Source: Flavobacteriales bacterium (lineage in GTDB: Bacteria > Bacteroidota > Bacteroidia > Flavobacteriales_D > Sanyastnellaceae). Taken from it: DNA of 42,078 bases. The notes beneath the pieces were generated by a model, which worked only from the letters and a program-made list of their open reading frames with translations, was not told the DNA's origin and did not search any database. The translations under genes were made by a program, and so were the position numbers. Positions 1 through 42,078 of this stretch are shown here, in pieces. The stretch lies in assembly GCA_947442505.1 (NCBI GenBank), contig CANEVR010000018.1, forward strand, positions 1 to 42,078. Reading direction: 5' to 3'. Within the stretch, counting starts at the first letter, position 1, and every line of letters begins with the position of its first letter.

Positions 1-595
1 TGTTGTTGATGTAAGCAATGGTTGCATCACAAACCTCAGTCAGATTGTGGGGAGCCATGTTGGTGGCCATACCCACAGCAATACCCGATGCTCCATTGAT
101 CAGAAGGTTCGGGATTTTTGCCGGCATAACGGTTGGCTCTTGCAAGCTATCGTCAAAGTTGGGTTGAAAATCAACGGTCTCTTTGTCCAAATCTTCCAGC
201 AATTCCTCAGCAATTTTTCTAAGTCGAGCTTCAGTGTAACGCATGGCAGCGGCGTTGTCACCGTCCATACTACCAAAGTTTCCTTGGCCATCCACCAAAG
301 GATAGCGCAAACTCCAATCTTGGGCCATGCGCACCATGGTGTCATAAACTGAACTATCACCATGAGGGTGGTATTTTCCCAAAACTTCTCCAACAATACG
401 AGCCGATTTTTTATATGGTCTATTGCTCAATACACCCAAGTCCAACATACCGTACAACACCCTGCGGTGAACCGGTTTTAGACCATCACGAACATCCGGA
501 AGCGCCCTACCTACAATCACCGACATCGAGTAATCGATGTAGGCTGTTTTCATTTCATCTTCAATATTTATCTGGACAATTTTTTCGCCTTCCAT
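1..595 (-). CDS. gyrA: DNA gyrase subunit A, N-terminal part (cut by window edge)
   Basis: GyrA is the DNA-breaking subunit of the type II topoisomerase that introduces negative supercoils. Translating the minus strand from the ATG at 595 gives about 198 residues, starting [15 protein letters not shown]. The hallmark stretches [20 protein letters not shown] and [20 protein letters not shown] are present, as is [10 protein letters not shown], which holds the catalytic tyrosine that attaches to DNA. The quinolone-resistance region (GDSSVYDTM) has serine followed by valine, then tyrosine. The reading frame is open to base 1, so the C-terminal pinwheel domain lies outside. Gyrase A rather than ParC is inferred from the near-canonical N-terminus. 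The gene is divergent from clpC. Confidence 0.95.
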
Positions 596-688
596 AATTC
601 AAATTTTTTATTTCAAAACACCACTTTTGTGATAACGTGCGAATTTAATCAAAGCCTTATGAATATTGGGGTTTCCACCCCCCTACAT

Positions 689-757
689 TTATTCACATTC
701 ACACAAAAAAGTGTGGATAATTAATGTTAACCAATCATTGTTTTGGGATTATCCCCA
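689..757. promoter_or_regulatory. Cluster of DnaA-box-like 9-mers in the gyrA-clpC gap
   Basis: TTATTCACA at 689-697 (plus) and TTATCCACA on the minus strand at 712-720 both fit the DnaA box TTATNCACA and face each other. A third site, TTATCCCCA at 749-757, has one mismatch. Two perfect matches within 32 bases is unusual for this 8-fixed-base motif. Whether this is an origin element or only a regulatory site cannot be decided from the sequence. Confidence 0.45.
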
Positions 758-766
758 ATAAATTTG
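738..766 (+). promoter_or_regulatory. Promoter of clpC
   Basis: TTG at 738-740, an 18-base spacer and TAAATTTG at 759-766 fit the Bacteroidota -33/-7 promoter. The box ends 25 bases before the ATG at 792, giving a short leader. Confidence 0.6.
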
Positions 767-791
767 AAGAATAATCTTAAAAGTAGAATTG

Positions 792-3335
792 ATGGAGGCT
801 AAATTTTCACCACAGGTAAAAGATGTATTGTCTTTTAGTAGAGAGGAAGCATTGCGTTTGGGGCACTCTTACATTGGTCCTGAGCATTTGATGTTGGGTA
901 TAATCAGAGAGGGAGAGAGTTTGGCAGCCAACCTCATGAAACGCATGGGCATTGATATGAATTATTTGCGCAAGCAAATAGAATCAACGATGCGCTTGGC
1001 TTCTGTAGCTACCGCCAATCAAGGGCTGCAGACGGTACCGCTAACCACACAGGCAGAGCGAATTCTTAAATTGACTTATTTAGAGGCTAAAAATTTCAAA
1101 GCTTCTTTGGTAGGCACTGAACATTTGCTTTTAAGCATATTGAAAGATCAGGACAATGCTGCCACACGCACGTTAGTTGGTTTTGGCATAGATTACAAAA
1201 TGGTACGAGAGGAATTGATCACATCCGAAGGGCTAGAATCTCCCTCTGATACCCCATTGAACACCCCAAGAGCTGAATTCCCATCGGCAGATGATGATGA
1301 GGATCAATTCATGGGCAGCAGCAGCGGTTCATCAGCTGCTAAGAAGCCCGGGGACAACAAAAGCAAGACACCCGTTTTGGATAATTTCGGAAGAGATTTA
1401 ACCAAAATGGCTGAAGATGGAAAATTGGATCCTATTGTTGGACGTGAAAAAGAGATTGAACGAGTAAGCCAAGTTTTATCCAGAAGGAAGAAAAACAATC
1501 CCATATTGATTGGAGAGCCTGGTGTAGGTAAATCAGCCATTGCTGAAGGTTTGGCTTTGCGCATTGTTCAGAAGAAAGTGAGCCGAGTCCTTTTTGGAAA
1601 GCGTGTGGTTACACTTGATGTTGCTTCATTGGTTGCTGGTACCAAATACCGAGGGCAGTTTGAAGAGCGCATGAAAGCATTGATGAACGAATTGGAGAAA
1701 TCACCTGATGTTATCTTATTCATCGATGAAATTCACACCATTGTTGGTGCTGGAGGCGCGAGTGGATCTTTAGATGCCAGCAACATGTTCAAACCAGCCT
1801 TGGCACGTGGCGAGATTCAATGCATTGGAGCTACCACTTTGGATGAGTACCGCCAGTACATCGAGAAAGATGGCGCATTGGAGAGAAGATTCCAAAAGGT
1901 CGTTGTTGACCCAACAACTATCCCAGAGACGATTCAAATTTTGAATAACATCAAAGACAAATATGAGGAGCACCACAGTGTAACTTATACCGATGAAGCT
2001 ATTGAGGCTTGCGTGAAATTAACGGGACGCTATATCACAGACCGTCATTTGCCGGATAAGGCCATTGATGCTTTGGATGAAGTGGGATCACGTGTGCATT
2101 TGAACAATATTCAGGTGCCACAGGAAATTATTGAGATAGAGAAAGCCATTGAGGATGTGAAGTTGGAAAAAACGCAAGTCGTTAAATCTCAGAAATACGA
2201 GGAGGCTGCAAAATTGCGTGACAAAGAAAAGCAATTGAATGACCGTTTGGATGCTGCCAAATCTCAATGGGAACAGGATGCTAAAACACATAGGGTTACG
2301 GTTACAGAAGCCAATGTTGAGGAAGTAGTAGCCATGATGACCGGTATTCCTGTTAATCGCGTGGCTGAGAAAGAAAGTGGTCGTTTGGCCAAAATGGACC
2401 AAGAGTTAGAAGGAAAAGTAATTGGACAAGACGAAGCGATTAAGAAAGTGGTTCGTGCCATTAAAAGAAATCGCGCGGGATTGAAAGATCCCAATCGTCC
2501 TATTGGTTCATTTTTGTTTCTTGGACCAACAGGTGTTGGAAAAACACAACTGGCCAAAGAATTGGCGAAATTCCTTTTTGATTCTGAAGACTCATTGATT
2601 CGCATTGACATGTCAGAATACATGGAGAAGTTTGCTGTATCTCGTTTGATTGGAGCGCCTCCCGGCTATGTCGGTTATGAAGAAGGTGGACAATTGACAG
2701 AAAAAGTAAGACGTCGCCCCTACTCAATTGTATTGTTGGATGAGGTGGAGAAAGCGCATCCGGATGTTTTCAATTTGTTGTTGCAAGCATTAGATGATGG
2801 ACAGATGACGGACAGTTTGGGAAGAAAAATTGACTTTAAAAACACCGTAATCATCATGACATCTAATATCGGTGCAAGACAATTGCAAGATTTTGGATCA
2901 GGTGTTGGTTTTGGTACATCTTCTAGAGCATCCAGCGAAGAAATGGATCGAAAAGGAATCATTGAGGCTGCTTTGAGAAAAGTTTTTGCACCAGAATTTT
3001 TGAATCGTGTGGATGACTTAATTGTATTCAATTCTTTGACCAAAGATCACATTCATCAGATCATTGACATCGAGTTGGCCAAGTTGTTCCATCGCATTAC
3101 AGACTTGGGATACAAAATTGAATTAACAGATGCCGCAAAGGATTTCATCGCTGACAAAGGATATGATGAAAAGTATGGTGCCCGTCCGCTAAGAAGATCC
3201 ATTCAGAAATACCTAGAGGATCCCATTGCAGAAGAAATCATCAATTCAAATTTGCAAGAAGGAGATACATTGTTGGTTGACTTTGATGCCAACGAGTCAA
3301 AGATCATCATGAAGGTGAATAAAAAAGAATCGTAA
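792..3335 (+). CDS. clpC: ClpC-type AAA+ unfoldase
   Basis: ClpC is the HSP100 ATPase that unfolds proteins and feeds them to the ClpP protease. The 847 residues show the full layout: a double Clp N-terminal repeat (about 1-145), an acidic/serine linker (165-185), a first AAA module with Walker A GEPGVGKS at 241-248 and Walker B VILFIDEIHT, a UVR-type coiled region around 450-490, and a second AAA module with GPTGVGKT at 578-585 and SIVLLDEVEKAHPDV. The ATG at 792 is chosen over a TTG three bases upstream, because MEAKFSPQV matches the family start. The UVR region and short middle domain argue for ClpC rather than ClpB. The stop overlaps the next gene's start (TAATG). Confidence 0.95.
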   Translation: MEAKFSPQVKDVLSFSREEALRLGHSYIGPEHLMLGIIREGESLAANLMKRMGIDMNYLRKQIESTMRLASVATANQGLQTVPLTTQAERILKLTYLEAKNFKASLVGTEHLLLSILKDQDNAATRTLVGFGIDYKMVREELITSEGLESPSDTPLNTPRAEFPSADDDEDQFMGSSSGSSAAKKPGDNKSKTPVLDNFGRDLTKMAEDGKLDPIVGREKEIERVSQVLSRRKKNNPILIGEPGVGKSAIAEGLALRIVQKKVSRVLFGKRVVTLDVASLVAGTKYRGQFEERMKALMNELEKSPDVILFIDEIHTIVGAGGASGSLDASNMFKPALARGEIQCIGATTLDEYRQYIEKDGALERRFQKVVVDPTTIPETIQILNNIKDKYEEHHSVTYTDEAIEACVKLTGRYITDRHLPDKAIDALDEVGSRVHLNNIQVPQEIIEIEKAIEDVKLEKTQVVKSQKYEEAAKLRDKEKQLNDRLDAAKSQWEQDAKTHRVTVTEANVEEVVAMMTGIPVNRVAEKESGRLAKMDQELEGKVIGQDEAIKKVVRAIKRNRAGLKDPNRPIGSFLFLGPTGVGKTQLAKELAKFLFDSEDSLIRIDMSEYMEKFAVSRLIGAPPGYVGYEEGGQLTEKVRRRPYSIVLLDEVEKAHPDVFNLLLQALDDGQMTDSLGRKIDFKNTVIIMTSNIGARQLQDFGSGVGFGTSSRASSEEMDRKGIIEAALRKVFAPEFLNRVDDLIVFNSLTKDHIHQIIDIELAKLFHRITDLGYKIELTDAAKDFIADKGYDEKYGARPLRRSIQKYLEDPIAEEIINSNLQEGDTLLVDFDANESKIIMKVNKKES

Positions 3336-3757
3336 TGAATCAATCCACATACCCCTCGGCAATATCTTGGGGCATTTGGATTCCAGTTTATGCCCTGATA
3401 CTTGGTCAGGGCATTTTCTTTTCCCAAGAAATGAATCCACTATTTATCATCTTTCATTTTGCTCTGGCTGTATTGATATATTTTTTTGTGGTACGTATTA
3501 AGTATACCTTGGATGATCAACATCTTCGCATTTACATGGGGCCAATTTTATATCGATCCATTGAGATTCAATCCATTCGAAAAATGGAAAAGAGCAACAA
3601 TCCATTGAGTTCTCCCGCTGCTTCATTGAGGAGAATTGCCATACATTACAACAAGTGGGGATATGTTTTGATATCGCCAAGAGATCGCGAAAGTTTCATG
3701 GAAGAAGTTTGGAAAAGAAAAGCACAATTGGAAATCAATGCACAAAAAGATCATTGA
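3335..3757 (+). CDS. Small membrane protein with bacterial PH-like domain
   Basis: 140 residues. Two hydrophobic helices (about 12-28 and 35-52) are followed by a soluble part whose strand pattern (KYTLDDQHLRIYMGPI, then IEIQSIRKMEKSNN and RIAIHYNKWGYVLISPRD) fits the bacterial PH-domain families found on two-helix anchors. The ending, a phrase like ISPRDRESFMEEV, is typical of these proteins. The function is not known. Its start overlaps the clpC stop by one base, so it is probably co-translated, but that does not prove a shared role. Its 3' end overlaps the convergent rhomboid gene by 23 bases. Confidence 0.7.
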   Translation: MNQSTYPSAISWGIWIPVYALILGQGIFFSQEMNPLFIIFHFALAVLIYFFVVRIKYTLDDQHLRIYMGPILYRSIEIQSIRKMEKSNNPLSSPAASLRRIAIHYNKWGYVLISPRDRESFMEEVWKRKAQLEINAQKDH

Positions 3758-4403
3758 AAACCACTTGAAAAAAATGAAGATAGAAATGCCAATCCCAAAT
3801 GGCGACCATAATTGCTCCGCCCAAAGCACCATACAAGTGGGCATCGTGGGCAATTAATCCATGTCCTTTCTTACTGAAATAATGTTCGAGTCCCAGAAAA
3901 ACTAAGGCTCCCACCCACGCTGGCATAGGTATAATCATAAAGAAACCCACCTCCATTTCAGGGAAGATGAGCATAAAGGCCATCATGACTGCGCTCACAG
4001 CGCCCGATGCGCCAACACTCCTGTAGGCATATTGGTCACTGTGTTTCAAAATAGCCGGTATACAAGCAATCGCGCCTCCTATGAAATAGAGTAAAACATA
4101 AAACATTTTCCCCATCATTGGGCTCCAAGGCTGAAAATAAGGATTGGTCTGCGCCAATATCTCAGGGTTGGTCATCACCCATTCCATGACTTGACCAAAA
4201 GAATAAAAGGTATACATGTTGAAACCCAAGTGCATCCAATCGGCATGAACAAAGGTGTGACCAAAAATTCGGTCCCACTCGTTGTTGTATTTGACAACAT
4301 ATGGATGTAACGCCAATCGATTGAAAAGTGCGTTATTCTCCCATGCCAAATAAGAGACAATAACCGTTATACCTATAATAATGAATGTAATTGGCGTAAT
4401 CAT
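3735..4403 (-). CDS. Rhomboid-family intramembrane serine protease
   Basis: Rhomboids cleave transmembrane substrates inside the inner membrane with a Ser-His dyad. The 222-residue protein has several hydrophobic segments and the family motifs: the HxxxN element (HADWMHLGFNMY, H58/N62), the GxSG motif GASGAVSA with nucleophile S133, and the last-helix AHDAHLYGALGG with H189 as the predicted catalytic histidine. All catalytic positions are intact. The substrate cannot be inferred. It lies two bases downstream of a small lipoprotein gene and is probably in one leftward operon with it and ychF. The tail overlap with the PH-like gene leaves no room for a terminator between the two strands. Confidence 0.9.
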   Translation of the reverse strand: MITPITFIIIGITVIVSYLAWENNALFNRLALHPYVVKYNNEWDRIFGHTFVHADWMHLGFNMYTFYSFGQVMEWVMTNPEILAQTNPYFQPWSPMMGKMFYVLLYFIGGAIACIPAILKHSDQYAYRSVGASGAVSAVMMAFMLIFPEMEVGFFMIIPMPAWVGALVFLGLEHYFSKKGHGLIAHDAHLYGALGGAIMVAIWDWHFYLHFFQVVFNDLFVH

Positions 4404-4405
4404 GA

Positions 4406-4837
4406 TTAACTGCTATGATCGGCCACAATTTGCCATTGGCCGTTTATTTGTTTCCACAGAAGAGAAAATCTTCCGGAAATAATGGTATCTGGATACATTA
4501 AACTCCATTGCCCATCTACCCATGCTGCATCATTTGAAATGATATCAAAATGAAGTTCGTTAAAAGTAAGCGATCCCATTTTCTCCGGTGTATAGCTTTT
4601 CTGATAACGCTTTAAAGTGGCTTGCCACCCTTTGGTAACACCAGACTTTCCCATAAACCGCAAAGAATCACTATGCCAATAAGGTTCCATGAAACCTTCA
4701 AGACTTTTGTTGTTCCATGCCTCTGACTGTTTGTTCATGATTTGCTGAATGGCCAATTTTGGATCCGCAGATGTTGAGCAACCAACAAGTGTCAAGATGC
4801 ATAACAAAAAGAATGTGTGAATCGTTGACTTAAACAT
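4406..4837 (-). CDS. Lipoprotein with SnoaL/DUF4440-like (NTF2 fold) domain
   Basis: 143 residues from the ATG at 4837. That start is preferred over an in-frame upstream one because it gives a clean lipoprotein signal: MFKSTIHTFFLLCILTLVGC, with lipobox LVGC. The mature part resembles NTF2-like DUF4440/SnoaL proteins: an initial helix (IQQIMNKQSEAWNNKSLEGF), the characteristic YWHSDSLRFMGKSGVTKGW, and alternating strands ending in GRFSLLWKQINGQWQIVADH. Such folds serve as small enzymes or binding modules, and the exact role here is unknown. The start overlaps the end of ychF by eight bases, which points to translational coupling. Confidence 0.7.
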   Translation of the reverse strand: MFKSTIHTFFLLCILTLVGCSTSADPKLAIQQIMNKQSEAWNNKSLEGFMEPYWHSDSLRFMGKSGVTKGWQATLKRYQKSYTPEKMGSLTFNELHFDIISNDAAWVDGQWSLMYPDTIISGRFSLLWKQINGQWQIVADHSS

Positions 4838-5930
4838 TGAATCTAAAGTGCATGATGTCGCCATCTTGTACGATGTATTCCTTGCCTTCTACACCCATTT
4901 TACCGGCCTCTTTTACAGCTGCTTCAGATTTGAATTGAACATAGTCGTTGTATTTTATTACCTCAGCACGAATGAATCCTTTTTCAAAATCCGTGTGAAT
5001 AACACCTGCTGCTTGAGGCGCTGTATCTCCTTTGTGGATGGTCCAGGCTCTCACTTCTTTGACACCTGCTGTAAAGTAGGTTTGTAAATTCAACAGATGA
5101 TAAGCTGATTTGATGAGTTTGGAAACACCAGGTTCTTCCAGACCAAGATCTTGAAGAAACATCTGACGCTCTTCAAAAGTTTCCAATGAGGCGATATCCG
5201 CTTCGATGGCTGCACCGATAACAATCACTTGTGCGTTCTCATCTTTGACGGCTTCTTTAACCCTTTCCACGTGAGCATTACCCGACTTTACAGAAGACTC
5301 TTCTACATTACAAACATACATTACGGGCTTTGACGTGAGCAATTGCAAATCATTCATCCAACGCACTTCCTCTTCATTTTGAGGTACCACTACCCTAGCG
5401 CTTTTGCCTTGTTCCAAATTTTCCTTTATTTGGGTATAAAAGTCAAAAAGTTTTTTGGCTTCTTTGTCACCTGTCTTTGCCGCTTTGGCAGTTTTCTGGT
5501 AGCGAGCATCAACACTTTCCAAATCTTTTAATTGAAGCTCAATGTCAATGATTTCTTTGTCTCGAACCGGATCTACACTTCCGTCAACGTGCACCACGTT
5601 GGGGTCATCAAAACAACGAAGGACATGAATGATGGCATCGGTTTCTCGAATATTGGAAAGGAATTTATTTCCCAAACCCTCACCTTTACTCGCACCTTTA
5701 ACCAGACCTGCAATGTCTACAATTTCAATGGTCGTTGGGACAACACGCTCCGGCGTAATCAGTTCAGCCAATGCTGTTAATCTTTCGTCGGGAACCGTGA
5801 TGGTACCTACGTTAGGTTCTATGGTGCAAAAAGGAAAATTGGCAGCTTGTGCTTTGGCGTTGGACAAGCAATTAAACAAAGTTGACTTTCCAACATTAGG
5901 AAGTCCTACGATTCCACATTTTAATGACAT
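4830..5930 (-). CDS. ychF: Ribosome-associated P-loop ATPase YchF/OLA1
   Basis: YchF is a conserved Obg-family protein that prefers ATP and binds ribosomes. Its exact role (stress and translation control) is not settled. The 366 residues start MSLKCGIVGLPNVGKSTLFN, with the P-loop GLPNVGKS at 9-16 and switch residues around NFPFCTIEPNVG. The NxxE motif in place of canonical NKxD is seen as VCNVEESS. The C-terminal TGS domain is recognisable in KEVRAWTIHKGDTAPQAAGV and IHTDFEKGFIRAEVI. The length is the family norm. A -7 box, TACATTTG on the minus strand at 5955-5948, lies 17 bases before the ATG. Confidence 0.96.
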   Translation of the reverse strand: MSLKCGIVGLPNVGKSTLFNCLSNAKAQAANFPFCTIEPNVGTITVPDERLTALAELITPERVVPTTIEIVDIAGLVKGASKGEGLGNKFLSNIRETDAIIHVLRCFDDPNVVHVDGSVDPVRDKEIIDIELQLKDLESVDARYQKTAKAAKTGDKEAKKLFDFYTQIKENLEQGKSARVVVPQNEEEVRWMNDLQLLTSKPVMYVCNVEESSVKSGNAHVERVKEAVKDENAQVIVIGAAIEADIASLETFEERQMFLQDLGLEEPGVSKLIKSAYHLLNLQTYFTAGVKEVRAWTIHKGDTAPQAAGVIHTDFEKGFIRAEVIKYNDYVQFKSEAAVKEAGKMGVEGKEYIVQDGDIMHFRFNV

Positions 5931-5947
5931 AAGAAAAATTTGAGTCG

Positions 5948-5983
5948 CAAATGTACGATTGCGCTCGCTGTTTTATACATTTG
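5948..5983. promoter_or_regulatory. Back-to-back promoters for ychF and the His-rich small protein
   Basis: The minus-strand box TACATTTG (5955-5948) sits 17 bases before the ychF ATG. The plus-strand box TACATTTG (5976-5983) sits 16 bases before the ATG at 6000. The identical 8-mer on both strands makes a symmetric divergent promoter region. Confidence 0.6.
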
Positions 5984-5999
5984 TAAAAACAAAATAAAA

Positions 6000-6137
6000 A
6001 TGGGACATCACGAAGAACATCATGGCCATCACGAGGCTAAGCAAAATGAAATTGGCGGTCCAGTAACCTTGGCGGTTATGCTATTTGCCATTGCTGTTGT
6101 AGTTATTTACTTTATGATTGAGTGGTCTGATCGTTGA
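6000..6137 (+). CDS. 45-residue histidine-rich single-pass membrane protein
   Basis: The short protein begins MGHHEEHHGHHEAKQN. It has six histidines within the first eleven residues, followed by a turn (EIGGP), one hydrophobic helix of about 20 residues and a short charged tail (EWSDR). The ATG at 6000 is chosen because the -7 box TACATTTG ends 16 bases before it and the upstream frame has only a TTG. It has its own promoter and a strong terminator, so it looks like a genuine monocistronic gene. The His cluster could bind metal. Small single-helix subunits of respiratory complexes look similar, but no family assignment is possible from sequence alone. Confidence 0.7.
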   Translation: MGHHEEHHGHHEAKQNEIGGPVTLAVMLFAIAVVVIYFMIEWSDR

Positions 6138-6153
6138 TCAAATAAATAGTTAA

Positions 6154-6181
6154 GAAAAAAGCGCCTTTTGGCGCTTTTTTT
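6154..6181. terminator. Bidirectional rho-independent terminator
   Basis: A GCGCC-TTTT-GGCGC hairpin flanked by A-run and T-run (perfectly symmetric, stem 11 bp with the A/T arms) lies between the convergent His-rich gene and the DUF5777 gene and can serve both. Confidence 0.9.
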
Positions 6182-6193
6182 ATTCCTGGTATC

Positions 6194-7099
6194 TTACTCA
6201 TCAAACCCTTTGGGCTTTTTGATGGTAAAAACCCTTGAGATATTAAAACCAAATTGAATGTCTCCTTTGTTCCAATTTCCTGTTGTTTCTGAAATGAATC
6301 CTTTTTCATTCATGGAGCTACTATTGGTAAGATGCAATTGAAACACGTGTCCTCCTGTTTCAATATCCACGCCCAAACTCAAGCTGTTGTTGACTTCAGC
6401 ACCGATGTTCTTAGTAATCAAACTGAAATATTCTGCATTGAAAGTCAGTCTTCTTGTTATTTTATAACGACCTCCATAACCCAATGCAAAAAGGTCATGT
6501 GCGATAGCTGAAGTTTCTACCAAATTTCGGTGAATGTGTGTTGGAGAAAGTTGGAGGGATAAATGCTCATTCATTTTTCTGGCCAATAACAATTGGTTGC
6601 AGAAGTACAACCGTGATGTGAAAAAATTCTCTCTATTGGGGTCCGCCCATTCAGTTCCTCGCATCACAGTTGAACCAAAGTAAGACAACGAAATGGGCAT
6701 TTTCTTCGGACCAGATTCAACTTGCCTTAAGATTTTAATTTTGGTAAACGCGTCAACTTCTTCATTGACATTTGAGCGACCTATCCCAACCATGATTCTA
6801 TCTGTCAGTCCGTATTCGAAACCCAAACGCATGCTGGCCAGATCCAAACCAAACAATTTGTGTATGCCCGTGTTAAAAGTGCCAAATCGGTGACTTACCC
6901 GAAAGTCCATCACACCACCCGCAACATTCTCAATGGATTGTCCATTGATGACGCGTGTTGATTTGAAAGTAGCGGAAGAATAAGCAATAGGGTCTTCATC
7001 ACCGAGAAGCGCCAAGAGGTCCGTGGTATCGGATTGAGCAAAAACAAAATGACCTTGAATCATCATCAAGGTCATTAATAAAGAGAACTTCTTAATCAT
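6194..7099 (-). CDS. DUF5777 family outer-membrane beta-barrel protein
   Basis: 301 residues with a signal peptide (MIKKFSLLMTLMMIQGHFVFA, cleaved before QSD). The N-terminal mature part matches the DUF5777 pattern: ATFKSTRVINGQSIENVAGG, then MDFRVSHRFGTFNTG and LRLGFEYGLTDRIMVGIGRS-like strands. The rest alternates hydrophobic/polar strands ending in FGFNISRVFTIKKPKG, as in outer-membrane barrels. The biochemical role is unknown. It is the last gene of a leftward operon after an OB-fold protein and YceI, one base after the YceI stop. These families are often found together in Bacteroidota, which suggests a shared envelope or redox/lipid task (inference). Confidence 0.85.
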   Translation of the reverse strand: MIKKFSLLMTLMMIQGHFVFAQSDTTDLLALLGDEDPIAYSSATFKSTRVINGQSIENVAGGVMDFRVSHRFGTFNTGIHKLFGLDLASMRLGFEYGLTDRIMVGIGRSNVNEEVDAFTKIKILRQVESGPKKMPISLSYFGSTVMRGTEWADPNRENFFTSRLYFCNQLLLARKMNEHLSLQLSPTHIHRNLVETSAIAHDLFALGYGGRYKITRRLTFNAEYFSLITKNIGAEVNNSLSLGVDIETGGHVFQLHLTNSSSMNEKGFISETTGNWNKGDIQFGFNISRVFTIKKPKGFDE

Positions 7100-7100
7100 A

Positions 7101-7649
7101 TTATTTCTTGAATTCAGTCAATTCAGCCTTTGCTGTTACTTCAATGGACTCGGAAATATTGTTCTTCAAATTGGCTTCAATCTTAATGTTGTGATCTGCA
7201 CATTTCACATTGAATTTGGTTTCAGCATTGATTTTTCCACCGGCCACTTTGAAAGTAACTTCTGAAGTGTAAGCCTTGCTTACTCCATGAATATCTAGAT
7301 TTCCTGAAATTTTAGTTTTATAAACACCATCCTTCTTGATGTTCACTGAAGCAACATTTTCTATTTTACCTTTGAAAGTAGCTTTGGGAAACTTGGCGCT
7401 TTCCACATAGTTCTCATTGTAGTGCTCTTCCATTAGCGCCTTTTCAAATTTGAAATTGGTTTGAAGAGCTGAAACTTGAATATCTCCCGTTGCCCAATCA
7501 ATCACATAACTGACGTTATTGTTATTGGCTTTGATGTCTTCTATGTTGGTTTTTGAGTAGAATCCAAGGAAACCAGTTCTTGTTGCATACTTTTGAGCAA
7601 ATGCAGATGTTGTTATCAATAACAACGATGCGAGGATAACACTTTTCAT
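7101..7649 (-). CDS. YceI-family periplasmic lipid-binding-like protein
   Basis: 182 residues from the ATG at 7649, which gives a clean signal peptide (MKSVILASLLLITTSAFAQ). An upstream in-frame start would add nine residues before it. YceI proteins are lipocalin-like barrels that bind polyisoprenoid or amphiphilic ligands. Family features seen are the conserved early strand GFLGFYSKTNIEDIKANNNN, the region YNENYVESAKFPKATFKGKI (family pattern dxFfda.kyPkatF), and ISGNLDIHGVSKAYTSEVTF (family L.ihGvtk.v...v). The ending is shortened relative to classic YceI. Middle gene of the OB-fold/YceI/DUF5777 operon. Confidence 0.9.
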   Translation of the reverse strand: MKSVILASLLLITTSAFAQKYATRTGFLGFYSKTNIEDIKANNNNVSYVIDWATGDIQVSALQTNFKFEKALMEEHYNENYVESAKFPKATFKGKIENVASVNIKKDGVYKTKISGNLDIHGVSKAYTSEVTFKVAGGKINAETKFNVKCADHNIKIEANLKNNISESIEVTAKAELTEFKK

Positions 7650-7676
7650 TTTATTTATTTTTTTAGGGGATCCCAA

Positions 7677-8096
7677 TTACTGTACCAAAACGGCTTGATT
7701 CAATTGAAGGTTGCCGCCCAACAAGTCATCCGCAAGATATCCGGCACAAAGACCTCTGATGATAATGTTTTGACCCACTTGAATGTTGGAGGTGTTTTCT
7801 ATAAAAGAGACAGATACAACGCCCATGTCATCTGAACCAGTTGCCAAAACACATTTTGATCCGGAAGAATCTTGAGAAAAAGATTCAACAGCGCCGGAAA
7901 TCTCAATATTCTTGTTGAGGTATTTCTTGGCAGATTCTTCAGGATTGTTTTTAAATTCTTGGTAAATCGATGGAGCGTCAGTAGTGGCGAAAACTTCTTC
8001 TGAAGCTGCTGATTTTGCAGGCTTATTCCATAAGTATAAACCGTAAACCATTGCTCCAGCAATTAAAATGATAAGAATGATCAATGCTTTTTTCAT
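7677..8096 (-). CDS. Membrane-anchored OB-fold (tRNA_anti-like) protein
   Basis: 139 residues. An N-terminal hydrophobic helix (MKKALIILIILIAGAMVYGLY) acts as an uncleaved anchor or signal. A short acidic linker is followed by SIYQEFKNNPEESAKKYLNKNIEISGAVESF and later GQNIIIRGLCAGYLADDLLGG, the pattern of OB-fold tRNA_anti-like proteins exported in Bacteroidota. What it binds is unknown. It is the first gene of a three-gene operon. Its -7 box TAGTTTTG (minus strand, 8108-8101) ends four bases before the ATG, so the mRNA is predicted to be leaderless. Confidence 0.75.
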   Translation of the reverse strand: MKKALIILIILIAGAMVYGLYLWNKPAKSAASEEVFATTDAPSIYQEFKNNPEESAKKYLNKNIEISGAVESFSQDSSGSKCVLATGSDDMGVVSVSFIENTSNIQVGQNIIIRGLCAGYLADDLLGGNLQLNQAVLVQ

Positions 8097-8100
8097 CTCA

Positions 8101-8138
8101 CAAAACTAAGGGATAACTAACTTAAAACATTAGATTTG
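8101..8138. promoter_or_regulatory. Divergent promoter boxes (OB-fold operon / SGNH gene)
   Basis: The minus-strand TAGTTTTG at 8108-8101 is four bases from the ATG at 8096. The plus-strand TAGATTTG at 8131-8138 is 18 bases from the ATG at 8157. The two classes of spacing are seen side by side. Confidence 0.6.
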
Positions 8139-8156
8139 TCAAGTAAAAGGAGAGAT

Positions 8157-9404
8157 ATGAAAAAAATCAATTTAATGTTCGTTTTGATCGCTGTATCCAG
8201 TGTGATGATTGCACAAGATACATTGCGTGTTTGTTTTATCGGCAATAGTTATACCGCTGTGAACAATTTGCCATCATTGGTTCAGCAATGTGCCTCTTCC
8301 GCAGGAAAAGCAATTGTTACATCGAGCAATACACCTGGGGGATACACATTTGCTCAGCACGTCAACAATGCAAGCTCTATGGGACTCATTCAGCAAGGCA
8401 ATTGGGACTTTGTTGTATTGCAAGAGCAAAGTCAGACCCCCAGTTTCCCCATAGGACAGGTTGAGACGCAGTGTTTCCCTTATGCTGCGCAATTGAACGA
8501 TAGCATCGAAAAGTATTCCCGTTGTGGGGAGACCGTTTTCTATCAAACTTGGGGAAGACAAAATGGGGATGCTTCCAATTGTCCCAATTGGCCGCCTGTT
8601 TGCACGTATGAGGGAATGGATAGTTTATTGCGTTTGCGTTATCAAATGATGGCAGATGACAATGAAGCATTGGTTTCACCTGTAGGAGCATGCTGGCGAT
8701 ACATTAGAACGAACTATCCCGATTTCAATCTTTACAATGCAGATCAATCTCATCCTGCTCTTTTTGGTAGTTATGTTGGTGCGTTGTGTTTTTATGCAAC
8801 TTTTTTCAATGAATCTCCAGACGCTGTGACATTTACTGCAGGACTTACAGCGGAAGAAGTGGCCATCGCCAAAGAAGCCGTGAATACTGTATTGGTTGGA
8901 GATTGGGAGGAGTGGAACATTGGAGATTTTGCATTTCAAGTCAATACGGTTTTGGATACGGTTGGATTTTCGATTGTGATTGAGTCGGATTGCAATGATT
9001 GTGATTCCATGTATTGGTATGTTGGAGATGGAACGGTGTATGAAGTGCCATCGTTTACTCATACTTATGCCCAACCTGGTTTGTATGGAATTACTATGGT
9101 CGCTTATCAATGCGGGGAATATGATTCTCAATATTGGGAGGCCTACATTGAGAACCCAACCGGAATAAAGGAGGAACAGCAATTGGTTACCATGGATCGC
9201 ATTGCGCATGACAGTGTGCGTATTCAACTTAATGGACAAAAGAAATTGGACTTGGCATTGTTTCAAAGCAATGGACAACTGCTGAAATTGTATAGCATTC
9301 AGGGAGAGAATAATATTATTTCATTGCCCCGATTATCATCCGGATTATACATTTTGAAAAGCACGAATAATGAGCAAGTGGCCACGTTCAAATTCAATTA
9401 TTAA
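8157..9404 (+). CDS. Secreted SGNH-type hydrolase with PKD and T9SS type A sorting domain
   Basis: 415 residues from the ATG at 8157, preceded by a rare clear Shine-Dalgarno (AAAGGAGAG) that decides the start. A signal peptide (MKKINLMFVLIAVSSVMIAQ) is followed by block I of SGNH hydrolases, RVCFIGNSYTAVNNLPSL, with the nucleophile serine in GNSYT. Next come a WDFVVLQEQSQ block and a C-terminal NADQSHPALFGSYVG holding the DxxH dyad. This resembles DUF4886-type esterases. A PKD-like domain follows (about 260-335, WYVGDGTVYEVPSFTHTYAQ), then a type A C-terminal sorting domain (LFQSNGQLLKLYSI to SGLYILKSTN). The predicted route is Sec plus T9SS to the cell surface, acting on acylated glycans or lipids (inference). 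Confidence 0.8.
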   Translation: MKKINLMFVLIAVSSVMIAQDTLRVCFIGNSYTAVNNLPSLVQQCASSAGKAIVTSSNTPGGYTFAQHVNNASSMGLIQQGNWDFVVLQEQSQTPSFPIGQVETQCFPYAAQLNDSIEKYSRCGETVFYQTWGRQNGDASNCPNWPPVCTYEGMDSLLRLRYQMMADDNEALVSPVGACWRYIRTNYPDFNLYNADQSHPALFGSYVGALCFYATFFNESPDAVTFTAGLTAEEVAIAKEAVNTVLVGDWEEWNIGDFAFQVNTVLDTVGFSIVIESDCNDCDSMYWYVGDGTVYEVPSFTHTYAQPGLYGITMVAYQCGEYDSQYWEAYIENPTGIKEEQQLVTMDRIAHDSVRIQLNGQKKLDLALFQSNGQLLKLYSIQGENNIISLPRLSSGLYILKSTNNEQVATFKFNY

Positions 9405-9437
9405 CGATGATGCGTCGATAAATTAACAATAAAAAAA

Positions 9438-9468
9438 TTTAGAAGCATTTAGATACGGCGTAGATTTG
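9438..9468 (+). promoter_or_regulatory. Promoter of the 9474 small RNA
   Basis: TTTA at 9438-9441, an exact 19-base spacer and TAGATTTG at 9461-9468 match the Bacteroidota -33/-7 layout. It points into a stretch that has no ORF but two hairpins. Confidence 0.65.
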
Positions 9469-9473
9469 CGCCG

Positions 9474-9560
9474 ACTGACTCTCCCGAAAGGGGTTTTTCA
9501 TAGGTTTAAGAGTCTTTAGTTAAGGTAAAGCATAACCCGGAAACGTCCGGGTTTTGTTTT
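9474..9560 (+). ncRNA. Probable small structured RNA with own promoter and terminator
   Basis: No ORF fits here, yet a complete transcription unit is visible. A -7 box ends at 9468, placing the start near 9472-9475. A helix pairs GACTCT (9477-9482) with AGAGTC (9509-9514), extended by ACT (9474-9476) with AGT (9518-9520). Inside it sits a small CCC-GAAA-GGG tetraloop hairpin (9483-9493). The 3' end is a perfect terminator hairpin (9534-9553). The product would be about 85-90 nt. It is not a riboswitch for the next gene, because that gene lies on the opposite strand. A 6S-like or lineage-specific sRNA is possible, but I do not recognise the family. Confidence 0.6.
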
Positions 9561-9562
9561 TA
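9534..9562 (+). terminator. Rho-independent terminator
   Basis: AACCCGGA (9534-9541) pairs with TCCGGGTT (9546-9553) across a 4-base loop and is followed by a T-rich tail. It ends the small RNA and probably any readthrough from the SGNH gene. Confidence 0.9.
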
Positions 9563-9624
9563 TATGAATATGACGAAAGAAAAAAGAATGGTTGCCTAAT
9601 TATTTGATTTTTTTTCAAAATGCC

Positions 9625-10707
9625 TTATTTCTGGGCCTTTTTGTAAAGCCACAGCGACACCAAAGAGAACATTAAATTGGGAATCCAGACCGCAAGAATG
9701 ACATGTATTCCCACTTTCATTGCTGCAACGGCGGCAACTTTGCTGATGAATACATAGATAAAACCAATCACCACAGCCAATAGCAGGTGTACACCCGTTC
9801 CCCCTCTTATCTTCCTTGAAGCAATGGTAACAGCGATGAATGTGAGAATGAGAATGGCAAAAGCGTTGGAAGTTCGGGTATGGAATTCCACTTCAAATTC
9901 GGCTACCCTACCCGATCCGCTTAACCTTTGGTCGTCGATGAATTGAAGCAACTCTGGTGAAGTCATGGTGCTCATGATCTCTGCACGTAGCGCAAAATCC
10001 TCAATGGTCATGGGCAGTATGGTGTCCAATTTGTTTTTAAAAACCACAGACTCATTTCCATTTTTATCCCATTCACGAATCAACGGTCGCTCAAGGCTCC
10101 ACTGGTTTGAATTGGGTTGGGTGCTTGCTCCGAGGGCCGTAATCTTCTGTTTTAATTTCCCGTTCTCCCATTGTTCCATAGCGAACTGAGAGCCGCTGCT
10201 TTTTTCAGCGTTGACCCTATAGAAATATGCTATGATGCCGGGTTCAACTTCCCTGTGAAGATTGGTTTCACTTACGGTCAACGCCTTTTTTATATAAGCC
10301 AATTCAAAATCATATCGCGTCCTATTGGCCCATGGAACAATATAGTGGCTGAGCAATAGCGAGAGAAAAACCATCGCTGACGCAGCCATAAGAAAGGGTT
10401 TCAACAACCGGTTGTAAGAAATGCCTCCGCACAATACAGCAATAATTTCACTCTGTTGGGCCATTTTACTGGTAAACCATATGACCGTTAAGAAAATGAT
10501 AAAGGAAGAAAGTAGGTTACCGAAATAAAAGCAAAAATTGACGTAGTAATACAATACAATTTGCCAAAATGTCGCTCTTGACTGAAGGAAGTCATCGATA
10601 TTCTCCGAGACATCAAAGATGACAGCGATGATGACAAACGCCAAAATCATGAACAGAAATGTGCTCATGAATTTTTTGATGACAAATTTGTCTAAAGTAC
10701 TGATCAC
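9625..10707 (-). CDS. LptF/LptG-family (YjgP/YjgQ) LPS export permease
   Basis: 360 residues. LptF and LptG form the inner-membrane permease that, with the LptB ATPase, extracts lipopolysaccharide toward the outer membrane. The layout fits: an N-terminal amphipathic segment (LDKFVIKKFMSTFLFM), TM helices at about 12-30, 55-78 and 100-120, a periplasmic beta-jellyroll (about 130-270) and three C-terminal helices from about 275. The AQQSEIIAVLCGGISYNRLLKP loop is the family's LptB-coupling helix region. Translation starts at GTG (10707), within a GTGA overlap with the tgt stop, so the two are co-translated. F or G cannot be assigned, and Bacteroidota often carry one or two such genes. Confidence 0.9.
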   Translation of the reverse strand: MISTLDKFVIKKFMSTFLFMILAFVIIAVIFDVSENIDDFLQSRATFWQIVLYYYVNFCFYFGNLLSSFIIFLTVIWFTSKMAQQSEIIAVLCGGISYNRLLKPFLMAASAMVFLSLLLSHYIVPWANRTRYDFELAYIKKALTVSETNLHREVEPGIIAYFYRVNAEKSSGSQFAMEQWENGKLKQKITALGASTQPNSNQWSLERPLIREWDKNGNESVVFKNKLDTILPMTIEDFALRAEIMSTMTSPELLQFIDDQRLSGSGRVAEFEVEFHTRTSNAFAILILTFIAVTIASRKIRGGTGVHLLLAVVIGFIYVFISKVAAVAAMKVGIHVILAVWIPNLMFSLVSLWLYKKAQK

Positions 10708-11840
10708 AGGCGCTGCATCAATTGGGGGATCATTTTTTCTTTCCAGTCACGAAACGTACCATCAAGAATTTTTTCGCGGGCCATTTTGACCAAACGCAAA
10801 TAAAAATTCAAATTGTGTACTGTGGCAATTTGTAGCGCCAATATTTCATCAGCAATAAAAAGATGTCTGACGTAAGCTTTGGTATAAAATGAATCGACAT
10901 AGCTTTCACCTGATTCATCCAATAATGAGAAATCTCGATCCCACTTCTTGTTTCGCATATTAAGAATTCCGTTCCAGGTAAACAATTGACCATTGCGAGC
11001 ATTTCTTGTTGGCATAACACAATCAAACATGTCCACACCCAAGGCGATGCTTTCTAAAATATTGGCAGGTGTTCCCACCCCCATGAGGTATCTGGGTTTG
11101 TCATAAGGAAGAATTTCGCAAACTTCCTCTGTCATTCTGTACATATCTTCATGTGGCTCCCCAACGCTTAACCCACCGATGGCATTCCCTTCTGCATTTT
11201 TATTGGCTATGTATTCCGCACTCTCTTTGCGCAAATCAGAAAATGTTGATCCTTGAACAATGGGGAATAAACTCTGGTGATAGCCGTACAAAGGCTTTGT
11301 TTCTTGAATACGGCTAAAGCACCTATCTAGCCATTGATTGGTGATGCGCAAACTATTTTTGGCATAAGCATAATCGCAGGGATAAGGTGGACATTCATCA
11401 AAGGCCATAATGATATCAGCACCTATGATTCTTTGAATATCCATGACGCGCTCAGGCGTGAAAGTATGTCTGGATCCATCGATGTGTGATTGGAAAACCA
11501 CACCTTCTTCCTTGATTTTTCGATTTCCAGACAAACTGTATACCTGATAGCCTCCACTATCCGTTAGAATAGGTCGATCCCAACCATTGAATTTGTGCAA
11601 TCCACCTGCAGCTTGCATAATTTCTAAACCTGGACGCAAATACAAGTGATAGGTATTTCCTAAAATGATTTCTGCTTTGACATCATTCTTCAGATCTTGT
11701 TGTGATATGGCTTTTACTGTACCCGCAGTTCCCACAGGCATAAATATGGGAGTTTCGATAACCCCATGGTCGGTGGTAATCTTCCCCGCGCGCGCTTTAG
11801 ACTGCGCATCTTTTCCTTGTAATTCAAAAGTCAAACCCAT
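10704..11840 (-). CDS. tgt: tRNA-guanine transglycosylase (queuosine pathway), Zn ligands replaced
   Basis: Tgt exchanges guanine 34 of certain tRNAs for the preQ1 base. The 378 residues contain the conserved start (ARAGKITTDHGVIETPIFMPVGT), the ILTDSGGYQVYSLS loop with D94, the substrate region GGLSVGEPHEDM, and the nucleophile aspartate region GVDMFDCVMPTRNARNG (D270/D273). The usual CxCxxC zinc ligands are absent: the corresponding stretch reads LLDESGESYVDSFYTKAYVR with no cysteine, although the later histidine (ATVHNL) remains. This looks like a lineage feature rather than decay, because all else is intact. The -7 box TAGTTTTG ends four bases before the ATG, leaving no leader for a preQ1 riboswitch. 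Downstream lptF/G overlaps. Confidence 0.95.
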   Translation of the reverse strand: MGLTFELQGKDAQSKARAGKITTDHGVIETPIFMPVGTAGTVKAISQQDLKNDVKAEIILGNTYHLYLRPGLEIMQAAGGLHKFNGWDRPILTDSGGYQVYSLSGNRKIKEEGVVFQSHIDGSRHTFTPERVMDIQRIIGADIIMAFDECPPYPCDYAYAKNSLRITNQWLDRCFSRIQETKPLYGYHQSLFPIVQGSTFSDLRKESAEYIANKNAEGNAIGGLSVGEPHEDMYRMTEEVCEILPYDKPRYLMGVGTPANILESIALGVDMFDCVMPTRNARNGQLFTWNGILNMRNKKWDRDFSLLDESGESYVDSFYTKAYVRHLFIADEILALQIATVHNLNFYLRLVKMAREKILDGTFRDWKEKMIPQLMQRL

Positions 11841-11844
11841 GTTA

Positions 11845-11898
11845 CAAAACTAATCAAAACTAGTGGGATGAAAAGCGATGATTGATGGATTACCTTTG
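11845..11898. promoter_or_regulatory. Divergent leaderless-type promoters of tgt and era
   Basis: The minus-strand TAGTTTTG (11852-11845) ends four bases from the tgt ATG. The plus-strand TACCTTTG (11891-11898) ends four bases from the era ATG at 11903. In this phylum transcription starts a few bases after the box, so both mRNAs should begin at or next to the start codon. Confidence 0.6.
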
Positions 11899-11902
11899 CA
11901 TC

Positions 11903-12793
11903 ATGACTGAGATTAAACATAGAGCGGGATTTGTCAATATTATTGGATTACCCAATGCGGGAAAATCTACTTTGATGAATGCCTTGTTGGGACAGAAATT
12001 GAGCATCGTTACAGCAAAAGCTCAGACTACACGTCACCGGATAATGGGTATTTTAAATGGTGATGATTACCAGATTGTTTATAGTGATACGCCAGGTGTA
12101 TTGGACCCAAAATACAAATTGCATGAAGGCATGATGAAGGCTGTAGGTTCTGCGCTTTCCGATGCTGATTTAATTTTGATGGTCATTGATGCCCATGATA
12201 AAACCCCATTTCATGCGGATACCTTGAATAAAATAAAGAAAATGGAAGTTCCCATTTTTGTTGTTTTAAATAAGTTGGATTTGATTGGCAATGAAATGGC
12301 GGATGCATTGTTTCAGTTTTGGTCGAAAGAACTGCCCAATGCCATGATTTATCCTGTTAGCGCATTGACCCATCTGTATACAAAAGAGCTGCTTACAAAA
12401 ATCGTTGCTACACTGCCGCCTGGGCCACCCTACTTTCCAAAAGATGAATTGTCAGATAGGACATTGCGATTCTTTTGCAGCGAAATAATTCGCGAAAAGA
12501 TTTTAAAATACTACAATAAGGAGATCCCATACTCTTGTGAGGTTCAAATTGAATCATTCAAGGAGGAAGAAAATGTCACCAAAATCAGAGCAATTATTTT
12601 AACAGAAAGAGAATCCCAGAAGGCCATTATTATAGGTCATCAGGGCAGTGCTATTAAAAGGATGGCCACATCTGCAAGAAAGGAAATGGAGGCATTTTTG
12701 GGTCGTAAAGTTTTCATGGAGACCTTTATCAAGGTTGACCCTGATTGGCGTAACAATGTCAATCGATTAAAGACGATGGGCTATTGGGATTAG
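11903..12793 (+). CDS. era: GTPase Era (30S ribosome assembly)
   Basis: Era is a KH-domain GTPase that binds the 3' end of 16S rRNA during small-subunit assembly. The 296 residues show G1 GLPNAGKST at 15-23, the switch-I TTRHRIMGI region, G3 DTPGV, G4 NKLD and G5 VSAL. The C-terminal KH domain follows, with the typical REKILKYYNKEIPYSCEVQI and IIIGHQGSAIKRMATSARKE. The ATG at 11903 is chosen over the one at 11882, because MTEIKHRAGFV matches the family and because the -7 box lies between the two. ispE follows after three bases, so the two form one operon. Confidence 0.96.
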   Translation: MTEIKHRAGFVNIIGLPNAGKSTLMNALLGQKLSIVTAKAQTTRHRIMGILNGDDYQIVYSDTPGVLDPKYKLHEGMMKAVGSALSDADLILMVIDAHDKTPFHADTLNKIKKMEVPIFVVLNKLDLIGNEMADALFQFWSKELPNAMIYPVSALTHLYTKELLTKIVATLPPGPPYFPKDELSDRTLRFFCSEIIREKILKYYNKEIPYSCEVQIESFKEEENVTKIRAIILTERESQKAIIIGHQGSAIKRMATSARKEMEAFLGRKVFMETFIKVDPDWRNNVNRLKTMGYWD

Positions 12794-12796
12794 GTT

Positions 12797-13549
12797 ATGA
12801 TAGGATTTCCGAATTGCAAGATCAATTTGGGTTTGTATGTAACCCACAAAAGAACCGATGGTTATCATCACTTGGAATCTATTTTCTTGCCGGTTTCATT
12901 TACCGATGCATTGGAAATTATTCCCAATGGCACCAATGAATGCCGAATCATCACCTACAATAGTTCCGTTTCAATACCCTTGCAAGATCATTCCTGTTTC
13001 CAAGCATGGGCCTTGTTGCACCGCGAATTTGGAATAGAAGGTGTGGACATTTATTTGATCAAACACATCCCCAGCGGAGCAGGTTTGGGTGGCGGATCAT
13101 CAGATGCAGCATATACTTTACAAATGTTGAATGAACTCTTTTTATTGGGTTTGACACAGACACAACTGGTAAACTACTGTGCAGAATTGGGAAGTGATCA
13201 AGCCTTTTTTATTTACAACCAACCCTGCTACTTGAGTGGAAGCGGTCCTGAAATAAGTCCCATTTCATTTCATCAGGATTTTAGAATAGAACTCTCTTTT
13301 CCTTCTGTTCACATTTCCACCAAAGAAGCCTATTCGCGATTGGTCCCTCGGGCCATGGATTTTGATTTGCAGCAACTGCAGCAATTCCCCAAAGAGGAAT
13401 GGAAAAATTTTCTCAAGAATGATTTTCAAACAGGAGCCGTCATTCAATATCCAGTCATTCAAAACCACATTGATCGGTTTTACGATCAAGGTGCATTTTA
13501 TGCTGCCATGAGTGGAAGTGGAAGTGCTGTTTTCGGACTATTTGACTAG
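12797..13549 (+). CDS. ispE: 4-diphosphocytidyl-2-C-methyl-D-erythritol kinase
   Basis: IspE phosphorylates CDP-methylerythritol in the MEP route to isoprenoid precursors. The 250 residues begin MIGFPNCKINLGLYVTHKR, with the substrate motif KINLGL and DGYHHLESIFLPV. The GHMP ATP loop PSGAGLGGGSSDAAYTL lies at about 91-107, and the second GHMP motif is GSGSAVFGLF at the C-terminus. It is slightly shorter than many IspE proteins (about 265-290 residues), but all core motifs are intact. Co-transcribed with era. Its TAG stop shares the four bases CTAG with the stop of the convergent adhesin gene. Confidence 0.95.
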   Translation: MIGFPNCKINLGLYVTHKRTDGYHHLESIFLPVSFTDALEIIPNGTNECRIITYNSSVSIPLQDHSCFQAWALLHREFGIEGVDIYLIKHIPSGAGLGGGSSDAAYTLQMLNELFLLGLTQTQLVNYCAELGSDQAFFIYNQPCYLSGSGPEISPISFHQDFRIELSFPSVHISTKEAYSRLVPRAMDFDLQQLQQFPKEEWKNFLKNDFQTGAVIQYPVIQNHIDRFYDQGAFYAAMSGSGSAVFGLFD

Positions 13550-16500
13550 CGCATCAACATCAGCCATTCATTGAAATCATAGGACGTTCCATCATACATT
13601 TTGATGTTACCAATGAATAAATATTGACCTTCTGTTGCAGGATTTCCATTGATTTTACCATCCCACCCTTTGTTCACACTATTCCATTCATAGACTAAGT
13701 TGCCCCATCTATTGAAGATTTTTCCGGAGAATTTCTCCACTGTAAATTCACCACAATCATAGTAAAAACCACCATTGAAATTCTCGCAGCTGACGCGATA
13801 AACATCGTTTTCACCATCTCCATTGGGAGAGAATACGTTGAATGAAGCCAATTCTGCAAAGTCATAAACGAATACAACAAAGGTTTCAATATCAGTACAG
13901 CCACCAGGACCTGTCACGTTCATAGCAACATTGAAATAACCCAATGAATCAAATAGATGTTGTGTTGGCAAACCTGCTGGAATTTCGGTCACATCACCGT
14001 CTCCCCAAATGTATTCCACTTGGCTGTTGTAGGCGCTCAAATCAAAAATAGTCAGATCCAAAGGAATATATCCTTCTACCGTGTCATTGACCATAATGAG
14101 TGAATCAATGGCAAAGTTGGCCACGGGAGTTTCAATGGTTCCAACAGTACTGTTGAAGGTTTCAATACAGCCATTATTATCGGTAACCGTTACGTAATAA
14201 GTTCCATTGTTCAAATTGGTTTGTACGCTGGAAGTGCTGACTTGATTGAGCCATGAATATTGATAATCAGGAGTACCTCCAGAGATGGCCACAGAAAGTG
14301 CTCCAGAAGCTAAGCTGTCTCCACATACATCATCCGTAACAGTGAAGATGGCTTGAATGGCTGCGGGCTGAAGAAGATTAAAATTTTGTGTTTGTGCACA
14401 ACCGTTGGCATCGGTGACGGTTACAGATTGCTGACCAGCAGACAAATTATTGACAGAGGAACCAGTTAAATTAGATTGAGACCAAACGAAGGTGTAATCC
14501 GGTGTTCCACCTGTTACTGTTGCAATCCCCTCACCATCATTTCCTCCATTGCAAGACGGTTGCACAGTATTAACATTGACCACGTAAGGTTGAGGTTCTG
14601 ACATAATCGCATTGTCTGATGCAGTGCATCCATTGGCATCTGTAACTGTAACAGAAAAGTTTCCAGCGGTCAATGCATCAGCAAAACTACCTGATTCAAA
14701 ATTGGACCAAAGGATATTATAGTTCAAAGTGCCACCCGTTGTAACAGCAGTGGCTTGGCCATTGCTTCCTCCGTTACAAATCACGGGAACAATATTTTGA
14801 ATGTCAATACTCAAAGGTTGTGGTTGAGTGATGTCAAAATTGAAACTGACTGCACAGCCATTGGCATCAGTAATTGTTACTTCATAATTTCCAGCAATCA
14901 AATTGGAAGCTGTATTGCCGTTGGAAATATTGTTTTCCCAATCAAAGTTGTAATCTGGAGCACCGCCTGTTGGGTTCAGCACAATTTCACCATCATTGGC
15001 ATTGGCACAAGAAACATTTTGAACCTCGGCCGTTGTATTGATGACGTTGCCTGCGGAAACAACTGTTGCGGATTGGGTTTCAGCACAACCATTGGCATCA
15101 GTTACAGTTAGGTCGTAAGTACCAGAAGGAATATTATTTAAGATGGAATCTGAATCAGCAGGAAATCCATTCCAATTGTAATCAATGGGATAAATAGGAT
15201 TGTCTATGATGGCCTCAATGCTGCCAAGGCCGGCGCCAGAGCATCCAATGTTGGTGACATTGAGGTTAAGACCCATGGGCAAGGGTTCAAATATTTGTAT
15301 CGTATCTGGATTGGCGCAAGTCTGACCTTGTGTGTTGATGTATGATGCTGTAATCACATAAATATCAGCTTCGAGATTATTGACATTGGCCGAATTTGAA
15401 AAGGATGGTCCTCCAATGGTGTTCCATGTATAAGTAAAATTGACATTGTTTGGACCACCAGTGGCTTGCACTTGGATTGCACCTTGCGCGCCACCGTTGC
15501 AAGGATTGTCATCGGTGTTCAAAACATTGATGACAATAGGATTGGGTTGATTGATGACCACGGGAATGGAATCATAACATCCTGCAGCATCGGTAACCGT
15601 CAACTGATAAGTTCCGGCGGCAAGATTGGATACCGATTGCGTGATTTGTGAAGTTCCAGACCATTCATAGGTGACATCCCCTACTTGACCATTGACAATG
15701 GCCAAAGCTTGACCATTGGACAATCCTGGACAAGTTACCGCTTGAACAGCAGCTGTGATGTTCAAGTTGTTTTCTTGCGGAACATTAAAAGTACCAGTGA
15801 TGTCACAATCAGCGCCCACATCTGTAATGGTAACTGTGTAAAGTCCTTCGGTTAATCCCGAAGCTGTTGATTCATTGAGTCCAGGAATCTGATCCCAAAC
15901 ATAATTATACGGCCCAACACCATTGTTGAGGAAAACTGAAATTTCACCACTGCCCACACCACAACCTGTTGATTGAATAGAGGCCATGGTTTGTGGCATA
16001 TTGATAGAAACACCTGTTAGTTGAACATGGATAGTATCTGAAAAAGTTGAACCACCACACACCGTTACGGTTGCGATATAATTGTCACTTCCAATGGTGT
16101 TGATGTTGATATCGTTTCCGGTACCTACTTGCACACCAGCACTGTTGGTCCATACTATGGGTGGTGAACCTGAAGGAGTATATTCCCAAGATTCATTGTT
16201 TGCCGTCCATGATGTATTGTTTCTCCCTGGAACAGCGACACCTACTGTACCCGCCAAATTTTGGATACCCAAAACGGAAAAGTTTGGACTACCTCCCGGC
16301 CAAGTATTGCAAGCAGGCTTTGTCCAAATATGGGTTTGAATCAAATTAGATGTCTCATTGATCACGATTTGAAACTTGCCTTTTGAAGAAGTGCAAGAGA
16401 ACATGGGGATTTGATCAAAGGTAACCACCAATTTTCTGAAAGGAGCTGTTCCGATTGTTTGGTATTTGATGTACGGACCTTGACCACCTGTTCCTGGATG

Positions 16501-16911
16501 CCAATCCTGCCATGGACCCATGATGCAGTTTTTGGGAACTCCTGTTGTTGAACTGGGAATGGATGCAGCAACATAGTTGGTAGGTTGTCCTGCAGTAAAT
16601 GAAACCCAACCATTTGAACCAATATAAAAATTGGTATAAGAGTTATTGAAATAACAAAAAGTAAAACCAATTGGAAGTGAACCAGAAACAGCATCATCAC
16701 CAAGTGTCACACCAGTCCCCCCTATCACTTCAGGGGTAAAGGCTGGCATAGCTGCAACAGCGTAATTATTTGAAGAAATTACACCATTGACAGTGGCACT
16801 GAGCATCACTGGACCTGAACATTGTGAAATATCATCACCCGCATCCACCACTTGTCCCCAACTCATCAATGCAGATAAGAGAGAGAGTCCAATCAGAATA
16901 AACTTTTTCAT
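13546..16911 (-). CDS. Large secreted adhesin-like protein with eight SprB repeats and T9SS type B domain
   Basis: 1121 residues. A signal peptide (MKKFILIGLSLLSALMSWGQ) leads into DAGDDISQCSGP and a lectin-like/GEVED-like beta domain (about 40-230). Eight SprB repeats follow (about 310-930). Each starts with a C..G..G motif (CNGGSNGQATAV, CNGGNDGEGIATV and the like) and ends in VTDANGC. A PKD domain lies at about 950-1005, and the gliding/type B C-terminal domain (FNVFSPNGDGENDVY to FNRWGNLVYEW) closes the protein. The family includes SprB of gliding flavobacteria, a mobile surface adhesin. This one is far smaller, so adhesion or surface structure is likely, but gliding is not shown. ATG at 16911 is preferred over an upstream GTG six bases away. 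Confidence 0.9.
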   Translation of the reverse strand: MKKFILIGLSLLSALMSWGQVVDAGDDISQCSGPVMLSATVNGVISSNNYAVAAMPAFTPEVIGGTGVTLGDDAVSGSLPIGFTFCYFNNSYTNFYIGSNGWVSFTAGQPTNYVAASIPSSTTGVPKNCIMGPWQDWHPGTGGQGPYIKYQTIGTAPFRKLVVTFDQIPMFSCTSSKGKFQIVINETSNLIQTHIWTKPACNTWPGGSPNFSVLGIQNLAGTVGVAVPGRNNTSWTANNESWEYTPSGSPPIVWTNSAGVQVGTGNDININTIGSDNYIATVTVCGGSTFSDTIHVQLTGVSINMPQTMASIQSTGCGVGSGEISVFLNNGVGPYNYVWDQIPGLNESTASGLTEGLYTVTITDVGADCDITGTFNVPQENNLNITAAVQAVTCPGLSNGQALAIVNGQVGDVTYEWSGTSQITQSVSNLAAGTYQLTVTDAAGCYDSIPVVINQPNPIVINVLNTDDNPCNGGAQGAIQVQATGGPNNVNFTYTWNTIGGPSFSNSANVNNLEADIYVITASYINTQGQTCANPDTIQIFEPLPMGLNLNVTNIGCSGAGLGSIEAIIDNPIYPIDYNWNGFPADSDSILNNIPSGTYDLTVTDANGCAETQSATVVSAGNVINTTAEVQNVSCANANDGEIVLNPTGGAPDYNFDWENNISNGNTASNLIAGNYEVTITDANGCAVSFNFDITQPQPLSIDIQNIVPVICNGGSNGQATAVTTGGTLNYNILWSNFESGSFADALTAGNFSVTVTDANGCTASDNAIMSEPQPYVVNVNTVQPSCNGGNDGEGIATVTGGTPDYTFVWSQSNLTGSSVNNLSAGQQSVTVTDANGCAQTQNFNLLQPAAIQAIFTVTDDVCGDSLASGALSVAISGGTPDYQYSWLNQVSTSSVQTNLNNGTYYVTVTDNNGCIETFNSTVGTIETPVANFAIDSLIMVNDTVEGYIPLDLTIFDLSAYNSQVEYIWGDGDVTEIPAGLPTQHLFDSLGYFNVAMNVTGPGGCTDIETFVVFVYDFAELASFNVFSPNGDGENDVYRVSCENFNGGFYYDCGEFTVEKFSGKIFNRWGNLVYEWNSVNKGWDGKINGNPATEGQYLFIGNIKMYDGTSYDFNEWLMLMR
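14120..16010 (-). repeat. Eight degenerate SprB repeats inside the adhesin gene
   Basis: The repeats recur every 80-90 residues. They share codons for TDANGC and CNGG, so the same short DNA blocks (such as the complement of ACNGATGCCAATGG) reappear. They are diverged, so recent tandem duplication is not apparent. Confidence 0.8.
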
Positions 16912-16917
16912 TTTCAC

Positions 16918-17295
16918 TTATTTGAAGATGCTTTCTGCCTTCTCCGTACTGATTTTTTTTCCTTCGAAATAGAACGCATTGATGCCAATAGCGATGAGTG
17001 ATTTCATGGCATATTGACCGGAATTGTCCTCCTTGATGGTCATTACAATGTTGTACAACTGCTCATTTTTAGCATCATTCTCAATCTCTAATTTCAAATT
17101 ATCTCGGTAAGCGTTTGCGTTGTTCATGATGGTGTGCAGGTTACTCTTCTCACCGCAATAAGTCATTTGAATTTGTGCACCATTGGTGAATTTCTGAAAA
17201 GGTTGAGCACCCGAAAGTGAAAATTCGCCATTGCATTGAGCACTTGATATCAGGGCTGTTGCAGAAATAATCAAACTGAATATTATTTTTTTCAT
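16918..17295 (-). CDS. Small secreted protein of unknown function
   Basis: 125 residues from the ATG at 17295, with a signal peptide (MKKIIFSLIISATALISSAQ). A much longer ORF in this frame reads through the divergent promoter into the next gene and is rejected. The mature part (about 105 residues) has two cysteines (C21 and C47) that could form a disulfide, a helix-rich centre (LHTIMNNANAYRDNLKLEIE) and a charged tail. I recognise no family. It lies immediately upstream of the adhesin gene, the stop being a few bases from the adhesin start, so the two are probably co-transcribed. A -7-like box TATTATTG (minus, 17319-17312) sits 16 bases before the ATG. Confidence 0.7.
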   Translation of the reverse strand: MKKIIFSLIISATALISSAQCNGEFSLSGAQPFQKFTNGAQIQMTYCGEKSNLHTIMNNANAYRDNLKLEIENDAKNEQLYNIVMTIKEDNSGQYAMKSLIAIGINAFYFEGKKISTEKAESIFK

Positions 17296-17370
17296 CACAC
17301 TTTTGTTTTTACAATAATACAATAGACGCACAACATCGCCAAAAGTTGTATGTTGTAAAGTACTTTCCAT

Positions 17371-17378
17371 TACTTTTG
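17371..17378 (+). promoter_or_regulatory. Leaderless-type promoter box
   Basis: TACTTTTG ends four bases before the ATG at 17383. A TTG at 17346-17348 lies 22 bases upstream of the box. Confidence 0.55.
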
Positions 17379-17382
17379 AGTT

Positions 17383-19356
17383 ATGCAAAAATTTGGAATT
17401 GGAATCATTTGGGCTTTTGTTATGACCCTTTCGTCTGTTATGAATGCACAAACGCCCTGTCAAAACGGTATGGCTGGAGAATATCCTTGTTTGAACATGG
17501 ATCTGTTGTCGCACATGACCAATGCAGAGATTGGTGGTTGTGATAATACCAATGATATTTGGGGATGGGTATCTCCGTTGACGGGCAAAGAATATGCCTT
17601 GGTGGGATGCAGTAATGGGACAGCTTTTGTGGACATCTCCAATCCCGTTCAACCCATCTATTTGGGATTGTTGCCCACTCACGATACGCCAAGTTTGTGG
17701 CGCGATTTGGAAACTTTGGGCAATTACGTTTTTGTTGTTAGCGAGTCAAGCAATCATGGATTACAGGTGATGAATCTGTTGCAATTGGATAACGTCGTTA
17801 ATCCACCAGTTAATTTTTCTGAGGATGCTCATTATCCTGGCTTTGGAAATTGTCACACATTAAACATAGATCCAACCAGTCAATTGCTTTGTGCAATGGG
17901 AACCAATACATTCAATGGAGGCCCCCATATTTTGGATATTTCTAACCCATTGAATCCTGTTTTCGTAGGTGGTTATGGAGAGGCTGGTTATACCCATGAT
18001 GGATTTATTACAACCTATTCTGGTCCTGATCAAAACCATCAGGGAGAAGTAATCATCGCATTGTGCAATGGTTACAACGGTTTTTTTGTTGTCAATGCAA
18101 CGGATCCCAATGATGTGGTTTTGTTGGACAACTTCCTTTATCCTGAAACAGGATACACCCATCAGGGGTGGTTTACCAAGGACAAACGTTATTTTCTGAT
18201 TAACGATGAATTGGATGAAATGAATATTGGTAACAATACCCGTACGCATTTTTTTGATTTGAATGATCTGGACAATATGGTTTACATGGGATTTCATGAA
18301 ACCAATAACACATCTATTGATCACAATTTGTACGCCGATGATCAGTTTGTTTATGAAAGTAATTACCGAAGTGGCGTTAGGGTATTTGATGCAGTGCGCG
18401 CCAGTGATGCTGCATTGAATGAGGTGGCATTTTTTGATTTGGTTTCGGCCAATGACAATCCTCAATTCAGTGGTACTTGGAGTAATTATCCCTATTTACC
18501 ATCCGGAGTGAATCTTGCTACCAGCATGTATGATGGATTCTTTATCACCCGTCCAACTTTTTTACAATGGTCCAACAATAATCATAGTGTTTGTCAAGGA
18601 GGTGGATTTTCGGCTTATTTAGAAGTCAATACCAATTTGTTGTTTCCATTGACTTTGACATGGGAACTACCTGCTGGTTTTATCGCCAATGGTACGAATC
18701 AAATTACGCAGATGGGTGATTATTATTTTCATTTTGAAGCTTCCACTGGGATGACACCAGGTGAGTATGCTTTGACATTAAACATGACCGCTCAGAATGG
18801 ACAGGTGTACACCAAGATATTACGTGTTATCGTTCAGACAGATGCTGCACCGGTTGCTATTTCATTGATTTCACCTGTTCAAAATGCCAATTTGGAAGGC
18901 AATCCAATCGTGTTTGAATGGTCTAATTCAGCAGGGTCCAATTATTATGTTTGGACCATGTCCACGGATGCTAATTTTTTACAGAATGTTCAAACCCAAA
19001 ATACCACCAATACAACATTGTCATTAAATGCAATGGAAACGGGACAACATTTTTGGAAGGTAGAGGCCGTGAATGATTGTGGAACATCGCAAATCGAAGT
19101 GGGACAATTTGATTTGTTGTCTACAGGTGTCGATGTGATTACTGCACAAAGTTTCCAATTGTATCCCAATCCAGCTCAATCAACCATTTATTCATCAGTG
19201 GGATTGAAAAATTTTCAGATTTTAGATGTAACCGGTAGAGTTGTATCAGTGTACAACAGTGTTGCGGTAAAAGAAATTAACTTGTCTTCGCTTTCAGATG
19301 GAATGTATTGGCTGCGCAGTAATGGAGTAGTAAAATCTTTTGAGGTTCGTCATTGA
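17383..19356 (+). CDS. Choice-of-anchor-B family secreted protein with T9SS type A sorting domain
   Basis: 657 residues. After a signal peptide (to about residue 23, VMNAQ) comes a beta-propeller-like choice-of-anchor-B region (about 40-385) with LVIVD-type repeats: ALVGCSNGTAFVDISNPVQP, GPHILDISNPLNPVFVGGYG and GFFVVNATDPNDVVLLDN. It also has the family motif HNLYADDQFVYESNYRSGVRVFD split over two lines. A fibronectin-like region (about 490-575, VFEWSNSAGSNYYVWTMS) and a type A sorting domain (LYPNPAQSTIYSSV to DGMYWLRSNG) follow. The predicted place is the cell surface. No catalytic motif is seen. Its stop overlaps the convergent patatin gene by seven bases. Confidence 0.88.
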   Translation: MQKFGIGIIWAFVMTLSSVMNAQTPCQNGMAGEYPCLNMDLLSHMTNAEIGGCDNTNDIWGWVSPLTGKEYALVGCSNGTAFVDISNPVQPIYLGLLPTHDTPSLWRDLETLGNYVFVVSESSNHGLQVMNLLQLDNVVNPPVNFSEDAHYPGFGNCHTLNIDPTSQLLCAMGTNTFNGGPHILDISNPLNPVFVGGYGEAGYTHDGFITTYSGPDQNHQGEVIIALCNGYNGFFVVNATDPNDVVLLDNFLYPETGYTHQGWFTKDKRYFLINDELDEMNIGNNTRTHFFDLNDLDNMVYMGFHETNNTSIDHNLYADDQFVYESNYRSGVRVFDAVRASDAALNEVAFFDLVSANDNPQFSGTWSNYPYLPSGVNLATSMYDGFFITRPTFLQWSNNNHSVCQGGGFSAYLEVNTNLLFPLTLTWELPAGFIANGTNQITQMGDYYFHFEASTGMTPGEYALTLNMTAQNGQVYTKILRVIVQTDAAPVAISLISPVQNANLEGNPIVFEWSNSAGSNYYVWTMSTDANFLQNVQTQNTTNTTLSLNAMETGQHFWKVEAVNDCGTSQIEVGQFDLLSTGVDVITAQSFQLYPNPAQSTIYSSVGLKNFQILDVTGRVVSVYNSVAVKEINLSSLSDGMYWLRSNGVVKSFEVRH

Positions 19357-20384
19357 TAATTGGGATCGTCCAAATATCTGCGAAGCCCTTCCCTACCCGC
19401 TTTGATAAACAACGCCTTTTCTTCTTTGGAAAGGCGTTTTACTTTGGGGCCTATACCACAATCACTGATGCTCACCGTTCTTTCCCAATCAAATGGGGTT
19501 AAGATGAAACGGTTCAAATTCTCTTTCATCAAATAATAAACTGAACCCACCAAGTCTTTGGTTGAATGAACAGTATAATACAAAGGCAATTTGGATTTGG
19601 TTCTGTCTACCTGAATTTGGTAATCACTGTCTATCCTAAAACCAATGGTTTTTTCGGCTTGTGTTTCATATTTCGTTGAGTCATCAAAAACCCAAATGGG
19701 AAAATTGGAGAGGAATCCGCCATCTAAAAGAATATGGTCATGGTCCTGATAATTTCTAACATCCTGAGGCTCTCCTTTGTCATTGATAATCAGAGGTTCA
19801 AAGTACAATGGAACAGCCATTGAAGCTCGCACAGCGTCAACCACGCGCATATTGGGATAAGATTGAACGCTGAAGTACTCCACTTTTTGATGGTTCATGC
19901 AGGTTGCGGTAATAACCAAGGTTTTAAAAACCGGATTCTGCTTGGAGAGGGTTTCGAGATCAGTGAAAGTGATGTTGGCATTTCCCACTTTGGCAGCAAT
20001 GCAATTCTCCATCCATCGGGTGAATTTTTTTCCTTTGTAATAACCCATTCGTCTAAATAAACGGAGTGTACCGCCAATAAAGAAACCACCACCATCATTG
20101 AATTTGGCAAAGTTGGTGTTCCCGATCATTTCAAAAATTTCTTGCGGGGTGTAACCCACAGCAAGCAGAGTAGCTGTTATCGCACCAGAAGAAGTTCCTG
20201 CTACGCGTTGAATGGGAGTTAACATTTTTCTTTCGTCCAATTCCATTAGCGCACCACAATAGGCCAAACCTCTGATGCCGGCACCTTCAAAAACCAAATT
20301 TTCATAGTGAATGGAATCAGATGCTTTTTGCCCAAGTCCCATGATAGAGATGAAGCTGGCGAAAATGACTAATAATTTCTTCAT
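19350..20384 (-). CDS. Patatin-like phospholipase, exported
   Basis: Patatin-like enzymes hydrolyse lipid acyl esters with a Ser-Asp dyad. The 344 residues start at the ATG at 20384, giving the signal MKKLLVIFASFISIMGLGQ. An upstream in-frame start would bury that signal and overlap fdhD widely. Motifs are the oxyanion-hole GAGIRG in LVFEGAGIRGLAYCGALME, the nucleophile elbow GTSSG and the catalytic aspartate in DGGFLSNFP. There is no long C-terminal barrel, so it is not the Bacteroidota patatin-barrel fusion type. Its ATG overlaps the fdhD stop (ATGA), making it the third gene of the protease-fdhD-patatin operon. Confidence 0.9.
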   Translation of the reverse strand: MKKLLVIFASFISIMGLGQKASDSIHYENLVFEGAGIRGLAYCGALMELDERKMLTPIQRVAGTSSGAITATLLAVGYTPQEIFEMIGNTNFAKFNDGGGFFIGGTLRLFRRMGYYKGKKFTRWMENCIAAKVGNANITFTDLETLSKQNPVFKTLVITATCMNHQKVEYFSVQSYPNMRVVDAVRASMAVPLYFEPLIINDKGEPQDVRNYQDHDHILLDGGFLSNFPIWVFDDSTKYETQAEKTIGFRIDSDYQIQVDRTKSKLPLYYTVHSTKDLVGSVYYLMKENLNRFILTPFDWERTVSISDCGIGPKVKRLSKEEKALFIKAGREGLRRYLDDPNYQ

Positions 20385-21133
20385 GCGTATTGAGTTTGTC
20401 TTCCTTCTCTGCAAAAACCCCAAAGGTGAATCCCCCACTCTTTGGCAAAATCAACGGCCAACGAACTGGGTGCAGACACAGCTGCGATATTGCTGATTTT
20501 GGCTTTGAAGCATTTGGCAATGATCTCATAGGAAATTCGACCACTCACTAAGAGCCACTCGGCCTTTTGCAATTGTTGTTTTATAAACAAATCACCGATG
20601 CATTTATCCACTGCATTGTGTCGACCAATGTCCTCATGGATGGTCAATAGATTTTGTTGGCCATCAAAAATACTTGCCGCGTGCAATCCACCTGAAGCGT
20701 GAAAAGCTTGTTGGTGGTTAAACATCGTTTCAAAACCGTAATCCAAAATTAGGGAGTTCTCTTTGCTATGTAGAGGATCTCCTTCAGGCACTTTCCAATC
20801 TGTTTTTCCGCAGATTCCGCAAGCGGCAATGCTCATGAGTGAGCGTTTGTTAGCAATGGAATAAGTGGATGGATCAAAATGAAAGCGAATGCTAGATTCC
20901 GTTTCAGAAAGATTCAATTCATATTCAATGGACGCCGAGCTTTTGTAAGACAGTATTCCTTCGGTAATGAGTAACCCCAGGGCCAATTCCAATTCCTTAC
21001 CGGGTGTTTGCATGGTTACTGTGAAGGGTTCATCATTGAGTACAATGATTAAAGGTGACTCGACAACCAATGCATCTTGCACGGTTATCGAATCACCTTT
21101 GAAGGTTTTTATTCCTGGATAGGATCTAATCAT
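20381..21133 (-). CDS. fdhD: Formate dehydrogenase accessory sulfurtransferase FdhD
   Basis: FdhD transfers sulfur from IscS-type desulfurases to the molybdenum cofactor of formate dehydrogenases. The 250 residues hold the conserved ALVVESPLIIVLNDEPF start, the sulfur-relay motif ACGICGK (C105, C108), the HASGGLHAASIFD block, HEDIGRHNAVDK and LLVSGRISYE. It is near-complete and intact. No formate dehydrogenase or molybdopterin gene is in the window, so the partner enzyme must be elsewhere. It lies three bases after the subtilase stop and overlaps the patatin start. The position near fhs, on the other strand past the protease, may reflect formate metabolism (inference). Confidence 0.95.
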   Translation of the reverse strand: MIRSYPGIKTFKGDSITVQDALVVESPLIIVLNDEPFTVTMQTPGKELELALGLLITEGILSYKSSASIEYELNLSETESSIRFHFDPSTYSIANKRSLMSIAACGICGKTDWKVPEGDPLHSKENSLILDYGFETMFNHQQAFHASGGLHAASIFDGQQNLLTIHEDIGRHNAVDKCIGDLFIKQQLQKAEWLLVSGRISYEIIAKCFKAKISNIAAVSAPSSLAVDFAKEWGIHLWGFCREGRQTQYA

Positions 21134-21136
21134 TCA

Positions 21137-23236
21137 TTACTTTCCGTAACGCTTCTCTGCCAATTCTAATGCTTTGTGGAGATTGACCACTTTACCTGTT
21201 TTGGAAAGACGACCAAAAGTATTCCATCCATCTAGGGTGTAGTTCAATGTCAATTGATGGTGCAAATAGCTGGCTCCGTTATCAATGTCTGACAATCCCC
21301 ACTTGGCTTGAGATTGAGCTGAAATTGACCAAGCTCTATTTAGGTTGTATTGTAAACCAATTCCTGTATTCAATGTCATAGTCTTGTCAAAAGCACCAGC
21401 GCTGCGTGTGGTGTATCCCAAACCTTGAACAGAAACAATATTGAAATTCTTATTGGCACCCAGAGCCGCCATGATGTATTGGGTGTTAAAGTCAAAAGCA
21501 CGGAACTGATTTGTCTCTTTGTTTTCCATTCCATTCAATGAAGCTGCATTGTAAGAAGTTGCGGCAATTGAAATTTCCCAAGACCAATTGGCATTGAATT
21601 CTTGATTCATTCTGAATTGAGATGGTACAATACCGTAACTCCATGCGTTGTTGATGTCTAAAAGATCTTCATACTTCTTTCCGTCATCATCAATGGCAGC
21701 AAAACCAATGCTGTATGTTCTTCTGTGCTTGCTGAATAACAATCTTTTTAAACCTGTCGGCTTTTGCTCTTCTGTCAATTGAGGTAATGCCAAACGGCTG
21801 TAATCAACAGCAGAAGTAAGAATCAAATCTTTTACCTGAATAGCTGTCAATTGAGGATAATAAGACCAAATGGCTGCAGCTACACCAGCAGTTACAGGCG
21901 ATGCCATGGATGTTCCGCTCATTGCTTCATAACCATTGCCGGGTACAGTGCTATATATGCCTACACCAGGAGCAAAAACATCTACTTTCTTGCGACCAAA
22001 ATTGGAGAAATCCGCTTTTAAACCCGCTTCATCTTGTCCACTTGCACCAATTTCCAACCATGAAGAACAACTACCGCCTTTCTCATAAACGGCATTGGGA
22101 AAGTTGTCTTTCTCGTCAATGTTCTTATTGTCATTTCCCGCAGCATGAACCAAAAGAACGCCCTTCGACTCTGCATATTTAACGGCCTCATCTACTCTTG
22201 ATTTGAAAGGCGAGTAGGCTTTTCCGAAGCTCATGTTAATCACCTTTGCACCGTTGTTTACTGCATAGAAAATGGCATTGGCCACATCTTTATCGCGCTC
22301 GTCTCCGTCTGGAACACAACGAATAACCATCAATTCAGCACTGGGACAAATACCATCCATTCCTTTTCCATCGCGCGCAGCACCAACGATTCCAGCAACG
22401 TGGGTACCATGATCAGCTGCCGGACCATCAATGTGGTTGTTTCCGTATTTGGTCTCTGTAACATCAGCATAGTTGTCACCTACCAAATAACGGGTATCAA
22501 AATCCAAATTGTATCCATTTTCCAATGCTGACTTGACTTGTTTTCCCCATTCAGGAATCAACTTATCAAAGTCTCTTTCCATACCCGCCAAAACCAATTG
22601 CTTGTAAATGGCCACTGAATCTTGTTTTCCATCAAATGAAGCCACCTCTTCTTTTGTGAAATCGGCACCAATGTTCTTTTTGAAAAAGTTCTTTGCACCG
22701 CTGTACATTTTAGCAAAAGCTTCAAACTCTAGAACTTGGTTTTTGGCATCTTGAATTCTGGTTTGAAAATCGCGTTCTAGTTTTTGGTAGTATTTGAATT
22801 CCTTTTCTTTTCCTTTGATTACTTCGCCATTGGGGAACATGGTTTTGTAAGTTTTGTACACGCGGATGAACTCCAAATTGTCTTTTTCTACATCACCGTT
22901 TTTACCACCAATAAAACTCCAACCATGCACATCATCGATGTAACCATTGTTGTCATCATCCTTTCCATTATTGGCAATTTCCCCTTTGTTGGTCCACAAT
23001 TTTGTGGTTAAGTCTGGATGGCTGGTTTCCGTTCCACTGTCGATGATGGCCACAACAACTGGAGAAAAAGAGCCATTGTTGGGCGAAAATTCTTTCAACG
23101 CTTTGGCAGCGCTGGTTCCAATGATTCCGTCGGTTCCGGAATCGGCATGCTGCCATTGTTGTTTGATGTCGGCATTTTGTGCTGAAGTCAGCGCTGCAAT
23201 GCTCAAAGCAGAAATAGACAATAAGAGTTTCTTCAT
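21137..23236 (-). CDS. Subtilisin-family (S8) protease with long insertion and barrel-like C-terminus
   Basis: 699 residues with a signal peptide (MKKLLLSISALSIAALTSAQ). The catalytic triad is complete: D66 in VVAIIDSGTETSHPDL, H279 in DHGTHVAG and S443 in GTSMASP. Asp and His are about 210 residues apart instead of roughly 30, because of a mainly helical, lysine-rich insertion (about 115-250). After the protease domain, about 545-680 forms alternating aromatic/polar strands (FRAFDFNTQYIMAALGA, MTLNTGIGLQYNLNRAWSIS, SYLHHQLTLNYTLDGW). These look like outer-membrane barrel strands. There is no recognisable T9SS sorting domain. It heads an operon with fdhD and patatin. A TACTTTG box lies just before the ATG. 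Confidence 0.85.
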   Translation of the reverse strand: MKKLLLSISALSIAALTSAQNADIKQQWQHADSGTDGIIGTSAAKALKEFSPNNGSFSPVVVAIIDSGTETSHPDLTTKLWTNKGEIANNGKDDDNNGYIDDVHGWSFIGGKNGDVEKDNLEFIRVYKTYKTMFPNGEVIKGKEKEFKYYQKLERDFQTRIQDAKNQVLEFEAFAKMYSGAKNFFKKNIGADFTKEEVASFDGKQDSVAIYKQLVLAGMERDFDKLIPEWGKQVKSALENGYNLDFDTRYLVGDNYADVTETKYGNNHIDGPAADHGTHVAGIVGAARDGKGMDGICPSAELMVIRCVPDGDERDKDVANAIFYAVNNGAKVINMSFGKAYSPFKSRVDEAVKYAESKGVLLVHAAGNDNKNIDEKDNFPNAVYEKGGSCSSWLEIGASGQDEAGLKADFSNFGRKKVDVFAPGVGIYSTVPGNGYEAMSGTSMASPVTAGVAAAIWSYYPQLTAIQVKDLILTSAVDYSRLALPQLTEEQKPTGLKRLLFSKHRRTYSIGFAAIDDDGKKYEDLLDINNAWSYGIVPSQFRMNQEFNANWSWEISIAATSYNAASLNGMENKETNQFRAFDFNTQYIMAALGANKNFNIVSVQGLGYTTRSAGAFDKTMTLNTGIGLQYNLNRAWSISAQSQAKWGLSDIDNGASYLHHQLTLNYTLDGWNTFGRLSKTGKVVNLHKALELAEKRYGK

Positions 23237-23382
23237 ATCAAAGTATTGAAATGCGAACTTAACTAAAAAGCCCGTTTCAATAACAAAGAAATTTCATTCA
23301 CTTGCTTTGGTTAACAACCTTTTTGAACCTTGGTTCTATGTTTTCTAACTTTCTCTTTTCTTTGAAAAAAATAGAAGAAGAA

Positions 23383-25059
23383 ATGAGCTTCCCAACCGAT
23401 TTACAGATTGCACAGCAATGTCAGATGAAACACATCAATGAGATTGCACAACGTTTGAATGTTTCAATAGATGATTTGGAACATTACGGTAAGTACAAAG
23501 CCAAGTTGCCTTTGAATTTGATCAATGAAGAAAAGATAAGACAAGCCAAGTTGATATTGGTTAGTGCCATTACGCCTACCCCAGCTGGTGAAGGCAAGAC
23601 AACAACTTCCATAGGATTAACCGAAGGGTTGAATAATATTGGCAAGAACGCTACTGTTGTTTTAAGAGAACCGTCTCTTGGGCCAGTATTTGGTATCAAA
23701 GGAGGCGCAGCGGGGGGAGGATATGCGCAGGTGGTTCCCATGGAAGATATCAATTTGCACTTCACTGGAGATTTTGGGGCCATTGAAAAAGCCAACAATT
23801 TATTGGCTGCTTTGATTGACAACAACATCCAAAGCAAGACACACAATTTGGGAATTGATCCACGCCAAGTTTATTGGAAGCGTGTCATGGATATGAATGA
23901 TCGTTCATTAAGAAAAATCACCATCGGATTGGGAGGCACTGGAAACGGTATTCCTAGAGAAGATGGTTTTAATATTACCCCTGCATCCGAGGTCATGGCC
24001 ATTTTATGTATGAGCAAGAATATTGAAGATTTGAAGGAAAAGTTGGGCAATATTTTTGTTGGTTTTACATACGATAAAAAGCCCATTTACGCAAGAGATT
24101 TAAAAGCGCAAGGAGCGATGGCCATTCTTTTGAAAGATGCCATTAAGCCCAATTTGGTTCAAACATTAGAAGGCAATCCGGCCATCATACATGGAGGTCC
24201 TTTTGCCAATATTGCACAAGGAACCAATACCATTATTGCCACAAAAATGGGATTGAGTTTGAGTGATTATGTGGTGACTGAAGCTGGATTTGGTGCGGAT
24301 TTGGGTGCTGAGAAATTCATGAACATAAAGTGTGGTTACGGAGGAATTCAGCCCCACGCCATTGTTTTGGTGGCTACCGTGCGTGCATTGCGTCACCATG
24401 GTGGCGCGCCCAAAGAAGAATACAATACAGTCAGTATGGATCGGGTGAGCAAGGGAATTGAAAATTTGGAAAAGCACATAGAGAACTGTATGCATTTTGG
24501 TATCACTCCAGTGGTGGCCATCAATCATTTTCCGACAGACAGTGATGAGGAATTGCAATTTGTGATTGATCGATGCGCATTGAAGGGAGTTAAAGCGGTT
24601 GTCGCACGCGGATTTTCGCACGGTGGTGATGGTATGTCTGATTTGGCAAGAGAAGTAGTTGCCGTTTTGGAATCCGGACAAAACGCTTTTGCTCCATTGT
24701 ATGATTGGAATTCGCCGATCAAAGAAAAGATTGAGAAAATAGCCAAGACCATTTATGGCGCTGAGTCCGTGCAATACACCAAAGAAGCGGAAAGTAATTT
24801 GAAGATGATCGAGAAATTGGGGTTGTCTTCTTTGCCAATCTGCATGGCCAAGACTCAGAAATCATTTTCAGATGATGAACGTAAAATTGGACGACCCAGA
24901 GGATTTGTGGTTACCGTGCGTGAATTTGAATTTGCTGTAGGCGCTGGATTCATCATTCCTATTTTGGGAGACATGATGCGCATGCCAGGACTTCCAGCTG
25001 TTCCCGCCTCAGAAGGAATGGACATTGATGCCAATGGGGTGATTACGGGGTTGAGTTGA
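23383..25059 (+). CDS. fhs: Formate-tetrahydrofolate ligase
   Basis: Fhs makes 10-formyl-tetrahydrofolate from formate, ATP and tetrahydrofolate, feeding purine and formyl-Met synthesis. The 558 residues are full family length. Key features are TPAGEGKTTTSIGL (P-loop at about 67-74), LREPSLGPVFGIKGGAAGGG, FTGDFGAI, and the long conserved stretch containing EAGFGADLGAEKF and VATVRALRHHGGAP. The ATG at 23383 is chosen because MSFPTDLQIAQ begins the family match. The 27 residues upstream in frame are low-complexity and unlike the family. It is divergent from the protease-fdhD operon, with 146 bases between. Confidence 0.96.
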   Translation: MSFPTDLQIAQQCQMKHINEIAQRLNVSIDDLEHYGKYKAKLPLNLINEEKIRQAKLILVSAITPTPAGEGKTTTSIGLTEGLNNIGKNATVVLREPSLGPVFGIKGGAAGGGYAQVVPMEDINLHFTGDFGAIEKANNLLAALIDNNIQSKTHNLGIDPRQVYWKRVMDMNDRSLRKITIGLGGTGNGIPREDGFNITPASEVMAILCMSKNIEDLKEKLGNIFVGFTYDKKPIYARDLKAQGAMAILLKDAIKPNLVQTLEGNPAIIHGGPFANIAQGTNTIIATKMGLSLSDYVVTEAGFGADLGAEKFMNIKCGYGGIQPHAIVLVATVRALRHHGGAPKEEYNTVSMDRVSKGIENLEKHIENCMHFGITPVVAINHFPTDSDEELQFVIDRCALKGVKAVVARGFSHGGDGMSDLAREVVAVLESGQNAFAPLYDWNSPIKEKIEKIAKTIYGAESVQYTKEAESNLKMIEKLGLSSLPICMAKTQKSFSDDERKIGRPRGFVVTVREFEFAVGAGFIIPILGDMMRMPGLPAVPASEGMDIDANGVITGLS

Positions 25060-25076
25060 TTTCAATTAAAAAGGTC

Positions 25077-25104
25077 AAAAGGCACGAACATCGTGCCTTT
25101 TTTT
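25077..25104 (+). terminator. Rho-independent terminator after fhs
   Basis: GGCACGA (25081-25087) pairs with TCGTGCC (25091-25097) over a three-base loop. An A-run precedes it and seven Ts follow it. Confidence 0.92.
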
Positions 25105-25203
25105 ATTTCTTCGTATTTTTAATCACAACTGTTATATATTGTCGTTAATCAGAAAGTGATCGTATCATTTTAAACTATCAAAATGAGTTAGAAGAAACTT
25201 ACC

Positions 25204-25389
25204 CTAGGCATCAGAGGTCTTTTTGGACCTTGTGGGTCTTTTTGGAGATTTAACTTTTGGAACTTGCATCTTTTTTCCGGTCCTCCTGTAATGTGCAATC
25301 AATTCACTTATGCGTTTCCTATCCTCCTTGGATAAAGGGGTTGGATCAACAAAGAAATCTATGCCCGTTGGTTCTTTAATGTGTCCCAT
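25204..25389 (-). CDS. 61-residue basic protein, partner of the GNAT-like gene
   Basis: The protein starts MGHIKEPTGIDFFVDPTPLS, continues with a charged helix (EDRKRISELIAHYRR) and ends in a strongly basic, disordered-looking tail rich in K, R, P and S. I know the MGHIKEP-(G)-xDF opening as a recurrent small conserved protein in Bacteroidota, without a known function. It lies 11 bases downstream of the 175-residue gene on the same strand, and the two are surely co-transcribed. The basic tail could bind nucleic acid or the acidic partner (inference). An antitoxin-like or adaptor role is possible but unproven. Confidence 0.65.
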   Translation of the reverse strand: MGHIKEPTGIDFFVDPTPLSKEDRKRISELIAHYRRTGKKMQVPKVKSPKRPTRSKKTSDA

Positions 25390-25400
25390 GATTTGATCAA

Positions 25401-25928
25401 TTAGTTAGGAAAGTACTTGCGAATTAATTTTATTGCCTCATTGGGGAAAATTACCATTTTGAGTCCGCCAATGTGAGTTGCTCCAAGCGTTTTTTCGTAA
25501 TGGTCAACAAGCTTTGTTTTAGAGGTGAAAGAGATAAATCCTTGATAACCTTTGTCCCAAGAAATTTTGCAAGTAAATGCAAATAAATTTCCAGGGACCC
25601 CTTCGTAAAGTTTATTTCGTCCAAGATTGAAAGGAGCACTCTCAATTAAGTGCAAATAAAAATGATCATTGTAATCACTAATACTAACAAGTCCTTGAAT
25701 GATATCAGGATTATTTCTAATAGTGAGTTTAAAAACTGTTCGGTCGGTTAGAGTGAATTCTTCGATCCAATTGAAAAGCCATTTGTTTTTTTTCGTCAAT
25801 ATTTTCAAATCTGCCTTTGTAATTGGATGAACATCGGTCGGAAAACTGTCACCCGAAATAGTATTTTGAATACTATTGGTTAACTTGTCAATCTCAACAT
25901 CAATATGGTATTTGGCCAATTTGGACAT
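25401..25928 (-). CDS. GNAT-like conserved protein, accessory two-gene unit
   Basis: 175 residues without a signal peptide. The C-terminal half reads ESAPFNLGRNKLYEGVPGNL and then FAFTCKISWDKGYQGFISFT, followed by SKTKLVDHYEKTLGATHIGG and a final helix EAIKLIRKYF. This strand-helix order (a central strand, the GNLFA...CKxSWDxG helix, the next strand, and a helix ending in YEKTLGA) resembles the acetyl-CoA fold of GNAT acetyltransferases, but a clear Q/RxxGxG/A loop is not present. The biochemical function is unknown. It is transcribed from a box (TATATTTG) four bases before the ATG, with direct repeats just upstream. Confidence 0.65.
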   Translation of the reverse strand: MSKLAKYHIDVEIDKLTNSIQNTISGDSFPTDVHPITKADLKILTKKNKWLFNWIEEFTLTDRTVFKLTIRNNPDIIQGLVSISDYNDHFYLHLIESAPFNLGRNKLYEGVPGNLFAFTCKISWDKGYQGFISFTSKTKLVDHYEKTLGATHIGGLKMVIFPNEAIKLIRKYFPN

Positions 25929-25932
25929 ATTT

Positions 25933-25964
25933 CAAATATAACGAAAATTGTTTTACGAAAATTG
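25933..25964 (-). promoter_or_regulatory. Promoter with direct-repeat operator candidate
   Basis: On the minus strand, two copies of CAATTTTCGT (25964-25955 and 25950-25941), spaced by four bases, sit directly against the -7 box TATATTTG (25940-25933), which is four bases from the ATG. The repeats fill the -33/-7 spacer, where a repressor would block transcription. Confidence 0.5.
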
Positions 25965-26039
25965 CTATTTTGGATATCCTTTTGGAGATTCGTATGCATT
26001 ACAATATACGAAGAAAATCGCCATTTAAAAGACTTCTTC

Positions 26040-28010
26040 CTACCTCACCAAACTCACCCACCCTACTTGCACCTGCTCTTTTTTAATTAGATATTGAATC
26101 TTGAGTCGATAATGGTAAATGCCGTTGGGAACAAAGTACTCACTACCCAGCTTATTTCCTTGCCAACGAAAATCCATGTCTGTTGTCTCATAAATCAATT
26201 CTCCCCAAGCATTAAAAATGTTCAGTTCAATGCTTACTGCATGATTAAATATTCCGAACCACGCATCATTGATGCCATCTTGATTCGGGCTAAATGCATT
26301 AGGTAAATAACAATACTCATCGCAGTCTTCTTCGTCCATTTCAAAAGTGGCGGTATAATCACCGCAATCATTGGAAAGGGTGATGAAAAATTCTCCGGAT
26401 TCATTGATGTATTGGCTGGTGGTAGTATCGCCATTCCACCATTCATAGTGCCAAGCTGGATAATTACTGGCATCAAACAACAGCGAATCTCCAATGCAAA
26501 TGATGTGTTGTTCTTCGTGCCAGGGAATAAATGGCAATTCATGATAGACCACTTGAACTTGATCTTCTACAAAACAAACATCATCAAAAGTGGCGGTGTA
26601 AGTTCCTTCATACTGCACATTGTAGGTATTGCTCGCATTGATGCTGCTGTTCCAATTAACCGGAACAGGAGCGATCAATGAAAGGGATTGTCCTTGACAT
26701 AGAATGGTATCTCGACCTAAGTCTATAATGGGAGGATCATGCACCTCAATCCATACGCTATCTTCCAAAGTACAACCATTGTAAGTGTAAATCGCACTCC
26801 AAAATCCTTCGCCATCTGGGTGGCTTAAGGTTCCATATTCTCCATTTTCCCAAACCACTGGTTCAGTTGTATAATAAATCAAAGGAGCATCACTGCATTC
26901 ATTGGTATCCAATCCCAAAGTCCAGTTGGGTAAAACAATTTGTTCAACTTCTACTTGATCACTCACCGTGCACCCATTGGCAGATGCAGTAACCGTATAA
27001 ACTCCTTGAACATCCACCACAAAAGTTTCCGTTGTAGGTCCTCCTGTCCATTGGATGTCCTGGTAATTGCCTGAGGCAGTTAACATAACTTCATCGCCCG
27101 GACAAAAGCTAACATCATCACCTGCATCAATACTCAAATCAACCGGGTTGTAATTAAAGTCCAAACTTCCTTGAAAAACATTTCCGCAGGCATCAGCAAC
27201 ACCACCAAAATTTGGACTGATGGAAAGGGTATAATTTCCTGCTGCCAAATTATTTACAATGACGGAAATGACAATTTCATCATCTGCCAATCCGTTGTTA
27301 TTATTGACAACAGCACCGGTAATGGGAATAGGGCCAGCAGGACCTTGCAGTGCAAAATCCTCTGTCTGCACTGATCCACTTTCGATGGGCTCGCTGAAAG
27401 TAGCAACAAGAAAATTTTGGTTGCATTCTGAAACAACATCAATGATGTCGGGTGAAAGATTGTCGTACAATGCAGCAGAACTTTGACCAAAATCAATGCT
27501 ATACCCACTTGTGCTTTGGCTCCAATTCATGATACAAAGTGCATAGGTTTGGCCAACTCCCGCTGTAATATCCGCATTGAAAGCTGGACCATTCATGTTG
27601 CCCGGTCCGTTGCTATTGCCTGTTCCTCCATTTGCAGACGAAATGCCTGTAGGTCCATTGCTAAAAAAATCTCCGTAAGCATTGCAACTCACCTCAATTG
27701 CGGTAGTACCAATTCCTGAACAACCTGAGTTGGTGATGTCAAACAATACCCAATCGTAATCATCTGCGTTGTCCATGGGATTAAGAACGAAACTCAAATT
27801 GCCAGCTTGCTGCACAGTGAAGGTATACCACATACTGGCGTATTCAGCCGCATTGCAACCACCAACATACTCGGGCGTTCCAATGGTATTGCTGGAATTG
27901 ATTTCTTGGTAGAAATCATTGCACAAAGAGATGGCACTTCCGCAATCATTTTGCGAAAAGGTTTGCATTGAAGCAAACACCATTATTGTCCCAAATAGGA
28001 ATTTCTTCAT
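26040..28010 (-). CDS. Secreted multi-domain protein with T9SS type B (gliding-type) C-terminus
   Basis: 656 residues. A signal peptide (MKKFLFGTIMVFASMQTFSQ) precedes a beta domain starting NDCGSAISLCND, with EYASMWYTFTVQQAGNLSFV typical of the CUB-like/PPC-like domains of Bacteroidota surface proteins. Next is a Ig-like/SbsA-type segment (DNLSPDIIDVVSECNQNF with ATFSEPIESGSV). Three or four PKD/Ig-like units follow (VDLSIDAGDDVSFCPGDEVM, IIDLGRDTILCQGQSLSL, HIICIGDSLLFDAS). The type B sorting domain begins CYLPNAFSPNQDGINDAW and ends in FNAWGELIYE and GWVSLVR. It is cysteine-rich. The role is likely surface attachment or structure. No enzyme motif is seen. Confidence 0.88.
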   Translation of the reverse strand: MKKFLFGTIMVFASMQTFSQNDCGSAISLCNDFYQEINSSNTIGTPEYVGGCNAAEYASMWYTFTVQQAGNLSFVLNPMDNADDYDWVLFDITNSGCSGIGTTAIEVSCNAYGDFFSNGPTGISSANGGTGNSNGPGNMNGPAFNADITAGVGQTYALCIMNWSQSTSGYSIDFGQSSAALYDNLSPDIIDVVSECNQNFLVATFSEPIESGSVQTEDFALQGPAGPIPITGAVVNNNNGLADDEIVISVIVNNLAAGNYTLSISPNFGGVADACGNVFQGSLDFNYNPVDLSIDAGDDVSFCPGDEVMLTASGNYQDIQWTGGPTTETFVVDVQGVYTVTASANGCTVSDQVEVEQIVLPNWTLGLDTNECSDAPLIYYTTEPVVWENGEYGTLSHPDGEGFWSAIYTYNGCTLEDSVWIEVHDPPIIDLGRDTILCQGQSLSLIAPVPVNWNSSINASNTYNVQYEGTYTATFDDVCFVEDQVQVVYHELPFIPWHEEQHIICIGDSLLFDASNYPAWHYEWWNGDTTTSQYINESGEFFITLSNDCGDYTATFEMDEEDCDEYCYLPNAFSPNQDGINDAWFGIFNHAVSIELNIFNAWGELIYETTDMDFRWQGNKLGSEYFVPNGIYHYRLKIQYLIKKEQVQVGWVSLVR

Positions 28011-28055
28011 GTCAAGGCTGAGGTCTAAATTAAACCTTTTCTTTATTATTGTACA

Positions 28056-30449
28056 ATGAACAAGTTAAAAAAAGGGATTATCATCGTTGGGATTGGGCTA
28101 TTAACCGTGGTTGTTATTGTAGCCATTTATCTCTGGCAAACTCGACCACAATACAGCGGTGATATTCAATTGGCAGGATTAAGTGCCGAGGTCAAGGTTG
28201 AATTTGATGCCTATGGAATCCCGCACATACAAGCGGAAAACAAAATGGATTTAATGAAAGCATTGGGATACTTGCATGCGCAAGACCGCTTGTTTCAGAT
28301 GGAGTTAATGCGCAGGGTTGGAAGTGGAACTTTATCAGAAATTGTTGGCCATGATGGCTTGAAAGTGGATGTTTTATTTAGAACAATGGAACTCCCTCAA
28401 TATGCAGAACAAAGTGCTGAGCGATTAAAGGACTCAACCTCATTGGCCTATGTTCAAGAAATGAACGCCTACTTGGAAGGCTTGAATGCTTTCATTGATC
28501 ATGGTGCTACTCCTATTGAGTTTCATTTGATGGGCATTCCCAAAAAACATTTTGAAGTCAAAGACATGTTTTACATTTCGGGGGCATTGGCCTTCAATTT
28601 TAATCAAGGACAAAAGACCGAACCCATTATTGATTACATCTCAAAGAACTACACAGAGCAACACCTCAAAGACATCGCATTGTATCATGATTCAACAGAA
28701 TCTTTTATTCCCAGCAATAATTTGCAAGGCATTGCGGAAGAAAAAGCAATCATCGACTACATGTTCTCTGTTACCAGAGATTCCTATTACCCCATTTATC
28801 CACCCTTGGATGGTTCCAATGCATGGGCCATTTCAGGCAAGCACACCAAAAGTGGCAAGCCCATGTTTTGCAACGATACCCACATTGGTTATATGATGCC
28901 GCAGACTTGGTACGAGGCCCATTTGCAATGTCCCGGATTTGAATTGTATGGACATTTTTTGTCAGGTGTTCCATTTGCCTTGATCGGTCGCAATCCCAAT
29001 TTGACCTGGGGCATAACCATGCTTTTGAATGACGACATGGATTACTTTTATGAGAAACCAACTGCAGATAAAAAAGGTGTAACTGTTGGGAATAAAGTTT
29101 ATCCATTGAAACAATCAACAGAGGTGATACATGTTAAAGGAGGTGGGGACACAACCATTACCAGAATTTCTGGCCCTCATGGACCAATGATCAATACAGT
29201 TACTTCCTTATTGGCTAATAAGAATTGGATCAGTTGTCATTGGACTTATACCCAGAAAGACAACAATACTTTCAAAGGATTTTGGGGCATGAACCAAAGC
29301 AATAACATGAAAGAGTTTGCATCCGCATTGCCCTATATCCACGCACCAGGGATTAGTTTGAATTATGCTGATGAGCAGGGAAATATTGCTTGGTGGGCAA
29401 CTGCATCTTTGAAAAATCGATTGTATTTGGATAATCCATGGACCATTGCTGATGGAAGTCAAGCCTTAACCCTACCATTTCGATACATTGACTTTAAATA
29501 CAATCCATCCAACATAAATCCTGAAAGTGGAATCATCTATTCAGCCAATGATTGGCCGCAGGAGGTTAAACTACCTCTTCATAAACCATTTTGGTATCCA
29601 GGGTATTACAAGCCGCAATACAGAGCAGATCGCATCATGAAACTTCTTTCCGCACAAGAAGAATGGGACAGTGAAAAAATGAAATCGGTCTTGAATGATG
29701 TTACAAATGATGCAGATAAGGTGATGTGGTATGCCATGAAGAGTTTGGCTCCAAGTTCTATCCTTGAAAAATTGCAGACTGTAAATGAGAAATGGCAGGG
29801 AGAATACACACCATCATTGGTTACCCCTACCATTTATCAAACCTTGTTGTACTATTACATGCGGATGGCCATGGAAGATGAATTGGGACCAAAAGCTTGG
29901 GAATTGTTTTGCACCAATCATCAATATCAACGGGCATATGGACATTTGCTTTGGCAAGAGCATTCTCCCTGGTGGGATGATGTGCGTACCCCTCAGGTAG
30001 AGAATCGAGCGATGATATTGACCAAAGCATGGCAGAAGACTTGGTCGATTTTGACCAAGGAGTATGGTGAAAACCCAACGCTTTGGAAATGGGAAGAGTC
30101 TTGTCAATTGGAAATTGGTCACCCCATTGGCAAAGTGGCGCTATTGGCTCCATTCTTCAATGGTCCCAAGCATCCCGTTCATGGCAGCAATGAAACCATA
30201 CATCAAAGTGGGTTTCATCCAGATTCATTGGGACATTTTAAGGTGCTCTTCGGATCACAAATGCGCATCATCGTTGATTTTGGAGATGCCCGCAATGGAT
30301 GCAATGTGACGCCTACCGGACAGAGTGGACATTGGTTGAGTCAGCATTACGATGATCAACAAGAATTGTATGCCCAAAGATGTTTTAGGAATCAAACAAT
30401 GAAGAACCAGAAATTTGAAGGTGGTACAAGCTTGGTTTTGCACCCGTAA
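28056..30449 (+). CDS. Penicillin-acylase-family (Ntn) hydrolase
   Basis: 797 residues with an N-terminal membrane helix (about 7-27). The family is made as a precursor cut in two, with the new N-terminal serine as nucleophile. Here the cleavage site is GSNAWAISGKHTKSGKPM, with S254 as the nucleophile. The A-chain part has the typical DAYGIPHIQAENKMDLMKAL and GYLHAQDRLFQMELMRR. The B-chain holds NDTHIGYMMPQTWYEAHL and a late HPVHGSNETI. Family members cleave amides such as acyl-homoserine lactones or beta-lactams; the substrate here is unknown. A -7-like box TATTATTG ends four bases before the ATG. Confidence 0.9.
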   Translation: MNKLKKGIIIVGIGLLTVVVIVAIYLWQTRPQYSGDIQLAGLSAEVKVEFDAYGIPHIQAENKMDLMKALGYLHAQDRLFQMELMRRVGSGTLSEIVGHDGLKVDVLFRTMELPQYAEQSAERLKDSTSLAYVQEMNAYLEGLNAFIDHGATPIEFHLMGIPKKHFEVKDMFYISGALAFNFNQGQKTEPIIDYISKNYTEQHLKDIALYHDSTESFIPSNNLQGIAEEKAIIDYMFSVTRDSYYPIYPPLDGSNAWAISGKHTKSGKPMFCNDTHIGYMMPQTWYEAHLQCPGFELYGHFLSGVPFALIGRNPNLTWGITMLLNDDMDYFYEKPTADKKGVTVGNKVYPLKQSTEVIHVKGGGDTTITRISGPHGPMINTVTSLLANKNWISCHWTYTQKDNNTFKGFWGMNQSNNMKEFASALPYIHAPGISLNYADEQGNIAWWATASLKNRLYLDNPWTIADGSQALTLPFRYIDFKYNPSNINPESGIIYSANDWPQEVKLPLHKPFWYPGYYKPQYRADRIMKLLSAQEEWDSEKMKSVLNDVTNDADKVMWYAMKSLAPSSILEKLQTVNEKWQGEYTPSLVTPTIYQTLLYYYMRMAMEDELGPKAWELFCTNHQYQRAYGHLLWQEHSPWWDDVRTPQVENRAMILTKAWQKTWSILTKEYGENPTLWKWEESCQLEIGHPIGKVALLAPFFNGPKHPVHGSNETIHQSGFHPDSLGHFKVLFGSQMRIIVDFGDARNGCNVTPTGQSGHWLSQHYDDQQELYAQRCFRNQTMKNQKFEGGTSLVLHP

Positions 30450-30497
30450 ATAATTTTTTTTGAATTAATTGATGAATTAGGTCTGTTTTGCAAAAAC

Positions 30498-30523
30498 AAG
30501 GGCTATTTTTGTCAATCGCCCTT
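30498..30523. promoter_or_regulatory. Promoter of the helicase gene inside an inverted repeat
   Basis: The -7 box TATTTTTG (30504-30511) lies 17 bases before the ATG. It is bracketed by AAGGGC (30498-30503) and its complement GCCCTT (30518-30523). Confidence 0.45.
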
Positions 30524-30528
30524 TTGGA

Positions 30529-32052
30529 ATGAACGATACCGAATCTGCCATAGAAGTAACAACTGTAACTGAGAAAGTCCTATATGACTATCAGCAGGCA
30601 GCACTCGATAAAATTTTTGATCGCATTCAAAAATTCCCTGTCAATTACAACCTTTGCTTTCAATTGCCTACAGGAGGCGGTAAGACCATTATCTTTTCTG
30701 AAATAGCCAAACGTTACATTCGTAAAACAGGTAAGAAAGTAATGATTCTTACGCACCGAGTGGAGCTATTGGGACAAACTTCACGCGTGCTCAAGGAGTT
30801 TGGTGTGAAGAACAAAATCATTGTCAGCAAAGTGAAGGAGTTGGATGAGGAGGAAAATCATGACTGTTTTGTAGCGATGGTTGAAACGCTCAACAATCGC
30901 CTCAAAGATGAGCGCATGAAGTTCGACAATTTGGGTTTGGTGATTGTCGATGAAGCCCATTACAATTCGTTTAGAAAGCTTTTTAAATGGTTTGATGAAC
31001 CCATTATTCTAGGGGTTACCGCTACCCCACTCAGTTCAAACATTTTGTTGCCTTTGAATGAGAATTACAATGAGTTGATTGTTGGTGAGAGCATCTCAAG
31101 TTTGGTTGATCAGAAGTATTTAGCCAAGGCCAATATGTATTCATACGATGTCAGTTTGCATTCATTGAAGTTGGGTATTAATGGTGATTACACCGTTTCT
31201 TCATCAGAAAAATTGTACGGCAATATTTTCATGCAAGAAAAATTGCTGTATGCATATGAGCAAATAGCAAAAGGTACCAAGACTTTGATTTTTAACAACG
31301 GAATCAACACATCTAAGCAAGTTTACATGATGTTCTTGGAGGCCGGATATGATGTTAGACATTTGGACAACACCAACAACGAGCAAGAACGTAGGGAGAT
31401 ATTGGAGTGGTTTCATACCAAGCCCAACGCCATTTTGTCCTCCGTTTCCATCTTGACAACGGGATTTGATGAACCCACTGTAGAGACCATCATTTTGAAT
31501 CGAGCCACCAAATCATTGACGCTTTATCACCAAATGATTGGTAGAGGTTCACGTTTGATACCCGGAAAAGAAGAATTTAATGTTATTGATTTGGGAAACA
31601 ATGCCAAGCGTTTTGGATTGTGGGATTCCTATATTGATTGGCAAGAGATATTTGCCCATCCCAACGCTTACATTGAGAGCATTGTTTCAGACGATGTGAT
31701 GGAACGCGAGACCAAATATGAGATGACACCTGAGGTGAGGGATCGTTTTAAGAATTCGCCAGTCATTGACTTTGATATCAAAGAGCATTATTTGCGTTTA
31801 ATGAAAGCTGGTCGAAAAGCCAAGGAAGTTTTGGATTTGAGTATTCAACAGCACGCCACTATTGTACAGGAAAATGCAGAAGATGTTTTTGATGCTTTGG
31901 AATTGGTCAAAGTTTTGGAAATGGATGTCAAAAGTCGTGTTAAACATTTTAGCTATTGTATTTCTAAGAGTACCGAGAGTTATCGGGATTGGTTGAGATC
32001 AGAGTACATGCGAAAGCTGTCGATGATTGTGCGCGAAATGTATAATGATTAA
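30529..32052 (+). CDS. DEAD/DEAH-box superfamily 2 helicase
   Basis: 507 residues with the two RecA-like domains of SF2 helicases: motif I PTGGGKT (47-53), motif Ia LTHRVELLGQ, motif II DEAH (141-144), motif III GVTATPLSS, motif IV-like KTLIFNNGINTS, motif V SILTTGFDEPTVETIILNRA and motif VI QMIGRGSR. The last motifs and the Y-D-Y-Q-Q opening (Q-motif-like LYDYQQAALDKI) put it with the RecG/XPB/UvrB-like ATP-dependent group of uncharacterised helicases. The C-terminal 110 residues are helical and unassigned. DNA or RNA substrate is unknown. It starts an apparent rightward operon with the SRPBCC and SulP genes (13-base gap). Confidence 0.88.
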   Translation: MNDTESAIEVTTVTEKVLYDYQQAALDKIFDRIQKFPVNYNLCFQLPTGGGKTIIFSEIAKRYIRKTGKKVMILTHRVELLGQTSRVLKEFGVKNKIIVSKVKELDEEENHDCFVAMVETLNNRLKDERMKFDNLGLVIVDEAHYNSFRKLFKWFDEPIILGVTATPLSSNILLPLNENYNELIVGESISSLVDQKYLAKANMYSYDVSLHSLKLGINGDYTVSSSEKLYGNIFMQEKLLYAYEQIAKGTKTLIFNNGINTSKQVYMMFLEAGYDVRHLDNTNNEQERREILEWFHTKPNAILSSVSILTTGFDEPTVETIILNRATKSLTLYHQMIGRGSRLIPGKEEFNVIDLGNNAKRFGLWDSYIDWQEIFAHPNAYIESIVSDDVMERETKYEMTPEVRDRFKNSPVIDFDIKEHYLRLMKAGRKAKEVLDLSIQQHATIVQENAEDVFDALELVKVLEMDVKSRVKHFSYCISKSTESYRDWLRSEYMRKLSMIVREMYND

Positions 32053-32064
32053 AACATTTGAAGA

Positions 32065-32481
32065 ATGAAATTAAAGACAGAGAACATTTTTCAGATAACA
32101 GAAATACCTGCATCCAAACATGAAGTCTATGAGGCTTTAACAGATGCCAAAGTATTTTACGCCATCACAGGGTTACACGCAGAGTTTCATTCAGAACCGG
32201 GTACTTATTTCATTTCAGAAAATAAGAAAGTTAGTGGGTATTATTTGAGCTTGGAGCAGGATGAATTTATCGTGATGGCATGGAGGCATGAGTATTTCTA
32301 TCGTGGAATTCATACCTTGGTTCATATTGAACTGACGGAAATGGAGGATGGCGGAACGCGCATTCACTTTAATCACGTAGGTGTACCTGAAGAACATGCT
32401 GGTTGGTTGACAGAGCATTGGAAGCGCGATGTGTGGTCGCTTTTCTTGGCTCATTTTAAAGCACTTAAAAGTAATCCATGA
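32065..32481 (+). CDS. SRPBCC/AHSA1-like (Aha1 domain) protein
   Basis: 138 residues without a signal peptide. The opening strand-helix (IFQITEIPASKHEVYEALTD, then AKVFYAITG) and the ending (GTRIHFNHVGVPEEHAGWLT, then EHWKRDVWSLFLAHFKALK) are the START-like helix-grip fold of activator-of-Hsp90-ATPase family proteins. Proteins of this type bind hydrophobic ligands or chaperones; the ligand here is unknown. Its TGA stop overlaps the ATG of the SulP transporter (ATGA), so translation of the two is coupled. Confidence 0.85.
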   Translation: MKLKTENIFQITEIPASKHEVYEALTDAKVFYAITGLHAEFHSEPGTYFISENKKVSGYYLSLEQDEFIVMAWRHEYFYRGIHTLVHIELTEMEDGGTRIHFNHVGVPEEHAGWLTEHWKRDVWSLFLAHFKALKSNP

Positions 32482-34001
32482 ATAAAATAAAGGACAATTT
32501 ATTTCCTTCTCTTTTGGTTTTCTTGGTGGCACTTCCATTGTGTCTGGGAATTGCCTTGGCTTCTGGTGTGACGCCATTTGCTGGATTAATTGCAGGCATT
32601 GTAGGAGGTATTGTAGTAGGAATAATCAGCGGTTCTCATTTGAGTGTAAGTGGACCTGCGGCTGGTTTAACCATACTTGTGGCCAATGCCATCATACAAC
32701 TAAATGATTATACCCTCTTTTTAACCGCTGTTGTATTGGCGGGAATGCTTCAAATTATTTTTGGATTAATCAAGGCCGGAAAATTGGGAGAATATGTTCC
32801 CAACAATGTCATTCGTGGCATGATGGCCGCCATTGGATTGATTCTCATTTTAAAGCAAATACCGCACTTGGTTGGTTTTGATCATGATTTTGAGGGCGAT
32901 GAAGATTTTGTGCAACCCGACGGAGAAAACACATTTACTGAAGTCATATTGGCTTTTTTAAGAATAACGCCCAATGCTGCTATCATTGGCTTGGGTAGTT
33001 TGCTCTTTTTATTGGTGTGGGATAACTTTATTGTTTATCGATGGAAGGCCTTAAAATTTTTACCGGGATCATTGTTGGTCGTAATCATGGGGATCTTGAT
33101 GACATTTTTTTGGACTGGTACAAATTTGGCCATGTTGCCAGAACATTTGGTGAATGTGCCTGTCGTTGAGCATTGGTCGGATTGGTCAGGAAAAATGATT
33201 ACCCCAAATTTCAATGGAATCGCGCAAGTCAATGTTTGGATGGTCGCTTTTACCATTGCTCTAGTAGCCAGTTTAGAGAGCCTTCTGGGCGTTGAGGCCG
33301 TGGATAAACTTGATCCACTAAAACGAAGTACACCCAATAATCGTGAATTGATTGCGCAAGGCGTTGGTAATTCCGTTTCTGGTTTGTTGGGTGGAATACC
33401 AGTCACCTCTGTTGTGGTGCGCAGTACAGCCAATATCAGTGCTGGAGCTACGAATAAGATGAGCGCAATCCTGCATGGCGTTTTTATTTTGTTGAGCATT
33501 CTTTTCATTCCACATCTATTGAACCTGATACCCCTTGCCTCACTGGCTGCTGTGCTGATAACAGTTGGATACAAATTGGTAAAACCGTCCATCTTTATTG
33601 AAATCTGGAAACAAGGACGGGTTCAGTTTATTCCTTTTTTAGTAACCGTTTTGGCCATCCTTTTCTTGGGACTATTGAAAGGAATTGGAATTGGAATGTT
33701 GATTGGTATATTTTACGTCATCAAAAGAAATTTTCATGACGGTGTCAATCTGTATCAATTGGAAAGCAATTATTTGTTGCGATTCCAAACCGAGGTCACT
33801 TTTTTAAATAAGCCATTGTTAAAGGATTTGTTGTCACAGATACCTGAGAATAGTCAAGTATTGATGGACCTATCAAAAAATGAACGTTTGGATGAAGACA
33901 TCAAGGAAATGATCAGAGAGTATAGAATTCAAGCAGAATTCAAAAGTATCCACGTAGAATTTAAATACAATTCAAGAACCAACATCCCAAAACCCTTTTA
34001 A
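32478..34001 (+). CDS. SulP-family anion transporter, probably bicarbonate-type
   Basis: 507 residues with about ten to twelve membrane helices in the SLC26/SulP pattern: the start FPSLLVFLVALPLCLGIALA, then GVTPFAGLIAGIVGGIVVG, HLSVSGPAAGLTILVANAI and NVIRGMMAAIGLILILKQIP. A C-terminal stretch after helix 12 (about 415-507, YLLRFQTEVTFLNKPLLKDL) is a short STAS-like domain. Its position directly before a beta-carbonic anhydrase gene (one-base gap) suggests bicarbonate or another anion linked to CO2 chemistry, rather than sulfate; no sulfate genes are near. SulP-carbonic anhydrase pairs and fusions are a known arrangement. Substrate specificity cannot be read from the sequence. Confidence 0.9.
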   Translation: MNKIKDNLFPSLLVFLVALPLCLGIALASGVTPFAGLIAGIVGGIVVGIISGSHLSVSGPAAGLTILVANAIIQLNDYTLFLTAVVLAGMLQIIFGLIKAGKLGEYVPNNVIRGMMAAIGLILILKQIPHLVGFDHDFEGDEDFVQPDGENTFTEVILAFLRITPNAAIIGLGSLLFLLVWDNFIVYRWKALKFLPGSLLVVIMGILMTFFWTGTNLAMLPEHLVNVPVVEHWSDWSGKMITPNFNGIAQVNVWMVAFTIALVASLESLLGVEAVDKLDPLKRSTPNNRELIAQGVGNSVSGLLGGIPVTSVVVRSTANISAGATNKMSAILHGVFILLSILFIPHLLNLIPLASLAAVLITVGYKLVKPSIFIEIWKQGRVQFIPFLVTVLAILFLGLLKGIGIGMLIGIFYVIKRNFHDGVNLYQLESNYLLRFQTEVTFLNKPLLKDLLSQIPENSQVLMDLSKNERLDEDIKEMIREYRIQAEFKSIHVEFKYNSRTNIPKPF

Positions 34002-34002
34002 T

Positions 34003-34638
34003 ATGGACAGCATTTCAAAATTATTGTTAGAGAATGAAGCTTGGGCTAGAGAAAAGGTTGAATTAGATCCTGAGTATTTTTCTCGCTTGTCCAAAATTCA
34101 AACCCCAGAGTTTTTGTGGATTGGTTGTTCGGATAGTCGTGTTCCTGCCAATGAAATTACAGGGACTGAACCCGGAGAAATATTTGTGCACCGCAATGTT
34201 GCGAATCTGGTTGTTCATACAGATTTGAATCTTTTAAGTGTTTTGTTATACGCGGTAGATGTTTTGAAGGTCAAACACATTATCGTATGCGGACACTATG
34301 GCTGCGGTGGAGTCAAGGCATCATTGACCAATGAAAGCTTTGGTATGATCAACAAATGGTTGCGAAATATCAAAGATGTTTACCGCATCCATGAAGACGA
34401 ATTCAAATCTTTGGAAAATGAAGAGGAAAAAGTCAATCTTTTGGTTGAATTAAATGTCAAAGAGCAAGTTTTAAATTTGGCCAAAACGAGCATTGTTCAA
34501 AGCGCATGGAAACAAAGACAAGGTCCTACCATTCATGGTTGGGTATATGGGTTGAATGATGGAAAATTGAAACCTTTGTGCTCAATGGATCATCATTCAA
34601 AATTGGATGACATTTACACCTACAACAACTTGGGTTAA
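34003..34638 (+). CDS. Beta-class carbonic anhydrase
   Basis: Interconverts CO2 and bicarbonate with a zinc bound by two Cys and one His. The 211 residues carry the Zn ligands C42 (in WIGCSDSRVPANE, with D44 and R46 as the gate dyad), H98 and C101 (CGHYGCGGVK). The sequence matches the Can/CynT-like plant-type class, cytoplasmic, without a signal peptide. It is tightly coupled to the SulP gene and probably converts imported bicarbonate or recycles CO2. The stop TAA and the stop of the convergent tsaD share the bases TTAA, so the two transcripts end within four bases of each other. Confidence 0.95.
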   Translation: MDSISKLLLENEAWAREKVELDPEYFSRLSKIQTPEFLWIGCSDSRVPANEITGTEPGEIFVHRNVANLVVHTDLNLLSVLLYAVDVLKVKHIIVCGHYGCGGVKASLTNESFGMINKWLRNIKDVYRIHEDEFKSLENEEEKVNLLVELNVKEQVLNLAKTSIVQSAWKQRQGPTIHGWVYGLNDGKLKPLCSMDHHSKLDDIYTYNNLG

Positions 34639-35648
34639 ATTGCCATTCTCGGTTTAGGCACAATATTACGCGCAACTGGATTTTTCAAGTATTCAAAATA
34701 ACCCGATATACCAATCATAGCGGCATTGTCCGTACAATATTCAAATTGAGGAATAAAGGTCTGGTATCCTTTTTCGACTCCTCTTTTTTGAAATTCACTT
34801 CTGAGCAAACTATTGGCTGAGACACCACCGGCCAATGCGATATCTTTTACGTTGTATTCTTTTACAATCCTAAAAAACTGATCCATCAGGTACTGCACCA
34901 CTGCATTTTGGTAGGAAGCACACAAATCATGGATGTTCTCTTGAATGAAATTAGGATTGGTTTTGGTTTGGGCTTGAATGAAATAAAGCAAAGATGTTTT
35001 TAGTCCTGAGAAACTGAAATCATTGTCTTTCTTTTTAGGAACTGCAAAGGCAAAAGCCTTGGGGTTTCCCTCCTTGGACAAGCGATCCACCATTGGTCCT
35101 CCTGGATAAGGTAGTCCAAGCAATTTGGCCCCTTTATCCAAAGCCTCACCCGCTGCGTCATCCAACGTGGTGGACACTACTTTCAAATCTGTTGAAGTTT
35201 CTACCAAGACAATCTGTGTATGACCACCAGAGACCGTTAAGCAAGCAAAAGGAAATTGAATTTCTTTTTCATATTGTCCTTGAATACAATGGGCCAATAC
35301 GTGTCCCTTCATGTGGTTTACGCCAACCAAAGGTTTACCGGAGGCCATGGACAAAGACTTCATAAAGGCAACACCCACATGCAATGCCCCCATCAAACCG
35401 GGGCCTTCCGTGACGGCCAAAAGATGCATGTCTTGCAAAGTAAGATTGGCTTTTTGAAAGACAGCAGAAACAACAGGAACAATATTGGATTGGTGGGCCC
35501 TGCTGGCCAACTCTGGCACTACCCCTCCGTATTGCTCATGCACGGCTTGGGTTGCGGTCACCAATGCAACCACCTTTTGATGATTCAAAATGGCAGCAGA
35601 AGTTTCATCGCAACTGCTCTCAACTGCAAGGGTATAAAAATCACTCAT
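34635..35648 (-). CDS. tsaD: tRNA N6-adenosine threonylcarbamoyltransferase TsaD
   Basis: TsaD transfers the threonylcarbamoyl group to A37 of ANN-decoding tRNAs. The 337 residues show the ASKHA fold motifs: AVESSCDETSAAIL at the start, GVVPELASRAHQ, TEGPGLMGALHVG, and the metal-binding NHMKGHVLAH (H112, H116). VSGGHTQIVLVE, DDAAGEALDKGAKLLGLPYP and LAGGVSANSLLR with the last CTDNAAMIG motif complete the match. All are intact. The ATG overlaps the stop of the upstream ApbE-like gene (ATGA), so the two are co-translated although functionally unrelated. Confidence 0.97.
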   Translation of the reverse strand: MSDFYTLAVESSCDETSAAILNHQKVVALVTATQAVHEQYGGVVPELASRAHQSNIVPVVSAVFQKANLTLQDMHLLAVTEGPGLMGALHVGVAFMKSLSMASGKPLVGVNHMKGHVLAHCIQGQYEKEIQFPFACLTVSGGHTQIVLVETSTDLKVVSTTLDDAAGEALDKGAKLLGLPYPGGPMVDRLSKEGNPKAFAFAVPKKKDNDFSFSGLKTSLLYFIQAQTKTNPNFIQENIHDLCASYQNAVVQYLMDQFFRIVKEYNVKDIALAGGVSANSLLRSEFQKRGVEKGYQTFIPQFEYCTDNAAMIGISGYFEYLKNPVARNIVPKPRMAI

Positions 35649-36637
35649 GGTTGAACAACAATGAGGCGATCAAACTCTTCTGTCGTGGCGCGGTCCATCT
35701 TCTCTTTGGTGCCGTAAATAATGGAACTTTGCACATCTGATTCTCCATTGGTTTGATACCACTGCGCCACTTCATCCATGGACATACACATGAACGCTTT
35801 GGAAAATATTTCAGATGTCAACATGCTTGGCGCAGAAACTGACACCCACTGAAAATCATTGTCCACCCAAGTTCCTTTGGGAATATTCATGAATGTACGT
35901 TTGTCTTGCCCATTCTTAAATGAAAGCGCTCGATTCTTTAATCGGATTTGAGGGTCTTGCATTTGTCCTGTGAATCCCATGGGCACAACATTGAAATCAC
36001 CTGGGCCCTGTCCAAAGATCAGGTACTTCCCTGCCATGGAAACCTTGATGGCGGAGAATCCATGCTCCTTCAATTTATCCACCACCAAGTCCATACCCCA
36101 ACAACTGGCTGCTTCCGTTACATCCCACTCCGCATCTCTGTGGTGTTTAATCCACTGCACCTTATTGCCGGTCTCCTTCAACTCCATCAAATGAGGACCA
36201 AATCCTACAATGGGTTTGAATGCTTCAAAGTTGGGGGTGAATTCGGGATCTGCTATGGCGTATTGTAACACACGATCTAAAGCAATGGAGGTAGGATCAA
36301 AATATCCTTTCGACCATTCTTTCATTTCCTCCATCTTGTGGTAAAACCGAACAAAAAAATGTCCGTTGTCTTGAATGTCAATCGCCTTAAAGACGTCCTT
36401 ATTGTAATTGAAGCGATGGATGGTTGAGTTGGTATCGTTCAAATCAAAGTGCTCCGCAACACCTCTCAAAATGTCATCGATTTCCTTTTCATAGTTCGTA
36501 GAATCCCCCACCACTTCAATCTTGTATTGCTTGCCCATAAAGATTCCTTGATATTCTCTACCTTGCAAAGTAGATTTGGAATTATTTTGGCATGCAGAAA
36601 GAAAGATGACCGAAGCAAGAATGAAGAACCTAATCAT
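35645..36637 (-). CDS. ApbE-like lipoprotein with degenerate active-site motifs
   Basis: ApbE proteins transfer FMN from FAD onto proteins such as Nqr or Rnf subunits. The 330 residues start at 36637 (MIRFFILASVIFLSACQNN, lipobox LSAC), the start that gives a clean lipoprotein signal. Family traits are YQGIFMGKQYKIEVVGDS, DTNSTIHRFN and DPTSIALDRVLQYAI. The canonical DLGGIGKGYAVD-type motif is replaced by EAASCWGMDLVVDKLKEHGF, and the GGD/N motif by MAGKYLIFG. The usual TSG near the end is not evident. It may therefore be a binding-only or altered-substrate relative. It overlaps tsaD (ATGA). The box TAATTTTG ends six bases before the ATG. Confidence 0.7.
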   Translation of the reverse strand: MIRFFILASVIFLSACQNNSKSTLQGREYQGIFMGKQYKIEVVGDSTNYEKEIDDILRGVAEHFDLNDTNSTIHRFNYNKDVFKAIDIQDNGHFFVRFYHKMEEMKEWSKGYFDPTSIALDRVLQYAIADPEFTPNFEAFKPIVGFGPHLMELKETGNKVQWIKHHRDAEWDVTEAASCWGMDLVVDKLKEHGFSAIKVSMAGKYLIFGQGPGDFNVVPMGFTGQMQDPQIRLKNRALSFKNGQDKRTFMNIPKGTWVDNDFQWVSVSAPSMLTSEIFSKAFMCMSMDEVAQWYQTNGESDVQSSIIYGTKEKMDRATTEEFDRLIVVQP

Positions 36638-36643
36638 AGTCAA

Positions 36644-36651
36644 CAAAATTA
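36644..36651 (-). promoter_or_regulatory. Promoter box of the ApbE-like gene
   Basis: TAATTTTG on the minus strand, six bases before the ATG at 36637. It lies within the 22-base gap to the divergent plug gene, so the two starts are nearly head-to-head. Confidence 0.45.
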
Positions 36652-36659
36652 AGGCAAGT

Positions 36660-37937
36660 ATGCAAGTACTTGGTATTATTGCTTTGAATATGTTATCCAT
36701 TTTGTGCTGTTCACAATCTCCAGTTTGGTTGGACCAAAGTCCATTTGGTCACCAAGAAGGCATCAGAAATGCAACGGTCACGACACCTGATGGCGATGTA
36801 GTCTTTCCCATTGTCTTTTTGCAGCAGTCCTCACCATTATGGTTTCAGTTTGATTGGATAACGGATGATCAAGAGTGGCTGAACTATCGTATTTTTCATT
36901 GCACTGTTGAAGGCAAAATCAACGATGTAGATTACACTGAATTCGTTCAAGGTTTTGAAACACAGGAAATTTCAGAGTCACCGCAATTTGGTTTGAACAC
37001 CACCACCGATTACGTGCACTATCATTTGCCTTTTCCAAATGACATGATGCGGCCCAGTATTTCTGGTCGATATTGGTTATTGATATACCGCAACAATGAT
37101 TGGCAGAATCAAGAAAACCATGTCGTAGCCTTTCCTTTCTTTGTTGTTGAAGAGAAAGTCCTTTTGGCGGCTCAGACCCGAAGATCAAGTCAAGGCCGAA
37201 ACATTCAAAGTCACCAACAATTGGATGTTACAGTGAATCCCAATGGTCAATTCTTTTCCGACATTTATAGAGACATTCATTTGCAGGTTTTCCAGAACTT
37301 TGAGATGCAACCGAGTGAGGATTGTATCAACCCGAAACCGACTTTTGTCGAACCCCATCAATGGCGCTTCATCGATGATGTAAATCCTGGTTTTCCGGGA
37401 GGCAATGAATGGCGCATGATGTCAACGGTTGACATTTCTGTACCTGGTTTCAATATTGACCACACCTTGCCCAATCAAGAATGGCCGGAAGTATTTGTTG
37501 CATTGGATCAACCCAACAGCAGAACCCATTCCAGTTGGATGGATTACAACGGGAAAAATATTTGGGTCACCAACAACAGTTCTGTTCATGCGGTCGAATG
37601 TGATTATTTCCTGACGCATTTTCAATTCAAAGGTTCACATGAAAGTCAACAAACACTTTCCCTAGAGATACAAACCACATTGGGTATTAAAGAATTATTC
37701 CCTTGTCATTATGATGCCAATAGCGGATTGTACCATTGCGACGCTTTATTGAAGCAAGGCATCTACAATTATCGATATCGGTATTTGGGACAAATTCAGC
37801 CAGATGATGACATAGCATATACGGAAGGAAATTTTGCCTTAACTGGCAATGATTACAATTGTTTTTTATACCAACGGGATCCCGTTTATGGTTTGGACCG
37901 CATCATCGGATTTCAAAAAGTCAGCAGCCAACCATGA
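36660..37937 (+). CDS. Type IX secretion system plug protein (DUF5103)
   Basis: DUF5103 proteins include the Plug that closes the periplasmic mouth of the SprA translocon of T9SS. The 425 residues from the ATG at 36660 have a signal peptide that ends near SILCCSQ. An upstream start would place the signal internally. Family phrases are NATVTTPDGDVVFPIVFLQQ, SPLWFQFDWITDDQEWLNYR, PHQWRFIDDVNPGFPGGNEW, DYFLTHFQF and GIYNYRYRYLG, plus EGNFALTGNDYNCFLYQRDP at the C-terminus. The last gives near-certain assignment to this family. It fits with the four T9SS cargo genes in this window. The formyltransferase gene begins in its stop codon (ATGA overlap). Confidence 0.93.
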   Translation: MQVLGIIALNMLSILCCSQSPVWLDQSPFGHQEGIRNATVTTPDGDVVFPIVFLQQSSPLWFQFDWITDDQEWLNYRIFHCTVEGKINDVDYTEFVQGFETQEISESPQFGLNTTTDYVHYHLPFPNDMMRPSISGRYWLLIYRNNDWQNQENHVVAFPFFVVEEKVLLAAQTRRSSQGRNIQSHQQLDVTVNPNGQFFSDIYRDIHLQVFQNFEMQPSEDCINPKPTFVEPHQWRFIDDVNPGFPGGNEWRMMSTVDISVPGFNIDHTLPNQEWPEVFVALDQPNSRTHSSWMDYNGKNIWVTNNSSVHAVECDYFLTHFQFKGSHESQQTLSLEIQTTLGIKELFPCHYDANSGLYHCDALLKQGIYNYRYRYLGQIQPDDDIAYTEGNFALTGNDYNCFLYQRDPVYGLDRIIGFQKVSSQP

Positions 37938-38875
37938 AAATCATCGTTATTGGAAATGGAAAGATGGCCACGGACTGTATCCGTTGGATGCTGATGAGTG
38001 AATCACATACTCTTGCGCATATTTTCTATGAGAACGAAAAGAATGTGAATCCACGGGTATTGCTAGAACTCATAGATTCACATCATCTCCCCTCCTCTAC
38101 CATTGTGAAGATTCATGATGAAGCCAATTTGAAGGTGATGCAAAGCATATCTCCCGATTGGATTTTCAACATAAACTGCTATCAGTACCTGCGAGAATCG
38201 GTTTTGTCCATCCCAAAGAATGGCGTCATCAATTTTCACAACGGACCCCTGCCCCGCTATGGTGGTGTAAACATTCCATCTTGGGCCATAATCAAGGGTG
38301 AAGCACAACACGGAGTTACCTGGCATTTGGTCAATGCTGAAATCGATGCAGGAGAAGTCCTGAGTCAAGCTCATTTTGAGTTAACCGCTAGGATGACAGC
38401 AGCGCAATTGATGGTCAAATGCATACAAGTTGGATTGCAACTATTTGAGCAACATTGGGCGGATTGGGTGGAAGGGAAAGTTCAACCTACATCACAACAG
38501 GGTGAGCGATTGTACTTTGGTTTAAAAGACAAAGTACCCAATGGGGGATTACTGACCAAAAATCAAACAAGCGTCCATTGGGATAAAATGATTCGGGGAT
38601 TACACTTGTTTCCCTACCCCAACGAATTTGGATTTGCCCACATTTTATTGGACCAAAAAAAGTACTACGTCATTGCTGGAAGAAAATGGGAAGAAGAGTT
38701 GGAAGGTGAATGGGGAACCTTTGTGGTCTTGGAAAATAAAGGATTTGTCATCCAACTTTGTGACGGACCTTTTCTTGTTACGCAATTGGCAGATGAGCAG
38801 TGGCAGTTGGTAAAACCCAATGCAATCAGCATCGGTTGGAATACATCACAATTCCCAACAATAGAAGGTGAGTAA
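37934..38875 (+). CDS. Formyltransferase (methionyl-tRNA formyltransferase-like)
   Basis: 313 residues from the ATG at 37934, which overlaps the plug stop. The N-terminal formyltransferase fold (MKIIVIGNGKMATDCIRWML) includes the hallmark INFHNGPLPRYGGVNIPSWA, where the N-x-H pair matches N106/H108 of E. coli Fmt. HLVNAEIDAGEVL supplies the catalytic aspartate (D144 equivalent). The C-terminal region differs from Fmt, so the acceptor is probably a sugar amine, a lipid A or an NRPS-type substrate rather than Met-tRNA; this is inference. All three catalytic residues are intact. It likely uses 10-formyl-tetrahydrofolate, the product of Fhs. Confidence 0.85.
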   Translation: MKIIVIGNGKMATDCIRWMLMSESHTLAHIFYENEKNVNPRVLLELIDSHHLPSSTIVKIHDEANLKVMQSISPDWIFNINCYQYLRESVLSIPKNGVINFHNGPLPRYGGVNIPSWAIIKGEAQHGVTWHLVNAEIDAGEVLSQAHFELTARMTAAQLMVKCIQVGLQLFEQHWADWVEGKVQPTSQQGERLYFGLKDKVPNGGLLTKNQTSVHWDKMIRGLHLFPYPNEFGFAHILLDQKKYYVIAGRKWEEELEGEWGTFVVLENKGFVIQLCDGPFLVTQLADEQWQLVKPNAISIGWNTSQFPTIEGE

Positions 38876-38958
38876 TCATTTTTTTCTTGTTTTTTTTCAA
38901 CAATTCTCTCCATTTCAGGATAGAGATTTTCAAGTTATCCCCAATTCATTAACACTGC

Positions 38959-38989
38959 TTTAATCATCCAAAAAAGGCGAATAGATTTA
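38959..38989 (+). promoter_or_regulatory. Promoter of the SMC-like operon
   Basis: TTTA (38959-38962), a 19-base spacer and TAGATTTA (38982-38989) have the same geometry as the small-RNA promoter at 9438-9468. They would start transcription at about 38993. Confidence 0.5.
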
Positions 38990-38992
38990 CAA

Positions 38993-39014
38993 GGTTGAGC
39001 TTTACGGCTTGACC
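38993..39014 (+). promoter_or_regulatory. 5'-terminal hairpin in the SMC operon leader
   Basis: GGTTGAGC (38993-39000) pairs with GCTTGACC (39007-39014) in 8 pairs (two wobbles) over the loop TTTACG. It begins at the predicted transcription start and lies about 20 bases before the ATG, with AAGGA before the start codon. Confidence 0.45.
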
Positions 39015-39033
39015 CTAAACAAATTTTTAAGGA

Positions 39034-41694
39034 ATGATTACACGAATTATTGGTATCAATACCAGTACCTATGTGAACGCAGAAATGCGTTTGGACGACT
39101 GCGATTCATTGCAGCTTGTAGGGCCCAACAACGTTGGTAAATCGACGTTGATTTACACCCTCAATTTCTTGTTCATTGTCGATGGATCCAAGATGTCTTT
39201 CTCCGGTCAGCGCCGCGGTGACAAAGAAACCATTCATCACTACTTCCCCACACACAATCAGAGTTACATCATTTTTGAAATCAAAAAAAATGATGCCGAA
39301 TATTGTATTCTAGTGAAACGCGACAGCGATGGAGAATTGGAATATTTCCGTTTGAATTGCGAATACCGCTCTGAATATTTCTTCACCAAAGAAGGTACAC
39401 ACCAACGTATCCGCAAATGGGATGAAGTACAAGCGACGTTGGAAGAAGAAAAAGTTGAATTGTATTTGTACAAGAGCAAGACAGAAGTTTTCAATGCCGT
39501 TTACGCACGTGGCAAGCGCAATGAAGCTGTTATTTGGTTAGAGGATAGCGTCAGAACAGATGGATTATCCAACAATTTCTCAAAGGTTTATCGCTATTTG
39601 ATCAATTCTAAATTGATCACCAACAAAACCTTGAAAGAGTCTTTGATCATTGCCGACAACCGCGAAAATGAAGGACTTTCCTTCTCTCAAAAGAACAAGA
39701 AAGACATCAATGACTTGTTGCGTATCAATGAGGAAATCAAAACCATCAAGTCCATTCAAAAAGATTTCGAAGAGTTTCGCGAAGTAGTAAACTTGTTCAG
39801 AGCCAAAAATAAAATCGTTAGTGATTTGGTTTATGCTTTTGACAAACAATACAACGGGGTCATTCAAGACTTGGATTCAGGTCGTTTGGACAAAGAGAAA
39901 AATTTCCAAACCACATTGGTCAATGTCAATGAAAAATTGAAGCCCCGTCAGGAAGAATTGAACCGCGAGATTGGAAAGAAAGAGACAGAGGAAGAAATGT
40001 TGGAGAGAGAATTCATTGGTATGCAATCACAGCTGGATGAAATCAACTCTTTTGAGACTAAGAAGTTCTTGGATGAGGCTTTGATCAATCTGGATGCGAA
40101 GAGAAAGGAAACTGAAGTTCGCATTACAACAGTTGAGAACAAAAAATTGGACACCAAGCAACTGGAATCCAAATTGGGCAAATTGGACAGCGCCATTGCG
40201 CTATTTGAAAATCAGATCAAGAATTATGATGACCAGTTGATCCAAAAGATTACCGGTGATGATGAATCGAGAAAGATATTGAATGCAATCTTCACACCGG
40301 AGTTCGCTACCCTACCCTCCAATTTGGTAAAGAAAAAGATCTCCAAAGTTGGAGCGAGCATGAACATCTTTGATGGTGAAATCAAATTGCCCAAGGACAT
40401 GCCATCCAAAGATCTTCCCTCTGTGAAAGCACTGAAAGAGGAATTGGCAGAGGTTCAGTCGGAGAAAATTGAATTGGAAAAACTTTGGGCAGTGGCCATG
40501 CACTTGGACAAGGCGCAGAAAGAGTTGCAAAAAGTAAATGAAGACATCGAGGCCACTAAGGAAAAATTACGCAAGCTCAAAGAGAAACCAAGTTTAGAAA
40601 AGAAAATTTCTGAATTGGGTAAGCAATTGCGCGAGGTTAAAGGTGAAAAACAAACATTGGAAGAAGAGTTGCGCAAGCTAAAGAAAGAGATCAACGAAAA
40701 AACCTTGGCCTTGGATACCTGGAAAGAAGATATCCGCAAGTCAGAGGAAAGGTTGATTGAGTTGAAGCGAAGAAAGCAAGAAATTGAAATGTTGGGAATT
40801 GTTCCGACCGCTTTTGATACAACAGAATCTTTGGACGATATCTACCAAAAAATCAAATTGGTTAGCCAAGATCGAGAAACACTAAAGGCTAACAAGGACC
40901 GTACATTTGATCAGTTGCGTTTCAAAACTAACAGCGCCACCGCGGATGAGAAAGAGTTCATCAAGTTCATTGAAGACGAGATAGCTTGTATTCAAGACAA
41001 AGAAAAATCCATTGATGGTTTGTTGGCTTCTATATCCACACAATTCGCCAATCCAGCTTACAACCTGAGAAAGCGATTCGAAGAGTTCAAGGCTTTTGTT
41101 TACAACAAATTCAATGATAGTTTATCAAAGACCCGCATCTCCAATATTGAGAGTTTGCGCATCGAATTGGTAGACAACAAAAGAGTATTGTTTGATTTGG
41201 AGCGCATATCATCGATTGAGAATTTAACCTCTCAATTGGCCTTCGAATTTGAGCAAGGCGAGGATTTGAAAATATTGAACAATTACTTGGACAATGGAAA
41301 GACCATTGAGTTTGAGGATTTGTTTGACATTGAATTGCACCTGAACATCAAAGGCACTTTGAAGCGTGTGGATTTGAAAGAGCAAGTAGAATCTGACGGT
41401 ACGGATAGGATGATTCGTTTGGTTATTGTCATGGCCATCATCAATCGTTTGGCCATTAGCTCTCCTCAAAATAAAATTGCCCTCTTCATTGACGAGATTG
41501 GAACCATTGATGAGCAAAACCGACCTCAGCTGGTGCAGTTCTGTAAGGAGCACAACTACTTGCCCATCTTTGCGGCGCCTCAGCCTTATGACGGATTCTC
41601 CAAGTATTATTTCATCTTCCGTTCAAAAGGAAAGATCAATTTGAATGATCGCCAACATGCTGTAAGACGTGAAGAATTAAATCTATTGAACTAA
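39034..41694 (+). CDS. SMC/condensin-like coiled-coil ATPase, start of an unassigned operon
   Basis: 886 residues. A head half-domain at the N-terminus has Walker A GPNNVGKST at 30-38. A long coiled coil (about 250-410 and 460-660) is broken by a short non-coiled stretch (about 410-460), where a hinge would be; there is no CxxC zinc hook. The other head half at the end has Walker B LFIDEIG (D820/E821) with IDEQNRPQLVQFCKEHNYLP. The ABC signature is unusual: SDGTDRMIRLVIVMAII replaces LSGGE/Q. The layout resembles the MukB/MksB/JetC class but is shorter than typical (about 1000-1200). It would bind and perhaps loop or cut-gate DNA. It is coupled to the next two ORFs (TAATG). Confidence 0.8.
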   Translation: MITRIIGINTSTYVNAEMRLDDCDSLQLVGPNNVGKSTLIYTLNFLFIVDGSKMSFSGQRRGDKETIHHYFPTHNQSYIIFEIKKNDAEYCILVKRDSDGELEYFRLNCEYRSEYFFTKEGTHQRIRKWDEVQATLEEEKVELYLYKSKTEVFNAVYARGKRNEAVIWLEDSVRTDGLSNNFSKVYRYLINSKLITNKTLKESLIIADNRENEGLSFSQKNKKDINDLLRINEEIKTIKSIQKDFEEFREVVNLFRAKNKIVSDLVYAFDKQYNGVIQDLDSGRLDKEKNFQTTLVNVNEKLKPRQEELNREIGKKETEEEMLEREFIGMQSQLDEINSFETKKFLDEALINLDAKRKETEVRITTVENKKLDTKQLESKLGKLDSAIALFENQIKNYDDQLIQKITGDDESRKILNAIFTPEFATLPSNLVKKKISKVGASMNIFDGEIKLPKDMPSKDLPSVKALKEELAEVQSEKIELEKLWAVAMHLDKAQKELQKVNEDIEATKEKLRKLKEKPSLEKKISELGKQLREVKGEKQTLEEELRKLKKEINEKTLALDTWKEDIRKSEERLIELKRRKQEIEMLGIVPTAFDTTESLDDIYQKIKLVSQDRETLKANKDRTFDQLRFKTNSATADEKEFIKFIEDEIACIQDKEKSIDGLLASISTQFANPAYNLRKRFEEFKAFVYNKFNDSLSKTRISNIESLRIELVDNKRVLFDLERISSIENLTSQLAFEFEQGEDLKILNNYLDNGKTIEFEDLFDIELHLNIKGTLKRVDLKEQVESDGTDRMIRLVIVMAIINRLAISSPQNKIALFIDEIGTIDEQNRPQLVQFCKEHNYLPIFAAPQPYDGFSKYYFIFRSKGKINLNDRQHAVRREELNLLN

Positions 41695-41807
41695 TGAAAA
41701 CCTTTGATAACGAATTTCAATACACCCCTTCAATTGTAGAAAATCTTGAAGAGGTAAAAGTAAAATTTCACTTGATTGAAACCAGCGAAATAGCACAAAA
41801 TGATTAA
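41694..41807 (+). CDS. 37-residue ORF, translationally coupled inside the SMC operon
   Basis: The ATG at 41694 overlaps the SMC-gene stop by one base (TAATG), and its own stop overlaps the next ORF's start by eight bases (ATGATTAA). The peptide (MKTFDNEFQYTPSIVENL, then EEVKVKFHLIETSEIAQND) is acidic, without membrane helix, signal or cysteine. Coupling on both sides suggests it is translated, but it is too short to assign. It might be an ATPase-binding peptide, or merely a translational relay to the third gene. Confidence 0.45.
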   Translation: MKTFDNEFQYTPSIVENLEEVKVKFHLIETSEIAQND

Positions 41808-42078
41808 AGCCGAACCACGGACCATATTAAACTTTTTGCACACCTACTTTGATGTAGTGCGAGACCTCTTTGAGTTCCAATCCCATGATGGATTGATATC
41901 CAGAGAAGCTTTTGACATGATTGTCAAAAAGCATGGTCAGCAAAACATCGTGGGTAAGCTGAAAGAGTACCGCATCGTAAGGAGCATCGGTAGTGATTTT
42001 GAAATGCGAGATGTGTATTTCAAAATGATGGAGTTCCTATTGTTTGAGTTCAAACCTTTGCTACCTGAGACCATCGAA
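41800..42078 (+). CDS. N-terminal part of an operon partner of the SMC-like ATPase (cut by window edge)
   Basis: 93 residues are visible, starting MIKAEPRTILNFLHTYFDVV and continuing RDLFEFQSHDGLISREAFDM, IVKKHGQQNIVGKLKEYRIV and RSIGSDFEMRDVYFKMMEFL before the window ends. The arrangement of short helices followed by RIVRSIGSDFEMRDVY suggests a winged-helix-type opening, as found in kleisin-like subunits (MksF/JetA type) of small condensins. That is inference from shape and context, not from a recognised family. It begins inside the stop of the 37-residue ORF, so it is translated in coupling with the SMC-like gene. Confidence 0.55.
   Translation, partial: MIKAEPRTILNFLHTYFDVVRDLFEFQSHDGLISREAFDMIVKKHGQQNIVGKLKEYRIVRSIGSDFEMRDVYFKMMEFLLFEFKPLLPETIE

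What the first reader, a model, noticed from the sequence alone, without database searches (positions are those of the whole stretch)
39034..42078. Compact SMC-like operon of unknown type at the right edge
An 886-residue SMC/MukB-like ATPase with an atypical signature (SDGTDRM instead of LSGGE/Q) and no zinc hook is coupled to a tiny ORF and a gene with a possible winged-helix start. It has its own promoter. Known condensin-type defence systems of the Wadjet class start with the kleisin and end with a nuclease. Here the ATPase comes first, and the partners visible are not recognisable. Gene order and length differ enough to be a new or lineage-specific condensin or defence system.
Basis: partly seen in the sequence, partly recalled or inferred. 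Interest (0 to 1): 0.72.

Follow-up and report, generated by a model that had tools for sequence, protein, structure and literature searches.

The report
Compact nuclease-less MksBEF condensin with microprotein
The genes at the window's right edge encode a small MksBEF-type DNA-organising machine (condensin) whose relatives sometimes still carry a plasmid-cutting-type nuclease gene in the middle of the operon, so it looks like a plasmid-defence system that became a chromosome organiser.

Summary
An intact 886-aa SMC/MukB-like ATPase (39034-41694) is followed by a 37-aa ORF and the start of a third gene, where the contig ends. A same-genus genome (ATPase 98% identical) shows the whole operon on one contig: ATPase, microORF, 399-aa MukF/MksF-like kleisin, 180-aa MksE (PF21980, E=3e-17 for the window genome's own copy on contig C72). 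The 'atypical' signature is the SxGT form of MksB/JetC relatives.

Beyond that, it is a compact Bacteroidota family with permuted order B-[G]-F-E. Slot 2 holds a TOPRIM, JetD/MksG-like gene in 9 of 72 loci with B and F in view; 63 lack it, and one of these keeps a 55-codon C-terminal nuclease remnant. Nuclease-bearing Flavobacteriaceae copies look horizontally transferred; nuclease-less copies in the window's family do not. No SMC passed cut-off in 60 genomes of the window's order. In the window's clade the slot carries a conserved microprotein.

Best reading: a Wadjet-derived, nuclease-less condensin, the only SMC-type condensin recognised in its host. Chromosomal function is inferred, not shown.

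The parts
39034..41694 (+). MksB-like SMC ATPase, 886 aa: head formed by both ends, coiled-coil arms (helices 219-400 and 464-698 in the model), small low-confidence turn/hinge at about 400-463
   Evidence: AlphaFold model pLDDT 78.6, pTM 0.51; best PDB matches MukB, then JetC
41694..41807 (+). microORF, 37 aa (MKTFDNEFQYTPSIVENLEEVKVKFHLIETSEIAQND), overlapping the ends of both neighbours; conserved stretch around EVKVKFHL
   Evidence: codon-position test
41800..42078 (+). N-terminal 93 codons of the MksF-like kleisin (399 aa complete in the same-genus locus L099:5654-6853), cut by the contig end; continues on own contig C72 (L003:10758-11897, minus strand). The MksE gene lies outside the window (L003:10213-10755, minus strand)
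   Evidence: model; fold matches; MksE: PF21980 E=3.1e-17
38876..39033 (.). 158-bp gap upstream of mksB; promoter not demonstrated

Best explanation
A compact, nuclease-less MksBEF condensin of Bacteroidota. The ATPase (MksB) is inferred to dimerise through a small hinge and to bind and hydrolyse ATP at paired heads; the MksF kleisin is inferred to bridge the heads and recruit MksE, forming a ring that entraps and probably extrudes chromosomal DNA loops. It most likely derives from a JetABCD/MksBEFG-like plasmid-defence system with gene order B-G-F-E by loss of the TOPRIM nuclease G. In the window's clade the position between mksB and mksF carries a conserved 33-41 aa microprotein gene that stays upstream of mksF even when mksB has moved away, so it is most likely a small accessory factor of the MksF/MksE side. 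Shown here: gene content, homology of B and E, conservation of the microORF, recurrent presence/absence of G, one nuclease remnant, no SMC over cut-off and no ScpA in 60 genomes of the window's order. Inferred: ATPase activity, kleisin function of F, complex assembly, loop extrusion, chromosomal role, direction of change (loss of G), role of the microprotein.
For: MksE: PF21980 E=3.1e-17. ATPase and MksE hits fall in the same 17 of 60 genomes; 16 are this compact family and one (G050) is a canonical longer system. MksB model: best Foldseek matches MukB 1.3e-20 and JetC 6.2e-13 (TM-scores 0.3-0.4 because the arms differ); VIA Z 23.3 to the MukB head, 379 residues at 4.7 A. Walker A, S787/G789/T790 of the signature and D820/E821 of Walker B invariant in the 43 MksB. 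Slot 2: G in 9 of 72 loci with B and F in view (no further G in six frames), with invariant E142 and D185/D187 in TOPRIM-like context and weak JetD_C/DUF7281 matches. L139, in a fully supported four-row clade with L145, L152 and G-bearing L155, keeps a 55-codon G C-terminus (HMM E=2.6e-7; 54.5% identical to L155 G). G presence needs at least 4 changes on starred branches of the MksB tree. SMC: 0 of 60 over cut-off (at most 9 candidates scored per genome); ScpA 0 of 60; among 50 genomes with this family SMC in 2 of 9 G-bearing and 0 of 41 others. Same-genus pair L050/L052: MksB 91%, YchF 90%, transketolase halves 83-84%. G-bearing Flavobacteriaceae: MksB 92-93% in three pairs where pyruvate kinase is 75-78%.
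Against: No experiment. MksF is not matched by Pfam, PADLOC or NCBIfam (Pfam and PADLOC again), and its MukF match is modest (Foldseek 5e-3 to 1e-2; VIA Z about 12.9 at high rmsd, no better than syntaxin at 13.5). If it were essential one would expect it everywhere, but 43 of 60 genomes have neither this system, MksE nor SMC over cut-off. A divergent G elsewhere in the genome was not excluded: the JetD_C search (1 of 60, in a genome without this system) would miss the family's own sub-threshold G. The change count cannot tell loss from gain of G; the 8-11 losses assume loss only. The tree is a quick one with long branches flagged. L155/L166 G are more diverged (0.69) than their MksB (0.40), so G and B did not always evolve in step. 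In pair L049/L051 MksB (76%) is more conserved than the three neighbours compared (38-68%), and L176/L177 (MksB 82%, pyruvate kinase 77%) gives little sign of transfer. The fossil is one MAG locus.
Confidence: 0.72

Rival explanations
1. It is still a Wadjet-like plasmid/phage defence system; the nuclease is supplied in trans or the microprotein is a replacement effector.
For: Patchy distribution (16 of 60); 3 of the 6 G-bearing loci whose neighbours I read sit beside genes that read as IS110-type (L173), REP-type (L176) transposases or a resolvase (L167); MksB and MksE are related to JetC/JetB.
Against: No JetD_C in any of the 16 compact-system genomes among 60 (would miss a divergent G); housekeeping-looking neighbours in the four window-family loci compared (L049-L052); presence is uniform within every genus with two or more sampled genomes except g1, whose three misses are 60-85% complete genomes; the microprotein is conserved only over about 11 residues and shows no catalytic-looking pattern.
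Confidence: 0.2
2. A DNA-repair SMC-like ATPase (RecN/SbcC/Lamassu type) with unrelated neighbours.
For: Weak coiled-coil and P-loop matches to LmuB and AriA models; Rad50 heads score as well as JetC in the structure comparison (Z 19.9 and 19.5).
Against: No zinc hook; MksE partner in the operon and identical presence pattern in 60 genomes; MukB scores above Rad50 (Z 22-23 against 19.9; E 1e-20 against 1e-12).
Confidence: 0.03
3. The microORF is only a leader for translational coupling, its peptide without function.
For: It overlaps mksF in the window's genus and in L101, L105, L107, L108 and L115; its N-terminal half is variable.
Against: In eight other loci (L100, L102, L103, L104, L106, L110, L111, L112) the overlap is gone (12-26 nt to mksF) yet the motif persists; codon position 3 varies more than position 2 (0.58 against 0.22 mismatch; permutation p=0.0004), although counts of variable columns alone are not significant (7 against 11 of 11, Fisher p=0.09); it stays with mksF when mksB is elsewhere (L061) or a gene is inserted between them (L052).
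Confidence: 0.25

Closest known systems
MksBEF of Pseudomonas aeruginosa (nuclease-less Mks condensin)
   Same: SMC-like B, kleisin F, kite E, no nuclease gene; [quoted passage not shown]
   Different: Gene order here is B-F-E; a Bacteroidota-specific sequence family below the cut-offs of PADLOC and NCBIfam models; an extra microprotein gene
MksBEFG / Wadjet (JetABCD) plasmid defence
   Same: Homologous core; relatives in this family carry a TOPRIM-like gene weakly matching JetD_C/DUF7281
   Different: No nuclease in the window's operon; family order B-G-F-E is a cyclic permutation of mksFEBG (order per PMC10123090, passages); ATPase 886 aa against 1111 aa in C. glutamicum (same passages); G is short (261-279 aa)
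MukBEF
   Same: Head fold and partner types; closest solved structures
   Different: Solved full-length MukB chains have 1467 residues, so longer arms; no profile match to PDB sequences
SMC-ScpAB
   Same: General SMC architecture
   Different: No ScpA-type kleisin; SMC over cut-off and ScpA in 0 of 60 genomes

Membership tests
MksBEF | SMC-type ATPase with MukB-like head and long coiled-coil arms | tested here: met
   Model and PDB matches, MukB first; motifs
MksBEF | Kite subunit MksE encoded in the same operon | tested here: met
   PF21980 3.1e-17, over cut-off; adjacent in L047/L099
MksBEF | MksF kleisin with N- and C-terminal winged-helix domains bridging the SMC heads | tested here: inconclusive
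   Helix/strand layout with end domains; MukF top Foldseek hit at E 5e-3, Z about 12.9 tied with syntaxin; no sequence family match; binding not testable
MksBEF | No nuclease gene in the operon | tested here: met
   B-microORF-F-E contiguous in L047/L099
MksBEF | Acts in chromosome organisation | not testable with these tools
   Needs genetics or Hi-C
Wadjet (JetABCD) | JetD/MksG TOPRIM nuclease in the operon | tested here: not met
   Absent in L047/L099 and in all 15 loci of the window's clade with mksF in view; JetD_C not found in own genome
Wadjet (JetABCD) | Match to PADLOC JetA/B/C/D models at E <= 0.001 | tested here: not met
   F and E: none; B: JetC only at 0.16; relatives: JetC 0.01 (L057), JetD 0.0039 for the G of L058
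Rad50/SbcC | Zinc hook CxxC at the apex | tested here: not met
   No CxxC in the ATPase
SMC-ScpAB | Full-length SMC over cut-off and ScpA partner | tested here: not met
   Own ATPase 21.1 bits against cut-off 567.35 for TIGR02168; ScpA 0 of 60

The most novel reading that the evidence does not exclude
A defence-to-housekeeping transition that can be read from genomes: within one compact Bacteroidota SMC family a mobile, nuclease-armed plasmid-defence complex repeatedly lost its nuclease and became a resident condensin in lineages without SMC-ScpAB, and in one clade the vacated operon position was taken by a new microprotein that is a fourth condensin subunit.
Probability: 0.35. Interest if true: 0.8.

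Novelty: new variant of a known kind. Interest (0 to 1): 0.56.

Why it matters
A 2023 review treats the origin of MksBEF/MukBEF from Wadjet by JetD loss as plausible but unresolved (PMC10586767, passages), and a Hi-C study found no known condensin in its two Bacteroidetes (PMC10197239, passages). This family offers relatives with and without the nuclease, one with a nuclease remnant, mostly in hosts where no SMC was found, so the switch from cutting foreign DNA to organising one's own can be tested directly. It may supply a condensin for part of the Bacteroidota; it does not explain Bacteroides, which no record title among the 80 kept loci names.

Tried and rejected
Sequence profiles against PDB chains found no MukB, JetC or MukF, mostly coiled-coil noise, so fold comparison was used. 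The HP1_ORF34, BAH, AriA, LmuB and Cas12f matches were weak and dropped. Microprotein as a nuclease remnant: the G profile finds nothing in the gaps of the window's clade and the microprotein profile nothing outside that clade (next best E=0.95); undetected, not disproved. An IFDR-like nuclease-contact motif at the N-terminus of MksE (named in PMC10586767): the 14 MksE starts printed, with and without G, show much the same IV..LM.GKF stretch, so no signal. Promoter scans gave nothing usable. Paper searches: MukBEF + microprotein + condensin, 0 papers; Wadjet / Bacteroidota / loss of JetD / MksBEF / domesticat, no such report among the 12 of 628 rows listed; Flavobacterium / condensin / chromosome segregation / MksB, none among the 10 of 32 listed. 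Subscription journals and bioRxiv are not held, so prior reports may exist. No paper was read whole.

Rows left out of counts: the genome scan kept 80 of 131 relatives. Eight loci without mksF in view (L109, L113, L117, L150, L152, L165, L169, L178) were left out of the slot count (80 to 72). Two short MksB fragments (L169, L178) were not in the tree. One search tested the genomes of 50 of 80 loci; of the 41 without seen G, one (L117) has its slot out of view. In the codon-position test 11 of 17 microORF sequences were used: four similar ones (L107, L108, L111, L112) were dropped and L067 and L062 gave no block. Phylum samples scored two candidates per genome (searches show '(2)').
Full report
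OBSERVATION. The ATPase ORF, the tiny ORF and the truncated third gene are present as described. The window is an entire contig (C18, 42078 bases) of a 2.64 Mb draft genome; contig C72 overlaps its end at 97-98% and continues the third gene, followed there by a 180-aa gene. A same-genus genome has the operon unbroken on one contig: B 2888-5548, F 5654-6853, E 6856-7398 (L047 = L099), so nothing rests on joining contigs.

IDENTITY OF THE PARTS. Gene 4 is MksE: PF21980, E=3.1e-17, 63.8 bits against a cut-off of 27. The ATPase has no Pfam or NCBIfam match over cut-off and only weak PADLOC ones, but a relative at 54% identity passes DUF3584 (L057, 34.4 bits against 31), which PADLOC's notes name for JetC as MukB-like. 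Its AlphaFold model (pLDDT 78.6, pTM 0.51) matches MukB (1.3e-20) and JetC (6.2e-13) best by E-value, with VIA Z 23.3 over 379 residues at 4.7 A to the MukB head; JetC (19.5) ties with Rad50 (19.9) there. The kleisin candidate has no family match; its model (pLDDT 79.4, pTM 0.44) finds MukF first, but only at E=5e-3 and at Z about 12.9, tied with helical bundles such as syntaxin. I take it as a kleisin from fold, size, place and co-inheritance; by fold alone it is inconclusive. The SDGT signature called atypical is SxGT in every MksB/JetC row read, except L165, where an internal deletion removes it.

DISTRIBUTION. In the window's genome and its 59 nearest, ATPase matches occur in 17 and MksE in the same 17; 16 are the compact family and G050 is a canonical longer system. 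Presence is uniform in every genus with two or more sampled genomes except the window's own, where the three misses are 60-85% complete. In 395 genomes drawn across the phylum only G243 (47%) is a close relative besides the own genome; two (G366, G401) are distant at 20-24% and the rest of the 12 hits are short weak matches. A scan of 84,980 species genomes gave 131 relatives, of which 80 were kept; 78 of their record titles name Bacteroidota groups, one says Candidatus Competibacteraceae (L137, probably a mislabelled or mixed bin) and one only uncultured bacterium (L162). Among relatives of Bacteroidetes bacterium UKL13-3 it occurs in 34 of 58.

THE NUCLEASE SLOT. Of 72 loci with B and F in view, 9 have a 261-279 aa gene G between them and 63 have none. 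G carries invariant acidic residues in TOPRIM-like context (VEN or IEN, and DYD). For the five G tested, Pfam matches to DUF7281 or JetD_C are below cut-off (best E 0.0011; L155 none). Of the two distant relatives used as outgroup, L060 reads F-E-B with MksE confirmed by Pfam (5.3e-24), followed by a gene with weak DUF7281/DUF2399 matches (E 4e-4 and 8e-4); L059 has the same layout by my reading, with a weaker match (0.006) on a stretch I chose. On a tree of 78 MksB plus these two, G presence needs at least 4 changes on starred branches (quick tree, long branches flagged). If only loss is allowed that is 8-11 losses. L139, in a fully supported clade with L145, L152 and G-bearing L155, keeps only the last 55 codons of G (54.5% identical to L155 G): a remnant of loss unless it is an assembly artefact. 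G and B distances correlate over the nine (r=0.95, Mantel p=0.0006), driven by the Flavobacteriaceae cluster; L155/L166 is an exception.

MOBILE VERSUS RESIDENT. G-bearing MksB of L176 is 92-93% identical to L170, L173 and L174 and 82% to L177, while its pyruvate kinase is 75-78% identical to theirs (one housekeeping gene): horizontal transfer is likely for the first three. Of six G-bearing loci whose neighbours I read, three (L167, L173, L176) have transposase- or resolvase-like genes nearby and three (L155, L170, L174) show none that I recognised; L170 has almost no flank (my reading of translations). In the window's family the same-genus pair L050/L052 has MksB 91%, MksF 90%, YchF 90%, transketolase 83-84%; the cross-genus pair L049/L051 has MksB 76%, MksF 76%, against 68% (Rpe), 63% and 38% (CoaE) for three neighbours (gene names by my reading). 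So MksB there is at the conserved end of its neighbourhood but not anomalously so.

NO SMC. SMC is found at E<=1e-60 in 208 of 247 phylum genomes but over cut-off in 0 of 60 genomes of the window's order, and ScpA in 0 of 60. Of 50 genomes carrying this family, 2 have SMC, both G-bearing (2 of 9), and 0 of 41 others (40 with no G in the slot, one slot out of view). This is confounded by ancestry. 43 of 60 genomes have neither SMC over cut-off, MksE nor this system, so it is not indispensable to the order.

THE MICROPROTEIN. All 15 loci of the window's clade with mksF in view have a 33-41 aa ORF just before mksF with a stretch like EVKVKFHL; L061, L067 and L068 add three more and L062 a divergent one. 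Mismatch by codon position is 0.37/0.22/0.58; a column permutation gives p=0.0004 for position 3 over position 2, while counts of variable columns alone are not significant (p=0.09). It follows mksF, not mksB: it stays there when mksB lies on another contig (L061) and when a gene is inserted between mksB and it (L052). Its profile finds nothing convincing in the other 65 loci.

MECHANISM. Inferred from MukBEF/JetABC biology: ATP-dependent head engagement, kleisin-kite clamping of DNA and loop extrusion, without the cutting step. The microprotein, with one strand-like motif, probably docks on MksF/MksE. Confidence 0.72 for the condensin reading and about 0.4 for the microprotein as a true subunit.

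VERDICT. A new variant of a known kind (MksBEF/Wadjet superfamily).

Noticed in passing
60 genomes of the window's order: 43 of 60 genomes have no SMC over cut-off, no ScpA and neither this MksB nor MksE, several of them 99-100% complete: possibly condensin-free, or with an unrecognised condensin.
   Followed up: partly
L139:8894-9058: Truncated C-terminal 55 codons of the G nuclease between mksB and mksF, preceded by short repetitive-looking sequence.
   Followed up: yes
L052:9926-10804 (reverse-complement coordinates); L103 is the same contig: A gene that reads as an extradiol-dioxygenase-like protein is inserted on the opposite strand between mksB and the microORF.
   Followed up: no
L055/L061 (G013), L056/L062 (G012): mksB and microORF-mksF-mksE lie apart on different contigs; in G013 their neighbours are ones that lie together near mksB in L050, suggesting a local rearrangement.
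   Followed up: partly
L165:1946-4528: This MksB lacks an internal stretch that holds the signature motif and Walker B (860 aa): a decayed copy or an assembly error.
   Followed up: no
L066 (G050): Canonical-order longer Mks/Wadjet operon with two extra genes between mksE and the 1224-aa ATPase, followed by a DUF7281 gene (E=1.6e-9).
   Followed up: no
L130:8700-13115: Two genes that read as secreted proteins with C-terminal sorting-like tails are inserted between mksB and mksF.
   Followed up: no
window 32478-34638: SulP-type transporter followed closely by a beta-carbonic-anhydrase-like gene, as read from translations.
   Followed up: no
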